Part shown: positions 1 to 64,000 of the stretch, piece by piece
Layout: each line of letters opens with the position of its first letter
Numbering within the stretch: the first letter of the stretch is position 1
IMG/VR virus record: IMGVR_UViG_3300027782_000034
Span: 108,720-172,719 of that record
DNA: 64,000 nt
DNA from: a virus
Reading direction: 5' to 3' (one strand)
Made by a program: the position numbers and the translations under genes
Notes under the pieces: generated by a model
Databases searched by the model: none
What the model saw: only the letters and a program-made list of their open reading frames with translations
Told to the model about the DNA's origin: nothing

Positions 1-750
1 CTTTGCCATTTCAAAATAGACTTCATATTGTGGTCTTTCTGGTTTGACCCCAGAAAAGAATGGAATTTGTAACTTAGAAAATGCTGTTTGAATCGAATCT
101 GGCATTTCTTTGTTTTCAGCAGAAGCAGCACTTAACCTATTTACTCTGCCCACGAGTGCATTTAATAGATTGGTTTGGTCAGATAATTGCTGCGGAGTAG
201 ATTTTGAAGATATAGCCGCAATCGACGCTTCTACTTCCATTCTACGATTTTGTACTTTTGTTCGTGTGTCTTGCACTCTAGGTAACTCAGCTTGCAGCAA
301 GTTTTGAATTTCTTCAGCAAGCTTAACAGTTGGATTGTTTTCAATTTGAGGTTGAGAAGTTTCTTCAAAATCGTTGCTTGGTGCAGAAAAGTTTAAAGGT
401 TTAAGAGGTTCGTCCACAAGCAGTTCCTTTTCATTATGGGTTATCTTTTCGTCTACCGCCACCTGCTGGCTCAGCCCTTTGTAAAACGAATGCACATCGT
501 TAATTACATTGCTACGCCTTGCCTCGGCATTAAACTGAGGTCGGGAAGAAGATGCAGCTTTTAAATCTAAAACAAAACCACCACCTTCTACCCCAGGATC
601 TACTATTACAGTTTGAGGCTGATTAGGATCAAATCCTAAAGATTGGCCATCCATCCCCGACCTCGGTATCATAGTACCAGTCATACCAGACTGGTTAGCG
701 TGGTAGCGTGTAGGGTCTGGGGTATTAGATCTGACTGAGTTATCCGCCAT
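1..750 (-). CDS. hypothetical protein, C-terminus off the window
   Basis: An open frame starts at the ATG at 750 and runs uninterrupted to base 1, giving the first 250 residues; the 3' end lies outside the window. The sequence is polar and Pro/Ser/Glu-rich, with a more helical, Gln/Glu-rich stretch around residues 140-200. There is no recognisable motif, signal peptide or membrane segment. The Shine-Dalgarno is weak. It is probably the last visible gene of the small-protein operon upstream. Function unknown. Confidence 0.75.
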   Translation of the reverse strand, partial: MADNSVRSNTPDPTRYHANQSGMTGTMIPRSGMDGQSLGFDPNQPQTVIVDPGVEGGGFVLDLKAASSSRPQFNAEARRSNVINDVHSFYKGLSQQVAVDEKITHNEKELLVDEPLKPLNFSAPSNDFEETSQPQIENNPTVKLAEEIQNLLQAELPRVQDTRTKVQNRRMEVEASIAAISSKSTPQQLSDQTNLLNALVGRVNRLSAASAENKEMPDSIQTAFSKLQIPFFSGVKPERPQYEVYFEMAK

Positions 751-779
751 AATTGTTGTCCAATAGCTAAAAAAAAGAG

Positions 780-1373
780 TTAGTCTTCGTCTGGCTCTTC
801 TGAAAACTGGTCATCATCCACAAAGCCAGGCGTGTAAAACTGTTGTGATTCTAAGTACAAAGGATTGCCAAGCCATCCAGTTTCTTCCAAAGTCGTAGCG
901 GGCAATAATGATTGCTCCATCATTCTATAATCTTCTTTACTTCCCACAGTAACCGCCATTTGATTAGGTAACAACAAATAACGCTGCTTATCCCCATTAG
1001 GTTTGAGGATTGGCTTAGTCAACTGTAAAGGTATACCATACATTGCCCAAACAGCAGTTTCTTTTCCTTCTCGTTTAGCTATAGCTTCGGTTAAGCTTTG
1101 CAAGTTTGGGTAGATATGTACTCTGGGAAAATCCCCTTCTTGCATATCACATAAGCACCAGTGATGTGCTATGCTAGCCCCCCACACTTGTTCGTTAGCT
1201 CCCTGTTTTGTGTCTTGCATCTGTGCAAGTACATCTGAAGGCAGTTTCTCTGTTAAAGAGTTATATTCTATGTCTGAGTCAGATGGGGCTGTAAGTGCTG
1301 GCTTTAACAGAGATTCTAGGCCGGGAATAGAAACTTTATAAGCTTCCCACTTTTCGTTGTTAACCTTAGCCAT
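780..1373 (-). CDS. hypothetical protein (197 aa)
   Basis: The ATG at 1373 overlaps the end of the preceding gene by 8 bases, typical of coupled translation. The C-terminus is strongly acidic (DDDQFSEEPDED). Scattered aromatic residues suggest a folded protein, but I recognise no family. It belongs to a run of five overlapping or abutting genes (0.8-4.1 kb). Confidence 0.75.
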   Translation of the reverse strand: MAKVNNEKWEAYKVSIPGLESLLKPALTAPSDSDIEYNSLTEKLPSDVLAQMQDTKQGANEQVWGASIAHHWCLCDMQEGDFPRVHIYPNLQSLTEAIAKREGKETAVWAMYGIPLQLTKPILKPNGDKQRYLLLPNQMAVTVGSKEDYRMMEQSLLPATTLEETGWLGNPLYLESQQFYTPGFVDDDQFSEEPDED

Positions 1374-1605
1374 TGGATATCCCTTCTGCTGCGTCTACAA
1401 ATGTTAAGCTTAACGCTACGCCTTCTGCATTAGTTACCAAAGGTCCAGGCACTGCAATAATGCTTTTGGTCTTTTGCACCCAAGCATTAATTTGAATATC
1501 TAACTGTTGTATGTCTTTTGCTTGAAAAGTCTTTAACTGCACAGTTTGATCCGGCAGCATAAACTGTCGCAAAGATTGTAATGGAAAATCTACAGACTTA
1601 CTCAT
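1366..1605 (-). CDS. hypothetical protein (79 aa)
   Basis: This small gene is wedged between two others. Its ATG overlaps the TGA of the 233-aa gene as ATGA, and its TAA lies inside the next gene. No motif was recognised. The overlaps on both sides are the main support. Confidence 0.7.
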   Translation of the reverse strand: MSKSVDFPLQSLRQFMLPDQTVQLKTFQAKDIQQLDIQINAWVQKTKSIIAVPGPLVTNAEGVALSLTFVDAAEGISNG

Positions 1606-2303
1606 GATGTTCCTTTCTTCATATTCTTTTTACGAAACTCAGCATCTTGCTCGCTAACTAAGATTTCTTTGTAACGATTAAAAGCTTTATCTTGAGTCAT
1701 ATTCGGAGAAGAAAAAAGACGCTGTGCTGCCATTACATGCAAAGGATCTGGCTTAAAACTAGACATAGCCGGAAGCAATCGCACATCTTTATTTCGAACA
1801 TCAAAAGCATATTGCTTTTCATTGCTCAACACTGCAAAAGCATGTACTTTTATTGTAGGAGTAAGTTCTGACACAATACGCTTGTTATCTACAGACAAAG
1901 GATCATATATGGTTAACTGCTGCAAAGCATATTGATAAAGCTTTGAATTTTTAAGATCAAATTGGACAGATTCTAAAATGCCGTCCACTAACTTACTCCA
2001 TTGTTCAGTGCTCGCAGCCCATAATACATGATTCCAGCTGGGATCTTCATTAAACTTGAACCCATTAAAGATTGGTTTTTCAAACTTGTACCAAAAGATT
2101 TTTAAATTATGCAGCTGCACTAAATCTGCCAAATTTGTATCTGTATATCTGCCATACAGATATAAGGCAGCAGGCGTGTACCAAACATATCCGGGAATAT
2201 CTTCGAGCTTCCCTGCTCGTTGAAATTCTATTCGATACTTTGGCACACGAAATGCTTTAAACTCATAAAACTTATCATCTTGTGGTTTAGCCGGTGAGTC
2301 CAT
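1602..2303 (-). CDS. hypothetical protein (233 aa)
   Basis: ATG start at 2303, three bases downstream of the previous stop; ends in an ATGA overlap with the 79-aa gene. It is rich in aromatic and basic residues with no visible catalytic motif. Function unknown. Confidence 0.75.
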   Translation of the reverse strand: MDSPAKPQDDKFYEFKAFRVPKYRIEFQRAGKLEDIPGYVWYTPAALYLYGRYTDTNLADLVQLHNLKIFWYKFEKPIFNGFKFNEDPSWNHVLWAASTEQWSKLVDGILESVQFDLKNSKLYQYALQQLTIYDPLSVDNKRIVSELTPTIKVHAFAVLSNEKQYAFDVRNKDVRLLPAMSSFKPDPLHVMAAQRLFSSPNMTQDKAFNRYKEILVSEQDAEFRKKNMKKGTS

Positions 2304-2306
2304 AGT

Positions 2307-2993
2307 TTAAACACCACCAAGCCCTAGCTTAAAAGCTGTGGCTAATAGTAAGGAGCTATCACGGTCTGCGCTAGCCCCTATGCCCATCCAACCTTGTGTC
2401 AATGATAAGTATGGCTGCTTGGTTTCAATGGTTGACTGTACAAAAGCACAAGCATCTATCAGCTCTCGAGCGGAAATAGCATCTGCCAATTCTATTTGTG
2501 GGCTGTTAAACCATAAACTTGAAGGAAGTGCTTGACCGAGTGCCCCACATGCATATGCAAATCTTTGCATAAAATGTTTTAAACCCTGCATTCCTACAAA
2601 CACAACATGCTTAGGATTTGCTTCGCCTACCCATTCCCCTGGAAATGTATTTAGTAGGAAAGCACGAGCAGCCAAACTGACCGATAACTTGTTATCTCCG
2701 GGCACTCGCTTAGCAAGTTGATATGTTACTACTTTTTCCAAGGCAGGGACAACAAATCGAATTGCGAGAATATTGCGGTTAAGCGGGTCTAATTGTGCAA
2801 ATGCTCCTTCTTGTTGCTTTATCGTCTGTAGGTATTCATGGTACTCGGGTAAGCATAAAGTAGGGGAAAGTGTAGCTACAAATTGTTTGTCTTCTACAGC
2901 TTTAGATTTCTTAGCTTTTTCTACCCAATCCAATCGTGCCGTTTCTGCTTCTTCAGCAGTTGACACATCTGCCCAGCTAACAAATACACGCAT
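2307..2993 (-). CDS. hypothetical protein (228 aa)
   Basis: ATG at 2993 preceded by a strong AGGAGGG Shine-Dalgarno that overlaps the stop of the 374-aa gene. The protein is alanine- and leucine-rich, apparently globular, and unrecognised. Its position directly after the RecA-fold-like gene suggests joint expression, nothing more. Confidence 0.75.
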   Translation of the reverse strand: MRVFVSWADVSTAEEAETARLDWVEKAKKSKAVEDKQFVATLSPTLCLPEYHEYLQTIKQQEGAFAQLDPLNRNILAIRFVVPALEKVVTYQLAKRVPGDNKLSVSLAARAFLLNTFPGEWVGEANPKHVVFVGMQGLKHFMQRFAYACGALGQALPSSLWFNSPQIELADAISARELIDACAFVQSTIETKQPYLSLTQGWMGIGASADRDSSLLLATAFKLGLGGV

Positions 2994-3001
2994 AAACCCT
3001 C

Positions 3002-4126
3002 CTAAGCTGTAATAATTTTACTAAAGTGAAAAGCTTCTAGCTCTGCAGCTGGAATTTGTGCAACTTCGTGCTGACCTACACATATTTTAAAATGAGGAGC
3101 ATCATTGATTACGCAAGGTTCTGCTACCACTCCTCGAATAATATTATGAACTCTTAGAGTTTCGTACTCTGTGCCATTTAGCTCATTTGCTCGTAGCTCT
3201 CTGTCTAAAGGAATGCAGCCAAGAACTAAAGCTCCAGCTTTTTCTCCCCAGTTTTTAAATCTACGCTGTGCCTCGTTAGCGATACTTGTAATAGGTATAG
3301 AAGTCATACCTTTGCAAGTTTGCAACAAGTTATCCACTATCAGTAGATCTACCGGTTCATTAAGCTTGGGATAAACAAAAAAGTCATATATCTTTTGAAA
3401 GCCTGTATTACTGCTTGCACAGTTCTCCCACACATCTTTGGGAATGTTAACTAGATGCGAGTCCGTAATTTTAGGTGCACCTTCTAGCAGCCTAGTCAGT
3501 TGCGTTGCACCACTTGCAGGAGTTAAAACACTTTCAGTAATTCGATGCAATAGCCAACGGACTGCATCTTGTTTGCCAACCAACAAAACAGGTTTATGCC
3601 GATTGATCGCATGTGTTTCAATTGCTTCGGTTTCGGCATAAAATTGAAATCCAAGGTTGATGGGAGTAGAAACACGCAACTCTTCTCTTTGTTCGTTCCC
3701 CTTCTTCTTCTCTGCAGCTTGATGCTCACTGTGTTTTTTAACTACAGTCTGCATCCAAGGGAATACAGTTTGAGTCATTCCAGCAAAAAGCACTTGTTCA
3801 TCAAAAGGCTGCTGGGCTTGTACCGCAGCTGCATTAATTAGCACTTCTTTAAACATAATTCTCTGCTGATCCGTCATGTCAGCAAGGGCCGTGTCTACCG
3901 CACTAAAATCAGTATCTCGACAAAGCCAATCTAGCTCATAAAGGCACATGGCATATAATTGTCTAGACGCCAGCATACTTGCAATGAGCTGGGTGAAACC
4001 AGGATGGCTACCTACTAATTTATTAGCAACAGCTGCAACTAATTCTATGTCGGTAACCAGCTGTGGGTCAATTGCTTCAGCAACTGGGTTAGCCTCTGGT
4101 TCTGTAGGTTTGATTTCTTCTGACAT
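3002..4126 (-). CDS. RecA-fold-like protein with a degenerate P-loop
   Basis: This 374-aa protein has an acidic N-terminal tail and a C-terminal half that reads like a RecA/DnaB/KaiC core. There is a beta strand with VLLVGKQDAVRW where a Walker A would be, a Walker B-like strand (VDLLIVDNLLQTCKG), and a following strand AGALVLGCIPLDREL that resembles the sensor strand of these families. The Walker A glycine/lysine/serine pattern is missing, so ATP binding is doubtful. It could be an inactive paralogue acting as a loader or scaffold for the recombination proteins encoded upstream. The start has a clear AAAGGA site, directly downstream of a 16-bp palindrome. Fold assignment is inference. Confidence 0.55.
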   Translation of the reverse strand: MSEEIKPTEPEANPVAEAIDPQLVTDIELVAAVANKLVGSHPGFTQLIASMLASRQLYAMCLYELDWLCRDTDFSAVDTALADMTDQQRIMFKEVLINAAAVQAQQPFDEQVLFAGMTQTVFPWMQTVVKKHSEHQAAEKKKGNEQREELRVSTPINLGFQFYAETEAIETHAINRHKPVLLVGKQDAVRWLLHRITESVLTPASGATQLTRLLEGAPKITDSHLVNIPKDVWENCASSNTGFQKIYDFFVYPKLNEPVDLLIVDNLLQTCKGMTSIPITSIANEAQRRFKNWGEKAGALVLGCIPLDRELRANELNGTEYETLRVHNIIRGVVAEPCVINDAPHFKICVGQHEVAQIPAAELEAFHFSKIITA

Positions 4127-4138
4127 TCTAATCCTTTC

Positions 4139-4154
4139 TAAAATCCGGATTTTA
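4139..4154 (-). promoter_or_regulatory. 16-bp perfect palindrome next to a ribosome binding site
   Basis: TAAAATCCGGATTTTA lies 12 bases upstream of the ATG of the 374-aa gene, immediately before its AAAGGA Shine-Dalgarno. An almost identical element occupies the same position upstream of the 312-aa gene at 8697-8712. It could be an operator or a translational control hairpin. Confidence 0.4.
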
Positions 4155-4175
4155 AAATAAATTAACTAACATCAT

Positions 4176-4574
4176 TTACAACATTTGTTTCATCAGCTCT
4201 GCTACATTAGCTTCAAATAAATTAATTGCGGGTTTTTGTTGAGACAGCACTTTTTGTAGTGCGATAGAGAAAGCTTCAATATCATCTAAGCGAACTGTCA
4301 CCAACCAAGGCTTGTGATTCCTACGGTGAAACACTGCAGGAATTTTAACAGACTTTGAGTCAGTAACAGCTTGTTCTACTGCTTCATAAATATTTAATTT
4401 CTCAACTCGTTTGCACTCTACATGTATACCGTCTAGCCCAACAACATCTTCTCCCTCTAATCCGCTATATTGCTGCCCTCTTCGGGCCTTTGCTCCAAAT
4501 AACTTATTTAGTTCTGCTGCTAATTCTCGTTCTCCTACCGCCCCTTTGTTGCGAGAATTTTTCCGTTTTGCCAT
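4176..4574 (-). CDS. PDDEXK-type nuclease, possible Holliday junction resolvase
   Basis: The 132-aa protein begins with a basic stretch, followed by a helix with GAVGERELAAEL, then DVVGLDGIHVECK. This matches the E...D...ExK active-site order of archaeal-type resolvases and related restriction-fold nucleases. The start at 4574 is preferred over the upstream in-frame ATG at 4592 because AAAGGAA sits about 7 bases before it. It directly follows the DnaQ-like exonuclease gene, fitting a role in DNA processing or repair. A VRR-type or other restriction-like nuclease is an alternative. Confidence 0.65.
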   Translation of the reverse strand: MAKRKNSRNKGAVGERELAAELNKLFGAKARRGQQYSGLEGEDVVGLDGIHVECKRVEKLNIYEAVEQAVTDSKSVKIPAVFHRRNHKPWLVTVRLDDIEAFSIALQKVLSQQKPAINLFEANVAELMKQML

Positions 4575-4588
4575 ATCTATATTTCCTT

Positions 4589-5422
4589 TCATATTAAGCG
4601 TTGTCGCCGTGTTGAGTTACGCTGCCCCATATCAGATTGCGAAGACTTGGGCCTTAGCTCCTTCTGATTCTTTGTCTGTGTTCTAAATTCTTCCATAATC
4701 CAATGTAAACATAATGAGTCAAAACCAGCACTATGCATCTGCTCCGGAGAAACACTATGCTTAGCTATCAACCCATACTGTTCTAGTATTAGTGGTAATG
4801 ACCATTTGATTCCAGCTACTTTTATTCCAATTACTCGTTTGAAATAACTTTTTAAGTCGTCTGACCTATAAGGTAATACAGCCATTCGTAAGTTAGCACA
4901 GTTAGGGCTTGATGATTCCCATATCTGCGTAGCCTTATAAATGCCACCTATATCAAAGTAATTATCAGAAGGTAATTCAAACCCTTTATTTAAGAACCTA
5001 TTAAAGTTACCACGCAGCAACCTTTCATCTGCGTTCTGCCCATTCTGAGCCACAAATGGAAGATTTCTATTGTTCCACGCATCAAACAACTTGTAATAGA
5101 ATTGTAAGGCTTGTATAGGATTGATACCAGTTTTCTTCACATGGGCTGGGAGCAATTGCCAGCCTTCACCTACGATAGATCGCATGGTGTTCAGCTTGTA
5201 GTCTAACCAATCCTCTGTAATAGAAGGATGATCATACCAGTTAAGGACAAGACTAAGTTGATCAACAACTCTGCCATCCTCAACCATTGTGTGCCCAATT
5301 TCCATAATCAGATCAGTTTGTTCGCTACTACCTGTAAACTCCGTGTCGAAACACAAATAGCTTTTAGGTAAAGTATTACCATACTTTGTGGCGAACTCTT
5401 GCCCCCATGCGTCAATAATCAT
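4589..5422 (-). CDS. DnaQ-like DEDDh 3'-5' exonuclease
   Basis: The 277-aa protein has the exonuclease I motif CFDTEFTG (DxE) near residue 25. A central QNGQNADERLL segment fits motif II, and HSAGFDSLCLHW fits the H-x4-D motif III. This is the DEDDh family that includes proofreading subunits and RNase T/oligoribonuclease. The polymerase in this phage carries its own exonuclease domain, so this enzyme probably serves another DNA or RNA trimming role. The basic C-terminal tail may bind nucleic acid. It ends in an ATGA overlap with an alternative upstream start of the nuclease gene. Confidence 0.75.
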   Translation of the reverse strand: MIIDAWGQEFATKYGNTLPKSYLCFDTEFTGSSEQTDLIMEIGHTMVEDGRVVDQLSLVLNWYDHPSITEDWLDYKLNTMRSIVGEGWQLLPAHVKKTGINPIQALQFYYKLFDAWNNRNLPFVAQNGQNADERLLRGNFNRFLNKGFELPSDNYFDIGGIYKATQIWESSSPNCANLRMAVLPYRSDDLKSYFKRVIGIKVAGIKWSLPLILEQYGLIAKHSVSPEQMHSAGFDSLCLHWIMEEFRTQTKNQKELRPKSSQSDMGQRNSTRRQRLI

Positions 5423-5434
5423 TTACTTACTTTC

Positions 5435-5944
5435 TTACTTTGATAAAGCAGAAAAGCTAGCATATATGCGAGCTTTCCATTTAATAAACCAGCGTTGCCA
5501 TCTGGACATACCAGCGTATTTACGAAATCGTTCGGCATGTTTCAGCAAATCGCCAATAGTCTGCATTGGACCTTCACTAGCAACTGTAGCTTCTCTTATG
5601 CCTGCATAATGTATACCAGCATAACATGTACCAATCATAGCTAGAACAGCTACTTGTGCTCCTGGTTTGCACTGGAAGAATTTACTTTGAGCTAAACTGT
5701 CAAACATAGACAAGGTAGGAGAATCAACAGCGTTAGCTAGATAACAACAATAAGCTCCGCAAGCTTCCCCTAAATCGTCCATGCTTACTTTCTCCCGACG
5801 GAGTATTTCTTCAAGCTCAGGCCAACTTTGATCTTCTAATCTAGCTGCCACCAGCTCCATAACTTGTTGAAAATTATGAGCAACATCTCTACTTGGGTTA
5901 TAAAGCCGGCGATCTTCCGAACTCATTCTAGCTTGTAGTGTCAT
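5435..5944 (-). CDS. hypothetical protein (169 aa)
   Basis: ATG at 5944 overlaps the upstream TGA (ATGA). The predicted protein is alpha-helical, with a cysteine pair in ACGAYCCYLA, a small-residue-rich central helix and a basic, Trp-rich segment (SRWQRWFIKWKAR) near the end. That segment could touch membrane or nucleic acid. No family recognised. Confidence 0.7.
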   Translation of the reverse strand: MTLQARMSSEDRRLYNPSRDVAHNFQQVMELVAARLEDQSWPELEEILRREKVSMDDLGEACGAYCCYLANAVDSPTLSMFDSLAQSKFFQCKPGAQVAVLAMIGTCYAGIHYAGIREATVASEGPMQTIGDLLKHAERFRKYAGMSRWQRWFIKWKARIYASFSALSK

Positions 5945-6855
5945 GACTTCCTTTCAATGTCTGCACATGTGATACATATCCCAATATGATCTATTTCTGC
6001 AGGGTTAAAAAAACTTAACTGATTACACCTTTTACACTTACCCTTTTTATAAGTTAATAGATGCGTTGCCAACGCACAATTATCAGTACCATAAGGGCAA
6101 CGAAAACATTCGTGTGTCTCTGGAAATCCTTTCAAGCAGGGTGTCTGACTTCTATCTCTCGCCACAATCAGTTGACGATTGTGCGTCATTGTAGCATGAC
6201 TGTGTCCAATTTCTATTACAAAAGGGTCTTGCTGTGAGCGTTTTGGATCAAGTAGTAGAAAACACTGTAACCCATAAAATTGCTGCAAATCAGAGTACAA
6301 CCCTTGGTTACGCTGTTCCCCTCTACTGTTTATGCGGGACCTATTAAACCCAAAACCTAATCCCTTCGCATTACGGTAAGTTGCCAAATACTGTGTTTTT
6401 TTGAAAGACCAAGTTTGCGTTAACTTTTTAGGCACTACAGTTCCTGCTAGGCTTTGAAAAGTAAAAGCATTTACAAATTGTTTAGATTGCTTATGTGTAC
6501 ATACATCACATATGCGCGCCGGAATCCACTCGAAACACGCTTGATGTAACCATTGCGTAACAGGTCGTTGGCAAGCTAGTGCGGGTAAATTACCGGCCAT
6601 CCGCCAACAAGTAGCTACCAATAGCGGACGAGTCAGCTCTCTACCTACTAAGCTTTTAACGCTGGCATATACCGTAGTTTTAAGAATGTTGTCCGGTAAG
6701 GCAGTATGTAGCTGTGACACAAAAGAAGCAAAATTAGGGCCTACTAATGTAGTGCTTATAAAAGAGGCCAAAGTACCTATTAGCCTATCTCGAGTCGCCA
6801 GCACCCGCTTAATTGACATCTCCGGTAAAGGAGGATGTTCTTCTGCAATAGTCAT
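5941..6855 (-). CDS. putative zinc-binding protein (304 aa)
   Basis: Several CxxC-type clusters suggest metal binding: CDVCTHKQ around residue 130, CFRCPYGTDNC near 245, then CKRCNQ and CITC near the end. The N-terminal third is helical. Start and stop overlap the neighbouring genes as ATGA. The spacing recalls zinc ribbons of DNA-processing proteins, but I cannot name a family. Confidence 0.65.
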   Translation of the reverse strand: MTIAEEHPPLPEMSIKRVLATRDRLIGTLASFISTTLVGPNFASFVSQLHTALPDNILKTTVYASVKSLVGRELTRPLLVATCWRMAGNLPALACQRPVTQWLHQACFEWIPARICDVCTHKQSKQFVNAFTFQSLAGTVVPKKLTQTWSFKKTQYLATYRNAKGLGFGFNRSRINSRGEQRNQGLYSDLQQFYGLQCFLLLDPKRSQQDPFVIEIGHSHATMTHNRQLIVARDRSQTPCLKGFPETHECFRCPYGTDNCALATHLLTYKKGKCKRCNQLSFFNPAEIDHIGICITCADIERKS

Positions 6856-7670
6856 TCAACTCCTCCTTTTTCATATCTAGTTATTTTTAAATTAAATGCT
6901 TGATGTTCAAGCGAGGGGGTAACATTACCATCTTTCCAAAGAGTTTGTTCAGAGGTTTTACCTATCCCCCGTCTACCATTTCTACCCCCGACATTGATCC
7001 TAACTACTGCATGTAGTTTTATGTAATTTTTAAGACAACTATCGCAACAGCATTGCACTCCTTTATGAAACTCACCTACGCTGCCACCTTGCTGCCTTAT
7101 CAACTCTCCTAAAATAGAATCGCCACCATTATGGTATAAGTCTGCAAAAGGATAATCCCATTTAGCTAAAAATGCAGTATCTGCAACCCACCAACCACCT
7201 GTGGCAAATAAATATAGGCTACGGTTGTTAAATGGTTTTCCAGTAAACCAAGGCTGTTTAGCAATTACTTCATACTGAAGACCTTGCTGCGGCATTTTAT
7301 GTAAAGATCCAATTTGAGTATGATGCTGGCTCATTGCTAAAGCTTTATCCCACCAATCCGTGTAAGTTGCGTCTAAAAAACTATCATCATCAAACCACAT
7401 TGTCTTAGGTGCTAACTGTCTATCTTTAAACATCTGTCGCATTAAAGGATACTTACCTAAGTTTTTTCCTTGTTCTTCTTCGTAAATATAAACGGGACAA
7501 CTACGCATTTGTTTTGTTGCCCAACCTTCTACATATTCTTTAGTTTCCCTACTAACTGCATTTAAACCGAGACGAATATCTTGTATATGTGCGGTATATC
7601 TAAAAGAACTTAACAAATCTTTCGCCAGATTTGGGTAATCTCCATACAGAAGTGCACACACAGAAAACAT
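6852..7670 (-). CDS. GT-A-fold glycosyltransferase
   Basis: The 272-aa protein starts with a Rossmann-like strand (MFSVCALLYGDYPNLAKDLL) and carries WFDDDSF, the acidic DxD-type motif that holds the nucleotide-sugar metal. A later GGWWVADTAFL...NGGDSILGE segment matches the acceptor side of family 2-like transferases. The start at 7670 is chosen because AAGGAG lies 7 bases upstream. It may modify phage DNA, virion proteins or host surface glycans; the sequence does not decide. It is one of three glycosyltransferase genes in the window. Confidence 0.75.
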   Translation of the reverse strand: MFSVCALLYGDYPNLAKDLLSSFRYTAHIQDIRLGLNAVSRETKEYVEGWATKQMRSCPVYIYEEEQGKNLGKYPLMRQMFKDRQLAPKTMWFDDDSFLDATYTDWWDKALAMSQHHTQIGSLHKMPQQGLQYEVIAKQPWFTGKPFNNRSLYLFATGGWWVADTAFLAKWDYPFADLYHNGGDSILGELIRQQGGSVGEFHKGVQCCCDSCLKNYIKLHAVVRINVGGRNGRRGIGKTSEQTLWKDGNVTPSLEHQAFNLKITRYEKGGVE

Positions 7671-7694
7671 AAATAACTCCTTTAGATAATAGCT

Positions 7695-7734
7695 AAAAAA
7701 AAGGCCCACAGTGTTAATACTGTGAGCCTTTTTA
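7695..7734 (-). terminator. intrinsic terminator
   Basis: Stem AAAAGGC + CACAGT pairs with ACTGTG + GCCTTTT around the loop GTTAAT, followed in the minus direction by eight T residues. It sits just after the 312-aa gene and before the glycosyltransferase start, so it ends or attenuates the upstream transcript. Confidence 0.85.
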
Positions 7735-7746
7735 TTTTAGCTATTG

Positions 7747-8685
7747 TTAGCGGGGTGACCGGCCTCTTAACTGCCTTTTCGCTGGAGCTTCGGGCAATTC
7801 AATTATCTCAGGTAGCTCATCAAGTTCTTCAACTGATTTCTTAGCAGCTAAAGCCATTACATTCTTACTTAATGGAAGCTGAGCTTGCTTAATCAACACA
7901 CTCTGGGAACGCTCAAGCACTTTGGAAAGCTTTTCCATTGTGCTGATTAATTGGTTCTTAGTCTTACCAATACGCTCCATCGTGTTCTTAATGTTGCTCA
8001 CAAACTGCTCAGACACTTCTTGTGGTGGCATTTCCATGAACATGCCATCAAGAGGCTCAGCTACTGCTTCCAAGTAGTTATCAGCTAGCTGGATGGTAGT
8101 GTAGATCTTCTGGAGCATCGCTACAGGTGTTCTTGGTAACTTAGGCTTGCGACCACCGGACCGCTTTACTTCAGCTTCCTTATTACCCTGCAATTCAAGT
8201 GCAAGCTCATTTGCGGATAAGCATTCTCTTCGCACTTGCTTAAGCAATGCCAACTGTCGCTTTTCTGAACCAACCTTCTGCAATTCTTTGAAGTGATTCC
8301 ATGTCAGATAGCCACCATTAGACATCTTTTCTTCAACCTGTGCTTTAACAAAGTCACGGGTGAACGCAGCAGAAACATTGGAAAGATCATAGATCGTAGC
8401 TGGGGTAAGCGTTGGTAAATTCCAATACGCTGCCAGCTTTCTTATCTCAGTCTTTTTCTGTGCCTCATTTAAATGCTCTTGGTTGAGCAGATTTAAGACT
8501 GATGTGCCAATATCATGCTGTACTAACAGTGCAACTTGAAATCCTACTTGGAGCTTCTTTCCCACCTCTAAAGCAATTGCTTGCGTTGTTGGGTCCATCT
8601 CCGAAAAGATGGCTTCTCTATCTTCCTGTTTCTTTACATCTAACCTTACTAACTTGTTTGGTGTCACTGATTTTGTCTTACTCAT
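7747..8685 (-). CDS. putative DNA-binding or partition-like protein (312 aa)
   Basis: The middle contains GGYLTWNHFKELQKV followed by a helical RECLSANELALEL segment. This reads like a helix-turn-helix of the DUF1016/ParB-like type. A Gly/Arg/Lys/Pro hinge (RSGGRKPKLPRTP) separates it from a long coiled-coil-prone C-terminal half and a basic tail. The gene has its own terminator and a 16-bp palindrome upstream of its Shine-Dalgarno, suggesting separate control. Assignment is by pattern only. Confidence 0.5.
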   Translation of the reverse strand: MSKTKSVTPNKLVRLDVKKQEDREAIFSEMDPTTQAIALEVGKKLQVGFQVALLVQHDIGTSVLNLLNQEHLNEAQKKTEIRKLAAYWNLPTLTPATIYDLSNVSAAFTRDFVKAQVEEKMSNGGYLTWNHFKELQKVGSEKRQLALLKQVRRECLSANELALELQGNKEAEVKRSGGRKPKLPRTPVAMLQKIYTTIQLADNYLEAVAEPLDGMFMEMPPQEVSEQFVSNIKNTMERIGKTKNQLISTMEKLSKVLERSQSVLIKQAQLPLSKNVMALAAKKSVEELDELPEIIELPEAPAKRQLRGRSPR

Positions 8686-8696
8686 AGTGCGTTCCT

Positions 8697-8712
8697 TAAA
8701 ATCTGGATTTTA
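8697..8712 (-). promoter_or_regulatory. palindrome next to a ribosome binding site (copy 2)
   Basis: TAAAATCCAGATTTTA on the minus strand differs from the 4139 copy at one central base. It lies 11 bases upstream of the ATG at 8685, abutting the AGGAA Shine-Dalgarno. Confidence 0.4.
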
Positions 8713-8715
8713 AAC

Positions 8716-9270
8716 TTATTCTTTCCATGCGAGAACATCTCGTACATGGTCGATGAATCCACTGTACGGCTGTACAATTAGATTCATCTCTCTCTTTTTA
8801 CCGCTTTTAAAAATATGGCAGCTGGCTTGCAGCGGTGCGAACAATTCCCAGTCACCATTATGAATCAACAATCCTTGTAGGAAACCCTTCCGTGGGAACA
8901 CCATACCAATAGGGCGATCTGGGTACTTTGCTAGCAAAGGTTCCAGTTGTTCTTCGTAGCGTTCCACAAAGGGAAGCCCACGAAAAGCTTTAAACCAAAA
9001 AGGATGAATAGTTCTAGGGTCTCGATGAATTGGAGGAACATTTAATAATGGTTCCGCAAATAAGTACATCGGGAAATTAACTACTTGATTATAGGCTTCA
9101 AAAGAATAGTAAGGTCCTAGATCTAAGATTTCTTTTCGTTTCTTCTCTAACTTTAATCTTCGTAAAGTCCATTCTACTCGATTAGATTCCCATTGTTTAC
9201 CATGTGTATCCACTTGCTCAAACTTAGCGATCTTGCTGAGCAGTGGATTTAATGGGTTTATCTTATCCAT
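8716..9270 (-). CDS. hypothetical protein (184 aa)
   Basis: ATG at 9270 follows a GGAG site that overlaps the stop of the recombinase gene. The N-terminal third is basic and helical. The rest is rich in aromatics and prolines, suggesting a beta-rich globular domain. Its place directly after the RecA-like gene suggests a mediator or accessory factor, but no motif supports that. Confidence 0.7.
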   Translation of the reverse strand: MDKINPLNPLLSKIAKFEQVDTHGKQWESNRVEWTLRRLKLEKKRKEILDLGPYYSFEAYNQVVNFPMYLFAEPLLNVPPIHRDPRTIHPFWFKAFRGLPFVERYEEQLEPLLAKYPDRPIGMVFPRKGFLQGLLIHNGDWELFAPLQASCHIFKSGKKREMNLIVQPYSGFIDHVRDVLAWKE

Positions 9271-9273
9271 GGG

Positions 9274-10707
9274 TTACTCCGCTGATTTTATGTGTTTAGC
9301 CACAATCTCATCATACGGTCTGTCTAGCTGATACCTGCGTTTAATATTCAAGGCATCTCTGATGCCATCGCATACTTTAGGATTATCTTGAATAAGTTGC
9401 CCAACTTCTTGAAAAGGCAGATATTCATCTTTACCCATACCAATTGCTCTAAAGTTTGCTAAGCATTCAACATCAGCAGCTGGAGACTTACATTTAATTA
9501 CTAGCTCTCGATCCGTCAACCTTACTTTATGAATTCCATCCATTTCATTCAGCAAGGTACACAATGCCCAGTTCCAGTCCCATAGGAACATATCACGAGG
9601 GTGACCTGTTTCGGGTTCATCTTCGATCCACCATAGGAACCTAGTTTTAAGCGCACGACCTGTGGGACCAAATGAGTTCTTAGCACAATGGATTTTAATG
9701 CCTAACCCTTCAAACTGTGCGTTTTTAAACTTAGATCTCCACACCGAATTTCGAAGCTCAAAGCTTTCATGGAAGTTAAAGCTTTGGCCACCCAAGGTAT
9801 ACTGGTGAGCATTACCTCGATCATCTGTTTTTTCCTTAAGATGATTAACAATCAAAAGAGTGAAGGGCCAGTTCTCAAACTGCTTTTTGATGCCAGTTAA
9901 GTAGTGAGTATTCTTCAATGCATTGATTGGGTGAGTTCGCCCTGCATTACCTTCCTTGATAATTTTCTCTTGAATCTCTTCAGAAGTTGCACCAGCAAGA
10001 GAGTCAATGCAAAAACAACATGGTATGGTTTTGCCTGGGCCAGGCTCAGTAGCAGTACCTACCAGCATCTGCTGCACTTCCCTTAAATAATGCGTAAGGA
10101 TCTGCTGCATCTGTTCTACAGAGTTTGCTCGGTTAGATAAGATTGGAATAGCATCTCGTTCCACACGCATGATGTCGCATGCAAAATCTGCATCAAATTT
10201 ATCTTCGGTATCGATATGTACCGCTAACCCTCGCTGCTCGTAGAACCAACGAAAGAACTCATAAGCCAACGCAGACTTACAACTACCCCAGCTACCCGCA
10301 AGCATCATCACGCTTGACAGCGGGAACACATCATTGGCAATCAAGTATTCAAATGCCAAGGAAGGAGTTGGGATACCAATTGCCAATTGTCCTAACTCTT
10401 CTCGTGAACCAAACACTCGATCTGCTCCAAATTTATCTCGAGCGGTTGAGAATAAAGTATTCATCATCTCATTACGGCTTTCCCCGCTCTTCTCTCTAGA
10501 CCAGCGTGCTCGTAAAGTGTCTTTACCTTTGTTAGTAAGCTTAACCCCACCGGACAAACCTATAATCTTTTTCTTCGGTTCAGTGTCTTTGTTGCTCGGA
10601 GTAGGCACATCAATTTTAGCTTCTTTAAGTTTAACTTTTGATTTCTTTGCAGGTTGAATTGGCGGATTTAAAACCGAGTCTAGCAAGTCATCTGTCTCAT
10701 CTGACAT
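9274..10707 (-). CDS. RecA/UvsX-like recombinase
   Basis: The roughly 477-aa protein has a long basic N-terminal extension, then a RecA-type ATPase core. The Walker A is AGSWGSCKSALAYEF (GxxxxGKS pattern with CKS), the next strand ends HIDTEDKF, and the Walker B is CFCIDSLAG. A conserved-looking NHLKEK...QYTLGGQSFNFH region follows. By family it would form filaments on single-stranded DNA and drive strand exchange and recombination-dependent replication. The start at 10707 has AGGAG 7 bases upstream. It lies immediately downstream of the candidate single-strand binding protein. Confidence 0.85.
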   Translation of the reverse strand: MSDETDDLLDSVLNPPIQPAKKSKVKLKEAKIDVPTPSNKDTEPKKKIIGLSGGVKLTNKGKDTLRARWSREKSGESRNEMMNTLFSTARDKFGADRVFGSREELGQLAIGIPTPSLAFEYLIANDVFPLSSVMMLAGSWGSCKSALAYEFFRWFYEQRGLAVHIDTEDKFDADFACDIMRVERDAIPILSNRANSVEQMQQILTHYLREVQQMLVGTATEPGPGKTIPCCFCIDSLAGATSEEIQEKIIKEGNAGRTHPINALKNTHYLTGIKKQFENWPFTLLIVNHLKEKTDDRGNAHQYTLGGQSFNFHESFELRNSVWRSKFKNAQFEGLGIKIHCAKNSFGPTGRALKTRFLWWIEDEPETGHPRDMFLWDWNWALCTLLNEMDGIHKVRLTDRELVIKCKSPAADVECLANFRAIGMGKDEYLPFQEVGQLIQDNPKVCDGIRDALNIKRRYQLDRPYDEIVAKHIKSAE

Positions 10708-10736
10708 AACCACTCCTCAGATAAAATTACATAGAA

Positions 10737-10769
10737 AATAAGAGTGAGGCTGATAACCCCACTCTTATT
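10737..10769 (-). terminator. intrinsic terminator
   Basis: A perfect 10-bp stem (AATAAGAGTG with CACTCTTATT) extended by GG/CC pairs is followed in the minus direction by TTTTC. It lies between the stop of the 614-aa gene and the recombinase start, and may let the upstream gene be expressed more strongly. Confidence 0.8.
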
Positions 10770-10789
10770 GAAATTAACAGTAGTGCCAA

Positions 10790-12634
10790 TTAACGAGGAC
10801 GCTTTTTCTTAACAGGAGAAGGAGCGGGTGCCACTTCTTTTGCTGGAATAGGCGCAATTCGTTTACGGCTTCGAGCCAGCCCTTTTGCTTTGGCCAAGCT
10901 GTTGTTCAGCTGGTCGTTTAGCGTTTCGCTGGCTTCTTCGTCTTCATCGAAGTCTTTGGACTTGCTGTTTTCTTCGTCTTCGTCAACGAAGTCGTCATCG
11001 TCTTCGCTGTCTTCGTCGTCTTCTTTGGGGTCAGCTTCTTCGCTGTCGTCGTCTTCTTCAAGCTCGTCTTCGTCGAACTCTTCGTCACCGAAGTCTTCGT
11101 CTTTGGACTTACTTTTGCTGACTTTCGCATTCCCGATAGATCCTGTTGCAAACTCATCATCAGACTCCTCGTCATCCAACTTATCCTCGTCGAGTTCTTC
11201 GTCAAACTCATCTACGAGTTCTGCAGCGGATTTTTTGCCACTGGATGGTTTAGCAAGGTTAGGGCTGTTGGTAACGCCCGCCTTAGCTGCAACCACCTTT
11301 GGTTTTGCCAAAGGATTAACCTTTGGATAAACCGGCAAATCTTCCTCACTATCCTCCTCGACCATATTAGCAACCCCCGAGGTCACCACACGGTTGTTTA
11401 GAATGCCAGCCACCGCATCAAAGTTTAGATACTCTGGGTGGCTCATCCAACCAAACTCGAGAAGTTTTGGTACTTGTCGAAATGCTTTCGCAATCAACAC
11501 GCACCTTTCTTCAATCGTTGGCTCATGCAGTAGGTAAGAATCAGCAGGGTCACCTGCATTTTCTTTCCACAAGAACACATTCTTACTAAGAATGTGATCA
11601 ACTTGGGCACTACTCAAGTCTGGAGTCAAAACTCCCGTTGGACCTGAATATTTAGTGCTAACAGCTGCTTCGTATTCCACAGCCATCTTGCTGGTTGCAC
11701 CACCTGCAAATGTACTGTGCTTGTCAACTACTTCCTTGGTTGGGTTGTAGATTGTAAAGAACAATCCACCTTTAACAGTTCCTGTTTTGGCATCAAAGAT
11801 ACCAGTAGGATCGCCGTATTTAAAGGGAAGACTAGGGTTTGCTTGTTCATCCCCTACCCACTCTTGCTTTTCAATGCAACAAAGCTTAAGCAGATTTCTG
11901 CCAGCAGATACAGACATAGGGATAACAACTAAAGGATCGTTCTCACCTTCACCTAGTGGGATACCATTGCGTGGTATGTCTTTCGACACATCCTTGCCTT
12001 GCTGTTTGTATGAGATATGCTCACGCAGCAAATCAAGCGAATCCCCATTTTCGTACACAGAAGCAATGACGAAATACTTCTGAGTGAAAGCCCCAAGAGC
12101 GGGCATTTTTGCACTCATCAAGCCATTCCATTTTGCGTCATAAACACCACCATATCCGAAGTCTTTACCTTCAAATGCCTTTTTAACTGTCATATAAAGC
12201 TTTACATAAGGCTCGTTCCAGAAGGTTACACCTTCGTAAACAGAGCTTTTGTTGCGTGCAATAATATAACTGCATTGCTGAAACTCCCCATTGCCACCGA
12301 AGTGTGGAGTGTCCCTTTTAATGCCCGCATACTGGATTGTGTACGCAGGTTCCGAAACCGACATGCCACCAAGCCCAGCCATATCAATGGCAGATAGCCT
12401 ACCATTGAGCAGCTTGTTACTTGGATCTTCTGGATCCAACATAGGCCATACTCGCAATACTGTTTTGCCACCAGTGTAGCAGCGCAAATTCTCAAGTCTT
12501 ACACTAGAGAGACTTGGGTTGATGCACACATTACCCATCGGGACTCCCCTACGAGTTGTGTCTTCCTTGGCAGGATCCATCTGCCTATTTAAGGAAGCTA
12601 AGGTGCGAGGAACTAACGATCTTTGCTTACGCAT
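10790..12634 (-). CDS. probable single-stranded DNA-binding protein with long acidic tail
   Basis: This 614-aa protein has a folded region of about 430 residues, rich in beta-prone and aromatic positions. A very long Asp/Glu/Ser tract follows (about residues 470-580), then a basic Pro/Lys/Arg terminus. Acidic C-terminal tails are a hallmark of phage and bacterial SSBs, where they recruit replication proteins. The genomic position between recombinase and polymerase fits, as does the private terminator that would boost its level. The ending is basic rather than acidic, which is unlike most SSBs. I see no diagnostic OB-fold motif, so this is inference. Confidence 0.5.
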   Translation of the reverse strand: MRKQRSLVPRTLASLNRQMDPAKEDTTRRGVPMGNVCINPSLSSVRLENLRCYTGGKTVLRVWPMLDPEDPSNKLLNGRLSAIDMAGLGGMSVSEPAYTIQYAGIKRDTPHFGGNGEFQQCSYIIARNKSSVYEGVTFWNEPYVKLYMTVKKAFEGKDFGYGGVYDAKWNGLMSAKMPALGAFTQKYFVIASVYENGDSLDLLREHISYKQQGKDVSKDIPRNGIPLGEGENDPLVVIPMSVSAGRNLLKLCCIEKQEWVGDEQANPSLPFKYGDPTGIFDAKTGTVKGGLFFTIYNPTKEVVDKHSTFAGGATSKMAVEYEAAVSTKYSGPTGVLTPDLSSAQVDHILSKNVFLWKENAGDPADSYLLHEPTIEERCVLIAKAFRQVPKLLEFGWMSHPEYLNFDAVAGILNNRVVTSGVANMVEEDSEEDLPVYPKVNPLAKPKVVAAKAGVTNSPNLAKPSSGKKSAAELVDEFDEELDEDKLDDEESDDEFATGSIGNAKVSKSKSKDEDFGDEEFDEDELEEDDDSEEADPKEDDEDSEDDDDFVDEDEENSKSKDFDEDEEASETLNDQLNNSLAKAKGLARSRKRIAPIPAKEVAPAPSPVKKKRPR

Positions 12635-13310
12635 GATTAAAACCTTTCAAAAGTGAAACAACACGGGTGTGTATCTCATTGCCAATTACCGCAATTGACA
12701 AAAGTTGAGAAACACCCATACAGTCAACTACTTCAAACTTAGTCTTCGGATGATAATCCATTAAATCCGATGTGTAGAAAGATCTAACTTTCTCTAGATA
12801 CACTTCATCTTCTTCGTGAAGATCTTTCGGTTTAGCAGTGTACCCACGGACATTTTTTTGTGCAATGTTTTTTATTGCAAAAGATGTGGGAACATCCAAA
12901 AAAAACATTATGTCTGGAACTGGCATCTGCCATAAGCCATATTCCAATTTAACAAAATGCTTGATTAATTCATCTCGTTCTCCTTCCTCCGTCTTCATTG
13001 CGGAATAACACAATGCTGAAGGTATGTAACGATCTGCAATAACCACATCGTTATTTTTAATTAACGATTCTAGGTATGATTTGGACTCGTAGCGGTCAAT
13101 GGAAAATAAAGTGCTGTGTAGGTAAGGATGTGTGTTTTTTCCAAAATCACCATTCAGATACCGACCAACTAACTTTCCATAAAGAGTATCTGTGTACCTA
13201 GGAAAACTAATCGTTGCAACAGTCAAACCTGCTTCCTGCAGGCTTGACTGCAATACCTTGGTTACAGATCCTTTGCCCGATCCATCAATACCTTCAATTA
13301 CTACAAACAT
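12627..13310 (-). CDS. tmk: thymidylate kinase
   Basis: The 227-aa protein opens with FVVIEGIDGSGKGSV, the P-loop of dTMP kinases. It has the downstream SFPRYTDTLYG (substrate-side arginine) and ADRYIPSALCYS (DRY motif), and a mobile lid region around residues 140-155. It phosphorylates dTMP to dTDP for phage DNA synthesis. Good GGAG site before the ATG; the stop overlaps the next gene by 8 bases. Length matches the family. Confidence 0.92.
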   Translation of the reverse strand: MFVVIEGIDGSGKGSVTKVLQSSLQEAGLTVATISFPRYTDTLYGKLVGRYLNGDFGKNTHPYLHSTLFSIDRYESKSYLESLIKNNDVVIADRYIPSALCYSAMKTEEGERDELIKHFVKLEYGLWQMPVPDIMFFLDVPTSFAIKNIAQKNVRGYTAKPKDLHEEDEVYLEKVRSFYTSDLMDYHPKTKFEVVDCMGVSQLLSIAVIGNEIHTRVVSLLKGFNHA

Positions 13311-13326
13311 TACAGTACTCCTTTAT

Positions 13327-16300
13327 TTAATCAGGTTTACTGTAATTGACAACACAGCTTTCAACTCCACCGACTCCAACCGGCAATCCAAGTTCTCGAG
13401 CTTCTGCTGCTGTTAAAAGTTCACCCCAATGCTTTACCACTTCCATTTCAATCCCTAAGTAATATGGGCCGGTTCCAGTTGGTAACCCATCTAAGCTAGA
13501 AGGATAGATTGGAACTGCGTCTCGCATGAAAGTAGGCAAAACATATTCGCAAACATGTTTTACATGTTCGTAAGGAACCTCAAGCAGCACTGCATCGTGG
13601 ATTTGGAGCAATACTTTAAACAAGTCTTTACCCTGCTTTAACTGCTTTTCCTTGTAATCGTGGATATAAGCCAAAGCACGGCTAACCGCTGAAGCAATCA
13701 TAGATTGAATTGGGTAGTTCATAGCTTGCCTTTCAAACTCACCTTCTAGACCTCTGTCAGAGTGAGCTTCGGGAAACCTACGAAACCTACCATAGCAATT
13801 ACACAAGTAACGCCCAGCTACTGTCTCGCCGGTCTTTGGATCTATGTAACTTCCAGTTGCTCGATCTTTGCATTCTTTAAAGAATGGATTTAACCTTGGA
13901 TACATTTGGAAAATTGCATCGATGACCGCCTGTGCTTCATCTACTTCAATTTCAATACCTTGCTCTTTTGCTGCTATCGCAATTGCTTTAGGGCCTCGAC
14001 CATATGCAATGCCGAAAATTACAGACTTGGCTACGATCCTAATGTGCTTTTTACCTATAGCAGCTAAACCACTTTTAGTAGGTGGGCAATCTAACTTAAA
14101 TGCAAAGCAAGCCACTTGGCTGTGTATGTCATAATAATCTGGATGATTCTCAGGCAGTTGATTTCGCAACGCATGTTTAATCATATTTTCGTCACCAGAC
14201 ATAACTGCCATTCCGAATAACTCTGCACCAACATAATCTGCCTCTACCATCACATGGCCAGGCGAAGCTTTTAGCACACTACGCAAAGTGTATTTGTAAT
14301 CTTCCTCCCCAAGTAGCCGTTTGTAGTCTGGGTCTCGCTGCTTACTAATGTTTTGTAAGTTAGGGCGAGCACTAGACCACCTTCCAGTCTCCTTGGTTTG
14401 ATAGACATGAGTACGCACTTTGCCATCATCGCAGCACAAAGAAGCAAGTCCATCGTTGTACTCTAAGTTACCATCGTCATCGTACATTGATTCTTCGGTA
14501 GCCTCGTCACAAGTAGGAGGATGCAAAACTGTTTTCAAGACTTGATCTAAGAATCGGTAATCACGCAGTTGATTTATTAACTTTGCTTTACCTTCATTAG
14601 AAGTTGCTTGAGCCAACAATGATAAAATCATTTTGTTAGTAGATGGAGCGTGCTCCGCCGACCTACCTAACTTTTTAACTTCAGACCAAGGCTTAGGCGG
14701 TTTACCTGTGTCAAACAATGGCTCTAAGTTTAAGCTAACTGCACCCGCTGGCCTTAACCTTATTACATCTCCAGTTTTACTGTCTTTCTTACCATTAAGA
14801 GCATGACCATAAAGAAATTCTCGCACATGTTGCGTAGACCTAATATTAAACTCGGGCCATTTGATTTCTGTGCGTAGCTTTACTTCAAGTGTATTCTTTG
14901 CATGCATGAATCGTTTAGTTAGAAAATCAATACGATCCTTGTCTACAGTAATTCCAGTCCGGTGTATCTCTAACACCGCAGGGGTTGCAATCTGAGATTC
15001 CCAAAATGCTTCTCGACAGTTATTACCTTCGTAATCTTCATCAAGTAACACTGACAACTTGTAGAACAACCGCAAAGTAACATCAGCATCGTACATACCA
15101 TAAGGCAGCAAAATATCGTCAGGGCACTCTCCATAACCTTCTAGATCTGCATTAGTGATACCTTGAGATTTGCAGTAAGCTGTCTTCCAATGTTGCAGTT
15201 CTCGGTCATACCTTGGAGCCGAAGTATACCGCATCGCCAAAGTTTCTAACTTATAACTAGCGGTTTCTTCAATAGCATGTGCCATCAACCCTGTGTCTGC
15301 CCCACCTTCAAAATTAGTGCGATACCATGCGGGTACGATTGCTTCTTCAGTAAACCCTTCTTTCTTGTAAAGTTTAAACAATCTCTTATCCGCATTTTCT
15401 GGCTTCATTTCATAATCAAACAACTGGCATGAGAAACAAGCTTGGATGTTGATTCCGTAATCTAACAACCATTCTAAATCTGCATTGAAGAAATGCCCGA
15501 TAACTCGTTTACGCCTAAACTTAATTTCTTTGACCTCTTCAGCATCTTTGTATTTAAAGACACCGCCAAGAAAGAACATGTTTAAAAGCTTTAGAGTTTT
15601 GTCGGGTAACTGTCTTGCTCTACTAGTAGCAAAACCGGGAGTCATCTCACCCCCAGCCTCATGAAACTTGATACCAAGTGCTTTCTTCTCATACCACGAG
15701 ATTTGCATAGTTCGCATGTAAGCATTCTTGTTGATAGGATGTTTTCCATGCCATTCTGCATCTACTGCAATAATGCTGTCTCTCTTGTTCTCGTCTTTCT
15801 CAATGCTAATAAGTTGCTGCAGCAGATCCCAATGGTTATCCACCACCTTATGATCTATTACTTCTGAAGCTCCAATCGTTACTCCCTTGGTTAAAGCAAT
15901 GAAACGAGATATTCCGTTTTCTAGTTGTCTGCCCGCAGATTGATCTCGAAGTACTTGCCTAGGATGTACCACTGTCATAACCTGTGCTTCTTTCCAATGC
16001 TGCTCTTGATCTCTAGATGTAAACGCAACATTGTAGCGTAGTTTTTCTACTCTACCTTCCATCTCACCTACGCCAGCAGTACCGCCAAGCAAAGCTTTAC
16101 TAACATCCGCACCCAAGCAAAGAATGTACTTAGGTTGCACAATCTTTATCTCTTGGTAAAGCAGATGCATGCAGTCTTTGATCCAAACCGCTTTTAATGT
16201 GGTTTTGTAATCTGGCGGTTTAAACTTAACTAAATTTGTTACATAAAATTTACTTAAATTAGATGCCTTTAAATTACGAAAGGTATTAATCAATAGAGTT

Positions 16301-16800
16301 CCATCTGCTCCTGCCATGCATCTACCTAGATTAACTTCTTCCGCCCAAGGATTGCGTCCAATGATCATCACATCTGCAGGAACTGGACCGCTAGGCGTGA
16401 CCGAGCCTAACAAGTGACCGAGAACAAACTCTGCTTCTTTAAACTGGTGCGGGCCTACTTCTACATCTAAAGTAAAAGGAGAAACTCGTAAAGAACACAG
16501 GATTAAATTCATCAGTTCATTACTGTACTCTAATCGCTTTGCTTTAGTTTTTTCTCCATCGGCATTGGTTATCGTTTCCTCAACTAACTTAGACTCGATA
16601 TCTCCTAAGCCTAACACATGTCTAAGAAACGCAGAGTTAGCAGGCAAGATAGGCAAGCCGGGAGCTGCTAAAGGAAAGATGCCTCCGCCATTCTGTACTT
16701 CATGTAATCGTTTTTTATAAACCATTTCAATTGCTGCAGAGGAAGTTTTAATTGCTGGAGCAATCCCACCTCCTCCCGCCATCTTTATCTTTCGTGCCAT
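13327..16800 (-). CDS. DNA polymerase: family 4-like UDG domain + 3'-5' exonuclease + family A polymerase
   Basis: A 1157-aa fusion. Residues about 140-320 resemble the SPO1-polymerase-related family 4 uracil-DNA glycosylase domain (VMIIGRNPWAEE, TNLVKFKPP, VHPRQVLR). A DEDDy exonuclease follows, with IIAVDAEWHG, GHFFNADLEWLL and YGMYDADVTL. The polymerase core has motif A EADYVGAELFG, motif B KSVIFGIAYGRG and motif C QIHDAVLLEVP. Motif C has HDA instead of the usual HDE. The N-terminal domain lacks the exact GEAPG catalytic signature, so it may bind uracil or act structurally rather than excise. Start at 16800 (MARKIK) has AGAGGT upstream. This is the replicative polymerase; the primase precedes it with a 2-base gap. 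Confidence 0.93.
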   Translation of the reverse strand: MARKIKMAGGGGIAPAIKTSSAAIEMVYKKRLHEVQNGGGIFPLAAPGLPILPANSAFLRHVLGLGDIESKLVEETITNADGEKTKAKRLEYSNELMNLILCSLRVSPFTLDVEVGPHQFKEAEFVLGHLLGSVTPSGPVPADVMIIGRNPWAEEVNLGRCMAGADGTLLINTFRNLKASNLSKFYVTNLVKFKPPDYKTTLKAVWIKDCMHLLYQEIKIVQPKYILCLGADVSKALLGGTAGVGEMEGRVEKLRYNVAFTSRDQEQHWKEAQVMTVVHPRQVLRDQSAGRQLENGISRFIALTKGVTIGASEVIDHKVVDNHWDLLQQLISIEKDENKRDSIIAVDAEWHGKHPINKNAYMRTMQISWYEKKALGIKFHEAGGEMTPGFATSRARQLPDKTLKLLNMFFLGGVFKYKDAEEVKEIKFRRKRVIGHFFNADLEWLLDYGINIQACFSCQLFDYEMKPENADKRLFKLYKKEGFTEEAIVPAWYRTNFEGGADTGLMAHAIEETASYKLETLAMRYTSAPRYDRELQHWKTAYCKSQGITNADLEGYGECPDDILLPYGMYDADVTLRLFYKLSVLLDEDYEGNNCREAFWESQIATPAVLEIHRTGITVDKDRIDFLTKRFMHAKNTLEVKLRTEIKWPEFNIRSTQHVREFLYGHALNGKKDSKTGDVIRLRPAGAVSLNLEPLFDTGKPPKPWSEVKKLGRSAEHAPSTNKMILSLLAQATSNEGKAKLINQLRDYRFLDQVLKTVLHPPTCDEATEESMYDDDGNLEYNDGLASLCCDDGKVRTHVYQTKETGRWSSARPNLQNISKQRDPDYKRLLGEEDYKYTLRSVLKASPGHVMVEADYVGAELFGMAVMSGDENMIKHALRNQLPENHPDYYDIHSQVACFAFKLDCPPTKSGLAAIGKKHIRIVAKSVIFGIAYGRGPKAIAIAAKEQGIEIEVDEAQAVIDAIFQMYPRLNPFFKECKDRATGSYIDPKTGETVAGRYLCNCYGRFRRFPEAHSDRGLEGEFERQAMNYPIQSMIASAVSRALAYIHDYKEKQLKQGKDLFKVLLQIHDAVLLEVPYEHVKHVCEYVLPTFMRDAVPIYPSSLDGLPTGTGPYYLGIEMEVVKHWGELLTAAEARELGLPVGVGGVESCVVNYSKPD

Positions 16801-16802
16801 GT

Positions 16803-17885
16803 CTACCTCTTCTTCCAAGAAATAATTACACCTTTGTCACTAGCTTGCTTCGTAATGTATTCACGAAGCATTGTGCGGTCCAAGGAACCAGGATCGGTTC
16901 CCTCTGGAAGTTGCACGCTGCAAAATCCGGATTTTAAACGAGCATTTAAATCAGCCTCTATCACGTTGACCTTTGATTCAAGCTTGTCTTTGACATCTGG
17001 GTCAAACAGCAACACTCCAGAGTAATCTTTGAAATGCTGCCTAAACAGAGTTTGTTGCTCATTAGTTAAAGTCGCTCCAAGCGTACACACAGCTTGAGGC
17101 CCTACCCGCCATACATCTGTTACTCCTTCAACAATGATACCCACCTCATATTGGGAAGCATTCCCAAGGTTGTAGAGGATATTACGCCTAGGAGTTCCAG
17201 GTGCTGTGTAATACTTAGGCAAGCTAGATTTCTTCCAATCAGTCTCGAAAGCAGCTCTAGCTTGCCACCCCACCATCTGCTTGTCGTGGTAGATAGGAAT
17301 GATTAAACGGTTTCTACAAATGTATCGATCACTAGCATGACACCAGTGCACATTGTAGAACCGACCAATCTTATCCGGATCAAACCCTCGTCCTACTAAG
17401 TACACATTGGCTTCGTGTGTGCTCGGCAGCTTATCAACCCGAGTAACTTCACCGGGCCAGCTTGATCTTATCTTTGAAACATCAACTGTTCGCCCTTCTC
17501 GTAATTGTACCTTACGCAGATCTACCAAATGATGCCCCACTAACATTTGCTCTAACTCCTCATAAATATGAGCAGTTTTAAGCGATAGCGGACAACCTCC
17601 ATTAAAACAAGTAGCAAGATGGAGTTGAGGTTTTCCCCATTGATTGTCAGATCCATAGCAGTGGTTGATATAGCAACGAAATCGTGTGTCGTTGCAGAAA
17701 GGACAGCATACTGCGTAGTATTCGCCAGCATGTATAATCACTTCCTTTTGTTTACCTGTTATTAAATCAATGCTTGTTTTTCGTATTTGCTTTTCTCCAA
17801 CTTGAGAGATACGCACATTACCAAAAACGGCTTTACACCTACGAAATAAAGTTCGATTTAATGCATTCTTTTCGTCATTAGTCAT
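16803..17885 (-). CDS. DnaG-type DNA primase
   Basis: The 360-aa protein has an N-terminal zinc-binding region (CCPFCNDTRFRC...CFNGGC) and a TOPRIM domain. The TOPRIM glutamate is in GIIVEGVTDVWRVG and its DxD pair in GVLLFDPDVKDK. It would synthesise RNA primers. It is shorter than cellular DnaG because it lacks a helicase-interaction domain, as is common in phage. GAGGAG precedes the ATG. It sits between the helicase and polymerase genes. Confidence 0.88.
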   Translation of the reverse strand: MTNDEKNALNRTLFRRCKAVFGNVRISQVGEKQIRKTSIDLITGKQKEVIIHAGEYYAVCCPFCNDTRFRCYINHCYGSDNQWGKPQLHLATCFNGGCPLSLKTAHIYEELEQMLVGHHLVDLRKVQLREGRTVDVSKIRSSWPGEVTRVDKLPSTHEANVYLVGRGFDPDKIGRFYNVHWCHASDRYICRNRLIIPIYHDKQMVGWQARAAFETDWKKSSLPKYYTAPGTPRRNILYNLGNASQYEVGIIVEGVTDVWRVGPQAVCTLGATLTNEQQTLFRQHFKDYSGVLLFDPDVKDKLESKVNVIEADLNARLKSGFCSVQLPEGTDPGSLDRTMLREYITKQASDKGVIISWKKR

Positions 17886-17896
17886 TGGCTCCTCGT

Positions 17897-19561
17897 TTAA
17901 TCATTTTCGTCCATATTTACTTCTTCATTATCGGAAGGTGGATGATCTTCTTGATCTGGAAGATTGTCGTAAGCTGGGTTAGTGGCAGATACTCCCACTG
18001 CTGCCATTGTAGATTTTTCTACAATTTGCCCACGGCTATCTATATGGTAATTGTTAAGAGCTACTACTGAGTTGTACTCACCATCTACACGAATAATGCT
18101 TGGGGGCACTTTGCGAAAACGGCGATGCTTAGTACAAGCAATTTGTCCCATTGAATCCGAATTTAGATTACCTATTACTAAAGAAAAATCTAAATTCTCA
18201 CCAAAGCTTTTACTACCTTTAGCATCAGTATGATGCAAAGTCTTTGTAGGGCTTAGCATAGAGTTAGCATGACCGCTAAGCTGATGCATTACAAAACAAT
18301 GACAATTTAATGGTTTACAAATTTCACGAACAAGCCGAGCTACTGCAGTTTGATATGTCTTGTGATCTTCTTGCCGTCCTTTTTCTTGCTCTTTTAAATT
18401 GGTATCTCTATCCACCATTAATCCAAGATAGTCAACAATTACATTCTTGACATAGTAATTAGGACCACGGGTACGCAACTCTAACTTAATACGATGCAGA
18501 ATCTCATCAATGCCATTGCTACCCGCAGTAGGATAATCTTTATCACTACCAGAAAAATCCAAACATAGTGTATGGCTGTTTAACCAAACTATAGCTTTCT
18601 CTACACGAGATCGCTCTGGTTCAAATACCCCATCTTCAATTTCCCGTGCAAATAGCTTTCGTTCATAATCTAATGGGTTTTCTGGATCATCCAATAAAGA
18701 ATTTAATCCTTCCATACCCATCTTATCTAAGCTCGCTCGGTTCACTCTTGCTGCGTACATTAAAGCACGATGCAAGATCTCAGGAGCTTTAGGGGCTTCG
18801 TAAGTAATAAGCACAGAAATACCATGTTTACTTTCGCTGTTTTCTAGCTTTTCTTCATAGCATTGTTTTGCAGCTTCGCACCAAAGCATTACTGCTAAGG
18901 TAGTTTTACAAGTACCATAAGGTGCCATGATGCTATAGATTTCACCTTCTGCACTACCGCCGCCTAAGTACTTGTCGATAAATCCAAGACCTGTGGTACG
19001 AATTATCCTAGCGTCACGTTTATCCCAATCAATGTCAAAGGTTAGAGCAGCTTTATCTTTAATTCCCATTGTTTTGAGCATTTCCAGTTCAATCTGGACT
19101 TTCTGCAAAACAAAAGGTAAATCTTTTTCCTCTATACCTTTGTCCAAAGCTAACTGCAATTTATCAGTCTGTGCAAACATTAGAATGCGTCTGCCTATCC
19201 TAAGCGCAAACTTTTCTAATTTTTTGCTGTGAGCTTGTTCGCTATTTAAAAAATCTGGATCTGTAGCTTCAGATAGAAAATCTTCAAGGTCGATACGACC
19301 ACCATCCGAAATGATTTCAGAATCTTGCTCAAACATAGATTCTAAGTCTGCCCATATTTCGGTAAAACTGGGTAAACAATTGTTTTCTTTATTAAAATCT
19401 AACAATACCCGATAAAGCAATTGATAGCTTTCTTCGGGGAAGTGGGCGACAGTCATTTTACTCTTAAAGTGCGAAAATACTGTTTCATTCTGCATTAGAA
19501 TTGTAACAAATAATCGCAAGTGAGCAGCTGACAGCCGACCTTGTTGTCGGTTGCTTGGCAT
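17897..19561 (-). CDS. DnaB-like replicative helicase
   Basis: The 554-aa protein has an all-helical N-terminal domain and a RecA-fold motor. The Walker A is IMAPYGTCKTTLAVML, the Walker B is NVIVDYLGLMVD, and the H4-like segment is CFVMHQLSGHAN. An arginine-rich CTKHRRFRK lies near the end, with an acidic C-terminal tail. It would unwind duplex DNA at the fork as a hexamer. The start MPSNRQQ at 19561 is preferred because AAAGG is correctly spaced 6 bases upstream. Confidence 0.88.
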   Translation of the reverse strand: MPSNRQQGRLSAAHLRLFVTILMQNETVFSHFKSKMTVAHFPEESYQLLYRVLLDFNKENNCLPSFTEIWADLESMFEQDSEIISDGGRIDLEDFLSEATDPDFLNSEQAHSKKLEKFALRIGRRILMFAQTDKLQLALDKGIEEKDLPFVLQKVQIELEMLKTMGIKDKAALTFDIDWDKRDARIIRTTGLGFIDKYLGGGSAEGEIYSIMAPYGTCKTTLAVMLWCEAAKQCYEEKLENSESKHGISVLITYEAPKAPEILHRALMYAARVNRASLDKMGMEGLNSLLDDPENPLDYERKLFAREIEDGVFEPERSRVEKAIVWLNSHTLCLDFSGSDKDYPTAGSNGIDEILHRIKLELRTRGPNYYVKNVIVDYLGLMVDRDTNLKEQEKGRQEDHKTYQTAVARLVREICKPLNCHCFVMHQLSGHANSMLSPTKTLHHTDAKGSKSFGENLDFSLVIGNLNSDSMGQIACTKHRRFRKVPPSIIRVDGEYNSVVALNNYHIDSRGQIVEKSTMAAVGVSATNPAYDNLPDQEDHPPSDNEEVNMDEND

Positions 19562-19591
19562 GTGCATCCTTTCTCGCACAGAATTACATCG

Positions 19592-20362
19592 TTAACACCT
19601 TGCAGCTGAAACTATCTCAGCCGCCGCTACACAAAAACTCGCTGGAACTAACTCCCCCAACACCGCTGTATACAGTTGGGGAAAAAGAGTGTAATCCATT
19701 GCCGCCAAAAATTCAAACTGCTTTGCTACTTTATTTAACTTTTCCATGTGCGGGTCTGTGTTTAACAGACCTTTACAAGTAGAAGTTGCAACGCAATATT
19801 TAAATAAAGGAGACAATTCTAATCGTGAATCAATTAATGCGTAATATATAGACAAGCTAAGTGAATAGCCATTTCCTTTTTGAAGTATAACAATTGCAGT
19901 TTTGGTTCTTTGGCTTTCCGCAATAAACTGACGGCGTACATCATCTTCTGCTTTTTTTAAAAAATCAAGAACTAGTTCAACTGTGTTAGGTGCTGCCAAT
20001 TGTCCTAAGGAAGGCACAGTCAATGCACTACCCCGCAATATGTAAAAAAGAACACGAACATAATGAATAGGATTTAACTGTTTCATCTGCTCAAGCTTTT
20101 TGTACATGGCTTGCCATTGATTTGTGGTTTTTCTTTCCTCTGGTGTGTTAAACTTAGATTCGCCATCTAAACTTGAAGCCGGCTGATAAGCAACCGAAAA
20201 CTCACCCTTACGAAACCGGTCTAAGACTTGTCTCTCTTGTATGTAAGTATCTTTAAACAACTGTACTTCTGTCGTTAACCCTGTGGCCTCGTTACCCGAT
20301 GAAGCTCGAGAATTTAAACCAGGCATAGGAGGACGACTAAATTTGTATTTACCGTTTTCCAT
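19592..20362 (-). CDS. hypothetical protein in the replication block (256 aa)
   Basis: The ATG at 20362 has AAAAGGAG upstream, inside the end of the helicase gene (14-base overlap). The N-terminal 90 residues look disordered; the rest is helical with a short hydrophobic stretch (LVPASFCVAAAEIV) at the end. Its place between UvsW-like and DnaB-like genes hints at a loader or accessory role, without motif support. Confidence 0.65.
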   Translation of the reverse strand: MENGKYKFSRPPMPGLNSRASSGNEATGLTTEVQLFKDTYIQERQVLDRFRKGEFSVAYQPASSLDGESKFNTPEERKTTNQWQAMYKKLEQMKQLNPIHYVRVLFYILRGSALTVPSLGQLAAPNTVELVLDFLKKAEDDVRRQFIAESQRTKTAIVILQKGNGYSLSLSIYYALIDSRLELSPLFKYCVATSTCKGLLNTDPHMEKLNKVAKQFEFLAAMDYTLFPQLYTAVLGELVPASFCVAAAEIVSAARC

Positions 20363-21848
20363 TGTACTCCTTTTGTAATCCTGGGGATGGAAAAGACTGT
20401 TCCCATTTATTAAGTGCGTAAGAAGCACAACGATTCTTTGCTCGTGTTTTAAATGTATAGTTAAACTGATCTAGGTAATCATGGACTTGCCCATAAGGTT
20501 TGTCCGCTGAAATCCTAGATACACGACCGGGAATTTGAATATCGTTGATGGGGCTGCCACCACCATCTGCCCTAATTAAAACAGCTAAACTATTAAAGGA
20601 TACACCGACATTCCACACAGTAGTACATATCACTTTTTTCAATATGCCTTTTTCAAAGTCTTGTGTTAGCTTCTGCCTTCGATTTAAGTCCATTAAAGGC
20701 TCATCTGCTTTGCAGAAACCTCCACGAGCGTAGTGTGCTCTATCCAGCTGACTTAGCCCATTCTCCATGTACACAAGAGTAAAATTAGGTAACTGTTTCT
20801 TTAAGTTAAAGGCATGCTCTATCGTCTCTACTGTAATCAGTACCTGTGTATCATCGTCATAGCGTTTAGCATCTTCTGCTATCCGCCGGTTACGATAATC
20901 GTTACACCAGATACCCTGCCTTTTCTTTCTTACATCTTCTGCGTCCATACATGGATCTTGATCCATCACCACAGATGTCCACTGTACTTTGATAGGAACT
21001 ACCATGCTGGCAGATTGTGCTTGTGCGTAATTTACTTTAAAGATCACAGGGCCGAACATACCTAAGTTTCTAAAGTCTTTACCATCCCAACGAAGGTCAT
21101 GCGATGCAGACAACCCGAAGTTACGACTGTTCTGCCATCTTGCTAATTCGCCAGAGGCTTTGTCCGCAGAAAGCTCATGACACTCATCCCCGATAAGGAT
21201 GTCTGCAGTAGCTGGGCTATGATGCAGAGAACCAACTGTATAACACATCACTCGCTTATTACGCACATTCTTAGTCCCGCCTACAATGCCAACATCTCCT
21301 ACCATCTGGCATAGCTCTGGGTAGATACGATCTCGTAGTACAGATACCCGCTTAGTAACTACATCAATCTTTGTCCTTGGCAGCAAAGAGGCTACTAAAC
21401 CAATCATGAAAGATTTACCAAAGCCAGGCGGACAATCAAAGCGACCACAGCGGTTTGCTAAAACTTTATCTAGAAATTCCTTTTGATTGGGGCGAAGCTT
21501 ATACTTATTAATGTTCTGCCATTGTGGTTCTAGCTTCTTAGGATCCATGGGAGCTAGATCTTTAAATTGCACATCGTATCCAGCTTGGCTAAGCGTCTTT
21601 CGTAACAACTGCCAGAAACCATAGAAAGTCACAATGCGTTGTTTATGATCTATATCCAAGAGCGTATGCTCTTGCACTTCCATCACGGAAAGACCTTGTT
21701 GTTTGCGTTCCTGTGCTTCGTATCCAAAGTAACATTTTCGTTCGGTGAAACTTAAAACTGGCTTGAGCAGCTCAAGCATACTGTCTGATGTTGGGTCTAT
21801 ATAAAGCGTGTTTCCATTCTTATATAATGTGACAATTTGTTTGTCCAT
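20349..21848 (-). CDS. superfamily 2 helicase, UvsW-like
   Basis: The 499-aa protein has a Q-like LRPNQKEFLDKVL segment, motif I FDCPPGFGKSFMIG and motif II ILIGDECHEL. Motif III is FGLSASHDLRWDG, and motifs IV-VI include VLITVETIEHAFNLKK and PGRVSRIS. This is the DEAD/DEAH-like ATPase family containing T4 UvsW, which remodels recombination intermediates and stalled forks. Start ATG at 21848 with AAGGAG upstream; a structured leader lies just before it. Confidence 0.85.
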   Translation of the reverse strand: MDKQIVTLYKNGNTLYIDPTSDSMLELLKPVLSFTERKCYFGYEAQERKQQGLSVMEVQEHTLLDIDHKQRIVTFYGFWQLLRKTLSQAGYDVQFKDLAPMDPKKLEPQWQNINKYKLRPNQKEFLDKVLANRCGRFDCPPGFGKSFMIGLVASLLPRTKIDVVTKRVSVLRDRIYPELCQMVGDVGIVGGTKNVRNKRVMCYTVGSLHHSPATADILIGDECHELSADKASGELARWQNSRNFGLSASHDLRWDGKDFRNLGMFGPVIFKVNYAQAQSASMVVPIKVQWTSVVMDQDPCMDAEDVRKKRQGIWCNDYRNRRIAEDAKRYDDDTQVLITVETIEHAFNLKKQLPNFTLVYMENGLSQLDRAHYARGGFCKADEPLMDLNRRQKLTQDFEKGILKKVICTTVWNVGVSFNSLAVLIRADGGGSPINDIQIPGRVSRISADKPYGQVHDYLDQFNYTFKTRAKNRCASYALNKWEQSFPSPGLQKEYNGKR

Positions 21849-21900
21849 TTATATTAACTCCTTATTGCATTTTTGAATTAATTGATTAGAATGCAGCTGT

Positions 21901-21968
21901 GGGTTGGCGATACATCGCACCCGCTACACTCACCATCGGCTGGACACCGCACCCAGCCGATGGTTTTT
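21901..21968 (-). other. double-hairpin leader upstream of the UvsW-like gene
   Basis: The 122-base gap contains an 11-bp perfect stem (CCATCGGCTGG with CCAGCCGATGG, 9-base loop) and a smaller perfect palindrome GCGATACATCGC. A T-run follows the big stem only on the plus strand, so on the minus transcript the structure sits in a 5' leader. It could be a plus-strand terminator against antisense transcription or a leader element. Confidence 0.5.
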
Positions 21969-21970
21969 TA

Positions 21971-22465
21971 TTAATCCAAAGTATTATTTTGAGGTTGTCT
22001 TCGTGGTTGTATGCTTACAACTTCGTAGTGCCCATACTTACCGGGCTGCCACGGAGACAACCCTTTATACTTACCTGCAATTTGCATCAATGTCCAAAAA
22101 TCTTGCTCATCAATTTCTATAGGCACAACACAATTAATCACGACAGTTTGATTTGCCATAATTGATTCATGTAACGACCAGCGTTCCCTACCATTTGCAG
22201 ATTTCTGATAGAAGCAACGAGTTAAACATTTGTCTTTGATCTCTGCGTCTAATCCTATATCCCAGCAAATGCGTTTAACTGCTTCTTGGTGTTTGCCTAA
22301 CATTTCTGCAGCTAACTTCATATTGCTATGATGCCATGTAGCTAAAAATAAAATCTTACCATCCCGACCAGGACTTCGTTGGAACCGAAAACGACCTGTC
22401 TTTTTTTCTTTTTCATTACCCAAACTAGGAGTGGTGAAACGAATTCTTACAGATAATTCACGCAC
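21971..22465 (-). CDS. conserved-looking phage protein (164 aa), GTG start
   Basis: GTG start with GGAG within the preceding gene's end. The protein is basic at the N-terminus, with FRFQRSPGRDGKILFLATW and a helix-turn-helix-like KLAAEMLGKHQEAVKRICWD segment. That could bind DNA. It lies between recombination genes. No named family recognised. Confidence 0.65.
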   Translation of the reverse strand: MRELSVRIRFTTPSLGNEKEKKTGRFRFQRSPGRDGKILFLATWHHSNMKLAAEMLGKHQEAVKRICWDIGLDAEIKDKCLTRCFYQKSANGRERWSLHESIMANQTVVINCVVPIEIDEQDFWTLMQIAGKYKGLSPWQPGKYGHYEVVSIQPRRQPQNNTLD

Positions 22466-22467
22466 AG

Positions 22468-23349
22468 CTATTCTCCAAATTGCTTTAAAAAACTGTCTTT
22501 AACCAGCTTGTTGCTGAAAAATACTCGAGGATCAAAGTCAGCATGTTCCATAGTTCCAGCCAGCCAGTTACGCACTATAAAATGTAACAACCGCTTACAA
22601 GTTTTATGCACATCTTTCTTGTCGGTGATGTCACAAGAATAGTCTAACAAAAGAGGACTATCCGCTGGTAAAGCTTTTACAGCTTCTACTAGCAAACGAG
22701 CCCTATCTTGTTTAGCATCAAGTTCTGCTGTCTTTTTCCTTATGCGTAAATTCCAAAACTTAGAAAAATCAGCAAAAGGCATTAACCCAAAATAACTGTC
22801 TAACTTTGTCAATCTATTAGGATGGTTCACATTGAAGTACCAGCGTGGATCCGCTATTGCTGCAAGTATATCTATCAGCAAGTCACTATGCTGTTCTATT
22901 TTTAAAAACTGCCAGAACGGATAAGTAACATGCTGTGAATACCAGTGCTGTACTCTATCTTGTAGCTTCGGAGAAGAATCATAGATCTGTTCTTGCTTCA
23001 CTTGTAATAATAAAAAATTACGATAGCTTGCACTGTCTACAGTATGCCAAGTATGGGGCAAATTATCATGTGCGTTAAGCACTGAAATACAGTTTAACAG
23101 TTGCAAACTTGAATTATGATATCGGTGACAGATTGAAGGAGCACCCACCAACAACTTACCCTTTATCTCCTTGCTGATCAAAGCTAGATACAAAGAAATA
23201 ATAAGCTTATAATTCTGTGGTATTCCGATAACTCGGTAAACGGTTGACAGCAGTTTACTTGGGCGATACTTTCCAATTACCTGTGTAGGTATACCTTCTG
23301 GAGTTATCACCCAAGTAGTGCCATCATGGTCTATGTGAATACAGGTCAT
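22468..23349 (-). CDS. hypothetical protein (293 aa)
   Basis: The ATG at 23349 is taken as start; a TTG start 15 bases upstream is possible. The sequence is rich in Leu, Trp and His with no catalytic motif, and is mostly helical by eye. It lies directly after the SbcC-like gene, so it may belong to the recombination operon. Confidence 0.65.
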   Translation of the reverse strand: MTCIHIDHDGTTWVITPEGIPTQVIGKYRPSKLLSTVYRVIGIPQNYKLIISLYLALISKEIKGKLLVGAPSICHRYHNSSLQLLNCISVLNAHDNLPHTWHTVDSASYRNFLLLQVKQEQIYDSSPKLQDRVQHWYSQHVTYPFWQFLKIEQHSDLLIDILAAIADPRWYFNVNHPNRLTKLDSYFGLMPFADFSKFWNLRIRKKTAELDAKQDRARLLVEAVKALPADSPLLLDYSCDITDKKDVHKTCKRLLHFIVRNWLAGTMEHADFDPRVFFSNKLVKDSFLKQFGE

Positions 23350-23357
23350 AAGTGATC

Positions 23358-25502
23358 TCAACAAACTTCACCTTTTTTAATTTCAACAAGCTGATCAAAA
23401 ACCTTCCCTAGTTCTTGAACATGAGTAATTACAATCAATTGATGGTCTTCTCCTACCTTCTTTGCCAGCTGTTGTAATGCCTCTTGAAAGAAGCTTACAT
23501 TGTCGGCATCTAGGCCGGAGGTCGGTTCATCAAGAAACATCATACCTATATTATGCCCAAAAACCCTATCTAAAGCTGCACGAAAAGCGATGGAAAGTAG
23601 AACTTTCTGCCCGCCACTCAATTGTTTTGCTTTAACTGGCTCTTGTCCGGCAAAAAACACATTGAAAGTTAAGTCAGCATCCGCTTCCACATAGAACGGA
23701 TCATTAAAGAACTGTAGGTTTGCGTTGATGTCTCCAACCAGCAATTGGAGATTTGACTGCGACACTAGCTTAGGTAAGTTATTCCAATGGAATACATCTC
23801 CAGCGGAACTGACTGTGTCTAATAGCTTACGCACCTTTTCACGATCTGCCATCTTAGCAGTAAGCTGTTCTAAGCTTTGCTTAGTACGAAGCCAAGACCT
23901 CTTAGCTTCTTGAAAAGCTCCTACAGATTTCTGCCAAACAGCAAGAGCTTCTTGATGTTGAGCTAACCGTATCTTTGCAGTCGAGACTTTGTCCACAGCA
24001 GGCATTTGTTTAATTTGTTTACTTAGTTTACTTTTTTGCTCTAACACATTTTTAAGCTCGCCTTGAAACCCTGCTATGTGATGCTGTTCTTGTTTAACAT
24101 CTTTCTCTAAATAAAACTTTTGTTGCTCTATATCAAGATTTCGAGCGATCAAAGCCTTGGCTGTATCTATATGCTCATCGTTTACTCCTATTAGTTTCTT
24201 GGAAAGTAACTCAACCTCTTTTTCTACTTCTTCTAATTCTGCTGCCGCATCCATACAAAGTTGTTGGCAAATTTTATATCCCTCTTGATACTGCTCTAAC
24301 TTCCTATCATAGCTTTCGGAATAAGTTAAAATACGCACAACTTCTGCAAGTCTGGTTACATTTCTTAGATACTCTACCTTTACCTGCTCGACATATTCTT
24401 TTGTAACTTCTTGCTGGCATTGCGTACAAAGACGATTGTCCGAATGTGTCAACAATGTAGCTACTTGTTTTATTTGAAACTCAAGCTCATGCTTTTCTTT
24501 GGTCAGTTGTTTTTGAAGTTTTAAATCCACATAATCTTTATTAGATTTAGGCTTACTTCGTTTCTTAAGCTCAGCCACTGCTACATGTTCATCGTAGATG
24601 TCTTTTTTAGAAAAAAGGTTAAGTCGAGCTGTCTTATGCACTTCTACTAGGTCTAACACTTCTTGAGCTACTGCTAACTTGTTTTTAAACTTAGCTTGCC
24701 AAGCTTCTCGCCTAGCCAGCTTATGCTTAGATTGGCTTTGCTGCAGCTCTTCTAAAGATAGTTCTAGCCTTTCAATTTTATGTTTTACTTCTTTCAACTG
24801 AGTCTGAGCTTCTTTACCTAACTCATACTGCGAAAGCAATAACTGCCGTACTTCCAGCTCTTCATCTGTTAAGATGTGTAGCTTGGCAGCTTTACCTACC
24901 TTACTGTGCTCCGTCATCGCTGTGCGAGTTTCGGTAATAGCGTCTTCTAGCTCCACGCTATTGTCCACTACCTCAATACCCTGCTGCCTTGCCACATAGT
25001 CCATACACACTTTGTGAATGGCTGAGGCTGCTTCCGTCCCGCACAGATACTGAAAGGTTTTAGCTCTCTCGCTAGCTGTCTGATCCAAAAAACTAAACAT
25101 TTCCCACTGATTAACAAACACATACTTGTCAATCACTGCTTTACTGATGTCGAGGTAGTTAATAATTGCTTCGTTCACATCTGTAGTTTTGTCAAATACA
25201 GATATGCCTATCTTAAACTCGTTCTTGTTGGGTCGCAGCCATCTTGTCAAGGTAAACGATTGACCTTGGTGTTTCCCTATTACACGAATGTAACTTGGAT
25301 CGCTGCTACCATTTGTAATGATCTCGGCTTTAGTACCGCCAAGGCGAGTGAAGTCATTAGTCAACGCTGCATAAATTGCGTTGACTAATGTTGATTTACC
25401 CGCCCCATTGGCTCCTACAATACCAACAAGACCACGCCCAAACTTAACATTTAAGCTTTGGTGCGGGCCTATGTTCTTAAGCTCTACTTGTTCGATATAC
25501 AT
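23358..25502 (-). CDS. SbcC/Rad50-like ATPase (T4 gp46-like)
   Basis: The 714-aa SMC-type protein has an N-terminal Walker A (VGANGAGKSTLVNAIY) and two long coiled coils. A zinc hook CTQCQ sits near residue 360. The C-terminal part has signature QLSGGQKVLLSIA, Walker B GMMFLDEPTSGLD and a switch histidine (VITHVQ). With the adjacent SbcD-like nuclease it would resect DNA ends for recombination. Gene order nuclease-then-ATPase matches gp47/gp46. Confidence 0.92.
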   Translation of the reverse strand: MYIEQVELKNIGPHQSLNVKFGRGLVGIVGANGAGKSTLVNAIYAALTNDFTRLGGTKAEIITNGSSDPSYIRVIGKHQGQSFTLTRWLRPNKNEFKIGISVFDKTTDVNEAIINYLDISKAVIDKYVFVNQWEMFSFLDQTASERAKTFQYLCGTEAASAIHKVCMDYVARQQGIEVVDNSVELEDAITETRTAMTEHSKVGKAAKLHILTDEELEVRQLLLSQYELGKEAQTQLKEVKHKIERLELSLEELQQSQSKHKLARREAWQAKFKNKLAVAQEVLDLVEVHKTARLNLFSKKDIYDEHVAVAELKKRSKPKSNKDYVDLKLQKQLTKEKHELEFQIKQVATLLTHSDNRLCTQCQQEVTKEYVEQVKVEYLRNVTRLAEVVRILTYSESYDRKLEQYQEGYKICQQLCMDAAAELEEVEKEVELLSKKLIGVNDEHIDTAKALIARNLDIEQQKFYLEKDVKQEQHHIAGFQGELKNVLEQKSKLSKQIKQMPAVDKVSTAKIRLAQHQEALAVWQKSVGAFQEAKRSWLRTKQSLEQLTAKMADREKVRKLLDTVSSAGDVFHWNNLPKLVSQSNLQLLVGDINANLQFFNDPFYVEADADLTFNVFFAGQEPVKAKQLSGGQKVLLSIAFRAALDRVFGHNIGMMFLDEPTSGLDADNVSFFQEALQQLAKKVGEDHQLIVITHVQELGKVFDQLVEIKKGEVC

Positions 25503-25510
25503 GGTAACTC

Positions 25511-26632
25511 CTAAGCATGGGATTTAACCCACTGTTGTAATGCTTGTTCAGGGTCAGGGCTTTGTAAAAGCGTTAACACTAAATCATGAACTAAAGGCTT
25601 TTCTGATTTGCTTATACAAGCGTCTACGCATTGCATCATGCCTATGCGATCCCCAGCGACAACTTGAACACCTTGTTCTTCTACTTCAAATTGTTTGTTT
25701 TCTTTTTGTTTGAAAAACAAATGAGCTTTGGATTCAAAGTGTTGTTTAAATCTACCTACCAACTCGATGTCACTAGAGGTATGTAATAGGTGCAGCAAAG
25801 GCATTGCGATTTCTGCGGGTATTGCGTTGTCTTCCGCATAAGCTGCAGCTGTAGCTAATTCTTTTTCTGCCATTAATCTTAATACTTCCCAAGAACCTTT
25901 TGCTGTAGTTGCATTCAAACGAATGCACCTACGGCTATACAAAGGCAGAGTTTCTATTATAAGCTTCTCTGTTGTATTGTATTTTTTATCGTAATTCTTA
26001 ATTAAAAATACTTTCTTATCCACGGGCTCTGAGATACTACGCATGTGCGTGCTGCCAGGACTGAGCACAGTAAGATCACCATGGTGATGAATCAAATTCA
26101 TATGGTAATCACCAGTGATTAGATACTTTACATTTGGAGGGATGTCATTGAAACACCCTTGTGGTTTAGCCATGTCTCCCATAAAGTCTCGCCACACTTG
26201 ATGGCAAACAAGTATAGAAGACTCTTTTGCTAAATCACTTTTGAGAAATTGTTTTAAATTCTCTTCATTGTTCTGGTAATCGCATCCAGCAATTTGCCAG
26301 CCGTCAAAAGATGTGCTTTGTTCGTGAAGCCAAACAGCCTTAGTAGCTGCTTGTAGCCATGGGCTTTCTTGATACTCATGCTGCCCTTGGTTATAATAAA
26401 CCTTAATACCCGTTTCCGTTAGTTTACGGACACCCTCCAAAAGCTTGTGAATGGGTTCTGAGACATTGACCTGTTTGTCAAGGATGTCTCCTGCAAGTAT
26501 GACTGCCTCGACTCCATTGTCGAGGGCTAGCGTTACAATCTGGTCCCACGCATAATAACTATCTCCCTCGATAGGGCGATGAGTCCAGACTCGATTGCTG
26601 AGGTGAAGGTCACTTGTTACTAAGATATTCAT
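25511..26632 (-). CDS. SbcD/Mre11-like nuclease (T4 gp47-like)
   Basis: The 373-aa calcineurin-like phosphoesterase shows the metal-binding motifs in order: VTSDLHLSN, AGDILDK, NQGQHEYQ, VCHQVW and TGDYHMN. It is the nuclease partner of the SbcC-like protein 8 bases downstream. Its start at 26632 is only 12 bases from the divergent plus-strand gene. Confidence 0.9.
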   Translation of the reverse strand: MNILVTSDLHLSNRVWTHRPIEGDSYYAWDQIVTLALDNGVEAVILAGDILDKQVNVSEPIHKLLEGVRKLTETGIKVYYNQGQHEYQESPWLQAATKAVWLHEQSTSFDGWQIAGCDYQNNEENLKQFLKSDLAKESSILVCHQVWRDFMGDMAKPQGCFNDIPPNVKYLITGDYHMNLIHHHGDLTVLSPGSTHMRSISEPVDKKVFLIKNYDKKYNTTEKLIIETLPLYSRRCIRLNATTAKGSWEVLRLMAEKELATAAAYAEDNAIPAEIAMPLLHLLHTSSDIELVGRFKQHFESKAHLFFKQKENKQFEVEEQGVQVVAGDRIGMMQCVDACISKSEKPLVHDLVLTLLQSPDPEQALQQWVKSHA

Positions 26633-26644
26633 GAGATACTCCTT

Positions 26645-27082
26645 ATGTTAAAAAATAATGTACAGATAGTTGCCATGCCCATTTGCGAGCTATGTGATCG
26701 TCTTACCATTGCAAAGTTAAAACTGCAACGATTGCCAGCTGAAGAACTAAACAAAACTTTATTACGAAAACAAATTGCATACTATGAAACTGGGATTGAT
26801 CATAACGATTCCAAAATCTGCGATTTGATTGCTGCGTTGCTTGATATCAACGGACAAATGTGGGACGCAGAACACGACATACGCAAAGGGCTAGACGACA
26901 TACTAGGGCTAGCTGAAATAGGTAAACGAGCTATTAAAATCCGGAATTTAAATTGCATTCGAGTTGCCATTAAAAACAAGATTACCATGTTGGCCGGACA
27001 ACCTGAATTTAGTGACTGCAAAATGAATCACATTAGTCAGCGGTCCAATAACTCAGATACTACTGCATCGCCATCAGTGTAA
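26645..27082 (+). CDS. small plus-strand protein, DUF6165-like pattern
   Basis: This is one of only three convincing plus-strand genes. The 145-aa product has PICELCDRLTIAKLKLQRL, a central INGQMWDAEHDIRKGL and RAIKIRNLNCIRVAIKNKI. That is the layout of small helical proteins with an 'ELxDRxTIxxLK...IxxxLWxxExxIR...Nxxx..IK' pattern. An internal ATG at 26675 (MPICELC) is an alternative start, and no good Shine-Dalgarno is visible for either. Its last 46 bases overlap the convergent 107-aa gene. Confidence 0.65.
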   Translation: MLKNNVQIVAMPICELCDRLTIAKLKLQRLPAEELNKTLLRKQIAYYETGIDHNDSKICDLIAALLDINGQMWDAEHDIRKGLDDILGLAEIGKRAIKIRNLNCIRVAIKNKITMLAGQPEFSDCKMNHISQRSNNSDTTASPSV

Positions 27083-27360
27083 AACAAAGCTACAGTCTCA
27101 TGCGTCTCAATCCAAATTCTAGCTCCATTCTTCAAAGGCTTGTCCATACTCTGCACAATGCGTGCAACCTCGTTACCTAGCTTATCGTATATGATCACTA
27201 AATTGCCACGCAAACTGCGACCTCGTCTATGCACCGCAATCACCGGATCATCTTTACCGCTTCTAATGTTGCTACGCATGTCTGCCCGAGACACATGCAT
27301 ACGACAAACGCTAGTCCTAGTCTTCTTCCCCTTGGAAGCTATCGAAGTCGATTTCGTCAT
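27037..27360 (-). CDS. small basic beta-rich protein (107 aa)
   Basis: The start at 27360 has GGAGGAAA 8 bases upstream; an ATG 6 bases earlier is too close. The N-terminus is basic (KGKKTRTS), followed by RRGRSLRGNLVIIYDKLGNEVARIV and further beta-prone strands. It overlaps the 181-aa gene by 44 bases and the plus-strand gene by 46. Function unknown, possibly nucleic-acid binding. Confidence 0.6.
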   Translation of the reverse strand: MTKSTSIASKGKKTRTSVCRMHVSRADMRSNIRSGKDDPVIAVHRRGRSLRGNLVIIYDKLGNEVARIVQSMDKPLKNGARIWIETHETVALFYTDGDAVVSELLDR

Positions 27361-27862
27361 TATCATTTCCTCCTTGAATGTGGCTTAACTCTCCAAGAGC
27401 ACCTTTAAGCCATTTAAAAAACTCTTTCCTTGTCTTTTTAGCCAATTCCATACCTTTGGCTTCCCGCCTCTCAAAGTCAAGAAATGCTACGGACAGCAGC
27501 AGTGCAGCTGCCTTTACTGTTGTGATGCGGTGAAACACACACGCATCTGAATTCCATTCATCTTCCTCTTCATAGTTCCGCACGATAGCATCGTACTTTT
27601 CACGGATGCGTCTTAGAGCTTGCCACGACATAAACATATCGGGTACAGCCAGCCGTGTAAACTGGTTTATAGATGCATCCGTTGGCAAGGGCTCTTGCCC
27701 CATCTTCCTAATAAAAGGAGTTTCGGGAGCATTTAAACGAATAGCTTCTTCATTAGCCCAGTCAAACTGCTCTGCAGCCCACTGATATAATTCTGTTAGA
27801 TTGAAGAATAAGTCTCGTGGGCTGCCGCTGTTCTTGGGATATGGGGGTGAATTAATTTCCAT
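27317..27862 (-). CDS. hypothetical protein (181 aa)
   Basis: ATG at 27862, overlapping the previous gene by 11 bases. Predicted mostly helical with an acidic C-terminus (DNDEIDFDSFQGEED). No family recognised. Confidence 0.7.
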   Translation of the reverse strand: MEINSPPYPKNSGSPRDLFFNLTELYQWAAEQFDWANEEAIRLNAPETPFIRKMGQEPLPTDASINQFTRLAVPDMFMSWQALRRIREKYDAIVRNYEEEDEWNSDACVFHRITTVKAAALLLSVAFLDFERREAKGMELAKKTRKEFFKWLKGALGELSHIQGGNDNDEIDFDSFQGEED

Positions 27863-28661
27863 CGATGTCTCCTCTTTGTTTGTATTTAGTAATGCGTAAT
27901 AAATGAGCGTCAGATCTAGTCAATAACGAAACAAAACTTTGCAGATTTTCAGAAGCAAACAAAGTTGCCCAAGGAACACGCAAAACTGTCGCCATTGCTT
28001 TAACGATGTTAGTGTTAGTACCTCCTTTAAAAGTTGTAAAAGTTAAACTAGGCTGTACGGCAAGCCTAGTCAGTTGCTTACGAATGTCACAATCTGCCGG
28101 TACAATTTGAATACCTGCATGCCGTACTTGTAGGTTACCTTTGTCTACAAATGGAACGCACAGTTGAACAGTAGCCAAAGCAGAGCACCACTGATGCGGG
28201 CCATAGTCAGAACGAAAGAAAGGTAATTCTTGTAAATTCCAGATTTTGGTACGCTGCCAAGCTATGACTTTACAAGGTTGCCTTATTGCTCTAGGGATAC
28301 GATTTAAAGCCAAGTAAATAGGATACAGCCGCCTACGCACAAAACACCAAGGACAAGCTTTTGGATTGTTACAAAAGCGAGTGATAGGCTCTATCAAAAA
28401 ACCAACAGGACAACAGTTTAAAGCATAGGTGTAAGCGTACTTGTTTTCTGGATATTGGTGCATTAATCGATAGTACTGATTACGCAGATTCTTCTGCAGT
28501 ATTTGCGTGCGAGCCATATCCGAGCTGTGCGTATTTGGTAATGCGTTTAAAACACAATAGCGTAAAAGTGATAACGCAGTGTTTTCCCCTTTATCTTGCA
28601 ACTGATGTTTAACCACGCCTTTAATAGAATTAACTGCTTCAACAATGTTCGGATCGTCCAT
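27852..28661 (-). CDS. putative zinc-binding protein (269 aa)
   Basis: Start MDDPNIVEA at 28661 with AGAAAG upstream. Cysteines cluster around residues 85-110 (CCPVGFL, CNNPKACPWCFVRRRLYPIY), suggesting a zinc finger next to a basic helix. It resembles in style, not in detail, the 304-aa protein at 5.9 kb. A nucleic-acid role is plausible. Confidence 0.6.
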   Translation of the reverse strand: MDDPNIVEAVNSIKGVVKHQLQDKGENTALSLLRYCVLNALPNTHSSDMARTQILQKNLRNQYYRLMHQYPENKYAYTYALNCCPVGFLIEPITRFCNNPKACPWCFVRRRLYPIYLALNRIPRAIRQPCKVIAWQRTKIWNLQELPFFRSDYGPHQWCSALATVQLCVPFVDKGNLQVRHAGIQIVPADCDIRKQLTRLAVQPSLTFTTFKGGTNTNIVKAMATVLRVPWATLFASENLQSFVSLLTRSDAHLLRITKYKQRGDIDGN

Positions 28662-28675
28662 GATAAGTCTTTCTG

Positions 28676-29017
28676 TTACCAAATAAACTGTGTGCCTAAA
28701 TAAGGTTTGTAAACTTGTACTGCTGTTATTTGATTCTGTTCCTTCTGAAACTTTAACACTTTGCTAACTTCAGCAATGCTTCGCCATAAGAAAGCTATTT
28801 CTTTTGGGCAAAGCACTTGCGAAGTTCCAAAGGTTATAGCAAAAAAGTCAGGAACAAAAAGCGTATAACCAATAGGAAATTTATTGTCAGTTAAGTGTTT
28901 ACAAAACTGCTTTAAATCCTTATCCCAGTTACGAAGTATGTCTGTAATCTTTGCGTGATACCCTAGCCTATTGTTTACAGCCTTATCATCTTGCAATAAG
29001 GCAATGTAATTATTCAT
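28676..29017 (-). CDS. hypothetical protein (113 aa)
   Basis: ATG at 29017 overlaps the upstream stop by 8 bases, and its end passes just before the next gene's Shine-Dalgarno. No motif recognised. Confidence 0.6.
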   Translation of the reverse strand: MNNYIALLQDDKAVNNRLGYHAKITDILRNWDKDLKQFCKHLTDNKFPIGYTLFVPDFFAITFGTSQVLCPKEIAFLWRSIAEVSKVLKFQKEQNQITAVQVYKPYLGTQFIW

Positions 29018-29324
29018 GTTTACTGTTTCTTTCTCTTTCTAAATTTTGACTATCACAGAAATGCCAGGACCAATGAAAGCCTTGCTCAATGTGGCACCCA
29101 TGATCCGCAGCTATCTTATCCAACTTAGCCCACTCTTTTTCCCCATTGCCCCCATTTAACAAATGGTACAATAGCCCTTCTGCAACAAACACCACTTCTC
29201 CAAACGCCATATCCTTTTCTTTCTCTTCCCACTGTTCAGCCGTATAGGTTTTTGTATCAATGTATTTTGACACAAACTTGTCTACCGCTTTAAACAGCTT
29301 TTCTCGCTTCTTAGTCTTAAGCAT
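29010..29324 (-). CDS. hypothetical protein (104 aa)
   Basis: The start MLKTKKREK at 29324 has AGGAGGGG upstream and is preferred over a longer frame. Helical, lysine-rich N-terminus; a His/Trp-rich C-terminal part (GCHIEQGFHWSWHFC). Unknown. Confidence 0.65.
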   Translation of the reverse strand: MLKTKKREKLFKAVDKFVSKYIDTKTYTAEQWEEKEKDMAFGEVVFVAEGLLYHLLNGGNGEKEWAKLDKIAADHGCHIEQGFHWSWHFCDSQNLERERNSKHE

Positions 29325-29340
29325 ACCCTTACCCCTCCTG

Positions 29341-29574
29341 TTAGTTAGAAGACTGCAAATAGATGCCTCTGTTTGTCCGCAATCGGTCTTCAGCTTCAAT
29401 CTTGGCATCTTCTACTGATTTACATTTAAACTGATACCCATTAATCATCAAAGTAACCCCAGCAATGTTGCCACGCTCGAAAATAGTGGGGTAAACAGTT
29501 TTAGAATATTTAAAGCGGTGAGTAACATGTTTAACCCCATTAACTACTTCTTCTTCAGTTTTCCACTCAGTCAT
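29341..29574 (-). CDS. hypothetical protein (77 aa)
   Basis: The start MTEWKTEEE at 29574 has AGGAGATTGAT upstream; the longer frame would run antisense-like through the next gene's end. It has a beta-prone middle (GVTLMINGYQFKCKSVEDAKIEAEDRL). Unknown. Confidence 0.65.
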   Translation of the reverse strand: MTEWKTEEEVVNGVKHVTHRFKYSKTVYPTIFERGNIAGVTLMINGYQFKCKSVEDAKIEAEDRLRTNRGIYLQSSN

Positions 29575-29587
29575 ATCAATCTCCTGT

Positions 29588-29785
29588 TCAAGCGTCCACT
29601 TCATAACCTTCAAACCAATCTCCAACCTTTGCTGTTCTAGCTTTTGCAAGCGGCAGCACAGCCGTCTTAGAACTTGTCTCTGGGTCAGAGCAATGCTTTT
29701 GGGCTTGCTCAAGAGTTAACCCTCGATGCAGCGTTCTAGCCCCTCCTTTAGAGTAAAACCGAATAATCTTGTAGCGTAGTTCCAT
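29588..29785 (-). CDS. small conserved phage protein (65 aa)
   Basis: The sequence layout 'LRYKIIRFYSKGGARTLHRGLTLEQAQ...HCSDPETSS...GDWFEGY' matches a small protein I recognise from many tailed phages, function unknown. ATG at 29785 with AAAGGAAA upstream. It lies directly downstream of the palindrome island. Confidence 0.8.
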   Translation of the reverse strand: MELRYKIIRFYSKGGARTLHRGLTLEQAQKHCSDPETSSKTAVLPLAKARTAKVGDWFEGYEVDA

Positions 29786-29804
29786 ATGTTTTCCTTTAGT
29801 AAGT

Positions 29805-29861
29805 TACAACACAAGTTCACAAAGTTGTGAACTTGTGGTATTCTACTCTAAGAGAGTAGAA
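29805..29861. repeat. inverted repeat, left copy, containing two palindromes
   Basis: Contains a perfect 13-bp-arm palindrome (CACAAGTTCACAA / TTGTGAACTTGTG, 2-base centre, 29810-29837) and a 9-bp-arm palindrome (TTCTACTCT / AGAGTAGAA, 29841-29861). The same pair occurs in reverse order at 30222-30277, forming an inverted repeat around the 67-aa gene. Confidence 0.8.
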
Positions 29862-29867
29862 CAATAG

Positions 29868-30071
29868 CTAAGCCAACTCACGCACATCCGCCTCCACGTC
29901 TAACCCATACGCGCTCGAGATGGGGCCGTCTGTTTCCTTTCCATTCACATACACATCCACCGCTACTCCTTCGTCGGTTGCGTGGATTCTTATTGAAAAT
30001 CCTTTTACAGTAAACCAACCTGCCTGATTGGTTAGGACATAGTCTCCGTCTTCTAGTTCTTTGTTTTCCAT
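29868..30071 (-). CDS. hypothetical protein inside the palindrome island (67 aa)
   Basis: ATG at 30071 with a strong GAGGAG site. Acidic, beta-prone small protein (YVLTNQAGWFTVKGFSIRIHATDEGVAVDVYVNG, shown here as a stretch rich in strands). It is flanked on both sides by the inverted palindromic repeats and preceded by a structured leader. Function unknown. Confidence 0.65.
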   Translation of the reverse strand: MENKELEDGDYVLTNQAGWFTVKGFSIRIHATDEGVAVDVYVNGKETDGPISSAYGLDVEADVRELA

Positions 30072-30315
30072 TGGTTCTCCTCGTTAGGTTTAAAGCTAAA
30101 GCCAGTGCCGGATCTCAAGGGGCAACACACATCGAAAAAGAGTCGCCTTCTTCTTAGCACTGGCCTTAGTTTGCTTTCAATTTTGTTAATTAGAGAAGAA
30201 CACTTTCCTACGGGTGTTCTTCTCTACACTTTAGTGTAGAATACCACAAGTTCACAAAGTTGTGAACTTGTGTTGTGGTTATTGATACATATTGTAGGAC
30301 GATATGTATCAATGT
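30072..30315. other. palindrome-rich intergenic region
   Basis: 244 bases without a gene. It contains, from left to right, an 8-bp stem enclosing 48 bases (GCCAGTGC 30101-30108 with GCACTGGC 30157-30164) and a perfect 12-bp hairpin (30192-30225). It also contains the right copy of the inverted repeat and a perfect 9-bp-arm palindrome GATACATAT/ATATGTATC (30284-30310). It is a candidate origin, regulatory hub or boundary of a mobile unit. Confidence 0.7.
30222..30277. repeat. inverted repeat, right copy
   Basis: Contains the palindrome TCTACACT/AGTGTAGA (30223-30240) and the same 13-bp-arm palindrome as the left copy (30245-30272), in inverted order relative to 29805-29861. The flanks GTATTCTAC / GTAGAATAC also match in inverted orientation. 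Confidence 0.8.
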
Positions 30316-30666
30316 CTACAGTTTTAAAATTTCTTTTTCAATTAAATTAAGAATTTGATGAAGTAGCTTTATACTTGTTTGAATTTCTGATTTAGGTTGG
30401 GTTTTAACTTTGGCGGTAATTACTGCCAACTTAGGTATATCTGCTTTCATTCTCCATGCAGGTCTGGTTTTACCCGCTCTAATTGTAGACATATGCCTTT
30501 CAATTATCCCTGCTTGAACTAACTGACTCCGATATATTAATACCGTTGCTTTAGTTAGCCCTGTCGCCTTTTGTATGTCTATGTCACAAACACTACCAAG
30601 CTGTTTGATATACTGACAAATCTTTTGCTTACCTTTGTTAAAACCTTTTGTGTAGTCTTTCCGCAT
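30316..30666 (-). CDS. winged-helix-type regulator (116 aa)
   Basis: The start MRKDYTKGF at 30666 has GAAAGGAAAA upstream. Residues about 15-65 (ICQYIKQLGSVCDIDIQKATGLTK..TVLIYRSQLVQAGIIER) read as a winged helix-turn-helix: three helices then a short wing ending at a TRPAWR strand. A C-terminal helix could dimerise. Its position next to a cluster of palindromes suggests it may bind them; this is inference. Confidence 0.6.
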   Translation of the reverse strand: MRKDYTKGFNKGKQKICQYIKQLGSVCDIDIQKATGLTKATVLIYRSQLVQAGIIERHMSTIRAGKTRPAWRMKADIPKLAVITAKVKTQPKSEIQTSIKLLHQILNLIEKEILKL

Positions 30667-30688
30667 TATGTTTTCCTTTCTTTTAGTT

Positions 30689-31459
30689 TTATTCTTGTAT
30701 TTCAAGAATTCTTTTCCAGTCTTTACCATACTTTTTATCCATATCATGATTCATTTGTCGGCAGCCTGCAGATAGCCAATTAGCTTTACTTCCATATAAT
30801 TTTGTAGCAGAAGTGCCGCCATAAACTCGGTTATCTTTTTCTTTGTTTTCTTCTCCATGCCAAAGCATGGCACGATAACTAACATAAAGTGATTTGCCTT
30901 TGCATTTGACTCTGTAGGAATAATCTTGATCTGCTCCCCAGCCAGGTGGTTGAAAGCTTGGATCTAGTAACCCTATAGTTTGAAGCGTTTGCAAAGATAT
31001 TAACATGCAAGTTCCATCTACATAACCTACTACTTTTTCTTTTTCCTCTGGTTTCCAGTCTGCTTCGTTACGAAGTTCTTTTGCAGTAGGACAATACCCA
31101 GTATACCTAGGTACTACAACTGCTGCATCTTTACAGTTAGTAAAAGTTTTTAACATTTCTTTAAAAAACGGATTTGAAAGTTTAACATCATCGTTCAAGA
31201 AGCAGACATAGGGAATTTGTTGTGCTATTGTGATAGCAGCTCCAAGGTTACAAGAGGTAAGCCAGTTTAAGTTGCAGCCAGCTTCTACACGTTGCACTTT
31301 AGCCCATGCTTGTTGTTTTTCTGGAGGTATCTCAAAACAGTTTCCATTATCTACTACTACTACTTGTTTGACTAAAGAGTCACCACACAGCTGATCTAAT
31401 AGGTTGTCTTTAAAAGAGTTTTTAAAGATAGTGGGAATTACTACTAAGATTTCGCTCAT
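30689..31459 (-). CDS. family 2 glycosyltransferase (256 aa)
   Basis: Typical GT2 order: VVIPTIFKNSF at the N-terminus, VVVDNGN, the metal motif FLNDDVKLSNP, then GTCMLISLQTLQTIGLLDPSF and WGADQDYSYRVK. The start at 31459 has AAGGAA upstream. It would transfer a sugar from a nucleotide donor to DNA, virion protein or a host glycan; target unknown. Length is normal for a single-domain GT2. Confidence 0.85.
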   Translation of the reverse strand: MSEILVVIPTIFKNSFKDNLLDQLCGDSLVKQVVVVDNGNCFEIPPEKQQAWAKVQRVEAGCNLNWLTSCNLGAAITIAQQIPYVCFLNDDVKLSNPFFKEMLKTFTNCKDAAVVVPRYTGYCPTAKELRNEADWKPEEKEKVVGYVDGTCMLISLQTLQTIGLLDPSFQPPGWGADQDYSYRVKCKGKSLYVSYRAMLWHGEENKEKDNRVYGGTSATKLYGSKANWLSAGCRQMNHDMDKKYGKDWKRILEIQE

Positions 31460-31469
31460 GTGTATTTCC

Positions 31470-31781
31470 TTATTCTCCAAGGCGATGGGGTATCTGCATT
31501 TCATCTAACAGCTTAGTGCAGCGTGCAATAGTAACTTCTCCAAGATTTTGAATGCTTTCTAAGTCTTCCACAGTTAGCTTAGCTAGATCCCCTACAGTCA
31601 ATAGCCCATAGTTTTCTAGCGTGTTAGCTACACGGACAGGCAGTCCAACATCTGACAACGAGATAGTTTGACATTGTTCAATTCTGTCTTTCTCTTTTTC
31701 GTCGTCAGACATGAATTGCACCCAGAGTTGATCTGGGGGTTTTCTTCGTTTACGTTTGACCGGCCCGCCGTGTAGTTCCAT
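31470..31781 (-). CDS. RNA polymerase alpha-CTD-like protein (103 aa)
   Basis: After a basic N-terminus, residues about 40-100 match the helix-hairpin-helix fold of the bacterial RpoA C-terminal domain. Segments are ISLSDVGLPVRVANTLENYG, LLTVGDLAKLTVEDLESIQNLG and ARCTKLLDEMQI, compared with the family's 'L.LSVR..N.L....I.TVGDL...+..+L..+.NLG..+..E+...L'. Bacterial alpha-CTD contacts UP-element DNA and activators. A free phage copy could compete with or redirect it. ATG at 31781 with AGGTG upstream; it begins a transcript after a terminator. Confidence 0.8.
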   Translation of the reverse strand: MELHGGPVKRKRRKPPDQLWVQFMSDDEKEKDRIEQCQTISLSDVGLPVRVANTLENYGLLTVGDLAKLTVEDLESIQNLGEVTIARCTKLLDEMQIPHRLGE

Positions 31782-31796
31782 TTAGCACCTGTGAGT

Positions 31797-31843
31797 TAAA
31801 AAACATTTAGCCACAAGTTTAGCAATGAACTAAGCTTGTGGCT
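31797..31843 (-). terminator. intrinsic terminator
   Basis: A 10-bp perfect stem (TAGCCACAAG with CTTGTGGCTA), 16-base loop that can extend the stem, then TGTTTTTT in the minus direction. It lies between the 134-aa gene and the alpha-CTD-like gene, separating their transcripts. Confidence 0.8.
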
Positions 31844-31863
31844 ACCTACATTATGTACTTTAT

Positions 31864-32268
31864 TTAAGTTAACCCATCAATAATTTGCTCACGAATAGAG
31901 TCTTCAATCTTCTTTGGGAATTCGTCAACTCCTTCCGCTTGCATCATTGCTTTGAGGATATCGTCAACTAGCTCTGGCTCTTTCTTTTGTTTCCCATATC
32001 TGGGATCATCGAAGAATGAAGCCATAACAGGTTGGTTCCTACTGTAAATACTTTCTGCAGTTGTCGTGGGCATTAGATCCATAACTCTTACAATGTTGTC
32101 ATAAGCATTGCCCCAATCCATTTCGCTGTCGATGTGCTCACAGATGATTTCCCAATCCTTGTCATCTTTTTCGTCAAACAAGTCAGCTTCCCAGTGAGCA
32201 AAGATGATGTTCTTAACACCTCTTTTCTTCACTTCTATTAGAGATTTAATTGCATCATCAATCTTCAT
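31864..32268 (-). CDS. hypothetical acidic protein (134 aa)
   Basis: ATG at 32268 inside the end of the preceding gene (11-base overlap). Starts with DDAIKSLIEVKKRGVKNIIFAHWEADLFD, a pattern of small phage proteins of unknown role; acidic overall. Followed by a strong terminator. Confidence 0.65.
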   Translation of the reverse strand: MKIDDAIKSLIEVKKRGVKNIIFAHWEADLFDEKDDKDWEIICEHIDSEMDWGNAYDNIVRVMDLMPTTTAESIYSRNQPVMASFFDDPRYGKQKKEPELVDDILKAMMQAEGVDEFPKKIEDSIREQIIDGLT

Positions 32269-32494
32269 GTTTTTCTCCTATTTGAGTGTTTAGCAAATTA
32301 GCCACTTCTCTGGGTGTTTCTTTTACCCAGAGAAGTCCATTAGGATAAGTAGGACCCGACACTTCGATGCAAGTAATTGCGGTGGAGTACTTTGACTTTT
32401 CTTCCCAGAACGATTTGACAAACGCAGGGTTGACCCAGAACTCTTGACTACCACCACCGCCAGACCCTAGATTAAAGAATCGAACTGCTTTCAT
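32258..32494 (-). CDS. hypothetical protein (78 aa)
   Basis: ATG at 32494 with AAAGGTGG upstream. Contains a Gly-rich loop (NLGSGGGGSQEFW) and beta-prone strands. No family recognised. Confidence 0.6.
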   Translation of the reverse strand: MKAVRFFNLGSGGGGSQEFWVNPAFVKSFWEEKSKYSTAITCIEVSGPTYPNGLLWVKETPREVANLLNTQIGEKHED

Positions 32495-32506
32495 TTAAAC
32501 CACCTT

Positions 32507-32806
32507 TCATACAAAGCACCAAGCAGCATTTTGAATTGCTATTCGGAGTTGCTCAATTGTTTGACAAGCTGGATGTTTCCAGCTTGAAGGTTTCTTTTCT
32601 CCACTAAACTCATACTCTTTTAGAATTTTCTCAAAATCTACAAGAGCATATTTAGCCATGATTATTAAGTCGGCAACAGCAACGACTTTTCGTTCCATTT
32701 TGCCTACCATGTTTTTGTATTCCAGCACGGACATAAAACGGTCTGGTAACACATTTTCTTGCAATTTGATTTTTACTCTTTTTTCTTCTTCTTTTTCTTC
32801 TGTCAT
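32507..32806 (-). CDS. hypothetical protein (99 aa)
   Basis: Highly charged N-terminus (EEKEEEKRVKIK) followed by a helical region. ATG at 32806 with AAGGAGAA upstream. Unknown. Confidence 0.6.
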   Translation of the reverse strand: MTEEKEEEKRVKIKLQENVLPDRFMSVLEYKNMVGKMERKVVAVADLIIMAKYALVDFEKILKEYEFSGEKKPSSWKHPACQTIEQLRIAIQNAAWCFV

Positions 32807-32808
32807 AG

Positions 32809-33009
32809 TTATTCTCCTTTAGTTTTTTCTTTAAAATCTTTCGTGGCTTGTTCCATTACTACTTTTTGCATGTAGGCTCCTACACGCATCCCTTTGCTGT
32901 TTGCAGCAAAGGTTACAGTGGCATGCTGCTCGGGAGAGAGCAGCACCTTCATTGTTTTTTGGATTGTTGGTTCCGTAACTCCGATTTTAGCTGATACATT
33001 CTTCTTCAT
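32809..33009 (-). CDS. ribbon-helix-helix-like small protein (66 aa)
   Basis: After a basic start, TMKVLLSPEQHATVTFAANS and GMRVGAYMQKVVMEQA read as strand-helix-helix, as in Arc/MetJ-type DNA-binding proteins. Start and previous stop overlap as ATGA. It could be a small repressor of the surrounding accessory genes. Confidence 0.55.
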   Translation of the reverse strand: MKKNVSAKIGVTEPTIQKTMKVLLSPEQHATVTFAANSKGMRVGAYMQKVVMEQATKDFKEKTKGE

Positions 33010-33197
33010 GGTACTTTTCCTTCTATTAAATTGATTGCTGGAAAATCAGCAGTGGCTGTAAATACACCTTCGAAATCTGGGCATAGCACTACACATTCGT
33101 TTGTAATGCCGAGACATCTTCCATCCTTTAGATGGACTACATCTACCATGACACCGCCTCCTGTGTCTTCGCTGGTTAGCTTTTCTATGTAGGTCAT
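33006..33197 (-). CDS. hypothetical protein (63 aa)
   Basis: ATG at 33197 with GGAGGAAA upstream; ends in an ATGA overlap. Small, acidic, beta-prone (DVVHLKDGRCLGITNECVVL). Unknown. Confidence 0.6.
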   Translation of the reverse strand: MTYIEKLTSEDTGGGVMVDVVHLKDGRCLGITNECVVLCPDFEGVFTATADFPAINLIEGKVP

Positions 33198-33198
33198 G

Positions 33199-33426
33199 CT
33201 ATATTTCCTCCATTATTGTAAATTCTTTTCTTATAATCCATGGAGTATTGTTTGCAGTGCCGTAGGGTTGTTCTGGGCTTGGCACTACCCTTGAACATTC
33301 TTCATGTTCTTTCTTTGTTGGCCCCCAACAAAATGCTCTTAGTGGTACATCATTGAACCATCTGGGGAATCTTTTGCATTTAGGACATTTGCCTACTGCT
33401 TTTTGATATGTAGTAAAAATCTTCAT
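33199..33426 (-). CDS. small zinc-ribbon-like protein (75 aa)
   Basis: CPKCKRFPRW and downstream FCWG...ECSR could form a four-cysteine site. ATG at 33426 with AAGGAG upstream. Unknown function. Confidence 0.6.
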   Translation of the reverse strand: MKIFTTYQKAVGKCPKCKRFPRWFNDVPLRAFCWGPTKKEHEECSRVVPSPEQPYGTANNTPWIIRKEFTIMEEI

Positions 33427-33441
33427 TTTATGCTCCTTTTG

Positions 33442-33723
33442 TTAGAGTTTCCAGTCAGGTACTTCGATGACTTTTGACTTGCTTAATTTATTTTTCCAAA
33501 CTTTTCCATTGTAGGACATATATCCTACACGCTTGTCACCTAACCAAAGGGGGGCAGGTGCCCAGTTGCCCGCCCCCACATTTTCATCATATTGCCATTT
33601 TCGAACTTTTGCTCTCATTTCTTCAATGGTGTCGGCTTTAAGCCATGCACCGCAAATGGGTTTCTCTGGGTTTTGCCCGTGGTCAATGTTACCATAGGCC
33701 GTAACAGCAATCGTTAGTCTCAT
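33442..33723 (-). CDS. hypothetical protein (93 aa)
   Basis: ATG at 33723 with AAAGGA upstream, two bases after the neighbouring stop. Trp-rich (seven Trp) but otherwise a normal globular composition, unlike the array that follows. Unknown. Confidence 0.6.
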   Translation of the reverse strand: MRLTIAVTAYGNIDHGQNPEKPICGAWLKADTIEEMRAKVRKWQYDENVGAGNWAPAPLWLGDKRVGYMSYNGKVWKNKLSKSKVIEVPDWKL

Positions 33724-33725
33724 CT

Positions 33726-34019
33726 TTAGTCCTTTCTTTCTTTAATTTGTTTAAAGATGTTCATATCGCAATCTAAGAATACTCCTTTACAGTTGTGCCC
33801 TGTGATTATGATGCAACGCATGTGCGGATCTACTGAGTTGCCTGCAGCATGTTCATGAATCATGCTGAAGCTTACTGGGAATATGAAGTCTTCTGGCAGT
33901 TCTGCTAGCAGCTCTGGGCTAAGAGTGCGGTTGTAACCTCTATTGATTGCCAACAAGTTGGCTTTTAGTAGTTCGGGTTTGGTGAAGAAAGGTATATGAC
34001 TGAACGATTTAGTTTCCAT
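33726..34019 (-). CDS. hypothetical protein downstream of the Trp-rich array (97 aa)
   Basis: ATG at 34019 with only a GAG site, lying just after the last array gene. Contains a His/Cys-containing C-terminal half (CIIITGHNCKGVFLDCD). It lacks the MIRK start and the Trp pattern, so it marks the 3' boundary of the array. Confidence 0.65.
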   Translation of the reverse strand: METKSFSHIPFFTKPELLKANLLAINRGYNRTLSPELLAELPEDFIFPVSFSMIHEHAAGNSVDPHMRCIIITGHNCKGVFLDCDMNIFKQIKERKD

Positions 34020-34037
34020 TAGAATCTCATTTCTTTG

Positions 34038-34229
34038 TTAGAATTGTTGTGACCAATTTTCAGTTGCAGAGCTATTAATAGCCCATACACCTGAATACGC
34101 ATTGTTTACAAATCTGGATTTTGACATTGCATTGAGATTACTCAACGACCAAATCCTATTTCTATGCCAACCTTTAGAAGGGAGTTTAGTATCCCATGAA
34201 CAATTTGCAGATCGTATTCTTCTTATCAT
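34038..34229 (-). CDS. Trp-rich array protein 18 (63 aa, last)
   Basis: Starts MIRRIRSANCSW; five Trp. It ends NWSQQF and, unlike the others, does not end in a Trp-Lys/Arg/Gly Shine-Dalgarno motif, fitting its place as the final member. Confidence 0.75.
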   Translation of the reverse strand: MIRRIRSANCSWDTKLPSKGWHRNRIWSLSNLNAMSKSRFVNNAYSGVWAINSSATENWSQQF

Positions 34230-34411
34230 TGGAACATTCCTTTCCAATAAGTAGTCCAGTCAAGAGACCAAGATTCTGATCTACTTGTGGCTACAAGAAC
34301 TCTCCAACTTGCAGACCAAGAATGATTTCTTGGATAAGAGTAACTCCAAACTATAGCTTCTGTAAAAGACTTAGATTGAGCTCCTGGAAATGAGTTAGTT
34401 CTTCTTATCAT
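34226..34411 (-). CDS. Trp-rich array protein 17 (61 aa)
   Basis: MIRRTNSFPG start, six Trp. The end TYWKGMFQ contains TGGAAAGGAA, the ribosome site for protein 18; ATGA overlap. Confidence 0.78.
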   Translation of the reverse strand: MIRRTNSFPGAQSKSFTEAIVWSYSYPRNHSWSASWRVLVATSRSESWSLDWTTYWKGMFQ

Positions 34412-34626
34412 TACCTCCTCCTTCTAGGTGACGGCCAGAGTGCAACCCCATAGTCAGACCATAGGTGACGATGCGCCCAGACTTTAGAAAATGCAGGGCC
34501 AGAACCCCAGCCTCCAAAGAATGGAACACCTGGCCCTTTAACAAGTGTGCCACCCCACGAAGACCAGACATAACTGTTGTCCCAAGATCCGGTCTTAGCA
34601 TGTATTCTGGCTACCTTTCTTATCAT
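34411..34626 (-). CDS. Trp-rich array protein 16 (71 aa)
   Basis: MIRKVARIHAK start, seven Trp, Gly-rich centre (VPFFGGWGSG). It is the most divergent in composition. The C-terminus PSPRRRR is encoded by AGAAGGAGGAGG, an unusually strong Shine-Dalgarno for the next gene; stop and start overlap as TAATG. Confidence 0.75.
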   Translation of the reverse strand: MIRKVARIHAKTGSWDNSYVWSSWGGTLVKGPGVPFFGGWGSGPAFSKVWAHRHLWSDYGVALWPSPRRRR

Positions 34627-34802
34627 GCGTCTGTTCTCCAACTCTTTGATCGAACCCAAATAGCTTCAGAGAATAGACGACACAAAGACCAGCAAGCAGC
34701 ACAACTGTGCAGAGAAAGCGACCAAGGGTTAGTTGATGTTGTAGACCTTTTCATTTCTATCGTCCAATTTTTAGACCGTGTTGACGATATTATCGTTCTC
34801 AT
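34623..34802 (-). CDS. Trp-rich array protein 15 (59 aa)
   Basis: Starts MRTIISSTRSKNW instead of MIRK, but keeps the ATGA overlap, Ser/Trp content (five Trp) and KSWRTDA end. A diverged member. Confidence 0.7.
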   Translation of the reverse strand: MRTIISSTRSKNWTIEMKRSTTSTNPWSLSLHSCAACWSLCRLFSEAIWVRSKSWRTDA

Positions 34803-34984
34803 TGATTTGTTCTCCAAGAGTGGGAACGGTTGTACCATATGGAACTACCAAAATCGCTATGGGTGCGCTCACGAAACCAGTTACCTGATTTTAAATCGTA
34901 ATGATCCCATTGATTAAACCACGAACATTTCTGTTGGCAATTCCAAACATCAGAGATGATTACTGCATTTGTTTTTCTTATCAT
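34799..34984 (-). CDS. Trp-rich array protein 14 (61 aa)
   Basis: MIRKTNAVIISDVW start, six Trp, end SHSWRTNQ with TGGAGAA as the next ribosome site. ATGA overlaps at both ends. Confidence 0.77.
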   Translation of the reverse strand: MIRKTNAVIISDVWNCQQKCSWFNQWDHYDLKSGNWFRERTHSDFGSSIWYNRSHSWRTNQ

Positions 34985-35157
34985 TGAGAATTCCTTCCCC
35001 AGCACCTAGCCTTTACCCAAGTATTAGTCCAAGACCCAGAATCATAATTAGACATAGACCAAGACCAAGACTCACGCCATTCTTCTGTCCAATCCCAAGA
35101 TCTAGCACAATCCCGAGAAAAAGTCGTAGCAGCAAAACATTTTGTTTTTCTTATCAT
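34981..35157 (-). CDS. Trp-rich array protein 13 (58 aa)
   Basis: MIRKTKCFAATT start, eight Trp including SWSWS, C-terminus RCWGRNSQ (GGGGAAGGAA). ATGA overlaps at both ends. Confidence 0.8.
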   Translation of the reverse strand: MIRKTKCFAATTFSRDCARSWDWTEEWRESWSWSMSNYDSGSWTNTWVKARCWGRNSQ

Positions 35158-35345
35158 GTGCTGGTGCTCCAAGAATAAGAAGTAATTTCACCATCTTGAC
35201 CGCTAACAGATTTCCAACGAAGCCTAGTCCAACAAAAATTAATAACACTACGCTCTCGCATATCGAAGTCTGTATTGTCAACACTAGCGGAAGGTTGAGA
35301 TGTAGACCAAGCACAACCTCCCATAGCTAAAGTTTTTCTTATCAT
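35154..35345 (-). CDS. Trp-rich array protein 12 (63 aa)
   Basis: MIRKTLAMGGCAW start. Only four Trp, the fewest, and a more normal composition; ends SYSWSTST with TGGAGC. ATGA overlaps. Confidence 0.75.
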   Translation of the reverse strand: MIRKTLAMGGCAWSTSQPSASVDNTDFDMRERSVINFCWTRLRWKSVSGQDGEITSYSWSTST

Positions 35346-35506
35346 ATACGCCCTTTCCAAGATTTAGACCAAGACCCAGACCAAAACCAAGGCACAGACC
35401 AAGGCCAAGACCAAGACCCAGACCTAGGCCAAGACCCAGACTCAGCCCCAGACTCAGACCAAGACCCAGACTCAGACCCAGACCCAGACCATATTTTTCT
35501 TATCAT
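35342..35506 (-). CDS. Trp-rich array protein 11 (54 aa), low-complexity
   Basis: MIRKIWSGSGSESGSW start; ten Trp in 54 residues, almost entirely Ser, Gly, Trp and Pro. The DNA is built from TCTGGG/TCTTGG hexamers, suggesting growth by slippage. It ends KSWKGRI with TGGAAAGGG. Too short for usual gene-length cutoffs. Confidence 0.78.
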   Translation of the reverse strand: MIRKIWSGSGSESGSWSESGAESGSWPRSGSWSWPWSVPWFWSGSWSKSWKGRI

Positions 35507-35679
35507 ATATGTCCTTTCCAAGATCTAGAGCTAGCCCAGTGCCAAGACCAGGACCAAATCATAAACGAAGACCAAGACCTAATCCCGGGCCAAGACTCAG
35601 CCCAAGACTTAGACCTAAACGCAGAGCAATGCCAAGAAAGGGACATAGCCCCAGAATCAGGTCGCATTTTTCTTATCAT
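35503..35679 (-). CDS. Trp-rich array protein 10 (58 aa)
   Basis: MIRKMRPDSGAMSLSW start, nine Trp including IWSWSWHW, end RSWKGHI. Shares the TCTTGG hexamer bias and C-terminus with protein 11, so these two are probably the most recent relatives. ATGA overlaps. Confidence 0.78.
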   Translation of the reverse strand: MIRKMRPDSGAMSLSWHCSAFRSKSWAESWPGIRSWSSFMIWSWSWHWASSRSWKGHI

Positions 35680-35849
35680 GTGTTATTCCTCCATACCCAA
35701 GAACAACACCCAAACTTAGTCCAACATACAGAGTAATTGTCGGACCTACGCCAAACCTCGCACACCCAACTCCAATTCTCAGAACACCCAGACTTGCACG
35801 TAAATCCCGCCCAAGCTATAGTTCTAGGCCGTGCTAGCTTTCTTATCAT
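35676..35849 (-). CDS. Trp-rich array protein 9 (57 aa)
   Basis: MIRKLARPRTIAW start, seven Trp and five Cys (CKSGC, CEVW, CCSW). Ends SWVWRNNT with TGGAGGAA. ATGA overlaps. Confidence 0.78.
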   Translation of the reverse strand: MIRKLARPRTIAWAGFTCKSGCSENWSWVCEVWRRSDNYSVCWTKFGCCSWVWRNNT

Positions 35850-36028
35850 ATATCTCCTTTCCAAGAGGAAGATTCTATATTGTCCTCAGCCCAAGACCCG
35901 CCAATACGCCATTCTTCTGTCCAAAGATGAGCCCATGTAGGCCAAGGTCTATATTTAGCCAAACACCAAGACATGTTCGTATCTAAAGACCAAGAGAAAG
36001 ATTGGCCAAAAGCTTTTCTTCTTATCAT
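35846..36028 (-). CDS. Trp-rich array protein 8 (60 aa)
   Basis: MIRRKAFGQSFSW start, eight Trp (PWPTWAHLW), end SSSWKGDI with TGGAAAGGAG. ATGA overlaps. Confidence 0.8.
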   Translation of the reverse strand: MIRRKAFGQSFSWSLDTNMSWCLAKYRPWPTWAHLWTEEWRIGGSWAEDNIESSSWKGDI

Positions 36029-36201
36029 CGGAAAGAACTCCAAGAATTAGATCTGAGTTTTGGAAAGACCCACAAGTAGGACCAAGCTTTTCCGGAAGGC
36101 GTAGCGGTGGCTCTGTGCCAGTTCCGTGTAAAGCAAGTTCCCCATAAAAACAAGTCTGACCAATCTCTTGATCTAGGAGTTATTAATGTTTTTCTTATCA
36201 T
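36025..36201 (-). CDS. Trp-rich array protein 7 (58 aa)
   Basis: MIRKTLITPRSRDW start, six Trp, end SNSWSSFR with TGGAGT. Its composition is closer to ordinary proteins. The start lies one base after the stop of protein 6. Confidence 0.75.
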   Translation of the reverse strand: MIRKTLITPRSRDWSDLFLWGTCFTRNWHRATATPSGKAWSYLWVFPKLRSNSWSSFR

Positions 36202-36202
36202 G

Positions 36203-36385
36203 TTATCTCCATCCTATTCGCAGAATAGCTAGGGTCCAGTTTCTAGATTTCCACGCATAGCTGTAATGCCAGCGTCCGGGCCAGCCTAGAGATCCAGAAC
36301 CGGATAACAAAGACGCAGACCAGTACACAGACCCAGCCCAGTTACGAGATAGTTTTTCAGGTTCTCTCATTGTTCGTTTTATCAT
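36203..36385 (-). CDS. Trp-rich array protein 6 (60 aa)
   Basis: MIKRTMREPEKLSRNW start, seven Trp, end RIGWR followed by TAA. TGGAGATAAC doubles as the next Shine-Dalgarno. Confidence 0.78.
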   Translation of the reverse strand: MIKRTMREPEKLSRNWAGSVYWSASLLSGSGSLGWPGRWHYSYAWKSRNWTLAILRIGWR

Positions 36386-36582
36386 ATGTGGTGCTTCCAA
36401 GATCTAGGGGTGGAATCGACTACGAATTTAGAACGCAGTCTAGCTTGAGGCCAGCACTTAGTGTAAGTTTGACTTAAATGCCAGTTCCAACTCCAAGGCG
36501 CAGCCCAAGAGTGATGATGGCACCAAGAAAGACCTATGGACCAAGCTTCAGTTTGAGAATTTGCCAATACTTTTCTTATCAT
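36382..36582 (-). CDS. Trp-rich array protein 5 (66 aa)
   Basis: MIRKVLANSQTEAW start, eight Trp including APWSWNW and CHHHSW, end RSWKHHI. The His/Cys/Trp cluster could bind metal. ATGA overlaps. Confidence 0.79.
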   Translation of the reverse strand: MIRKVLANSQTEAWSIGLSWCHHHSWAAPWSWNWHLSQTYTKCWPQARLRSKFVVDSTPRSWKHHI

Positions 36583-36812
36583 GTGTCTTCTCCCCATGAC
36601 TCGGATGTAGGTGAAGACATAACAGCTGTCGCCGACCAAACCCAACCCCAAGAAGAAAAAGAAGACCAAGACTTTGCCCAAGCCCTAGTTAAACTCCAAT
36701 TTCCAAATCTGTACCTAGAATCTGACCAAGCTGCAGATTCAGTTTCGCCCCAAGGCTTATCCATAGCACCTCTCCAAGAGTATGACCCTCTATATGATAT
36801 TTTTCTTATCAT
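36579..36812 (-). CDS. Trp-rich array protein 4 (77 aa)
   Basis: MIRKISYRGSYSW start, ten Trp (SSWGWVWS), longest member; end SESWGEDT with GGGGAGAAG. ATGA overlaps. Confidence 0.8.
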   Translation of the reverse strand: MIRKISYRGSYSWRGAMDKPWGETESAAWSDSRYRFGNWSLTRAWAKSWSSFSSWGWVWSATAVMSSPTSESWGEDT

Positions 36813-36961
36813 AAGTTATTTCTCCAAGATTTAGACTTAGGACAATGCTTTTTCCATATCCAAGACCTAGACCAGCTTTTAAAAGTAAACATCCAGTGAC
36901 AAGCTGTAGGGTAAGACAAAGCCCAAGAATAAGTTTGAGAATATATTGTTTTTCTTATCAT
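36809..36961 (-). CDS. Trp-rich array protein 3 (50 aa)
   Basis: MIRKTIYSQTYSW start, six Trp, basic C-terminal half (SWIWKKHCPKSKSWRNNL). Shortest member. ATGA overlaps. Confidence 0.75.
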   Translation of the reverse strand: MIRKTIYSQTYSWALSYPTACHWMFTFKSWSRSWIWKKHCPKSKSWRNNL

Positions 36962-37167
36962 AAGTTATCCCTCCAATGCCAAGATTCAATTCTATTTTTA
37001 ACCCAAGCACCAGACCTAGCCCAAGACCCAATCCCAGACCAAGATTTAGCATAATTTTGAGACCAAGCCACAGCCACATATTGAGGTGCAAATGGCATCC
37101 AAATAGATGTATTAAAATTCTCGGCCCAAGACTCAGACCCCGCAAAATCTATACTTCTTCTTATCAT
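36958..37167 (-). CDS. Trp-rich array protein 2 (69 aa)
   Basis: MIRRSIDFAGSESW start, eight Trp, end ESWHWRDNL with TGGAGGGATAAC. ATGA overlaps. Confidence 0.79.
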   Translation of the reverse strand: MIRRSIDFAGSESWAENFNTSIWMPFAPQYVAVAWSQNYAKSWSGIGSWARSGAWVKNRIESWHWRDNL

Positions 37168-37349
37168 CGGTATTCCCTCCATGCTGTAGTGGAAATAACT
37201 TCACTATGTGACCAGTTAACTGACCAAGGCTGTATCACTGTTCTATTACATGAATACACGCAGTAGACTGTTCTAAAAGTGCTACAAGTCCAACCATTGG
37301 TCCAGAGCTGTGCTCTGGACCACGGCGGAATAGATCTTATTATTCTCAT
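37164..37349 (-). CDS. Trp-rich array protein 1 (61 aa, first)
   Basis: Starts MRIIRSIPPW, a variant of the MIRK start, with six Trp and four Cys. Ends AWREYR with TGGAGGGAA. It follows the 105-aa gene by 12 bases. Confidence 0.74.
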   Translation of the reverse strand: MRIIRSIPPWSRAQLWTNGWTCSTFRTVYCVYSCNRTVIQPWSVNWSHSEVISTTAWREYR

Positions 37350-37361
37350 ATGCACCCCTTG

Positions 37362-37679
37362 TTATGCATCCAAGGGAGCGAAGCACCAGCGTGGCTGATA
37401 GATGATCTCTATAGCACCTAAGGAGATCACAACAGAAGAACCGATTGGATCCTCTGTGTTAGGTTGCTCTTGGGAAGAAGCACCCGATGTCTCTACTGCC
37501 CTAGCTTGGGCCAACACTAGGCAGTCATCAGCCACATGGCTGAGGATTCCACGATAGTTGTAGCGGGCACAAAGCACCGCAACAGGTTGACCCAGAAACT
37601 GTTGTGCAATACTAGCCATGTTGCCAGCAAGGGTGCCATCGATGTTAACCAAAGCCACTTTGTTCTTTACTTTTGCCAT
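37362..37679 (-). CDS. hypothetical protein heading the Trp-rich array (105 aa)
   Basis: ATG at 37679 with AAGGAA upstream. N-terminus KVALVNIDGTLAGNMASIAQQ and a central VAVLCARYNYRGILSHVADD suggest an alpha/beta fold; no family recognised. It is the first gene after a terminator, so it and the 18-gene array are probably on one transcript. Confidence 0.65.
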   Translation of the reverse strand: MAKVKNKVALVNIDGTLAGNMASIAQQFLGQPVAVLCARYNYRGILSHVADDCLVLAQARAVETSGASSQEQPNTEDPIGSSVVISLGAIEIIYQPRWCFAPLDA

Positions 37680-37713
37680 AATACTAATTCCTTAAGATAA
37701 GATTGATTCCAAC

Positions 37714-37740
37714 GAAAAAGGGAGCAGACACTCTGCTCCC
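37714..37740 (-). terminator. intrinsic terminator
   Basis: Perfect 9-bp stem GGGAGCAGA/TCTGCTCCC, loop of three, followed in the minus direction by TTTTTCG. It closes the 108-aa gene and isolates the array transcript; the array promoter must lie in or before 37680-37713. Confidence 0.88.
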
Positions 37741-37775
37741 TTGGGTAAACTAAATAATATTAACAACGACACCGA

Positions 37776-38102
37776 TTAGTCTGCTACTTTACGTTCACGC
37801 TCTGCAGATAAGGGGTCATACTCACGCTGTCTGGTGACACATACCCAGCTGTTGGCGGGCAAACGGATATCCGAATGCTCATCATGTCCTACGATGGTTT
37901 CTTCTTTGGAAAAGAGATAGATATCTCCTTTTACATTTACATAGCTTTCGACTTCGGGCCCTGCTTTGATGGCATGACTGTGACCAGTCACTTCTCCGAA
38001 TGCAAGAATTCTAGATTCATGCTTCTTCATCTCCTTCAAGTCCTTGGGCTTAGCCACAGTCTTGAAAAAGATATCACCTTGACGACTTTGAAAATTCTTC
38101 AT
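37776..38102 (-). CDS. small phage protein with GHSH/H-rich motif (108 aa)
   Basis: RQGDIFF near the start, GEVTGHSHAI in the middle, then H..HSDIRLPANSW and a final VTRQREYDP. This layout recurs in small phage and plasmid proteins with a cupin-like, possibly metal-binding fold; function unknown. ATG at 38102 with AAGGAGC upstream. Confidence 0.7.
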   Translation of the reverse strand: MKNFQSRQGDIFFKTVAKPKDLKEMKKHESRILAFGEVTGHSHAIKAGPEVESYVNVKGDIYLFSKEETIVGHDEHSDIRLPANSWVCVTRQREYDPLSAERERKVAD

Positions 38103-38123
38103 ACTAATGCTCCTTCGTAAAAG

Positions 38124-38720
38124 TTAAGATTCTTGCGAAGGCTGATACTTGTCAGCCTTCATGTAATTGGTCCACGCAACTGCCTCAAGGCAAGTTTTCA
38201 TCGTGGGAGGTACGCATAAGAAGTAATTCTTAAATGTACCATCGGGCTCTGCAGTAGAGTTGACTACCTTGACATACAAGGTAGGCTCTGTGAAGACCCT
38301 TGGGATCTCAAACAGAATCCTTTCTCTTCCAAACTGATCCACATCCTTGTGGATAATTTTAGTAGTAGGCAGGGCCATAATCTTTTCTAGACCTATGACC
38401 TTCATGCCTACATATCTTACCTCAGTGTTTGGATTTCGCAACACCTCTTCTAACAAAACCGTTTCCGGCTTGGTAAAGAAATGCGGAGGAATACGCACCC
38501 CTTCATAGTAATACAGGATGCTGCCGAACTTGTCGGCATCCATCCCATGCTGTTGACCATTCTTGTACCACATTATCCTCGTTGGACTAATGTAGGCTGG
38601 CCCATTATCACAATGGAGCCTACCATCTTCATTTAAGATTCGTTTAAGTGGTCCGAACCCAAACTCTCCATTGAAGAATTTGAGTCTGGAAGTCCACGCT
38701 TCGTATCCTTGATTCTTCAT
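38124..38720 (-). CDS. DUF6745-like protein (198 aa)
   Basis: Start MKNQGYEAW at 38720 with AGGAGGAG upstream. The segment VKVVNSTAEPDGTFKNYF followed by VPPTMKTCLEAVAWTNYM resembles the C-terminal part of DUF6745-type proteins of unknown function. The CDNGPAY element in the first half is also typical of that group. Confidence 0.6.
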   Translation of the reverse strand: MKNQGYEAWTSRLKFFNGEFGFGPLKRILNEDGRLHCDNGPAYISPTRIMWYKNGQQHGMDADKFGSILYYYEGVRIPPHFFTKPETVLLEEVLRNPNTEVRYVGMKVIGLEKIMALPTTKIIHKDVDQFGRERILFEIPRVFTEPTLYVKVVNSTAEPDGTFKNYFLCVPPTMKTCLEAVAWTNYMKADKYQPSQES

Positions 38721-38730
38721 AACACTCCTC

Positions 38731-39435
38731 CTAGGTATGAATGCTCCAAAGTGCGTTGGTCTCAAGAGTCACGCTAAAGGTTTCTCCCGAGCCTGGTCCA
38801 TGATAGATGAGCCCGCCATTATACCCGTAGGTATAGTACTGACTATATCTATACGCATTTTTAAACGCATACTCGGTCAGTTGCTGAGAGTACCCTTCGT
38901 TTAGATGCACTCGCTCCGTTATCTTGAGCTCTTCCACCACTTTTTGATGCGGGTTGCTAACTCCTGCTTGGGCATGCTTGTTAAAGCAATCCCAATACAT
39001 TTCTGATCTAAGCGGGAAGTAAGCGGAGAAACTAAAGCTGTGCAGACAGCCATCGTCATGCAAGATAATTTTCTGCTTAGGTACACCAATGGTGACCGGA
39101 TCTTTGTCTTCCGGACCAAACAGAACTTGTAGCTCTATCCAAGATGGATCGGGCAGCTCTGCATATTGGGCAGTGCTGCTGTGAGTTAGGTGTGCCATCT
39201 TGGTAAAGAAACTTTCTGCTAACTTCTCGGCAGTGTCGGTTTTCCCCGCATGGTACATTGCAAGGATATACCCTGCAATAGAACCAAGTCGGGTTTCCCC
39301 ATGCTGCGTAAAGTAGGCTTTACCTTTCCAATGCTCTGCGAGTCCATGCAGATACCTATTGACCTTAGTGTTTAGTATTTCCAAGCAGTCTTGGCCATAG
39401 GTGTTTAATTCTACTGGGCTCTTTAAATCACTCAT
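38731..39435 (-). CDS. hypothetical protein (234 aa)
   Basis: Start MSDLKSPVEL at 39435 with GGAGATAAC upstream, overlapping the end of the 63-aa gene. Aromatic- and His-rich with Tyr runs (YRYSQYYTYGYNGG). Unknown. Confidence 0.68.
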   Translation of the reverse strand: MSDLKSPVELNTYGQDCLEILNTKVNRYLHGLAEHWKGKAYFTQHGETRLGSIAGYILAMYHAGKTDTAEKLAESFFTKMAHLTHSSTAQYAELPDPSWIELQVLFGPEDKDPVTIGVPKQKIILHDDGCLHSFSFSAYFPLRSEMYWDCFNKHAQAGVSNPHQKVVEELKITERVHLNEGYSQQLTEYAFKNAYRYSQYYTYGYNGGLIYHGPGSGETFSVTLETNALWSIHT

Positions 39436-39619
39436 TGTTATCTCCATCTAAAGGTTCATGTGTAAAATCAATTTGCTTTTTTAATAGCATGTCAATAAAT
39501 ATTTGAGTTGCTAATTCACTTAAAACTTTACTGCCTTCTGGTGTATCTGGATCTGTTCCAGAAGGAAGTTTAAGGTTGATTCCAGAATCGATATACACAT
39601 CGTACGATATGCTACTCAT
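39428..39619 (-). CDS. hypothetical protein (63 aa)
   Basis: ATG at 39619, overlapping its neighbours on both sides by 8 bases. Contains LPSGTDPDTPEGSKVL, a short element also seen in small phage proteins. Unknown. Confidence 0.62.
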   Translation of the reverse strand: MSSISYDVYIDSGINLKLPSGTDPDTPEGSKVLSELATQIFIDMLLKKQIDFTHEPLDGDNNE

Positions 39620-39920
39620 TGTTATCCACCTTTGTGAAAGTGGTTATTTCTGCAAGCTGTTCTTCGTAAGTTTCTTCTTCTTCATCATCATCTTCTGGCT
39701 CATGTTGATCTTGAAACTGTAGAAGCTTCTCCATTATATGTTCTTGCCTTGCGTCGTTGCGTTGGATCCAAATATCCTGATTGCCTTTTGTAGCTACTTG
39801 GCTTTCGAGAAAAGCCCTCATGCTATCAGTGTAAAACCTAACACATGTCCTAATATGTTGTCTTTCCCACCTTTGTAAAAGGTTTGGATTGTCATAAACT
39901 GGTTTGCTATTATCACTCAT
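39612..39920 (-). CDS. hypothetical acidic protein (102 aa)
   Basis: ATG at 39920 overlapping the upstream stop by 8 bases. Helical N-terminal half, Glu/Asp-rich middle (EPEDDDEEEETYEE). Unknown. Confidence 0.62.
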   Translation of the reverse strand: MSDNSKPVYDNPNLLQRWERQHIRTCVRFYTDSMRAFLESQVATKGNQDIWIQRNDARQEHIMEKLLQFQDQHEPEDDDEEEETYEEQLAEITTFTKVDNNE

Positions 39921-40323
39921 CGTCTTCTACCTCCTCATTTTCGTTTTCGTTCTCAGTCTCTATTTCGATAGAGACTTCTTCATCTGGCTCAAGGTCTACT
40001 CGTTCCATATACCACGATGAAACAGAAGCTTTCATCGTGTCTAGGTTATAGGTGACATCGTCACCATAATCGTTTCCGTCACCGGCACCGCTGTACGAAT
40101 AGGCATCAAATGCCCATTCTTCTATCTCCATGGCTAGCTCGTTTATTCTATTTTTTCTTTTCACAATCTTTACTAGATCGTCTGTTTTATGTTCTACAAA
40201 ACCTACATGTAGATGACCTTCGTCATTCCCTCCACGAAATTCAAGTTCTATAGAACTTACACCTAACTCTTTTGCTTCATCGTAAATCTTCTTTGGCAAT
40301 GGGATAGGACTCAAATCTGACAT
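39913..40323 (-). CDS. hypothetical protein with acidic tail (136 aa)
   Basis: ATG at 40323 with AAGGAGAA upstream. Beta-prone N-terminal half; the C-terminus is a long acidic tail (EVSIEIETENENENEEVEDD). Unknown. Confidence 0.63.
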   Translation of the reverse strand: MSDLSPIPLPKKIYDEAKELGVSSIELEFRGGNDEGHLHVGFVEHKTDDLVKIVKRKNRINELAMEIEEWAFDAYSYSGAGDGNDYGDDVTYNLDTMKASVSSWYMERVDLEPDEEVSIEIETENENENEEVEDDE

Positions 40324-40332
40324 AGTTTCTCC

Positions 40333-40695
40333 TTATTCACTAATTTCTAAATTACTTTCAACACTTTTCTTAGCCACCCTAAGCATCCACTTCTTAGGGC
40401 TTTCTAAGACTGGTTGAAGCCAGTCTTGTACTGTAGGGATGAAACCACAATCTTCTTCTACATGCTGCTCCGCAATGAACTTTACTGGCACTTTCTTTTC
40501 TTCACTGTTGCGCAGCGTGTTACCAAACTTTTGCACCGCCCATTCCACGCCAGCGGAATGGTGGCGCAATGCCCTATGAGTCCAGTTGCCTGTGAAAGCT
40601 TTGGTCTCATCAAACCAATTATGGATTTCCATGTAATCATCGGGAAACCCTCCGAACTTTAGGGCACTGCTTACTGCGTGGTGGTAAGGTGTCAT
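40333..40695 (-). CDS. DUF6915-like protein (120 aa)
   Basis: The order HHAVSSALKFGGFPDDY, IHNWFDETKAF, RALRHHSAGVEW, then AEQHVEEDCGFIPTVQDW matches the DUF6915-type pattern of phage and bacterial proteins. Many His residues suggest a metal site. Function unknown. Confidence 0.7.
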   Translation of the reverse strand: MTPYHHAVSSALKFGGFPDDYMEIHNWFDETKAFTGNWTHRALRHHSAGVEWAVQKFGNTLRNSEEKKVPVKFIAEQHVEEDCGFIPTVQDWLQPVLESPKKWMLRVAKKSVESNLEISE

Positions 40696-41031
40696 TTATC
40701 TCCCATAATCAGATTGAGGTCTAAAGGGGCTGAACAGTTCACCGTACTCTGTGGTGATAATTCCATTTGTGATGGAACATGGAACAACCATGTCTTCATC
40801 GAGGTGGGGGCAATCCATGGTCTTATCTTCGAGAAAGGTCTCGATCCTATGCTTTAATAGATCTACTACTTCGAGATAAGCCTCTCGCTGGGTTGCATAG
40901 GTTACAGGAGTGCTGAAGTTCTTTTCATCAGTGTCCCACCATGCTGGAACAATGGCTCCATTTAGCTCCTCGCTGATTATTACCCATGCTTCTTTCGGTT
41001 CTATTACAAGCACTAACTTTGCTTTCTTCAT
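40696..41031 (-). CDS. hypothetical protein (111 aa)
   Basis: Start MKKAKLVLVIEP at 41031 with AAAGAGAG upstream; the stop directly abuts the next gene. Beta-prone, unknown. Confidence 0.62.
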   Translation of the reverse strand: MKKAKLVLVIEPKEAWVIISEELNGAIVPAWWDTDEKNFSTPVTYATQREAYLEVVDLLKHRIETFLEDKTMDCPHLDEDMVVPCSITNGIITTEYGELFSPFRPQSDYGR

Positions 41032-41041
41032 TTTTCTCTCT

Positions 41042-41203
41042 TTACCATTGTGATCTAAATGTGGTGCTAACATTGATACGCTGTACCACATTCGGGTTGT
41101 TTGGATACACTTCGGTACTCGTTGTGTACTCCATCGTGCGGGTACAACCTATGTTGCTCAACAACACTGCGGTTACTAATAACATTAAGCTTGTCTTTAC
41201 CAT
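41042..41203 (-). CDS. small lipoprotein candidate (53 aa)
   Basis: Start MVKTSLMLLVTAVLL at 41203 with AAGGAAG upstream. A hydrophobic signal segment ends in NIGC, a plausible though imperfect lipobox; the mature part is only about 35 residues. It could be a spanin-type or superinfection-exclusion lipoprotein. No partner is adjacent. Confidence 0.55.
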   Translation of the reverse strand: MVKTSLMLLVTAVLLSNIGCTRTMEYTTSTEVYPNNPNVVQRINVSTTFRSQW

Positions 41204-41224
41204 TGGAACTTCCTTGTAGGTGTG

Positions 41225-41253
41225 CAAATACACACACAATGTAATTGTGTCAA
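41225..41253 (-). promoter_or_regulatory. candidate sigma-70 promoter
   Basis: Perfect TTGACA (-35) 17 bases from TATTTG (-10, three of six consensus positions), about 22 bases upstream of the lipoprotein start. The -10 is weak, so confidence is limited. Confidence 0.35.
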
Positions 41254-41274
41254 AGCGTATTTGTAATGGTGAGG

Positions 41275-42903
41275 TTATTTGAACTTGTTGATTCGTTCGC
41301 CAATCCAACGCATTACGGGTACAGCCATGCTGTTACCTAATGCTTTGTAACGAACTCCATCTGGGCACTGATCCGCTGGCTTTTTACTCCAGGGAATCTG
41401 AGTGTAATTGTCAGGGAATCCTTGCAATCTTTCACACTCGATGGGGGTTAATCTTCGCACTGCCATGGCTTGCATGACAGTGGGGCCGGTACCTGTTCCG
41501 TCTGCTCTGTTGGTCATGGGCACTGCAACATCGCCAGTTATCGCACCATTAAACATATCTGTGCCAACTGCTTTCATAGTTGTTACAGACACTAGGTCGG
41601 TTGCGTCCTTGTAATCTCTAGCCTTCATGGCTGAGGCTGTCTGGTCGTCTGCGTATTCACCGAAGGCTTGCATTCTGAATGCGTGCATAACAGTCGGACC
41701 GCTGGCATTTACGCTGCTGCCTGATGTACCCATCGTGGCAGCAACATCTCCAGTGATCGCACCATTGTAGCAGTCAGTACCAAGCACAGGTTGCATCACA
41801 GTGGGACCAGAATGGGTCGCACTGCTGCCTGTACTTGAGGTTACGGTTGCGGAGACATCTCCAGTTACTGCACCATTGTAGCAGTCAGTACCGATGGCTA
41901 CTGCAGTCTGGTTATCTCCCATGTTGCGTCTTAATGTGCCCGCTACTTCCTCTGTGAATCGACTAGGATTACCTTCTCGAGCTGCAATGCCCGGCTCGAA
42001 GGCATAGGCTACTGCTAGCCCACGACCTTCGGTAAGGTCATCATTACCAATTCCTTTGTAGTCTCTAGCCCGCATAGCCCCTACGATGTCTTTACCATTT
42101 GGGCTTTGCCATTCACCGATGATATGACCATTGGCTATTGTTTGGTGCGTCAACTTCCCGCCACCGCATTCGGTGTCGAGACTGCCGACAACTAAATGCT
42201 CGCCTCTGGAGCTTGGCACCCCGCCATTGCCACCACTTCTGAGGCAAGCCGCAACTGCATAGTTGCCATTAGCTATTTGGTCGGAATCAACGCCGCGTTC
42301 TCCAAAGCCGCCCGTAAGAGTGGCGGCAACTCTTTTCCCCGTTTCTCTGCTCGGCGCAGGATGCCTTGACAAGCTCTCGGACTCAAATAGAACTTTTGCT
42401 GCACTCCCTGCGTCTCCAAGACATCCGACAACGAACACACGTCGCCTTCTCTGGGCCACTCCGAACCACTGAGCGTCCATGACCCTAAATGCGAACCCAT
42501 ACCCCAAGTTTCCCAACGCCCCGAGGAAGGTTCCAAAATCCCTTCCTCCGTTGGAGGACAGAACACCGGGGACGTTTTCCCAGACCATCCACCTAGGTTG
42601 GTAACGCGCAGCGATTGCAAGATAGGTAAGCATAAGGTTACCTCGGGGATCTTCGAGACCTTTTCTAAGGCCGGCGATGGAGAAGCTTTGACAGGGAGTG
42701 CCGCCGACGAGAAGATCGATTTTTTCATTTTTCCATTCCATGTACTTAGTCATATCCCCAAGGTTAGGGACTTTAGGGTAATGATGGTGGAGGACTGCAG
42801 AAGGGAATTTATCAATTTCTGAGAAGGCAACAGGCTTCCAACCAAGATGGTGCCAAGCTGCGGTTGCGGCTTCTATCCCTGAACACACTGATAAATATTT
42901 CAT
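41275..42903 (-). CDS. C5 cytosine DNA methyltransferase with internal repeats
   Basis: The 542-aa protein has the Dcm motif order: motif I LSVCSGIEAATAAW, motif IV VGGTPCQSFSIAGL with catalytic Cys, motif VI VWENVPGVLSSN and motif VIII QRRRRVFVVG. C-terminal motif IX/X is RRLTPIECERLQGFPDNY and YKALGNSMAVPV. Between VIII and IX lies a region of over 250 residues with three copies of a 'GTDxxNGAxTGDV...GPTVMQ/H' unit and two 'RDYK' units. That is much longer than in mono-specific enzymes. It probably protects phage DNA from restriction; no cognate nuclease is adjacent. Confidence 0.9.
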   Translation of the reverse strand: MKYLSVCSGIEAATAAWHHLGWKPVAFSEIDKFPSAVLHHHYPKVPNLGDMTKYMEWKNEKIDLLVGGTPCQSFSIAGLRKGLEDPRGNLMLTYLAIAARYQPRWMVWENVPGVLSSNGGRDFGTFLGALGNLGYGFAFRVMDAQWFGVAQRRRRVFVVGCLGDAGSAAKVLFESESLSRHPAPSRETGKRVAATLTGGFGERGVDSDQIANGNYAVAACLRSGGNGGVPSSRGEHLVVGSLDTECGGGKLTHQTIANGHIIGEWQSPNGKDIVGAMRARDYKGIGNDDLTEGRGLAVAYAFEPGIAAREGNPSRFTEEVAGTLRRNMGDNQTAVAIGTDCYNGAVTGDVSATVTSSTGSSATHSGPTVMQPVLGTDCYNGAITGDVAATMGTSGSSVNASGPTVMHAFRMQAFGEYADDQTASAMKARDYKDATDLVSVTTMKAVGTDMFNGAITGDVAVPMTNRADGTGTGPTVMQAMAVRRLTPIECERLQGFPDNYTQIPWSKKPADQCPDGVRYKALGNSMAVPVMRWIGERINKFK

Positions 42904-42905
42904 TA

Positions 42906-43115
42906 CTAAACCTTCTGGCTATCTTTTAAGTTTAGCAACCCTGCGTATACGGCTTTTGCCATACCCTCTTTAGTTGCAAAGTATAATGGAGCACCACCTG
43001 TTTTTATTAGGTAACCATTACCTATGCAGCTTACACGAAGCTGCACGCTTATGTCAGTACCATCCCGCCTAATAACGAATTCTGGCACGATTGGTGCCTC
43101 AGTTGAGGTTGTCAT
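42906..43115 (-). CDS. hypothetical protein (69 aa)
   Basis: ATG at 43115 with AAGGAG upstream; stop two bases before the methyltransferase start. Beta-prone small protein, possibly co-expressed with the methyltransferase. Unknown. Confidence 0.62.
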   Translation of the reverse strand: MTTSTEAPIVPEFVIRRDGTDISVQLRVSCIGNGYLIKTGGAPLYFATKEGMAKAVYAGLLNLKDSQKV

Positions 43116-43125
43116 TTATACTCCT

Positions 43126-43482
43126 TTATTTTTGTAATTCATTTTTCTTCTCCAGTAATTCTTTAGACACTTTTGTTAATTCCGTTAACAGTGCTTGGTG
43201 TCTTTGAAACATTTCATCAAGGATGTGTGCAGCACTTTGTAGCAAGGCACCAAAAGACCCAACAACGGAGTCTATTGGTTTTTCTTTGCCACCTTCTGCG
43301 GACAGCCACATACCTTTGCCGATATCTTGAATATCGTTTAGGTTTCTGTAATAGTCATACACGACTATTACACTGCGTAGTTCTGGGACTTCCAGAAACG
43401 CAGAATGGATAACTGTTCTAAACTTGTTGTCTAGTTTTTCATCGAACATGTAATTAGGTTCGACTTCTGGTTCTTGACTCAT
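43126..43482 (-). CDS. hypothetical protein (118 aa)
   Basis: ATGA overlap with the upstream membrane protein gene. The C-terminal half is a predicted coiled coil (MFQRHQALLTELTKVSKELL). Unknown. Confidence 0.62.
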   Translation of the reverse strand: MSQEPEVEPNYMFDEKLDNKFRTVIHSAFLEVPELRSVIVVYDYYRNLNDIQDIGKGMWLSAEGGKEKPIDSVVGSFGALLQSAAHILDEMFQRHQALLTELTKVSKELLEKKNELQK

Positions 43483-43811
43483 AACTCCTCCATTTCTTTA
43501 AAATTTATATCCATCTTTGGGGTAAGACAGAATTGTTTAAAAACATCGTTGCCTAGATTGGCGAGCCTTGATACCGCTAATGCATAGATCATCAGTGATA
43601 GTATATATCCCGCTAATCCCCAGTCAGACAGCTCTAGACCGAGCATACAAAAGAGACTCACCCAGACTGATAGGCAAAAGGGGCAGCTTAGTAGTTCCCC
43701 TAGGAAGTTATCCCACATCTCGGTGCGACTTCGCAACGATGCCATTAGTTTTGAGTGTCTCCATATCTCTACGATCTGCCAAGTGGCTAACGCAGCAACG
43801 ATTATAAACAT
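43479..43811 (-). CDS. DUF1360-like membrane protein (110 aa)
   Basis: The start MFIIVAALATWQIVEIW at 43811 has AAGGAAT upstream. An N-terminal hydrophobic helix is followed by ELLSCPFCLSVWVSLF (CxFC) and a further long hydrophobic stretch. This is the pattern of the DUF1360 family, found in phage and spore-formers. It lies in a run of four small membrane-type genes and could belong to a lysis or envelope function. Confidence 0.65.
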   Translation of the reverse strand: MFIIVAALATWQIVEIWRHSKLMASLRSRTEMWDNFLGELLSCPFCLSVWVSLFCMLGLELSDWGLAGYILSLMIYALAVSRLANLGNDVFKQFCLTPKMDINFKEMEEL

Positions 43812-43819
43812 AAGATTCC

Positions 43820-43954
43820 TTAATGACCTGTAAGTCTCATCCCCATGTATAGGATTACCCCTGCTACAAATGCAGCGAAATAAAGTCCCATGAACAAAAA
43901 AACAACGATGGCTATGGTATAGCATAGCCCCCACAAAGCGATATCTGAATCCAT
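43820..43954 (-). CDS. 44-aa membrane protein
   Basis: MDSDIALWGLCYTIAIVVFL begins a protein that is one transmembrane helix of about 30 residues with a short basic tail ending LTGH. GAAGAG lies upstream, within the previous gene's end. Holin or small antiholin-like by size, without proof. Confidence 0.6.
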   Translation of the reverse strand: MDSDIALWGLCYTIAIVVFLFMGLYFAAFVAGVILYMGMRLTGH

Positions 43955-43958
43955 TTCT

Positions 43959-44174
43959 TTACGTCTCTTCCGTGTTGGGAGGAGACCAATTAGCTAATAC
44001 AACTCGGTCAGGGGACGGTGCACCTTCGCCAATTACTAGTTCACTTAATGGCTTACCAGTCGGGTCTGGGTATTGGTGAATTAATAATTGTTTAGTAGAA
44101 AACGATGGCAACAACCCTCCGGGCGGTCGCATTTGCTGTCTTGTTTGGTAGGCGTAGGCACTTCGAGATGGCAT
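43959..44174 (-). CDS. hypothetical protein (71 aa)
   Basis: ATG at 44174 with GGGGAGG upstream. Pro/Arg/Gly-rich, likely disordered. Unknown. Confidence 0.6.
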   Translation of the reverse strand: MPSRSAYAYQTRQQMRPPGGLLPSFSTKQLLIHQYPDPTGKPLSELVIGEGAPSPDRVVLANWSPPNTEET

Positions 44175-44195
44175 AATAGCCTCCCCTGGTTAAGT

Positions 44196-44363
44196 TTATT
44201 CGTTCTTTATTACGACTGGGGGTGGGACTAGCCCGCTAGCTTCCACCATAAAAGATCCCACTGTTACTAGACCTTTTCCAGTATAATAACAAGTGCAACC
44301 GACCACAAGAACAGGGTATGCTAGACACATACCGATGATATTACTGATTTCTGGTTTTGACAT
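44196..44363 (-). CDS. 55-aa membrane protein divergent from terminase
   Basis: MSKPEISNIIGMCLAYPVLV starts a protein with one hydrophobic segment (about residues 9-27) and a small cysteine cluster (VGCTCYY). AAAGGAAC precedes the ATG. It starts 13 bases from the divergent terminase gene, so any terminase promoter must lie inside it. Confidence 0.6.
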   Translation of the reverse strand: MSKPEISNIIGMCLAYPVLVVGCTCYYTGKGLVTVGSFMVEASGLVPPPVVIKNE

Positions 44364-44376
44364 AGAAAGTTCCTTT

Positions 44377-46320
44377 ATGCTTAATTTACAAAAAACCTCT
44401 AGCCAAATGTTGGCAGAGGAACAAAGTTCAAGTTCTGGAATTGACTTCGGCCCAATGCTGGAGTCGTCGCTGTTATCTGATTATGTAAAGAATTCTTTAG
44501 ATACTCAGCAAATTCAACAGTTACGCATGGCCCAGCATGTAATGGCCAAGACTGGTTATCTGACACTCAAGCCATTGCTTCCTCTTTTGTTATCTATTCG
44601 AGGAAAGCCTTATCACTTACATGACCATTTTCCATTTGCTCCTTTCTTTAGAACAAGAATGCCTCGTACCACCTTATTGAAAACAGGAAGGCAGGTGTCG
44701 AAGTCTACTTCACTTGCAGCGCAAGGAGTGTTATTCGCTAACTGCATTCCCTATTTTTCGACACTTTACATCACACCACTGTTTGAAATGGTGCGAAGGT
44801 TTTCGCAAAACTATGTAGCTCCCTTTATTGAAAGCAGTCCAGTAGGTCGTCTGTTTTCTGGAGAGACTACGATTAACAATGTGCTACAGCGTTCATTTAA
44901 GAATAAGTCGCAGATGCTCTTCTCGTTTGCCTACACCGACGCAGAAAGAGTGCGTGGGGTAAGTGCGGATAAGAACTGTATTGACGAGATCCAATACATG
45001 GATATCTCATTTTTACCTATCATTCATGAAACGCTGTCTGCGTCTAGAGACTGGGGGATTATCCAATACGCTGGAACTCCTAAGACTCTAGACAATACTA
45101 TCGAGAAGCTTTGGAATGATTCTTCCATGGCTGAGTGGGTTATCCATTGCCCTCACCCCGGCTGCGGACATTGGAACATTCCAGCATTGGAGTACGACCT
45201 AATCAAGATGATTGGGCCAGTTCATTCCGGCATCAGCGAAACTGTACCGGGTGTAATTTGTGCTAAGTGTGCAAAAGCTATAAACCCTCGCCCAGCTGCA
45301 CAAGGTGGAACAGGACGATGGGTGCACCGCAACGCAAGCAAACGCTGGTCCTTTGTGGGATACCATGTTCCTCAGCTAATTATGCCGATGCATTACTCTG
45401 ACCCCGAGAAATGGCAAAAGCTTGTAGACAAGATGAATGGTAAGGGCAATGTCCCTATCAATGTTTTCTACAACGAAGTCTGCGGAGAGTCTTGGGACAG
45501 TGGCTCTAAGTTAGTTACTGTTACTGACTTAAAGCAAGCTGCTTGTCTTCCTTGGCGTTGTATGGTAGACGAAGCCAAAAAGAACATTGACAGTTACATA
45601 TACCGCTTTGTCTCTGTAGACTGGGGTGGCGGTGGTGTAAGCCGAGGTAAAAGCAGCATGAGCTTGCAGTCGTACACTACGATTGCAGTGTGCGGTTTGA
45701 CCCCAGATGGGCGGGTAGATATTATCTATGGCTTCCGCAGTCTAACTCCGCATGACCATGTACGAGAAGCTAGGCTTATCCTTGGAATCATGCAGACATT
45801 CTATTGCAGCCATGTGGTGCACGACTACACAGGTGCGGGTACTGTCCGAGAAACTTTGTTAGTGCAATCTGGGTTAGACCCAGCTAACATCTTAGCGGTT
45901 GCCTATGTAGGTCCAGCTAAGAGCGGGTTGATTAACTTTAAGCCAGCTAATGAGTTTCATCCCCGAAACCATTACACCATGGATCGCAATCGTGCTTTGA
46001 ACTACTGCTGTCAGTTTATCAAGTCACACATAGTTCGATTCTTCCAATATGATCATAAAGGTTCGGAAGACATTGGATTACTCCACGACTTTCTAAATCT
46101 TATTGAAGATAAATCAGAATCTGGAAGCGGGAGAGATCATTACCGAATTCTGCGAGATCCAGCAGGTCCAGATGACTTTGCACAAGCAGTTACTATGGGG
46201 ACTATGATGCTGTTCCAGATGCATGGACGATGGCCAGACTTGTCCGCTTACGAAGACATGCGTATCAGCGATGAGGTTCGTACTGCAATGCAAGGACGAG
46301 CCATCGCTGATCCAGAGTAG
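44377..46320 (+). CDS. terL: terminase large subunit
   Basis: The roughly 647-aa packaging motor has an ATPase with a variant Walker A (LLKTGRQVSKSTSLA) and Walker B NCIDEIQYMD. A zinc-binding insertion CPHPGCGHW...CAKCAK follows. The C-terminal nuclease begins RFVSVDWGGGG and includes VHDYTGAG and DPAGPDDFAQA. The start MLNLQKTSSQ at 44377 is chosen; an upstream GTG at 44293 would read through the divergent small gene. It would cleave and translocate phage DNA into proheads. It stands alone on the plus strand with no small terminase or portal gene beside it. The nearest other plus-strand gene is 2.4 kb away. Confidence 0.9.
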   Translation: MLNLQKTSSQMLAEEQSSSSGIDFGPMLESSLLSDYVKNSLDTQQIQQLRMAQHVMAKTGYLTLKPLLPLLLSIRGKPYHLHDHFPFAPFFRTRMPRTTLLKTGRQVSKSTSLAAQGVLFANCIPYFSTLYITPLFEMVRRFSQNYVAPFIESSPVGRLFSGETTINNVLQRSFKNKSQMLFSFAYTDAERVRGVSADKNCIDEIQYMDISFLPIIHETLSASRDWGIIQYAGTPKTLDNTIEKLWNDSSMAEWVIHCPHPGCGHWNIPALEYDLIKMIGPVHSGISETVPGVICAKCAKAINPRPAAQGGTGRWVHRNASKRWSFVGYHVPQLIMPMHYSDPEKWQKLVDKMNGKGNVPINVFYNEVCGESWDSGSKLVTVTDLKQAACLPWRCMVDEAKKNIDSYIYRFVSVDWGGGGVSRGKSSMSLQSYTTIAVCGLTPDGRVDIIYGFRSLTPHDHVREARLILGIMQTFYCSHVVHDYTGAGTVRETLLVQSGLDPANILAVAYVGPAKSGLINFKPANEFHPRNHYTMDRNRALNYCCQFIKSHIVRFFQYDHKGSEDIGLLHDFLNLIEDKSESGSGRDHYRILRDPAGPDDFAQAVTMGTMMLFQMHGRWPDLSAYEDMRISDEVRTAMQGRAIADPE

Positions 46321-46548
46321 CTACTCTTGTGGTATGCCTGCAATATTGACGAACTCATGCTTAGCGTAGCTATACACTTTCGTCTTTGTTATGTCTTCGG
46401 CCAGCACTGCGGTAGGGCCATGTAACCCTACTGGGTGATTGTTTTGATATCGAATGTAAAATGGATGTGTTTTACTATCCCATTTTTTACGCCACAGCTG
46501 TGGCATATTTCCTCCACGATCTACATAGATTATAAAATTGTCTCTCAT
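46321..46548 (-). CDS. hypothetical protein (75 aa)
   Basis: ATG at 46548 with AAGGAGTAAC upstream; its stop abuts the terminase stop tail-to-tail with no spacer. Basic, beta-prone. Unknown. Confidence 0.65.
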   Translation of the reverse strand: MRDNFIIYVDRGGNMPQLWRKKWDSKTHPFYIRYQNNHPVGLHGPTAVLAEDITKTKVYSYAKHEFVNIAGIPQE

Positions 46549-46556
46549 GTTACTCC

Positions 46557-48791
46557 TTATGTAATGTGCAGATGACTTGGAGCATTGTCTAAAGCTTTAG
46601 ATTTAATAAAGCCAAACAGCTGTTGCATCTGCCTTACTGTATAATCCTTCCACGCTTCCCAACTAGCGGGTATCTCATGGTCAGACTTACTAAAATGTTT
46701 TAAATACTGCAGCACAATTTTGTCACAACTGTGGGTTACTTTCCTAGGCTGCAGCCCTTTAGGAATGTTCGTAACTTTGATTAAGTTAGATGTGTTGCTT
46801 TTACATTGGCTTGCTGTGAAGCTAGTTACAAAGAATCCGGTATCATCTTGAGTTAAAGCAGTTGCAAACCGCTGAAGCCTGCGTGGCCATTTGTGTACCC
46901 ATCCACGAGGTTGCCCGCATCTTATCTCAAACCTATGGTACAGTTCTTGCAAAAACAAACTGCAAGTAGGATGGTCTACCCATATGCCATAAGCTGGAAA
47001 GTTTACAGCAGGGGCTGTAATCTGAGCGCACATGGCTAGAGCAAAAGCCCATATTATTTCTAACTCTGGGCTCTCGTCACTGATTGCAAAGATCACATCA
47101 TCTCGCAACCTACACAGTAATTGTTTAGGACCAGGGGCATCCTCTGGAAATGTAAATTCCGGATTTGAAGAAAACTCACCACGACACAATCTAGAGTTAC
47201 GGAATTGAAAACCACTACCATCCCAGCCAATAGATTCCAACCCATTAACAACTTCGGGTAACTCAATCTGACAAGCTGCCACGAAGGGGTTAAACTTCTC
47301 TAACCAACGATTACCCCATATGTTACAGAAGCAATCAGATTGCAAGACTATGCCATGGCTCAATGCAAATTCAGTTATCCAAGATAGGTTAGCCTTCTCA
47401 ACCGGAACTCTAAATGGATACTTGCCTTCGTTAGTCTGCAAGTATCCAATGTATTCTTTAGATGTATCGGGGCGAATCACTATCTTGTCTACTCGAAGAA
47501 TGCCTGAGAACCTTACGTTGCCCGCATCGTCATACCACTTGTTATTCTTCTCTACCATTACCATGTAGGTGGTGCCACCTACTGTTGGAAGCTTCTGGTG
47601 GACTGGAACTCGTATCCGTCTACCAACTTCTGTGAGCAAGTTTGGAGCAACATAGGAGCGGACAAGCTTAGCTACTTCCGAGCTATGCTGTTCTGCATCT
47701 TGAAGCAATTTAGTCTTGTCTGCTGGTGCTGCGTATAGTGCCCAGTTAGAAAGAGCTCGCTCGTAAGGCTTAGCTGTGCGTACTATCTGCTGATAGACTT
47801 CCATTACCGGCATGTCAGACATCCAGCGATTCCACCTAGGTCCACTGACTTCTTTAGGTTGCTGTCGCACAGTCTCCGGACCAGTAAAAGTCATAGAAGC
47901 ATTGGACAACATAGCTTGATGCAAGATTGCTGCAGTAGGATGACACTCCCAGAAGATTAGTTGTCTACCTCCTAGCATAGGCCATTGCTTCTTACGCTCA
48001 GTAATCATGAACTGTCGCCATGCTAGTATGGGCAATGGCATCTCGCTGCTATTAAAGTTACGCAGCTGCATCCGCACCATGTTGGTAAGCATTGAAGTGA
48101 GCACAAGACTGTCTGACTGCGTTTGCCATAGGAATGGCAAGCCTGCAAACCCGACCTCACCACCTATATTAGAAGTCACTATTGTTTCGGTTCCGTTGTT
48201 GAAGCATGCTAGCGCACCTATCTGCGTAGGTGAGCGGTAATAAGGCACTACCACGGTAGGGTCTTTCTTTTTAAGTAAACGGAACCTTCCATACTTAGCA
48301 ACTTGTGTTGGGGTTAGAATACCCAAGAGTTGACCAGGCCCTGCTAGATGTCTTTCTCGGCTCATGGGTGAAGATATATTCCAGCCCAAACGAAGCAAAG
48401 CTTGATAATGTTCTCTGCCTTCGTTCTTCATGGAAAGTTGAGATTGTTTCCATAATTCTTGCAATTTTGCAGAAAATCCTAACCCACGTATGTATAATCG
48501 CATATTGCTCGGACTTATGGTTCTGTTCAACTGCTCGGCTAAATAGTACATTGCTTCTTCTTGAAGCATATTTAATCGTGCAGCTGCCATTGCCAAAATC
48601 GTCCCTGTGGCCTTACACTGGGAGCAATAATACCATTCTTCCAAAGACTTGGTATCTTGATAAATGGCCCAAGCTTGTGCTTCACAGTAAGGGCACTTAG
48701 CTGCTACTGGGTAAGATGCGGTTGGTTCCATCCCGATTAGTGGAGCAATGGCCGCAAATGATAACCCTGCATGAATATCTAGGAGAGACAC
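46557..48791 (-). CDS. primase-like protein with CHC2-type zinc finger and DUF927-like region
   Basis: The roughly 744-aa protein has an N-terminal zinc site (KCPYCEAQ, YYCSQCKATGTILAM) of the DnaG/CHC2 kind. The C-terminal third has KANLSWITEFALSHGIVL, ESIGWDGSGFQF and EIIWAFALAMCAQITA, recalling DUF927 primase-helicase domains. Where DUF927 proteins have a P-loop this one reads YGIWVDHPTCSLFL, so ATPase activity seems lost. GTG at 48791 is the likely start; a TTG at 48833 would overlap the divergent gene. Function inferred as a replication or packaging accessory. Confidence 0.55.
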   Translation of the reverse strand: MSLLDIHAGLSFAAIAPLIGMEPTASYPVAAKCPYCEAQAWAIYQDTKSLEEWYYCSQCKATGTILAMAAARLNMLQEEAMYYLAEQLNRTISPSNMRLYIRGLGFSAKLQELWKQSQLSMKNEGREHYQALLRLGWNISSPMSRERHLAGPGQLLGILTPTQVAKYGRFRLLKKKDPTVVVPYYRSPTQIGALACFNNGTETIVTSNIGGEVGFAGLPFLWQTQSDSLVLTSMLTNMVRMQLRNFNSSEMPLPILAWRQFMITERKKQWPMLGGRQLIFWECHPTAAILHQAMLSNASMTFTGPETVRQQPKEVSGPRWNRWMSDMPVMEVYQQIVRTAKPYERALSNWALYAAPADKTKLLQDAEQHSSEVAKLVRSYVAPNLLTEVGRRIRVPVHQKLPTVGGTTYMVMVEKNNKWYDDAGNVRFSGILRVDKIVIRPDTSKEYIGYLQTNEGKYPFRVPVEKANLSWITEFALSHGIVLQSDCFCNIWGNRWLEKFNPFVAACQIELPEVVNGLESIGWDGSGFQFRNSRLCRGEFSSNPEFTFPEDAPGPKQLLCRLRDDVIFAISDESPELEIIWAFALAMCAQITAPAVNFPAYGIWVDHPTCSLFLQELYHRFEIRCGQPRGWVHKWPRRLQRFATALTQDDTGFFVTSFTASQCKSNTSNLIKVTNIPKGLQPRKVTHSCDKIVLQYLKHFSKSDHEIPASWEAWKDYTVRQMQQLFGFIKSKALDNAPSHLHIT

Positions 48792-48792
48792 A

Positions 48793-49971
48793 ATGCCTTC
48801 GCCTTCTATAGTTTTAGATCCTGCAAGTGACAAAAATAAAACCGAGCTGGTTAAGATCGCTCAGCGTTATGATTTCCCACAATTCGTGAAGGATGCCGAT
48901 CTGGAAACCACAATGGCTCCAGCAACTATCGCAGTCACCGCTTATGCCGACCCGCTACATAAGAAGTACGCATGCCATTCCGCAGCTGCTACTTGGCTGT
49001 CTGCAGCGTACTTCCATGAAAAGTCAGCAGAGTACCATCCTAACGACCAAAACAAAATTTGTGAACGTTTTAAAAGGTTTTCTGATTATTTTGGTATTCG
49101 ACCCGCTTACGATGCAATAGTCAAGCGTGCCACCGATTTAAGGGGCAGCGATCAACTTCCAGACAGCAGCTATGCTTATGTATGGCAAAGCAAAGATGGG
49201 ATTAAGGAACGCTATTACCCCATGACCAATTCTTTGCAAGTCAAAACTGCAGCTGAATGGTTGCAATCAAACTGTGACCGAATACCTTTTATTGATCGTA
49301 ATAAAATTGCCGATAAGATTCTAGAGAAAGCTGCTCGCTATGGTGCAAACATGGGCGAAGCTATTACTGACTTTATCGAGAAGCAAGCAGGGCGAGGTAT
49401 ACCCGATCCCCTTGAAGTATGTAGCATGCTAGAGAACAGAGCCAGACTTGCCAACAAGCACGAACAGCGTGAGGCGATTACAAAGCTTGCTGCAGCTGTT
49501 AGGACTACTCCTCGCACTGCATTGCAACCTAGAGAGCTAATCAAGTTGGCTGCTATAGTCGATCTGATTGACCATAACATTGGGCTTAAGGGCAAGTACA
49601 CGGAACTAATCCCAAGGGCTGAAGATGTCCTTTTCAAAGTCAGTTACACGAAGGCTGCTGCAGATATCACAAAGCTGTGCACACTGCAAACAGGGAACGC
49701 ATACGATAAGTCACAGTTCTCCAAGCTTGCGCGTGAAGATGTAGTCAGCTTATTCGGTAACGACTTTGCTGATGAGGTATGCCGTGGGTTTGACATAGAC
49801 CCCGAAAAGATTGCAGAAGTAGCACACACCCTGCCTAGGCCAGATGCGGAGCTGCTCGAACGCTTGATGAGCGAAGCTGGGCAGCACCCACAGCTTAGTA
49901 AGTCAGCAGAGTTCCGTGAGATTGATGACGCTACACTAGAAGAACTAGCCAAGGCTTATGGCCAAGGCTAG
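48793..49971 (+). CDS. hypothetical plus-strand protein (392 aa), possibly structural
   Basis: AGGAG sits 8 bases before the ATG at 48793. The protein is helical and alanine-rich, with a distinct DPLHKKYACHSAAATWLSAAY segment and an acidic end. No membrane or catalytic motif. Sharing the plus strand with terminase suggests a virion or packaging role. Confidence 0.7.
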   Translation: MPSPSIVLDPASDKNKTELVKIAQRYDFPQFVKDADLETTMAPATIAVTAYADPLHKKYACHSAAATWLSAAYFHEKSAEYHPNDQNKICERFKRFSDYFGIRPAYDAIVKRATDLRGSDQLPDSSYAYVWQSKDGIKERYYPMTNSLQVKTAAEWLQSNCDRIPFIDRNKIADKILEKAARYGANMGEAITDFIEKQAGRGIPDPLEVCSMLENRARLANKHEQREAITKLAAAVRTTPRTALQPRELIKLAAIVDLIDHNIGLKGKYTELIPRAEDVLFKVSYTKAAADITKLCTLQTGNAYDKSQFSKLAREDVVSLFGNDFADEVCRGFDIDPEKIAEVAHTLPRPDAELLERLMSEAGQHPQLSKSAEFREIDDATLEELAKAYGQG

Positions 49972-49973
49972 TC

Positions 49974-50183
49974 TTAGTCTGGAAGTTTTGAATAAAGTGC
50001 ATCTAGCACTGATATTTGTAGCTTTAGATTCTCTAAGTGAGTTGTACGAGACTGACACAGCTCATTCATGCCCACAAATGTAACAGCATCAAGTTTTTTT
50101 GCTTCCTCCTTTAATAGATATCTTACATTTTCTATTACCACATGAAGTAAGTCTAACTCCGCACTTGAGACTTCAATTTTCAT
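49974..50183 (-). CDS. hypothetical helical protein (69 aa)
   Basis: ATG at 50183 with AAAGGAGATT upstream; converges with the 392-aa gene with a 2-base gap. Predicted coiled coil throughout. Unknown. Confidence 0.62.
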   Translation of the reverse strand: MKIEVSSAELDLLHVVIENVRYLLKEEAKKLDAVTFVGMNELCQSRTTHLENLKLQISVLDALYSKLPD

Positions 50184-50203
50184 AACAATCTCCTTTAAAG
50201 TGT

Positions 50204-50707
50204 TTATTTCTTCTTAGCTGACCTTACGATCTTAGGCAGCTTTGCTACCTCTGCTACTCTTTCTAAACCGCCGACCACGATGGTCTGTCCAGCTCTGTCA
50301 GCCTTCTCGGCAACTGACTGAAATTTTTCCTTAGCAGCAGCTTCCGCTGCTGACCACAACGCTGTGAACGCTGGATCAATCGACTGCATGACTGAGTCTG
50401 CACCCAGCTGAATGACAGCCCCTAACGCAGCTTGTACGCTCATTAAGTTTTGCAACCACTGTTTGCCTTCTTCTTTGCCTAGCCCCATTGCATACTTCAA
50501 CAGCAAGGGCTTTAGGAACCCCGCAATTGCGAAAGGTGGGGTAGCCTTAGTATCTTCCCCTCTGGACAGACTTCCGTCCAAATGAACATCAAAATTGAAG
50601 GTATGATTGCCTGGGGCAATTGTTTCACCTGCATCCTTAAGCTGCTTGAGCTGCTTGTCAACTAATTTACCTAAAGCTGTTACTTCAACAATGTTTAAAT
50701 CACTCAT
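50204..50707 (-). CDS. hypothetical protein (167 aa)
   Basis: ATG at 50707, two bases after the preceding stop, with GGAGAAT. Contains a beta-prone NFDVHLDGSLSRGEDTKA segment and a helical Ala-rich second half ending in a Lys tail. Unknown. Confidence 0.65.
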   Translation of the reverse strand: MSDLNIVEVTALGKLVDKQLKQLKDAGETIAPGNHTFNFDVHLDGSLSRGEDTKATPPFAIAGFLKPLLLKYAMGLGKEEGKQWLQNLMSVQAALGAVIQLGADSVMQSIDPAFTALWSAAEAAAKEKFQSVAEKADRAGQTIVVGGLERVAEVAKLPKIVRSAKKK

Positions 50708-50709
50708 AG

Positions 50710-51015
50710 TTATTCTCCTAGTTTAGAATTAATCCAAAGTACTTCCGCTGCTATCGCATCTTTACGCCTTTTGAATGGACCGATAATAGGCCCACCAATA
50801 ATGTTTGCCCGCCACTGGCAAGGCCAATAGCGGGTGAATGCTGCGAGATAAGAGGTGTCCTTGACCCGACACCGAATGAGGTGGAACAACCACCGCAATA
50901 CGGAGTTAACAGGTTCAATGTGACTAACCCTCTTGATGTTACCCAGCTGTAGTAGCTGGGTAACTGGGCTGACTAGCCCTTCAGTTATTCCGTCCTTCTT
51001 GATGAAGATGATCAT
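50710..51015 (-). CDS. small phage protein (101 aa)
   Basis: Middle part reads RVSHIEPVNSVLRWLFHLIR...FTRYWPCQWRANIIGGPIIGPFKRRKDAI, with many conserved-looking Arg/Trp/Gly positions, like small phage proteins of unknown function. ATGA overlap with the next gene. Confidence 0.68.
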   Translation of the reverse strand: MIIFIKKDGITEGLVSPVTQLLQLGNIKRVSHIEPVNSVLRWLFHLIRCRVKDTSYLAAFTRYWPCQWRANIIGGPIIGPFKRRKDAIAAEVLWINSKLGE

Positions 51016-52304
51016 TCATCACCTCCACCTACCTTGATCTTACGGCGAGCTACTTTGCTCTTGGTCTTGACCTCGATGTCTTGTGCTACAAGACGATCAA
51101 AGAACTTGTTAAAGGTTTGCTTGGTTGTAGTCCTAGCAAAGCTGCTGTTCTTTAGCTGCTTGGTAATCTCAGCAGCAGAACCGCCTAAGGTACCTAAGGT
51201 TGCAGAGATCTCATCTGCAAGGGTTGTTAGGTTACTAACTTCTGGGTCAGTTCCCAGCATAGTTTTGACTGCAGATATCTTCTGGGCTAGCCATTGAAGA
51301 TTCTCGAATGCGGACTGAGTTAGAGCACGATGCTCCTCAGTCTCGTAGGGCTGCAGCGCCTTGTACTCTGCCTCGGTGAGAAGCAGGGTGGTTGGCTTAC
51401 CTGTTTGAATAAAGGCATCGGATGATCCGCCTTTAGGACTTGCTGTTTGCACTGTCACCAGTAACTTTCCTACTGGTACTTCCTCGTCGTCAGTGTGACG
51501 GAGGATCTGCTGAACTTCTGCGTAACGCAGTTCTTGCCGTTTAGACTCTAGCCCAGGCAATAGGCGAATACGCTTACCGCAGTTCTTGGCAACGGCTTCG
51601 ACCATTTCCTTGAACTCAGCAATAAGCTCGGAGGTAGCACCTTCTACAGAAGCATTGAGTCGTGCTTCTGCTTGTTCTCGCAGGTACTTGGCGGTCGCTG
51701 GGGCGACATCCGCCATGGTGAACGATGCATCGAAGGGCTCGATGCGAGGCATGTCACAAGTGACAGAGTCTGCAAGTGCATGTGCACTTGGATACTTACT
51801 ACTGATGATATCCCAGTCCTTAGCAAGGCTGATGCGATCTGCATCTCGGATACGCTCGTAGTTATCTGGCTCAGATACTCGTTTACCCCATGTGAGGTAC
51901 TGTAACCTTGCTTCATTGAACCTCTTCATGAACTCATCTACCTTACATGACTCGATAAGGTAGCTACCCTTGATTTTCTCTGGACGAAGATTCGAGATAT
52001 CTTGGGCTGCGGATGCAACCAAGGTGTACTCTGGAATCGTGTAACTGTCACGGATGAGGGTGAGCAATCTACGAAGGGCAGCTCCCTCTTGGATTAGACT
52101 GTCTCTAGATGCACCGAGGATCGCATAGGATCCTCGGATGACCTTGCTGTCTGTGCCAAGTCCAGATGCCAACACGGCCTTGGCTTGTTCCGTGAAGCCT
52201 ATGCTTCCGGGCAACCAGCCCACAGTGAACTTCACTGTGCAATAGGTTACCGTCTTGTTGTTTACCAAAGACTTACCTTCGGGACTGAATATTTCCTTCT
52301 GCAT
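51012..52304 (-). CDS. hypothetical protein (430 aa)
   Basis: Predicted mostly helical, with a YLTWGKRVSEPDNYERI segment and a basic C-terminus (SKVARRKIKVGGG). It weakly resembles DUF3150-type proteins that accompany AAA ATPases, which would fit the AAA gene 0.8 kb upstream; this is pattern matching only. ATG at 52304 with AAGGAGAA. Confidence 0.65.
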   Translation of the reverse strand: MQKEIFSPEGKSLVNNKTVTYCTVKFTVGWLPGSIGFTEQAKAVLASGLGTDSKVIRGSYAILGASRDSLIQEGAALRRLLTLIRDSYTIPEYTLVASAAQDISNLRPEKIKGSYLIESCKVDEFMKRFNEARLQYLTWGKRVSEPDNYERIRDADRISLAKDWDIISSKYPSAHALADSVTCDMPRIEPFDASFTMADVAPATAKYLREQAEARLNASVEGATSELIAEFKEMVEAVAKNCGKRIRLLPGLESKRQELRYAEVQQILRHTDDEEVPVGKLLVTVQTASPKGGSSDAFIQTGKPTTLLLTEAEYKALQPYETEEHRALTQSAFENLQWLAQKISAVKTMLGTDPEVSNLTTLADEISATLGTLGGSAAEITKQLKNSSFARTTTKQTFNKFFDRLVAQDIEVKTKSKVARRKIKVGGGDE

Positions 52305-52320
52305 ACTATTCTCCTTATTA

Positions 52321-52845
52321 TTATTTAGAAACTTTTTCTTTGAGTGTTGCTAGTAATTTAATTGTGGACATCAATGCTATGGCTAGTTGCTCATAGTCAA
52401 TCTTAGACATGTCTATTTCCTTCATTCTCTTATCTATGATCTTGTCGGCTAACGCATCAAGATCAATGGAACCAGCGACATCGCCTATGTTGACATTTTC
52501 CGCAACGGACTCTGCTCCGATTTCGTAGGCAATATCACTGGTGTCGATCTCGTTGGCGATGTCTGAGGCATGGAACTTCTCTGCGATCTCATCTATTAAG
52601 AGGCCCCTGTCTTGAGAAAGCACATCTGCAACCGAAGCTGCCACATCTTTGAGGCTCCACTTGGAAGAAACCGCTTCTTCCAGTTCCAAATTATTTATCC
52701 CTGCCTCTGCAGCTACCCTTATGGATAGCTGGATTTGATCTTGCATTAACACATCGCTGAACTTAGCTTCGATAACCTCTTTGATGAGGCTATCGATTTT
52801 TTCTTGAGGCACTAACTTCATTAGCATTCTTGTAATCATTCCCAT
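52321..52845 (-). CDS. hypothetical protein with short repeats (174 aa)
   Basis: Start MGMITRMLMK at 52845 with AAGGAGAA upstream. Central part repeats 'SDIAxEI' units (ASDIANEIDTSDIAYEI, then NIGDVAGSI, DLDALADKI), perhaps a helical repeat. Unknown. Confidence 0.62.
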   Translation of the reverse strand: MGMITRMLMKLVPQEKIDSLIKEVIEAKFSDVLMQDQIQLSIRVAAEAGINNLELEEAVSSKWSLKDVAASVADVLSQDRGLLIDEIAEKFHASDIANEIDTSDIAYEIGAESVAENVNIGDVAGSIDLDALADKIIDKRMKEIDMSKIDYEQLAIALMSTIKLLATLKEKVSK

Positions 52846-52846
52846 G

Positions 52847-53068
52847 TTATTTCTCCTTGTTAAATTTTCCATCGTGATAGGTAGAATGTCCGCACACTAG
52901 ACAGGTCATAAAGTTATCATCCATGATTGGACTTTCATCGTAATCACAAGGCTTACACTTGCCCCATTTTTTATGTCCTATTTTCGTGCAGTACTCGATT
53001 ACTGCATGTTGCCCATCTGCTTCATAAATGCTTACGCATTTTTTGTATAACTTTTCATCGTGTGCCAT
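52847..53068 (-). CDS. small zinc-finger protein (73 aa)
   Basis: Start MAHDEKLYKKC at 53068 with AAAAGGAG upstream. KCKPCD and TCLVCGHS form a four-cysteine zinc ribbon. Small phage proteins with this layout are common and uncharacterised. Confidence 0.65.
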   Translation of the reverse strand: MAHDEKLYKKCVSIYEADGQHAVIEYCTKIGHKKWGKCKPCDYDESPIMDDNFMTCLVCGHSTYHDGKFNKEK

Positions 53069-53081
53069 TTTCACTCTCCTT

Positions 53082-54929
53082 TTAGAGTTCTCGACTAGTT
53101 TTTACTTTTCTAGTCACTTTCTTAGGGGCATCAGTCACAGAGGATTTCCCTGCACTTTTTGGATGCTTAAACCGTTCTCCACTTTCGGAGCAGATACAGC
53201 CAGCGGACTCTGCCCACTCCATTAGGCCATCCATCTGTTTCTGATTCTTTTCATACGAAGGAGTTATCCACCTGCTTGCGTACTTGATGGTTACACCTTG
53301 TAACTCAGCTAGACGACAGCACGACATGATGTCGGCTGGAGTCCAATAGTTGTCTTCTGGTCTCTCTTGCTCGATTAGCTCATGCCGCTTCATGTACATA
53401 GCCCATGCAGCATCCTTGGCTTCTCTGCCTGGGAAACCTACAAACATCAAAGCATCCACACGACCAGAGCGGGTGATCTCGTCGGGTAGGTTGCTGATGT
53501 TGTTAGCCGCCGATAACACTAAGTTACTTTGCTGATTGTTAAACCAACCGAGTAGCGTACCCAACAGACGGCTTTCTACCCCACCGCTTTCGCCACCACC
53601 ACCTTGGGGCAAGAACCGCTGAAACTCGTCGATAGCAAGGATGCCACCGATCATCTCAACTGTGGATAGCATTCTAGCAAGGATCTTGTCGGTGTCGCCC
53701 AGCCACTTGGAATACAGATTGGAAGCTTGCATGCTGGATAGCGGAGTGTTGAACTCGCCGGAGCAGCACTGCATGGTAAATGACTTACCAGTGCCCGGCA
53801 CACCCAACATAAGGACATGCTTCATGCGGGCACGATCTGGCACTTCGGGTCTAAAACCTTTCCTTAGAAAACCCTTCAAACCATTAAGACCAACCACCGA
53901 CTTAAGCGAGAAGAAATCCCGCTCGGGTCGGCATGTGTGCTCAAAGTAACTAGATAGCATTGGGTCTAGCCACTTCTCTATCTTCTTACCATTCTGCACA
54001 TACTTTACCCTTACACGGATTTCCCCTTCCTTTAACTGCTTGTTCTGGACATGACTCTCCTCTTGGATCATTGTCACATCTGTAGCATCTTGCAGCTCAA
54101 GACAGTTAGGGGTTGGCCACAGCTTGATCTGCGTAACAAACTCTGGACTCCAGACATCCAGCTTGGATGCCCTAGACAAGTGGCTAGCCTTCTTCTGGAA
54201 GATGGCAGCTGGGTTAAGGTACCCAAAGTTTGCCATCGTCTCTGCTACATATTGTGCCGTCTTGGCCCTAGATAGGCCCGCAGTTGCATTAAGCAACGCT
54301 TGACTGACCTCGGACACTCCTAAGTCCGTGATGATGGTGCTACGCTCTTCTCCTGTGGGAAGCTCATGCACCACATATTCACAATGAACCATGAGCTCCA
54401 TGGGGAGCTCGAACTCTGGTGTAGTCTGCATGATCAAGAACACCTGCGTTGCTTGCCCCTCGTTGATAAGCTTTTGAGCTTGTGCTAGTAGCACAGAGTC
54501 TAGTGCACCTTGCTGGCCTTGTGGCATCAGATGTCGGTCAAAGTTCCTTACAACAAGTACACGCATGTGCTTATCATCTGCGCTAGTCTCATCCGCAGCT
54601 GCTCGGTAAGCACGGCCACGGATCATACCTAGCACGATCTCAAAGCAGTCATGCAGCCCAATCTTCTTAGATGAGCTACCAAGACCCAACGCAGCTATAT
54701 CGTCATCTTGTGACGCATCTGCTGCCCCGAGGTTGACGGGGTTGCCATGGGCATCCGTCACGCCGTCGGCAACATCCCAGAACAATAGGTCAAGTCTGTC
54801 TTCCGTTGCTTGCGAAGCTCTAGCTGCTTCAGCTAGCTCACGAAGACACTCCTCTGGCTCGACTGAGGTAAGTACTAGCCCGGATTGACCAGCTGCGAAA
54901 TACCCATTCAATTTTTCCACAATATTCAT
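53082..54929 (-). CDS. AAA+ ATPase, Ycf46-like
   Basis: The 615-aa protein has an N-terminal regulatory half (SGLVLTSVEPEECLREL, LLFWDVADGV, VLVVRNFDRHL). The linker is VVGLNGLKGFLRKG. The AAA module has Walker A LMLGVPGTGKSF, Walker B GGILAIDEFQRFL, sensor SAANNISNLPDEI and arginine finger region TRSGRVDALMFVGFP. This overall layout matches Ycf46-type ATPases of cyanobacteria and plastids. The next two genes (DUF2997, DUF1257) are typical companions. Role in the phage is unknown. Confidence 0.82.
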   Translation of the reverse strand: MNIVEKLNGYFAAGQSGLVLTSVEPEECLRELAEAARASQATEDRLDLLFWDVADGVTDAHGNPVNLGAADASQDDDIAALGLGSSSKKIGLHDCFEIVLGMIRGRAYRAAADETSADDKHMRVLVVRNFDRHLMPQGQQGALDSVLLAQAQKLINEGQATQVFLIMQTTPEFELPMELMVHCEYVVHELPTGEERSTIITDLGVSEVSQALLNATAGLSRAKTAQYVAETMANFGYLNPAAIFQKKASHLSRASKLDVWSPEFVTQIKLWPTPNCLELQDATDVTMIQEESHVQNKQLKEGEIRVRVKYVQNGKKIEKWLDPMLSSYFEHTCRPERDFFSLKSVVGLNGLKGFLRKGFRPEVPDRARMKHVLMLGVPGTGKSFTMQCCSGEFNTPLSSMQASNLYSKWLGDTDKILARMLSTVEMIGGILAIDEFQRFLPQGGGGESGGVESRLLGTLLGWFNNQQSNLVLSAANNISNLPDEITRSGRVDALMFVGFPGREAKDAAWAMYMKRHELIEQERPEDNYWTPADIMSCCRLAELQGVTIKYASRWITPSYEKNQKQMDGLMEWAESAGCICSESGERFKHPKSAGKSSVTDAPKKVTRKVKTSREL

Positions 54930-54943
54930 ACTGACTCCTTTAG

Positions 54944-55141
54944 TTATTCGAACTCACGAACTTTTATTGTCACATCATTCTGATAGAATTCGGGTTTTTT
55001 CCGATCTTCTATCACTCCGCCTATTAATGCTTTGGTCAGTGGATCTGTTGCTTTAGTGCAACTTCCACCTTTGTGCCCGAAGGCTTCTACTTGCACTTCA
55101 CCTTTGTCATCGATCATGATGACGATCTTCTTGTTGTTCAT
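54944..55141 (-). CDS. DUF2997-like small protein (65 aa)
   Basis: IVIMIDDKGEVQVEAFGHKGGSCTKATDP...ALIGGVIEDR matches the DUF2997 pattern: a beta hairpin, then GxKGxSC followed by a helix. It lies between the AAA ATPase and the DUF1257 gene, the usual partners. Confidence 0.78.
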   Translation of the reverse strand: MNNKKIVIMIDDKGEVQVEAFGHKGGSCTKATDPLTKALIGGVIEDRKKPEFYQNDVTIKVREFE

Positions 55142-55142
55142 G

Positions 55143-55841
55143 TTAACTCCTTGGGAATACTTCGATCTTTATCTTGCCATCGGGCAACACAGTCTTCTCA
55201 TACCGGCCATACTCTGGGTTCCCAGCTTTGATCTGAGATACGATGGCTCTTTCTGCTGCCATGCCTGCATAAGCTTGCTTAAGCTCTCCACCCCAGCTTC
55301 CGTCTTTGTACTTGTGCTGGCCCATGCCTTTAGCATTAAGCAGCCCATTACCTTGGGCATAGAAGTCCGTCATCATCAAGTATTCACCTTTTCTTATCGG
55401 GTGAGGGATCAAGCCTATCTCGTAGGCTTTAGTGTTGTTGTGGGACTGCTTGTACCGAATGACGAATTCGGCATCTTGACCCACTGTTTCACTGCATATC
55501 TTTTGGTATGCAGCTTTGAACTCTGCGTCTTGCAGCAATAAATTTTGCTGGGCTAGGTCCCAAGATTTAAGTTCCAACTCAGCGAGATTAGCTGGGAGCT
55601 TAACTCCTTGTACTTCTGCCTTGGCATGTACATCAACACCTTGCCGCTTTAATACTGCCATCATTTTGAGTTGATACAAGCCTGGCAGGGGATAATCCCC
55701 CACAAGCCTACCACCATGATCGGTGGTCCATGTTCTGTAGGTCTTTTGTTTAACTAACTCCAACTCTGGGCACTTCTCTTTTACAGTCAAGGCGAGTGCC
55801 TCAATATCTGTAACGCAGAACCCGCTTGCGAGATGCGACAT
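55143..55841 (-). CDS. DUF1257/Ycf35-like protein (232 aa)
   Basis: Start MSHLASGFCV at 55841 with AAAGGAGA upstream. N-terminus SHLASGFCVTDIEALALTV followed by a central QDAEFVIRYKQS and C-terminal YEKTVLPDGKIKIEV matches DUF1257. In cyanobacteria and algae this is Ycf35. Together with the two downstream genes it forms a Ycf35-DUF2997-Ycf46 module. Confidence 0.75.
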   Translation of the reverse strand: MSHLASGFCVTDIEALALTVKEKCPELELVKQKTYRTWTTDHGGRLVGDYPLPGLYQLKMMAVLKRQGVDVHAKAEVQGVKLPANLAELELKSWDLAQQNLLLQDAEFKAAYQKICSETVGQDAEFVIRYKQSHNNTKAYEIGLIPHPIRKGEYLMMTDFYAQGNGLLNAKGMGQHKYKDGSWGGELKQAYAGMAAERAIVSQIKAGNPEYGRYEKTVLPDGKIKIEVFPRS

Positions 55842-55851
55842 ATTTTCTCCT

Positions 55852-56073
55852 TTATAATGTGTCAATAATTTCGTTGATCTTATTTGCATCTTGCGATGCT
55901 TTTGGCACAACTACCGACCTTATGTAGTCGCCCATAGTCATGTCCTTTAAACTCGCTGCCAGCTTCACGACGATTTTCTCGTTGCGGGTAAATGGGTAGC
56001 GTTTTCTGAGTGGGTGATATGCTCCTCTAGACCTAGCCCGACCCCGCTCATTAAAGAATAAATTGACTATCAT
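55852..56073 (-). CDS. small basic protein, possible ribbon-helix-helix (73 aa)
   Basis: Basic N-terminal region (ERGRARSRGAYHPLRKRY), then NEKIVVKLAASLKDMTMGDYIRSVVVPKA, a strand-helix-helix-like segment. ATG at 56073 with AAGGAG upstream. It may regulate the downstream module; unproven. Confidence 0.55.
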   Translation of the reverse strand: MIVNLFFNERGRARSRGAYHPLRKRYPFTRNEKIVVKLAASLKDMTMGDYIRSVVVPKASQDANKINEIIDTL

Positions 56074-56082
56074 TCTTTCTCC

Positions 56083-56340
56083 TTATTTAAATAGTCCGAT
56101 ACGCTTTGCTGTTTTTAAGTTCAACTGAACTTTGTTTCCGATGTTAGCTCCATCCATGAAGTGCCAAGCTTCCTGCCAAGTCAACGCATATGGTATGTTT
56201 TTGTCCTCTTCTATTCTTGTATCCAAAACATCTTTATCGTATACCCTTGGGCCTTCGTGCCCAGTCACTATGTGGACAAACCCTTTGTCCAAGTTTTCTT
56301 GGGTAGATGCCCACACCACTACGACCTTTACTGGTTCCAT
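56083..56340 (-). CDS. hypothetical protein (85 aa)
   Basis: ATG at 56340 follows an AGGGGAAC site, just after a terminator. N-terminal strand VKVVVVWAST. Unknown. Confidence 0.62.
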   Translation of the reverse strand: MEPVKVVVVWASTQENLDKGFVHIVTGHEGPRVYDKDVLDTRIEEDKNIPYALTWQEAWHFMDGANIGNKVQLNLKTAKRIGLFK

Positions 56341-56353
56341 TTTGTTCCCCTAT

Positions 56354-56390
56354 AAAAGAAAAAGGACCAGCACTTTCATGCTAGTCCTTT
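56354..56390 (-). terminator. intrinsic terminator
   Basis: AAAGGAC(C/T)AGCA stem with two internal mismatches and a 6-base loop, followed by TTCTTTTA in the minus direction. It ends the transcript of the Cys-rich peptide gene. Confidence 0.75.
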
Positions 56391-56413
56391 GGTTTGTAAT
56401 TTAACGCTAGTGC

Positions 56414-56590
56414 TTAACGGCAGCAGCGTTTCTTTCTGCTAACTTTAGCACCGCAACCCTTGGTTGTGGTACGAGTCCTATTAATAGTCACTACCTTTCT
56501 AGGGGCAGCGGAGCAAGTAGCTCCAGCACATTTTGCAGGTTCGCCTGCACTAGTTACCGACATTAACGCCACCGCAATAACAGTCATCAT
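56414..56590 (-). CDS. secreted basic Cys-rich mini-protein (58 aa)
   Basis: Starts MMTVIAVALMSVTSAGEP, a short signal-like segment with a possible cleavage after TSA. A mature basic part of about 43 residues follows, with five Cys (CAGATC, KGCGAK, KRCCR). GGAGAAGCG precedes the ATG, which overlaps the upstream stop as ATGA, and a terminator follows. The short hydrophobic segment makes export uncertain. It could be a toxin, an envelope-active peptide or an antimicrobial-like factor. Confidence 0.6.
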   Translation of the reverse strand: MMTVIAVALMSVTSAGEPAKCAGATCSAAPRKVVTINRTRTTTKGCGAKVSRKKRCCR

Positions 56591-57366
56591 AACGCTTCTC
56601 CTTGAGAAGATCCCAGCCCAGCCTTTTGTACAATATCCTGTAGTTGTTTAACCATAGGTTCTGTGCTGCCATTTTGCAAAGACAACGCAGATAATTGTTT
56701 AGCTAACGCTGAGACATTATCCAGATATATAGCCCGCGTCTCGTCTGTCTTCCCCTGCTGTACTTGGTAAATGGCAGAATACATCTCTGGATCATCGGCG
56801 TAATCTGCGTCCACATTTACCGATTGGTCGGCGGGTAACGCCAATCGCAGGACATCGAAGGGGTGAAGTATACCTTCTACCTTTAACATTTGTGAAATGT
56901 ATTCTCGGATTTCTTCACAAAATTCTGAATCATTCTTGTCTTCATCCGGAGGCCATAAAAGCATGGCTTCCGTAATTCCGAGAAGCATTTCGTCTGTATC
57001 TGCAGGGTCAAAGACTTCGGGATTGAAGTCATCCCCTGCGAGTATGTTGCAGATAGATATGAACCTACCTACATCCTTGTAAAAGAAGTTTGTGGTTACA
57101 ATTGTAATTGCAGCCATGATTTTATCTAGGGAGAATGAAGGCAGCTCACATTGGAAATCCGCTTCTAGCTCCATGCGTATCGTTTCTGGAGCCCATTGCA
57201 TAGCTTCTGGGCCATACTTATCCATTACCAATAGGAATAGGGGTGTAGCAAATGCGTCCTCAGACATCAGCAGTGTGCGCTGAATCATCTTTGGGGCCAC
57301 TGGTTTGCTCAGTTGGCTTGTCGCTGCTTGCTTGAGCAGATTCTTTAGTAGCTGGTTGTGGACCAT
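56587..57366 (-). CDS. hypothetical protein (259 aa)
   Basis: ATG at 57366 with AGAGGAAG spaced 6 bases upstream. This start makes a 107-base overlap with the previous gene in another frame, which is unusually long. The protein is acidic, mostly helical, with a YGPEAMQWAPETIRMELE element. Unknown. Confidence 0.65.
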   Translation of the reverse strand: MVHNQLLKNLLKQAATSQLSKPVAPKMIQRTLLMSEDAFATPLFLLVMDKYGPEAMQWAPETIRMELEADFQCELPSFSLDKIMAAITIVTTNFFYKDVGRFISICNILAGDDFNPEVFDPADTDEMLLGITEAMLLWPPDEDKNDSEFCEEIREYISQMLKVEGILHPFDVLRLALPADQSVNVDADYADDPEMYSAIYQVQQGKTDETRAIYLDNVSALAKQLSALSLQNGSTEPMVKQLQDIVQKAGLGSSQGEAL

Positions 57367-57751
57367 TGAACTTCCTCTTTCGGTGTTCCATGCGTAGCTG
57401 CAGTGCAGCTAGGTCGCAAAAGATATGCGTTACCGCTGCTTGTGGTAATTGTTCTACCACTTCCGAGGTTTGCGTATCTAGAAAGGAAGCAGCACCCGAT
57501 ATGGAAACCCAGCGGGAATCGCATACACAGACAGTGGTAACTCGTGGAGTGTCAGTCTTTACTGATACTGCAAAAGCTTCAATTCCAGATTTTACAAAGT
57601 TCAATGTATCATAGACTTGTGCATCTGAAAATACATTCAGATGCAGCAACCAGTCCGCCAGCCATAAGATCTGCTCTAGATCTGTACCGACTGCTTTGAT
57701 GAGACGCTTTGTTGCTGCCTCATCAAGCATGATCATTTCGTTTTGGCTCAT
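57260..57751 (-). CDS. hypothetical protein (163 aa)
   Basis: ATG at 57751 overlaps the previous stop (ATGA). Folded first 115 residues, then a disordered Ser/Thr/Pro/Gln-rich tail encoded in the region that overlaps the next gene. Unknown. Confidence 0.65.
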   Translation of the reverse strand: MSQNEMIMLDEAATKRLIKAVGTDLEQILWLADWLLHLNVFSDAQVYDTLNFVKSGIEAFAVSVKTDTPRVTTVCVCDSRWVSISGAASFLDTQTSEVVEQLPQAAVTHIFCDLAALQLRMEHRKRKFNGPQPATKESAQASSDKPTEQTSGPKDDSAHTADV

Positions 57752-58077
57752 TGGCGAGCGGTGACCTCGTACTTAGCTCTGTAGCTCTTAGGCACCGCTC
57801 TTGGGTCTGTCAAAGGAATTGGTACACCCTTATCGTCTTTCAGCGTTTCCAGTGGTTCACCCTCTGCCGTTACAGGATAAGGGCTATCTACTGTCCGGCT
57901 AATGCCAGGCAGACCCTTGATGCCCGCTTTCACCGTTGCTTGCAAGACAAAGTCCCTTGCTTTGGCAGACTGAAGCTCTTCAATCTGCATGACGAAGTCA
58001 GGCAAGTCACTTTCAATCGTAACTACGCCTCGACTACCATCTCCTAACAATTCTACTACCAATGCTTTTACGGCCAT
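57748..58077 (-). CDS. hypothetical protein (109 aa)
   Basis: ATG at 58077 with AAAGGAAC upstream. Beta-prone N-terminus (VKALVVELLGDGSRGVVTI) and a C-terminal SYRAKYEVTARQ. Possibly structural by its neighbours; unrecognised. Confidence 0.65.
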   Translation of the reverse strand: MAVKALVVELLGDGSRGVVTIESDLPDFVMQIEELQSAKARDFVLQATVKAGIKGLPGISRTVDSPYPVTAEGEPLETLKDDKGVPIPLTDPRAVPKSYRAKYEVTARQ

Positions 58078-58142
58078 GTTTAGTTCCTTTCATTTTGAAC
58101 TAAGGTTAGTTTATTACACGACCCCTTAATAAGAAAGCTAAA

Positions 58143-58340
58143 TTACTTATCTAGGGGTTTTTGTTTTCGTAGTACCCGCTTGACATGCCTACATGCCTTG
58201 CGGAACTTTTGGAAGTCTTCCACGACTTCTGCAATGATATCTAGCTTAGCCTTTGGGGCTAGGTTGGCTTCCAGCGTGGACTGTACCTGTAGCATAAAGC
58301 TTTGGTACACATCCGACATGTTATCTCTTTCTGCTTCCAT
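58143..58340 (-). CDS. hypothetical helical protein (65 aa)
   Basis: Start MEAERDNMSDV at 58340 with AAGGAG spaced 7 bases. The longer in-frame extension would run through the upstream terminator, so it is rejected. Helical with a basic C-terminus (CRHVKRVLRKQKP). Unknown. Confidence 0.62.
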   Translation of the reverse strand: MEAERDNMSDVYQSFMLQVQSTLEANLAPKAKLDIIAEVVEDFQKFRKACRHVKRVLRKQKPLDK

Positions 58341-58364
58341 ATCATCTCCTTGTCCAATAGCTAA

Positions 58365-58403
58365 GAAAAAAACCTTCCCATTGCGTTGTAGCAATAGGAA
58401 GGT
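58365..58403 (-). terminator. intrinsic terminator downstream of csrA
   Basis: Stem ACCTTCC + ATTGC pairs with GCAAT + GGAAGGT (one mismatch each side), followed in the minus direction by TTTTTTTCTT. It closes the csrA transcript. Confidence 0.85.
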
Positions 58404-58477
58404 AACGGCCGCAGTATGAGATTCATTATTATTGCAATAAAGCAACAATAACAAATCGCATACTGCGACCATTGGGA

Positions 58478-58666
58478 TTACCCAACTATCCCCGCCATCT
58501 TGGCGGGGTTTGCGGAGAGTTCACCTCTCCGCACTTTTACTTCCCTTGGGGCATCAACCCCAAGGGAAACTCTGCCTGTACTAGTGTGCAAGATGTGCAC
58601 ACTAATCTCTCGACCATCAAGGTCGAGAACAATTATCTCACCTGGCTTTCTGGTTAGAACTAGCAT
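58478..58666 (-). CDS. csrA: CsrA family translational regulator
   Basis: The 62-aa protein matches CsrA along its length: MLVLTRKPGEIIVLD (beta-1 with the RNA-binding Leu4 and Arg6), ISVHILHTSTGRVSLGVDAPREVKVRRGEL, then a short helix. CsrA dimers bind GGA motifs in mRNA leaders and control translation or stability. The start overlaps the previous stop (TAATG). A phage copy may adjust host metabolism or its own small-gene cassettes next door. Confidence 0.93.
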   Translation of the reverse strand: MLVLTRKPGEIIVLDLDGREISVHILHTSTGRVSLGVDAPREVKVRRGELSANPAKMAGIVG

Positions 58667-58980
58667 TACTCATCTCCTGTATAAAAGTAACCAATCGAAT
58701 TTAGCTCGTCTAGTTGATCCCAATCCACGGTTTTCCGTGGATGAGCGAACAGTTCTACCAGCTGCTCGGGACTGTAAAAGTCCGAGGTTTCCTGATCTAG
58801 ACCGACTTTTTCGGGGTCGAACGCATCCAACTGAAACCCTTTTGGCAATCGTTTACCTCTACCTTTGAGCCGCTTGGCCTTCTGGGCCAAGGCATAGAGT
58901 CTTGCCTTGGTGCCTTGGGAATCGTCATAAACCCCCGCCTCCGGCTGAACGCTCTTTTGAAACTGCATAGTCAGAGTCAT
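58666..58980 (-). CDS. hypothetical protein co-transcribed with csrA (104 aa)
   Basis: Start MTLTMQFQKS at 58980 with GGAGATTAGCG upstream; the stop overlaps csrA's ATG. Basic middle (KRLKGRGKRLPKG), acidic end. Upstream leader carries a CCCCTTG/CAAGGGG hairpin at about 59011-59034. Unknown. Confidence 0.62.
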   Translation of the reverse strand: MTLTMQFQKSVQPEAGVYDDSQGTKARLYALAQKAKRLKGRGKRLPKGFQLDAFDPEKVGLDQETSDFYSPEQLVELFAHPRKTVDWDQLDELNSIGYFYTGDE

Positions 58981-59043
58981 CGCTAATCTCCATGGCACTA
59001 GAATACCCCCTTGCGCTTGTGCCTCACACAAGGGGTTGAAAAG

Positions 59044-59241
59044 TTAAATTAATACCACCACCACAATTGCCACCGCTACCATCACGATTGCAGCCGAGGC
59101 TGCTCGCAGCACCAGACGCATTATGCGTCTAACCTTACGCATTTCTTTGACTAGCTTAACCGGAGTACCGTGAGGTACTCGTAAAAGTTCCGCCTCCTCC
59201 TCCGACAACTCTCCATAGAACGGACAAGTATAAGGACTCAT
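59044..59241 (-). CDS. small membrane protein (65 aa), cassette 1
   Basis: Soluble N-terminal 45 residues with a basic stretch (EMRKVRRIMRLVLR), then a C-terminal transmembrane helix (AAIVMVAVAIVVVVLI). GGGAGA is 8 bases before the ATG. Tail-anchored topology likely. Preceded by a terminator-like hairpin of the repeated type. Confidence 0.62.
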   Translation of the reverse strand: MSPYTCPFYGELSEEEAELLRVPHGTPVKLVKEMRKVRRIMRLVLRAASAAIVMVAVAIVVVVLI

Positions 59242-59263
59242 GATAGAGTCTCCCTGCTACAAA

Positions 59264-59301
59264 TAAAAACCCTCACCTGCTGTAGCGAGCAAGCGAGGGT
59301 T
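59264..59301 (-). terminator. repeated cassette hairpin 1
   Basis: AACCCTC...GAGGGTT stem with a Gly/GCTTG-like middle and following T-run (TTTTTATTTG) in the minus direction. One of five related hairpins at 59.26-60.91 kb that separate the small genes. Confidence 0.75.
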
Positions 59302-59308
59302 GAAAAAA

Positions 59309-59407
59309 TTACTTATGGGAACCTAGGCCACTTAAGGCCATGTCCACCGAGTAAACTGAAACCACTACGAACACAACCAAACCAACTACCCAAATAAACA
59401 ATTCCAT
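59309..59407 (-). CDS. 32-aa membrane peptide, cassette 2
   Basis: MELFIWVVGLVVFVVVSVYS followed by VDMALSGLGSHK: one transmembrane helix and a short tail. GGGAGATATC is 7 bases before the ATG. Below usual gene-length cutoffs but well supported by the cassette layout. Confidence 0.55.
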   Translation of the reverse strand: MELFIWVVGLVVFVVVSVYSVDMALSGLGSHK

Positions 59408-59441
59408 CTCGATATCTCCCTGCTCGATACTTGCTACAAAT

Positions 59442-59475
59442 AAAAAACCCTCACTTGCTGTAGCTCAAGTGAGGG
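59442..59475 (-). terminator. repeated cassette hairpin 2
   Basis: Perfect 10-bp stem CCCTCACTTG/CAAGTGAGGG with an 8-base loop (CTGTAGCT), then TTTTTTATTTG in the minus direction. Confidence 0.85.
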
Positions 59476-59490
59476 GGTTACAATGAAGAC

Positions 59491-59518
59491 TGACCTTTTA
59501 ACGCCTTGCCGAGGGCGA
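59491..59518 (-). ncRNA. pseudoknot-family element (e), degenerate
   Basis: Stem CGCC/GGCG and TTAAAAGG match the family, but the second stem does not form. Either a decayed copy or coincidence. Confidence 0.35.
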
Positions 59519-59677
59519 TTAGAATTTTCATCTACTTCCCATTTGCCTCTGGTGGGTTACCATATCTAACTTTGCAGCCATTAGTACTAGTTCACTTCGC
59601 CGGTTGGCAGTACCTCATCATTATCAAGCCAAGTAGGCAGGCCGATAACTTGAAGTGAACTCTTTCCCCTACCTTTA

Positions 59678-59706
59678 AAAGCCTTTTAACGTCTTGCTTA
59701 GGACAT
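59678..59706 (-). ncRNA. pseudoknot element (d) after the 60-aa gene
   Basis: Minus strand: TAA, 4-base spacer, ATGTC-CTAAGCAA-GACGT, TAAAAG, GCTT. Stem 1 has one G-U; loop AAGC pairs with GCTT. Confidence 0.5.
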
Positions 59707-59710
59707 GAGA

Positions 59711-59893
59711 TTAGTTCATCCCGCAGCAATTAGCACGAGGATAAAACTCGCCTTCCACGAGGTATGTCCCAGTCCATACCTCTTTGCAGGAATTGCACCT
59801 GCTAACTTCTGTTATCGCAGGGTTGTTGATATCCAACCCTGCGATAAATTCTTGGTGATCCTGATCATCATCGGGCGACTCATAATCGTCCAT
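59711..59893 (-). CDS. small zinc-binding protein (60 aa), cassette 3
   Basis: Acidic N-terminus (MDDYESPDDDQDHQEF), then CNSCKEVW and NCCGMN, a likely four-cysteine site. AAGGAGATATC is 5-7 bases before the ATG. The stop is followed within a few bases by pseudoknot element (d). Confidence 0.62.
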   Translation of the reverse strand: MDDYESPDDDQDHQEFIAGLDINNPAITEVSRCNSCKEVWTGTYLVEGEFYPRANCCGMN

Positions 59894-59927
59894 GTTGATA
59901 TCTCCTTACTCGATTACCTACTACGAA

Positions 59928-59965
59928 TAAAAAACCCTCGCTTGCTGTAGCTGGCAAACGAGGGT
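59928..59965 (-). terminator. repeated cassette hairpin 3
   Basis: Stem CCCTCG-TTGC pairs with GCAA-CGAGGG with one mismatch, loop TGTAGCTG; T-run TTTTTTATTC follows on the minus strand. Confidence 0.8.
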
Positions 59966-59975
59966 AACAATATCA

Positions 59976-60005
59976 TTAAGCCTTTTAATGTCTTGCTTAG
60001 GACAT
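59976..60005 (-). ncRNA. pseudoknot element (c) after the tail-anchored gene
   Basis: Minus strand: TAA, ACC, ATGTC-CTAAGCAA-GACAT, TAAAAG, GCTTA. Stem 1 is a 5-bp perfect pair; loop TAAGC pairs with GCTTA (5 bp). The clearest member. Confidence 0.55.
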
Positions 60006-60008
60006 GGT

Positions 60009-60206
60009 TTACTTGTAGTAGTATGCGCAAGTGACTGCACATACTGATATTGCCAATATGAGTAAATCACTTGCTATGTCCTTTGCTTTAGCTGCAAAAG
60101 ATCTTTCCGGTGGCTCATAATTTTTGAGTATGTCGTGAATAGCTGACATCTCCATAGCAGTGAGCTTTCCCTCGGCTAACCTATGAAAAACTTGTAGATC
60201 GTTAAT
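60009..60206 (-). CDS. small tail-anchored protein (65-67 aa), cassette 4
   Basis: Soluble helical part, then a C-terminal transmembrane helix ending VCAVTCAYYYK. GGAGG is followed by a TTG two bases later and by an in-frame ATT 7 bases later. The sister cassettes keep GGAG about 7 bases from an ATG, so ATT (60206) may be the real start; TTG at 60212 is the alternative. Its C-terminus resembles the 49-aa protein at 60371. Confidence 0.5.
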   Translation of the reverse strand: MNDLQVFHRLAEGKLTAMEMSAIHDILKNYEPPERSFAAKAKDIASDLLILAISVCAVTCAYYYK

Positions 60207-60231
60207 GGTCAATCCTCCATGCTACTTGGTT

Positions 60232-60272
60232 AAAAGAAAACCCTCGTTTACCAGTAGCGGGTAAACGAGGGT
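60232..60272 (-). terminator. repeated cassette hairpin 4
   Basis: Perfect 11-bp stem CCCTCGTTTAC/GTAAACGAGGG; TTTTCTTTTA follows on the minus strand. Stem bases differ from copies 1-3 but pair, which indicates selection for structure. Confidence 0.85.
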
Positions 60273-60293
60273 CAATAGTTAAGGTTGCCCTCA

Positions 60294-60320
60294 TATAATA
60301 ATGACACCGAATTGCCATTT
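60294..60320. repeat. 27-bp direct repeat, copy 1
   Basis: The element beginning CTCATATAATAATGACACCG and ending AATTGCC is repeated exactly at 61708-61734. In this copy it forms the right arm of a GCCCTCA/TGAGGGC stem downstream of the 49-aa gene. Confidence 0.75.
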
Positions 60321-60336
60321 ATTTAGCTGAGGGCTG

Positions 60337-60365
60337 CAAGCCTTTTAATGTCCTGCTTAGGACTA
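60337..60365 (-). ncRNA. pseudoknot element (b) after the 49-aa gene
   Basis: Minus strand: TAA, GCAGCTA, GTCC-TAAGCA-GGAC, ATTAAAAG, GCTTG. Stem 1 of 4 bp; loop AAGC pairs with GCTT. Confidence 0.5.
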
Positions 60366-60370
60366 GCTGC

Positions 60371-60520
60371 TTATGCCTTGTAATAGGCACAAGCAACTAA
60401 GATTGAAACTAAAAGAACTAAGGCTGGGATAAGAGTCTCCCACCTTGGTTCTTTTGTGAAGTGATACCTTGTCCGCCGGATGACGGAAAACAAGGATTTT
60501 TGAACTATCACATTTTCCAT
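60371..60520 (-). CDS. 49-aa tail-anchored protein, cassette 5
   Basis: Start MENVIVQKSLFSV at 60520 with AAAGGAGG spaced 7 bases. A basic segment (IRRTRYHFTKEPRW) precedes a transmembrane helix ending VACAYYKA, like the cassette 4 protein. Confidence 0.62.
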   Translation of the reverse strand: MENVIVQKSLFSVIRRTRYHFTKEPRWETLIPALVLLVSILVACAYYKA

Positions 60521-60542
60521 TAATACCTCCTTTGATGTCGGC

Positions 60543-60845
60543 TTAGGCTGGGGTAGCTGTAAATCTGCGTTGAGCTTTCCAAACTTTTTCAAGTTTGTTT
60601 AGTGCCTCAACTTGTTCTTTTTCCCACCGGTCTTCACCAACAATTATGGCGCGGCTTCCCGCTACCAAGTCTCGTGCCCCCACCCCCAGCTGGTCAAGAA
60701 ACAAATAATGGCATACACAAGGTATGCCATTAGGCTCCTCCCGCACTTCACTAATGCTGCCATCATCAAAGAGGAGAGTAAAAATATCTTTTTGATAGCT
60801 CCCTTGCCCGTATAGGGTATGGTAACCCAGTGCTACTTTAGTCAC
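60543..60845 (-). CDS. hypothetical protein (100 aa), cassette 6, GTG start
   Basis: GTG at 60845 with GGAGAATAAC upstream; a TTG 12 bases earlier lies inside the Shine-Dalgarno region and is rejected. Starts TKVALGYHTLYGQGS; central VCHYLFLDQLG. Its stop lies within a CCTAAGC sequence that resembles the loop of the pseudoknot family. Unknown. Confidence 0.6.
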   Translation of the reverse strand: MTKVALGYHTLYGQGSYQKDIFTLLFDDGSISEVREEPNGIPCVCHYLFLDQLGVGARDLVAGSRAIIVGEDRWEKEQVEALNKLEKVWKAQRRFTATPA

Positions 60846-60861
60846 GTTATTCTCCAATAGT

Positions 60862-60905
60862 TAAAAAAAGAAAACCCTCACTTACCATTAGTTGGTAAGC
60901 GAGGG
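60862..60905 (-). terminator. repeated cassette hairpin 5
   Basis: Stem CCCTC-CTTACC pairs with GGTAAG-GAGGG with one mismatch; TTTTCTTTTTTT follows on the minus strand. Confidence 0.85.
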
Positions 60906-60921
60906 CGGGTAATAATAACAA

Positions 60922-60950
60922 TGAGCCCTTTAACGTCGGCTCAGGACGGG
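60922..60950 (-). ncRNA. pseudoknot element (a) after the 221-aa gene
   Basis: Minus strand: TAA, ACCC, CGTC-CTGAGCC-GACG, TTAAAG, GGCTCA. Stem 1 is CGTC/GACG; loop TGAGCC pairs with GGCTCA (6 bp). Compared with element (c), the changes in both stems keep pairing. Confidence 0.55.
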
Positions 60951-60952
60951 GT

Positions 60953-61618
60953 TTAGCCATTCAGAAACTGTATCCAGCTTCTGTGGCTTTTTTCATTAGC
61001 CACTGAAGCAGCAGCTTCTGCCTCTTCGTATGTTTCAAATCCGCCGCTTTCAACGGCCCTCACTACAAACGTGGGGTAATGCCCACAGTTGTAGTAATAC
61101 GGATTTACGTCTACCAACCGAAACTTTGAGGGTCTTTCTCCCTCTGGGCCGTAGCAATCCGACAGTTCACGAGCTAGGCAGAGCTCTTGCTTTTCGGCCT
61201 CTTCCAAGAAATGGTTTTCCCTAAATTCCTCGATCATCTCACGCCACTTGGCCGTGTTAGCCAAGTACGACTTTTTCCAGCCGCCATACTTTTCAAAGAT
61301 GTTTCGTTTAAGGTCTGACCTTTCTTCGGCCCTCTTTTGATCCGCCTCGTAAGCGGCACGACCCTCCGCAGCCATTTTTTGGATGTGAGACACCGGACAC
61401 CCTTGCCCCATCAACTGTGCCACTCGGGTGGCCCAGAAGTTGTTCCCACAAAACAAGGCCGCAGCCTTGTCTAGCTGGTCTTTTCCGTGACGAATGTCAC
61501 GGAGGTTTGTGCAACCTGTCGAATATCTAGTCCCCTTTACAGGAACTGAGTACTCTCGTCCCTCACCGTCCGACGTTGGATTGATGTAGGCCGTCAACTT
61601 AGATTGTATAATATTCAC
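60953..61618 (-). CDS. hypothetical protein (221 aa), GTG start
   Basis: GTG start with AGGGAGACTTTGCA upstream. Charged helical centre (EERSDLKRNIFEKYGGWKKSY) and several Cys in the C-terminal third. Unknown; same leader style as the small cassettes. Confidence 0.65.
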   Translation of the reverse strand: MNIIQSKLTAYINPTSDGEGREYSVPVKGTRYSTGCTNLRDIRHGKDQLDKAAALFCGNNFWATRVAQLMGQGCPVSHIQKMAAEGRAAYEADQKRAEERSDLKRNIFEKYGGWKKSYLANTAKWREMIEEFRENHFLEEAEKQELCLARELSDCYGPEGERPSKFRLVDVNPYYYNCGHYPTFVVRAVESGGFETYEEAEAAASVANEKSHRSWIQFLNG

Positions 61619-61707
61619 TGCAAAGTCTCCCTACTAGATACCTAGAAACAGAACTCCTAACTCTTGCTAGCACTAGCAAGTAAAGAAAGGGTTCAAGAGC
61701 TAATCGC

Positions 61708-61734
61708 TCTCATATAATAATGACACCGAATTGC
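61708..61734. repeat. 27-bp direct repeat, copy 2
   Basis: Exact second copy of the element at 60294-60320, here directly after the 101-aa gene and before an AGAGC/GCTCT hairpin. Confidence 0.75.
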
Positions 61735-61746
61735 CTATTATTTAGG

Positions 61747-62052
61747 CTAAAAAGTGTAGGCTGTAACCTTACCGCCAGCGGAGATTAATACACGGACTTT
61801 GTCTGCGTTTACCATTTGTTTAAGCTTCTGTTTCTTCTCAATACTCATGGAGACAATCGATTGCTTAATGCCATTGATTGCTTGAATCCTTCTTCCAGCT
61901 TTCTGGCTGCATCGCCCACATCCCGATGACTTAGCTTTTATAGTACTCTCGGAACCTGCCAAGAAAGGAAACTCTTGCACGAAGCTAGGATTGCCAATCA
62001 TACCTAGCAGTACGGATTCTTCTAGGATTAACAGTTTGTTTAGTTCGGCCAT
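61747..62052 (-). CDS. small Cys-containing protein (101 aa)
   Basis: ATG at 62052 with AAGGAAGACAAGCC upstream. A CGRCSQKAGRR element in the middle and helical ends. Adjacent to the FISUMP gene; possibly virion-associated. Unknown. Confidence 0.62.
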   Translation of the reverse strand: MAELNKLLILEESVLLGMIGNPSFVQEFPFLAGSESTIKAKSSGCGRCSQKAGRRIQAINGIKQSIVSMSIEKKQKLKQMVNADKVRVLISAGGKVTAYTF

Positions 62053-62081
62053 GGCTTGTCTTCCTTGTAGTTAATAGATTC

Positions 62082-63068
62082 TTATGGGGTAGGTGGAGCA
62101 CCTTGTTTTAATCGTACAGAATATCCAACTGTTGAACTATCGCCACCGATGTAAACAGTAGAAGCACCATTGTTAAGATTAACACATGTAGTTTGATCGT
62201 AAACCCAGAAGCTGCCTCTTGCATTAAGATTAATAAAGCTACCTGTTCTGCAGCCAGCTGGTACTCCAGAGAAACCACTTTCATTTGTTGCAACATTAGG
62301 AGAATTCCACAACCCATCATTATTTGCAAGCGTGCCTGTCGTCTTCATCTTGGCCCCTGCAACAAACCATATGCCACCGCCTGTATCTGTGCCACCTAGG
62401 CATGTGATTAAAGTTACCCATTCTGCTAGAGTCGGCACATGGAAGCCCACTGGAGCTAATCCCCTAGCATCAGTCACAGCAAACCAATTGTAAAGTTTGC
62501 CGTAAATATCATTGTTCAAAGGGTCATTATTATAATAACACCAGCCTGGGCCTGTGGCAGCATTCCAAGCTGCCTGATCTGTAATTTGAGGAATAGGATT
62601 GCCATTCCTAAATGTTGTACCGGTAAAGTTTGTAAGTTCCCAGCCGGTAATACATGGAGGTGTAGAAGGAAGCCACACAGTTTGAACCACTTGTAGTTGC
62701 TCTAGTCGCTCCATCGCACCGAGCAGCTCTTGTACCTGTGCTTGAATCTCTTCCCAAATACTGTCTGCTTGAGCTGTGGAGGCTACATCTAATTCAATGT
62801 AATCTAGGCGATAGTAAGGCCAGTTCAAATCCGGATTTGGAGCTCCTGCAGGAACACCGGCAATCTGTTGGGGTCCAGCTACAGCTTCAAATATGTCCGT
62901 GGATAGCGTAGTGTAAGGACTAGGCGGGTTACGGCGGTACACAAAAACATTAGCGTCTATATCGGGTCCGGTTACCGCAGTGACATCTACTCGTAAGCGG
63001 TAGGTCCCATAATTTGTGTATGAAGTAGCGGTGGTTGCAGATCGTGTAAGGCATATGCGTCGAGTCAT
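62082..63068 (-). CDS. FISUMP-domain protein (328 aa)
   Basis: Residues about 150-325 match the 'Fibrobacter succinogenes major paralogous' domain: GKLYNWFAVTDARGLAPVGF, HVPTLAEWVTL, NNDGLWNSPNVATNESGFSG, AGCRTGSF and SVRLKQ. The first 130 residues are a separate beta-rich and then coiled-coil part. FISUMP domains occur in secreted and surface proteins of Bacteroidetes and Fibrobacteres and in phage tail or decoration proteins. A receptor-binding or virion surface role is inferred. Confidence 0.78.
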   Translation of the reverse strand: MTRRICLTRSATTATSYTNYGTYRLRVDVTAVTGPDIDANVFVYRRNPPSPYTTLSTDIFEAVAGPQQIAGVPAGAPNPDLNWPYYRLDYIELDVASTAQADSIWEEIQAQVQELLGAMERLEQLQVVQTVWLPSTPPCITGWELTNFTGTTFRNGNPIPQITDQAAWNAATGPGWCYYNNDPLNNDIYGKLYNWFAVTDARGLAPVGFHVPTLAEWVTLITCLGGTDTGGGIWFVAGAKMKTTGTLANNDGLWNSPNVATNESGFSGVPAGCRTGSFINLNARGSFWVYDQTTCVNLNNGASTVYIGGDSSTVGYSVRLKQGAPPTP

Positions 63069-63072
63069 GTAA

Positions 63073-63396
63073 TTACTTCCTAAAAAGAAACACTTGAGCT
63101 TTCTGCCCCAGCATAAGCGGTAGCGTAATGTCTTCCATACAATGCTGTCGTTTCTGTTGAATGTAGGCTACTAGCTGTCCTACCTTGTCTGGCTGCTCTG
63201 TTACCCATTCTTGCAGCAGTTGTAGCCATTGAGTATACAATAAACTCTGTTTTACTTTTAGACTACTTTGCACAATATTTGCTTGTACAGCCACTTGCTC
63301 TGCTTCTTCTCGGTAGTTTTCAAGGCAGGGTACGCATTCCCAGAATAGAGGATCTTGCCACAATGTATGCATTATATTGTGGTCAAAAATCAGCAT
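63073..63396 (-). CDS. hypothetical protein (107 aa)
   Basis: ATG at 63396 inside the end of the upstream gene; stop 4 bases before the FISUMP start. Helical, Gln-rich. Possibly a chaperone for a virion protein; unproven. Confidence 0.6.
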   Translation of the reverse strand: MLIFDHNIMHTLWQDPLFWECVPCLENYREEAEQVAVQANIVQSSLKVKQSLLYTQWLQLLQEWVTEQPDKVGQLVAYIQQKRQHCMEDITLPLMLGQKAQVFLFRK

Positions 63397-64000
63397 TTGA
63401 GTTTACCTTCAAAATAGATAAGATTTTGTTTAATTCTGTCCAAATGTTTCTCTGGTATCTTTTTTAAAAGTTCTTTAGAAATTTTTGCCCCATCTTCGTA
63501 GTGTCCCGACCAGTAAGCACTTACGCTAACTTCATCGTCTATACCATAGTCCCAGATCCAAGCTTCCACAAACAACCCATCTTTTTGCACTGGAAGGCTT
63601 TGTCCCCATTTACCAAGGATGTAAGCTTGATGGTATTTTGAGCTTGTGCGACAAAACTTTGCTGCTCCATGTAAGGCTTCAATCCTATGGGGGGCTACCT
63701 CATGTGCTTGCATGTAGCTTTGAATAATATCCTCATCCTTGTACTTTAATTTTTCTTTCAATCTTGCTGCGTTTAAAAGAGACATAAAGACTTCTTCAGA
63801 CCAGAAACCCTTTGTCGATCTTTCAAGATAAAACTTTAATGCTTTGGCATCTTGATTAAGATCTCGGAATGACTGTGCGAGATAGAATGTATACCTTGCT
63901 ATTAAGAATGGATCTGTTTCAGTCAGAAGAGCATTCTCAAAGATAGCCACATCATTCTCAAACTTATTGATTTGGCTTCTTGCCCATCGTGTGGTGTGGT
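63390..64000 (-). CDS. TPR-containing glycosyltransferase, N-terminus off the window
   Basis: The open frame reaches base 64000, so only the C-terminal 203 residues are seen. The segments DPFLIARYTFYLAQSFRDL, KALKFYLERSTKGFWSEEVF and SLLNAARLKEKLKYKDEDII are the tetratricopeptide part that follows the catalytic domain in many family 2 transferases. The catalytic half, if present, lies to the right of the window. Confidence 0.75.
   Translation of the reverse strand, partial: HTTRWARSQINKFENDVAIFENALLTETDPFLIARYTFYLAQSFRDLNQDAKALKFYLERSTKGFWSEEVFMSLLNAARLKEKLKYKDEDIIQSYMQAHEVAPHRIEALHGAAKFCRTSSKYHQAYILGKWGQSLPVQKDGLFVEAWIWDYGIDDEVSVSAYWSGHYEDGAKISKELLKKIPEKHLDRIKQNLIYFEGKLKC

Follow-up and report, generated by a model that had tools for sequence, protein, structure and literature searches.

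Arrays of small paralogous genes as such have precedents in phages. Salmonella phage Arash (OQ632216.1) carries nine consecutive genes on one strand (Arash_gp73c-gp81c), overlapping or closely spaced, which encode proteins of about 60 amino acids. In a different setting, the fish antifreeze glycoprotein genes are a family that arose by expansion of a short in-frame DNA repeat. Indolicidin and tritrpticin are Trp/Arg-rich cationic antimicrobial peptides, and Argonaute-hook (GW/WG) proteins are disordered proteins in which Trp is flanked by Gly. The array described here, located in a 64-kb stretch of phage DNA (the window), resembles the Arash locus in that a large phage carries overlapping tandem genes, all on one strand, for proteins of about 60 amino acids, and the terminase of the array phage has the Arash terminase as its best match (30% identity). 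However, a '(F/L)GxxlxvGDxV'-like motif is shared by most Arash proteins, and Trp is not abundant in them; the GDxV motif is absent from the mini-proteins of the array (judged by eye) and no sequence relation is evident. The sequence-only reading of this DNA had stated that no described phage gene family has such a layout, which is too strong with respect to the layout; the protein family itself remains unmatched.

Like the fish antifreeze glycoprotein genes, the mini-genes appear to be a repeat-born family: a short in-frame DNA repeat can still be traced in a six-base alternation at silent sites and in members that are near-pure hexamer repeats. The fish genes, in contrast, are animal genes encoding one polyprotein with a near-invariant repeat, whereas the phage has many separate genes with decaying repeats. 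With indolicidin and tritrpticin the mini-proteins share a high Trp content (11.4%) and a net positive charge (91% of members), but they are longer, rich in Ser, show a strict two-residue alternation and are encoded by an operon-like gene array. Trp anchors spaced along a chain that is probably disordered recall the Argonaute-hook proteins, but in the mini-proteins Gly precedes 4% and follows 5% of the Trp residues, compared to 42% and 36% for Ser, and these proteins are phage-encoded with no link to Argonaute. Decad beta-solenoids of the midge antifreeze type are characterised by a 10-residue repeat in which small residues face inward and aromatic residues outward; in the mini-proteins a decad excess and a parity of Trp were observed, but AlphaFold gave no confident model.

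The minus strand from 37349 to 34038 consists of 18 consecutive open reading frames (ORFs) of 50-77 amino acids with 4-10 Trp residues each, in agreement with the sequence-only reading. In 300 dinucleotide shuffles of the array region, ORFs of 50-90 amino acids with at least four Trp residues occurred 0.36 times on average (maximum 2) against 18 observed, and MI[RK][KR] ORFs 0.05 times (maximum 2) against 16 observed. Adjoining mini-genes mostly share a 4-nt ATGA stop/start overlap; in one pair the overlap is 1 nt, and another pair has a 1-nt gap. Nearly all 18 are preceded by a Shine-Dalgarno sequence. The MIR(K/R) start that had been proposed for all members is present in 15 of the 18, with MIKR in one more, and is lacking in two, which start with MRIIRSIPPW (37164-37349) and MRTIISSTRSKNW (34623-34802).

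All members lie on the minus strand and are numbered from the upstream end. Mini-gene 1 (37164-37349; 61 amino acids, 6 Trp), which has the irregular MRIIRSIPPW start and a GTG at 37355 as a possible alternative upstream start, has orthologues in the related genomes L028 (10333-10512) and L022 (4226-4417). The protein of mini-gene 2 (36958-37167; 69 amino acids, 8 Trp) is identical in L024, where a second copy is found at 10735-10953. Mini-genes 3 (36809-36961; 50 amino acids, 6 Trp) and 4 (36579-36812; 77 amino acids, 10 Trp) are followed by mini-gene 5 (36382-36582; 66 amino acids, 8 Trp), with an orthologue in L028 and an omega (dN/dS) of about 1.2, mini-gene 6 (36203-36385; 60 amino acids, 7 Trp), which has the MIKR start, and mini-gene 7 (36025-36201; 58 amino acids, 6 Trp), with an omega of 0.2-0.3. 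Mini-gene 8 (35846-36028; 60 amino acids, 8 Trp) belongs to a family with relatives in L029, L030 and L031, at identities down to about 40%. Mini-gene 9 (35676-35849) encodes 57 amino acids with 7 Trp, and mini-gene 10 (35503-35679) a low-complexity protein of 58 amino acids with 9 Trp. Mini-gene 11 (35342-35506; 54 amino acids, 10 Trp) is a near-pure (TCTNGG)n hexamer repeat and is probably the youngest member of the array. Downstream of it are mini-genes 12 (35154-35345; 63 amino acids, 4 Trp), 13 (34981-35157; 58 amino acids, 8 Trp), 14 (34799-34984; 61 amino acids, 6 Trp) and 15 (34623-34802; about 59 amino acids, 5 Trp), for the last of which the start was placed at position 34802, where an ATG overlaps the preceding stop (MRTIISSTR). 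Mini-gene 16 (34411-34626; 71 amino acids, 7 Trp) is among the most conserved members (92-94% identity), and mini-genes 17 (34226-34411; 61 amino acids, 6 Trp) and 18 (34038-34229; 63 amino acids, 5 Trp) complete the array. Mini-genes 7, 8 and 14 likewise count as conserved members. A gene at 33442-33723 with six Trp codons was considered as a further member and rejected, being an ordinary conserved gene with 3-4 Trp in relatives.

Homologous arrays of about 8-28 genes were found in seven distinct related phage genomes. This supports the sequence-only reading, which saw a real, expanded and so far undescribed set of paralogues and looked to related phages for arrays of variable copy number. 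The carriers form a lineage of 157-181 kb contractile-tailed, uncultured phages, with the array in an accessory region. There is one array per genome and its locus is constant, beside three conserved minus-strand genes: a 105-aa gene (37362-37679), which is located immediately upstream, adjoins the array in all seven phages and has a weak match to DUF6897 below the curated cut-off, a 108-aa gene (37776-38102; phrog_27831) and a 198-aa DUF6745 gene (38124-38720). In L029 and L031 further mini-genes are located between these flanking genes. A candidate intrinsic terminator on the minus strand (37718-37742; an 11-bp stem followed by a T run, from a consensus scan only) is located upstream of the 105-aa gene, so that this gene and the array may share one transcription unit. 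About 4 kb upstream of the array, a gene at 41275-42903 resembles, by eye only, a DNA cytosine methyltransferase. A check on the supply of Trp-tRNA revealed no tRNA-Trp of phage origin in the stretches scanned.

Array members have been acquired, deleted and duplicated in units of a whole cassette; L033, for example, contains five adjoining near-identical, repeat-rich mini-genes. Cassettes have probably also been swapped between diverged phages, as suggested by two cross-clade pairs of mini-genes with 78-80% nucleotide identity and a dS of about 0.2, while the dS of the core genes is saturated. Mini-gene 9 and its counterpart in L030 (11475-11642) show 64% amino acid and 80% nucleotide identity, although core-gene identity between the two phages is about 69% and dS is saturated there. 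A broader start-module pattern, which serves as negative control, matched 57 loci in viral contigs and none of these contained an array. A scan of genome contigs with one conserved mini-protein gave no relative.

The mini-genes are coding and are arranged for coupled translation. Orthologous mini-genes remain in frame between related phages, and start codons, Shine-Dalgarno sequences and ATGA overlaps are retained across the related genomes. In orthologue pairs, Trp residues are 95% conserved compared to 76% for other residues. The sequence-only reading had named loss of frame in relatives or a dN/dS near 1 as signs of noncoding repeats; overall neither was found, and the pooled dN/dS excluding Trp codons was 0.63 (0.48-0.80), compared to 0.015-0.09 for flanking genes. 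The selection for diversity that it had proposed is no more than suggested: a fast subset of mini-genes has an omega of 1.0 (0.76-1.43), a value that does not establish selection above neutrality, and an omega above 1 was demonstrated for no array member. Some divergent pairs contain compensated non-triplet gaps or replaced segments, and omega is therefore unreliable in those pairs. Frameshift shuffling was considered as a route of diversification in view of these compensated gaps; the alignments are ambiguous and it is not claimed.

The 86 non-redundant members (41-85 amino acids) contain 18.5% Ser, 11.4% Trp, 9% Arg and 5.7% Gly and have a median net charge of +6. Trp had been described as mostly preceded by Ser, which overstates the 42% of Trp residues with Ser before and 36% with Ser after them, and the members had been said to have little else in common, which is incorrect: they share SxSW units, even Trp spacing, a decad peak and a final Trp that is usually located 4 residues from the C-terminus. 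Trp-Trp spacings are even, with observed/expected ratios of 2.8 at 10, 2.1 at 20 and 1.8 at 30 residues and of near 0.03-0.3 at spacings 1, 3, 5, 7 and 9. The even spacing is also present in high-complexity members, and the excess at 10 is still 1.94 under a parity-preserving null. Positions of the opposite parity are occupied by small residues (Ser, Ala, Cys, Pro); Ser is found at odd offsets from Trp, also where it is encoded by AGY codons (158:55). The Ser/Trp parity is partly expected from a hexamer ancestry without structural selection.

Patterns that fit such an ancestry are present in the DNA. TGG is distributed over the reading frames as 604:35:150 and TCTTGG as 192:0:1. Silent sites alternate with a 6-nt period that matches the Trp/Ser rule: T is the silent third base at 59% of odd compared to 24% of even positions (p=5e-16), independent of the next base or of Trp adjacency (p=1e-10). 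Orthologues are lacking for seven of the eight lowest-complexity members compared to 22 of 59 high-complexity members (p about 0.02). Synonymous change at Ser codons before Trp (14%) is not suppressed relative to other Ser codons (16%), indicating that the TCTTGG hexamer is a relic without present constraint. The cassettes have a common boundary module, TGGAG-N7-ATGATAAGAAAA, and the last Trp codon of most mini-genes is part of the Shine-Dalgarno sequence (TGGAG) of the gene that follows. Conservation of the MIRK start extends to its silent sites, with ATA as codon 2 in 61 of 66 and AGA as codon 3 in 62 of 66 cases compared to 54% and 34% internally, indicating that it acts at least in part at the nucleic-acid level (in initiation or as cassette boundary) and is not a peptide motif alone. 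From these sequence patterns we strongly infer that the mini-genes originated when an in-frame hexanucleotide repeat expanded, and that they then decayed. A repeat of TCTTGG and its one-base variants, encoding Ser-Trp, Ser-Gly or Ser-Arg, would expand into a new mini-gene, and the young, repeat-like gene would decay into a sequence of higher complexity. The common cassette boundary would allow recombination to insert, duplicate and swap mini-genes, with diverged phages probably included in the exchange.

The protein family is new. Searches with Pfam, PHROG, NCBIfam (three mini-proteins) and PADLOC profiles gave no meaningful match (best single-member E about 0.06), and neither did a scan of 50,697 phage records with two mini-proteins. 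A sequence-profile search of the PDB gave no match up to E=10, and Rfam gave nothing in the 64-kb window. No description of a mini-protein array was found in the literature, in a search with most subscription papers outside its coverage. A likeness to a 'virulence associated protein' gene of S-SCSM1 was dismissed: it spans 102 bp and is due to chance, the matching sequence being repetitive and part of a large virion gene. Two AlphaFold (AF2) models, based on 7 and 107 sequences, had a pLDDT of about 50 and no confident strands, a low confidence that is no proof of disorder, given how shallow or hard to align the sequence sets are.

Host take-over and counter-defence are the usual roles of fast-evolving accessory phage mini-genes. 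By a weaker inference, the products of the array would be Trp-anchored, mostly basic and probably disordered proteins that interact with the host. In such an extended or disordered chain, Trp would keep to positions of one parity, with small residues (Ser, Ala, Cys, Pro) at the alternate ones. The several Trp anchors per chain might bind host proteins or nucleic acid, and the phage would use its variable set of proteins for host take-over or counter-defence. The account as a whole, a translated, repeat-born and cassette-shuffled Trp-rich array with host-interacting products, has in our view a slightly better than even chance of being correct. A more specific version, in which each mini-protein uses Trp-centred motifs to block a different host or defence protein, the array being a swappable arsenal of anti-defence or host-target inhibitors, is a real possibility that falls short of being probable: evolution is fast compared to neighbouring genes, cassettes come and go at a single accessory locus and the methyltransferase-like gene is nearby, but there is no PADLOC match, no connection with a defence system came to light and an omega above 1 was not demonstrated. 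This version forms the functional half of the best explanation, and the two overlap.

It is hardly credible that a TCTTGG-type DNA or RNA repeat with a role in recombination, packaging or RNA function gives rise to the ORFs as by-products and that the peptides have no importance. The persistence of the six-base periodicity at silent sites and the near-pure repeats of some mini-genes would fit such a non-coding array, but the strict frame-locking of TGG, the retained translation signals, the pooled omega below 1 with conserved Trp, and the lack of conservation of TCTTGG at its own silent site largely refute it. Condensates, in which proteins with Trp/Arg stickers and Ser/Gly spacers undergo phase separation or form a coat on phage nucleic acid and many variants co-assemble, match the composition and charge of the proteins, their low predicted order and regular Trp spacing; they are nonetheless unlikely, as the conservation of Trp positions appears more specific than stickers require and 18 separate genes are left unexplained. 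Short Trp-ladder beta folds with a decad repeat, small residues inside and Trp outside, acting as structural or ligand-binding parts, would account for the decad peak, the strict alternation and the small residues opposite Trp, but both AlphaFold models lack confident strands, there is no PDB match and hexamer repeats could leave the same alternation, which makes these folds quite unlikely. The sequence-only reading had mentioned membrane-active peptides, which as Trp/Arg-rich antimicrobial-type peptides for lysis or superinfection would agree with the positive charge and with Trp and Arg making up about 20% of residues. They are disfavoured and very unlikely, since a hydropathy proxy gave neither a hydrophobic 19-residue segment nor a predicted transmembrane segment in any of the 86 members, the proteins exceed the typical length of the class and the locus lies outside any recognised lysis cassette.

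The host-interaction account can be extended to a locus that acts as a running gene nursery, an idea that we put forward tentatively and regard as somewhat doubtful. Hexamer repeats would continue to give rise to new Trp-anchor mini-genes, each translatable at once by virtue of a boundary module with Shine-Dalgarno sequence and start codon, and the best binders would be retained, diversified and traded between phages. If true, a swappable binding repertoire would be made without reverse transcription or site-specific recombination. The array represents a protein family not described before, at a constant locus in seven phage genomes, and its sequences follow the unusual rule that spacings between Trp residues are even and offsets of Ser odd. 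Its members form a series that can be observed, with near-pure DNA repeats at one end and conserved genes at the other, by which de novo gene birth in phages, from translated repeat to selected protein, becomes directly testable. Should host or defence proteins be the targets of its products, the array would be a ready library of Trp-anchored inhibitors.

The window covers bases 108720-172719 of a virus record that is 172,719 bp long. The 18 consecutive frames of 50-77 residues with 4-10 tryptophans each that the sequence-only reading had placed on one strand were borne out: they run on the minus strand from 37349 to 34038, and shuffling of the region gave a mean of 0.36 such Trp-rich ORFs versus the 18 observed. 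Most overlap the next ORF by ATGA and most are preceded by a Shine-Dalgarno sequence (GGA/GGAG). A candidate terminator (37742-37718) lies upstream of the 105-aa gene that precedes the array, and this gene and the array probably form one transcript. The baseplate wedge protein and large terminase identify the source virus as a contractile-tailed phage. The best annotated match of the terminase is from Salmonella phage Arash, at only ~30% identity. Arash likewise carries a mini-paralogue array (L134:47003-48743, minus strand) of nine tandem ORFs of ~60 aa, annotated as hypothetical and mostly sharing a GDxV motif, which is an independent example of such an array.

Relatives were found with a DNA pattern built on the gene junction and by searching with the upstream neighbour gene, all genomes compared being metagenomic. 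Homologous arrays of variable copy number, as anticipated for related phages, are present in seven distinct phage genomes with about 8 to 28 mini-genes per array: the window, L028 (178 kb contig; same array also in L003, L005 and L009), L024 (60 kb), L029 (181 kb), L030 (25 kb, contig cut), L031 (102 kb) and L033 (157 kb; matched by L032). In every array-bearing genome the array lies beside the 105-aa (weak DUF6897), 108-aa (phrog_27831) and DUF6745 genes, with mini-genes also between these flank genes in L029 and L031, and junction-pattern matches are confined to a single array in each genome having the pattern. L130, a phage further removed, carries the flank genes but no array, and the order of the conserved trio differs between array-bearing and array-less phages (window 37362-38720, minus strand; L130:8600-9999). 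No array occurred at any of 57 loci retrieved with a similar start pattern. In a distant phage fragment, a lone 69-aa ORF with five Trp (L128:2259-2468, plus strand), whose start overlaps the DUF6745 stop by ATGA, may represent a solitary relative of the array or its precursor.

The alternative that had been named as refuting the reading, noncoding repeats with frames lost in relatives or dN/dS near 1, failed overall. Reading frame and gene ends are preserved between orthologues, Trp is retained at 95% versus 76% for other residues in clear orthologue pairs, and both TGG (604:35:150 by reading frame) and TCTTGG (192:0:1) are frame-locked. Pooled dN/dS was 0.63 (bootstrap 0.48-0.80; 26 orthologue groups, Trp left out), values being unreliable for some divergent pairs with replaced or shifted segments; the flank genes of the same close phages gave 0.015-0.09. 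Ten fast groups reached 1.0 (0.76-1.43), and the codon tests of the 26 groups demonstrated no selection above neutrality. The members are thus genes, much faster-evolving than their neighbours, yet constrained.

Among 86 non-redundant members, nearly all Trp-Trp distances are even; the most enriched is 10 (2.8-fold), followed by 6, 20, 4, 14 and 30, and distances 1, 3, 5, 7 and 9 are depleted 3- to 30-fold. Ser occupies odd offsets from Trp, chiefly -3, -1, +1 and +7. Residues that are large or charged (Lys, Glu, Arg, Gln, Met) fall on the same parity as Trp; Ser, Pro, Ala, Cys and Asn fall on the opposite one. The rule persists in the 42 high-complexity members, in which the excess at 10 is still 1.9-fold against a parity-keeping null. 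AGY-coded Ser also obeys it (158:55), so that the Ser rule does not merely reflect copies of TCT.

Among codons of high-complexity members whose third base is free to vary, those at odd positions carry T there in 59% of cases and those at even positions in 24% (p=5e-16), compared to 33% in core genes. This alternation persists at sites not next to Trp and whichever base follows, being weakest before C; silent sites therefore retain a six-base period, TCT-NNR. Synonymous changes are equally frequent in Ser codons that precede Trp and in other Ser codons, so the hexamer is a relic and does not constrain the DNA at present. The members of lowest complexity are almost pure repeat sequence, seven of eight being without orthologues (p about 0.02), and L033 contains five near-identical repeat-rich neighbouring mini-genes. 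The simplest account, well supported but indirect, is that mini-genes would be born by hexamer expansion, after which the repeat would decay under selection retaining Trp.

Most cassettes are marked by the start ATGATAAGAAAA, conserved even at silent sites, together with TGGAG. Two cross-clade members are 78-80% identical in nucleotides with dS near 0.2, while core genes of the same clades show about 69% identity and their dS is saturated; this suggests exchange of cassettes between clades.

Other features of these phages were also recorded. A 103-aa protein (31470-31781, minus strand) contains the C-terminal domain of the bacterial RNA polymerase alpha subunit (PF03118, E 2.5e-11); this phage-encoded, alpha-CTD-like protein might redirect the polymerase of the host. 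A 1239-aa protein of the same genome, outside the window (L106:13791-17507, minus strand), weakly matches a family of phage RNA polymerase beta subunits (phrog_3015, E 7e-7) and may point to a virally encoded multi-subunit RNA polymerase. A 542-aa protein (41275-42903, minus strand) that by eye looks like a DNA cytosine-5 methyltransferase (CSGIEAAT, GGTPCQSFS) has internal repeats GTDCYNGAITGDV mid-protein. Another short-repeat island of these phages consists of repetitive, GC-rich ORFs (MVQFGVVRIGRRGEGWRGVARRGMAGEVRPGEV type) at L004:3224-3606 (plus strand), with similar ORFs in L029 around 4300-4700 and 13670-13951. The 328-aa protein at 62082-63068 (minus strand) presumably resembles FISUMP-domain proteins; these occur widely among Bacteroidota and Fibrobacterota, so it may hint at the host.

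The members had no match in Pfam, PHROGs, PADLOC, PDB or phage records, nor in NCBIfam for the three searched. AlphaFold models were unconfident with 7 as well as with 107 sequences, and a hydrophobic segment of membrane-span length is absent from all members. The residue composition and the conservation of Trp suggest extended or disordered chains, and our guess at their molecular function is binding via several Trp anchors. Since evolution is rapid and modular at an accessory locus, we infer from established phage biology, and not as a result of the analysis, that the array may have a role in the dealings of these phages with their host.

Follow-up and report, generated by a model that had tools for sequence, protein, structure and literature searches.

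Four short RNA elements, PK1 to PK4, almost certainly belong to a widespread family of cis-acting RNAs that fold into a compact H-type pseudoknot. The family consensus, S1 (3-5 bp of free sequence)-C-URAGC-AN-S1´-UUAAA(AG/CU/CG)-GCUYA, spans 26-29 nt, typically 28; stem 1 (S1) covaries freely, and the core, C-URAGC-AN-UUAAANN-GCUYA, is almost invariant. All four elements fit this definition, by covariance-model matches and by pair counts, and all lie in a 64,000-nt stretch of one virus record (hereafter the window). An earlier note on this DNA had described four small genes that end in TAA and are followed 3-7 nt later by a pseudoknot. These are present, and direct reading of the sequence now places all four elements on the minus strand. 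The claim that the pseudoknots after these stops covary is borne out, more strongly outside the window than inside it.

PK1 (60922..60948, minus strand) has the layout TAA-ACCC-CGTC-C-TGAGCC-GACG-TTAAAG-GGCTCA, in which S1 is CGTC/GACG, L1 is C, stem 2 (S2) is TGAGCC/GGCTCA and L3 is TTAAAG, and it begins 4 nt past the stop of a 221-aa gene (60953..61618). PK2 (60338..60363, minus strand), 7 nt past the stop of a 73-aa gene (60371..60592), reads TAA-GCAGCTA-GTCC-TAAGC-A-GGAC-ATTAAAAG-GCTT, with S1 GTC(C)/(G)GAC, S2 formed by TAAGC with GCTT, and L3 ATTAAAAG; the family-wide register, with GTC/GAC, a loop C and an AG linker, pairs as well and is preferable. PK3 (59977..60005, minus strand) lies 3 nt past the stop of a 67-aa gene (60009..60212) and reads TAA-ACC-ATGTC-C-TAAGC-AA-GACAT-TAAAAG-GCTTA (S1 ATGTC/GACAT, L1 C, S2 TAAGC/GCTTA, L2 AA, L3 TAAAAG). 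PK4 (59678..59706, minus strand), 4 nt past the stop of a 60-aa gene (59711..59893), reads TAA-TCTC-ATGTC-C-TAAGC-AA-GACGT-TAAAAG-GCTTT (S1 ATGTC/GACGT with one U-G pair, L1 C, S2 AAGC/GCTT, L2 AA, L3 TAAAAG). Counted in a 4-bp register, the spacers are 4, 6, 4 and 5 nt, consistent with the family, where S1 starts at least 4 nt after the stop. The four upstream genes, taken from the ORF list and all on the minus strand, are unassigned in function and had no match in Pfam. Terminator-like hairpins with a T-run follow PK1 (60874..60906, fold z -5.0), PK2 (60239..60273, z -5.6) and PK3 (59934..59965, z -4.7) on the same strand, each right before the next gene.

A covariance model (R1), built from 105 sequences comprising elements from elsewhere and PK3, scored PK1 at 30.8 bits (E 1.2e-7), PK2 at 32.7 bits (E 3.1e-8) and PK4 at 36.7 bits (E 1.8e-9); the 48.4 bits of PK3 (E 4.9e-13) come from a model that contains PK3. 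A degenerate fifth copy (59489..59519, minus strand; 14.4 bits, E 0.013) retains S1 CGCC/GGCG and GTTAAAAGG and has lost stem 2. Beyond these five, the model found nothing else convincing in the whole 172.7-kb virus record. A pattern allowing up to 3 mismatches gave 4 matches in the window against 0.56 expected, and none of 100 shuffles reached 4.

Scans of IMG/VR with stem 1 unconstrained returned 248 non-redundant instances. Among 105 distinct sequences, a set collected without any stem 1 requirement, 96.8% of pairs were standard, compared with 81.8% after shuffling and 18-42% when the structure was slid by 1-3 columns in either direction. The covariation score was 0.410 versus 0.127 for shuffles, none of which was as high in 500, the null here consisting of shuffles and slid structures rather than a tree-based phylogenetic null; two-sided changes were seen in every one of the four S1 pairs and in one pair of S2. 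Across the 248 instances, six of the eight most strongly covarying column pairs were predicted pairs, with both stems represented, and one of the other two (24-25) is a product of the search pattern. In a separately collected variant with L3 UUAAACU, 110 of 113 instances still form the three inner pairs of S1. Within the window, the compensatory stem 2 change pointed out in the earlier note, TGAGCC/GGCTCA in PK1 relative to PK2-4, still pairs. The earlier note had allowed that the elements might be confined to this contig or might covary no better than chance; they recur elsewhere, in IMG/VR scans and in named phages, and their covariation stands well above the shuffled and slid controls. No family in Rfam 15 matched the element at the gathering threshold, the best weak matches (E up to 10) being chance-like, though the element occurs in well-studied Staphylococcus and Lactobacillus phages. 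The literature searched contained no earlier description, but a prior report is possible, since that literature did not extend to the gene-cluster paper on mv4/LL-H or to the survey most relevant here (Weinberg 2017, doi 10.1093/nar/gkx699).

The family extends over phages of Firmicutes, cyanobacteria and Alphaproteobacteria, crAss-like phages and also prophages. In Firmicutes phages, staphylococcal phages among them, the element lies upstream of the head-scaffolding gene, as in the named phages LL-H, KC5a, phiIPLA7, B166 and LLC-1, and in Bacillus phage Page with a degenerate stem 2; other neighbors are varied and include Hsp20, PhoH, glutaredoxin, primase, SSB and glycosyltransferase genes. 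Neighbors swap on either side: across 13 loci that share one downstream family, a scaffold cluster, 11 unrelated genes stand upstream, and across 10 loci that share one upstream family, seven unrelated genes follow. This favors a boundary element over the operator of a single gene. That it belongs to its upstream or its downstream gene was rejected, as homologous pairs were symmetric (85 downstream-only versus 75 upstream-only).

The element sits in sense orientation between co-directional genes (128 ´++´ versus one ´--´), only three of 236 instances fall within a same-strand ORF of 100 aa or longer, and its flanks are G-poor. Measured in a fixed 4-bp register over the 236 instances, the distance from stop to S1 was 4 nt in 6, 5 nt in 36, 6 nt in 10, 7 nt in 5 and 8 nt in 4, and never 0-3 nt; UAA was the commonest stop (47 of 64). 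Six Shine-Dalgarno-supported starts lie 5-14 nt past the element, versus 41 of 127 at 15-29 nt. Since the element lies about 5 nt after the stop and few starts occur less than 15 nt downstream, it falls outside the footprints of both terminating and initiating ribosomes.

We propose, with a probability of roughly 40%, that the element is an RNA roadblock at cistron boundaries, itself proof against ribosomes, that limits the passage of exonucleases, such that segments of a transcript differ in lifetime. The pseudoknot begins about 5 nt past the upstream stop, and most downstream starts lie about 15 nt or more beyond its end, a spacing at which ribosomes that terminate or initiate nearby should leave it folded. 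Once folded, it would halt or slow incoming exoribonucleases, namely the 5´ to 3´ enzyme RNase J where the host has it, and possibly also enzymes that work 3´ to 5´. Parts of a single polycistronic phage mRNA could then decay at unequal rates, with, for example, a longer-lived scaffold-capsid segment and a shorter-lived adjoining portal segment. Scaffold and capsid are required in more copies than portal. Among the three functions first proposed, readthrough signal, exonuclease block and riboswitch-like element, a block to exonucleases appears to be the best anatomical fit. Some observations count against it. In the window, a terminator-like hairpin follows three of the four elements, and an RNA that protects the mRNA downstream has no need of one. 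The sharp 5-nt spacing would suit coupling to translation termination just as well. Good matches also occur in phages of hosts that probably have no RNase J.

The distribution of hosts otherwise counts in favor of the proposal. Matches were found in 9 of 249 genomes of Bacilli, 3 of 244 of Clostridia, 4 of 240 of Cyanobacteria, 0 of 228 of Gammaproteobacteria and 0 of 246 of Bacteroidia, these being the five classes sampled and seed genomes being left out of the counts. Classes with RNase J thus gave 16 of 733 and classes without it 0 of 474 (Fisher p = 4e-4), a comparison based on few matches and confounded by prophage number and phage type. The RNase J family was above cut-off in 0 of 36 and 0 of 40 genomes of Gammaproteobacteria and Bacteroidia, and was found in B. 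subtilis, L. lactis, S. elongatus, Caulobacter and Corynebacterium. Good matches nevertheless occur where hosts probably lack the enzyme, in crAss-like phages (L278, L407) and Vibrio Schitoviridae (L272), and two seed genomes, Chryseobacterium sp. E1 and a gammaproteobacterial MAG, probably lack it yet match. Restriction to RNase J hosts is therefore statistically suggestive, not absolute. Three further candidates were set aside: coliphage phiEcoM-GJ1, whose BLAST matches resembled family members but score only 12 bits and have a broken stem 1; the S-CRM01 sequence before gp32, whose stem 2 is broken; and, as evidence for a gammaproteobacterial host, the Stenotrophomonas phage BUCT702 match, whose flanks are common with locus L024. 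A bolder form of the proposal, which we regard as rather doubtful, is that this family gives dsDNA phages an exoribonuclease-resistant RNA of their own, evolved independently of the xrRNAs of eukaryotic viruses: a 28-nt pseudoknot that stops RNase J, and perhaps 3´ to 5´ enzymes, at cistron boundaries and with which phages of Firmicutes, cyanobacteria and other bacteria set late mRNA stoichiometry.

The rival that survives best, though we think it unlikely, is a translation insulator, in which the pseudoknot abuts the terminating ribosome and blocks 70S scanning and re-initiation, or tunes termination, so that neighboring cistrons are translated independently. The mode at exactly 5 nt past the stop, with only 6 and 10 instances at the adjacent distances, argues for it, as does the prevalence of UAA, and frameshift-stimulating pseudoknots have a spacer resembling this distance. 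However, the nearest clear stop is 10 to more than 100 nt away in many instances, much of the scaffold group among them, and some apparently 3´-terminal ones have no close same-strand gene that would need insulation.

It is improbable that the element acts as a translational operator or riboswitch, its invariant core binding a phage or host protein (as gp32 binds the T4 gene 32 pseudoknot) or a small ligand to control the next gene. Four of the five S2 base pairs and L1, L2 and L3 are near-invariant, more than pairing alone would need, which suggests recognition or tight tertiary structure, although the search patterns partly impose this near-invariance. Against such control, the element stays behind one gene while the genes downstream vary and are unrelated, no anti-Shine-Dalgarno pairing was seen, stem 2´ had no Shine-Dalgarno sequence among the sequences read, and terminator-like sites do not exceed background (7 of 232 downstream versus 1-4 of about 200 at control offsets). 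The riboswitch function first suggested is unlikely because the downstream genes share no common pathway and no expression platform was seen in the alignments read. We give an equally low rating to a ribosome standby site or translation enhancer, to which the 30S subunit or protein S1 would be drawn ahead of the Shine-Dalgarno sequence. In its favor, 15-29 nt is the commonest distance to the start, but starts lie about 55-100 nt downstream in the scaffold group and about 75-125 nt downstream in the window, with a hairpin intervening.

A processive antitermination or transcription-pausing RNA (put-like), with RNA polymerase as its target, is very unlikely. The hairpins after three of the four window elements, in an apparent operon, would suit it, but terminator-like sites elsewhere are not clearly enriched after the element (3.0% versus about 1.5%), and the element is frequently deep within operons, distant from promoters. 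As a general role, antitermination or a 3´ attenuator was rejected on that background. We give still less weight to a cassette for recombination at the DNA level, in which intergenic homology serves the swapping of small genes, as proposed for the PeSL elements of T4-type phages. In relatives of the window phage, element and hairpin do stand out as islands, 89-100% identical, whereas the genes on either side often fail to match; such shuffling can arise as a by-product, however, and stem 1 covariation together with strand-specific orientation shows selection on a folded single strand. Stop-codon readthrough, raised in the earlier note, is scarcely credible: known readthrough pseudoknots have a similar spacing and at spacer 5 the frame of the stop codon runs open through the motif itself, but extensions are short (median 21 codons at spacer 5 and three at spacer 4, with a stop within 3-4 codons at spacers 4 and 7), the frame past the stop is unconserved, and UAA is preferred.

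The family resembles several known systems in part. Like the gene 32 operator of T4, T2 and RB69, it is a compact H-type pseudoknot between cistrons of a phage polycistronic mRNA. In T4 that pseudoknot lies 67 nt upstream of the start, RNase E cuts 4 nt ahead of it, at -71, and the mRNA left after processing is highly stable, the most stable of T4 (PMC3014915), which sets a precedent for the roadblock proposal. Unlike that operator, which serves one gene in one phage group and is bound by gp32, the present family precedes unrelated genes; a gp32-leader placement was not found, as window neighbors had no Pfam match and family neighbors are diverse. The likeness to the xrRNAs of flaviviruses and plant RNA viruses lies in the proposed action only, in which a compact pseudoknotted RNA would by itself, with no protein partner, block an exonuclease; xrRNAs exceed the element in size and their target is the Xrn1 of eukaryotes, and resistance here is putative. 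REP-type intercistronic barriers to decay, such as that of malE-malF, give segments of a polycistronic mRNA differential stability, as proposed here, but they are chromosomal hairpins, whereas the present family is a phage pseudoknot found across several phyla. The preQ1-I riboswitch and luteovirus frameshift pseudoknots are small, with a similar topology and an A-rich third loop, and the element is like them in these respects; it has, however, no preQ1-I match in Rfam and no Shine-Dalgarno sequence in stem 2´, and it follows stop codons and does not lie inside genes. STAXI (Weinberg 2010, PMC2864571) is likewise a simple pseudoknot motif from comparative genomics, but its pseudoknot comes in two to three repeats close to genes that manipulate DNA; the present element has no Rfam match. 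Of a ToxI-type RNA antitoxin (type III TA) there was no sign, with single copies between genes rather than tandem repeats and no Pfam match to a ToxN-like toxin among the window neighbors scanned.

If the element is an exonuclease barrier, it would show how phages obtain portal, scaffold and capsid in set ratios from a single mRNA, and it would offer a portable part for the tuning of operons. Whatever its mechanism, the element is short and common, and laboratory phages allow it to be tested.

Four compact H-type pseudoknots (PK1 to PK4) lie on the minus strand of the window, the terminal part (108720-172719) of a 172.7-kb virus record. As the earlier note had described, each follows the TAA stop codon of a small gene. 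All four genes are of unknown function; PK1 lies 4 nt after the gene at 61618-60953 (221 aa), PK2 7 nt after that at 60592-60371, PK3 3 nt after that at 60212-60009 and PK4 4 nt after that at 59893-59711. Stem 1 reads, in the same order, CGTC/GACG, GTC(C)/(G)GAC, ATGTC/GACAT and ATGTC/GACGT, and stem 2 is TGAGCC/GGCTCA in PK1 and of the TAAGC type, with GCTT(A), in the other three. A pattern allowing 3 mismatches occurs four times in the window, versus 0.56 expected by chance. A degenerate fifth copy is present at 59519-59489 (minus), and scanning the rest of the 172.7-kb record gave no additional convincing copy. The sequence CCTAAGCCGACATC (60547-60534, minus) resembles the 5´ half of the pseudoknot without its 3´ half, and its TAA is the stop codon of the gene at 60543-60857.

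The structure is best described as a new family of a known kind, the cis-acting structured RNAs of phage mRNAs. No Rfam 15 family matches it, and no earlier description turned up in the part of the literature that was searched. An initial pattern scan of IMG/VR matched 23 other stretches, and pattern scans of IMG/VR and GTDB located the pseudoknot in many other phages and bacterial genomes. Two further scans each left one stem free, giving an unbiased pairing test. With stem 1 free, the three inner pairs formed in 114 of 121 unique matches (a few of them from the other scans) and all four pairs in 93, versus 22.9 expected when the 3´ sides were shuffled; the forms seen were GTC/GAC, GAC/GTC, GCC/GGC, CAC/GTG, CTC/GAG, TAC/GTA, AAC/GTT and CCC/GGG. 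Freeing the two inner stem 2 positions yielded mostly GA/TC, AA/TT, GA/TT and GG/CC. The variant UUAAACU of the A-rich linker, loop 3, is also common; in a third scan directed at it, stem 1 paired in 110/113 unique sequences among the matches listed.

The covariation claimed in the earlier note is borne out for predicted pairs of both stems. Across 105 distinct sequences, 96.8% of cells were paired, compared with only 18-42% for slid control structures, and the covariation score was 0.41 versus 0.127 after shuffling (0/500 shuffles reached 0.41). Among the eight strongest couplings in 248 non-redundant instances, six are predicted pairs (columns 5-16, 4-17, 3-18, 9-29, 6-15 and 10-28); the other two are a product of the search pattern (24-25) and a flank (31-32). 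Within a single homologous scaffold cluster, stem 1 varies between GCC/GGC, GTC/GAC and GAC/GTC, and stem 2 between TAAGC/GCTTA, TGAGC/GCTCA and a G-U form, so the changes are repeated events rather than one inherited difference. In the copy from the Moorella phage, stem 2 reads TGGGC/GCCCA.

Both neighbours could be identified for 147 non-redundant elements lying outside ORFs; 128 of these are in sense orientation between two co-directional genes and one is antisense to both. Counted in a fixed 4-bp register, stem 1 begins 5 nt after the stop codon in 36 cases, 6 nt in 10, 4 nt in 6 and 0-3 nt in none. Starts supported by an SD are rare less than 15 nt from the element's 3´ end; most often they lie at 15-29 nt. 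The flanking nucleotides are G-poor. Judging from known ribosome footprints, the element in its commonest arrangement would occupy the gap left uncovered by a terminating and an initiating ribosome.

In Firmicutes phages, the next gene often encodes a head-scaffolding protein (phrog_194, 172, 2303; PF06810, PF14265), as in LL-H, KC5a, phiIPLA7, LLC-1 and B166. Elsewhere it encodes PhoH, glutaredoxin, primase, SSB, a glycosyltransferase or an unknown protein, and Hsp20 recurs upstream. One upstream gene family (10 loci) is followed by 7 different downstream families, and one downstream family (13 loci) is preceded by 11 different upstream families, the element keeping its position throughout; this exchange on either side argues for a boundary mark, not an operator of one gene. 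Family elements also precede tRNA-like genes, by 3 nt in Nostoc phage NMeng1 (L277 2501-2605) and by ~185 nt in Mycobacterium phage Labelle (L405 2001-2288). In Synechococcus phage S-CRM01 (L282 2501-2525), a pseudoknot-like sequence with stem 1 intact and stem 2 broken sits between a stop codon and gp32; in T4, the homologue of this gene is under the control of a pseudoknot.

The genes around the window copies are small and exchangeable and form a block. Terminator-like hairpins with T-runs occur at five places (60906-60874, 60273-60239, 59965-59934, 59475-59448 and 59301-59268, minus); they have sequence in common, differ in a compensatory way, and each directly precedes the start of the next gene, leaving no obvious space for a promoter. 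Three of the four elements are followed by one of these hairpins, an association not found in the family at large. Element plus hairpin form an intergenic island of 89-100% identity in five related phages (L008, L016, L018, L022, L027), in which genes such as the 221-aa one are for the most part unmatched. Across 58400-62200, cassettes between genes are likewise kept at 89-100% and several genes are unmatched, recalling PeSL, the mobile regulatory cassettes of T4-type phages. Two 93% identical intergenic copies of a 40-nt repeat lie at 60287-60326, flanked by short complementary ends, and 61706-61745. Nearby on the minus strand are a CsrA-family gene (58478-58666; PF02599, E 7.8e-16) and a gene whose product has a Fibrobacter succinogenes major domain (62082-63068; PF09603, E 2.3e-27) and may be a module of a tail fibre or for host binding. 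Farther away (34200-37200, minus), about a dozen consecutive ORFs of 50-80 aa resemble mini-genes arrayed in tandem, with coupled translation: most have an internal ATGATAAGAAA (MIRK) start, apparently overlapping the preceding stop (ATGA), with TGGAG before it, and their coding parts are rich in CCAAGACC-type 6-nt repeats (S/W-rich).

Most of the GTDB genomes that carry the motif belong to Firmicutes (Bacillus, Lachnospiraceae, lactobacilli, Staphylococcus); the others are cyanobacteria, two Deltaproteobacteria records, Chryseobacterium, Patescibacteria and one gammaproteobacterial MAG. Convincing or close matches among named phages, several with a weakened stem 2 or altered loop 3, include LL-H, KC5a, Page, Staphylococcus phiIPLA7 and B166, Rhizobium RHph_Y65, Vibrio 1.245.O, crAss-like cr52_1 and cr7_1, Nostoc NMeng1, Microcystis Mwe-JY13, Mycobacterium Labelle and Moorella MTATph1. 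In random genome samples excluding the seed genomes, the motif was found in Bacilli (9/249), Clostridia (3/244) and Cyanobacteria (4/240), and in none of 228 Gammaproteobacteria or 246 Bacteroidia. This contrast (16/733 vs 0/474, Fisher p = 4e-4) is tempered by differences between the classes in prophage load and phage type, and by the good copies present in crAss-like and Vibrio phages. RNase J family TIGR00649 stayed below its cut-off in all 36 gammaproteobacterial and all 40 Bacteroidia genomes scanned, but B. subtilis, L. lactis, S. elongatus, Caulobacter and Corynebacterium do have it. Two elements lie among genes with no obvious phage origin, one between a cytochrome c assembly protein and a P-type ATPase (Deltaproteobacteria MAG, L206 3071-3102) and one in a ketopantoate reductase neighbourhood (Desulfomonile, L237).

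Of the functions considered, a roadblock to exoribonucleases, one of three that the earlier note had entertained, is the likeliest. A translation insulator is the main competing explanation and accounts for the sharp 5-nt spacing as well as a roadblock does. A riboswitch-like element is unlikely because the alignments read show no expression platform and the genes have no common theme. Stop-codon readthrough is rejected, the in-frame extensions being short and unconserved. RNA structure, orientation, position and distribution are established here; exonuclease resistance, the direction of protection and the effect on expression are inferred. T4 offers a precedent for phage use of an intercistronic pseudoknot near an mRNA processing cut: its gene 32 mRNA is very stable and has such a pseudoknot adjoining the cut (PMC3014915). 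As an exoribonuclease roadblock, the pseudoknot would stay folded while both adjoining genes are translated, would need no regulon and would tolerate any neighbours, and it may be useful where adjoining genes require different mRNA levels.
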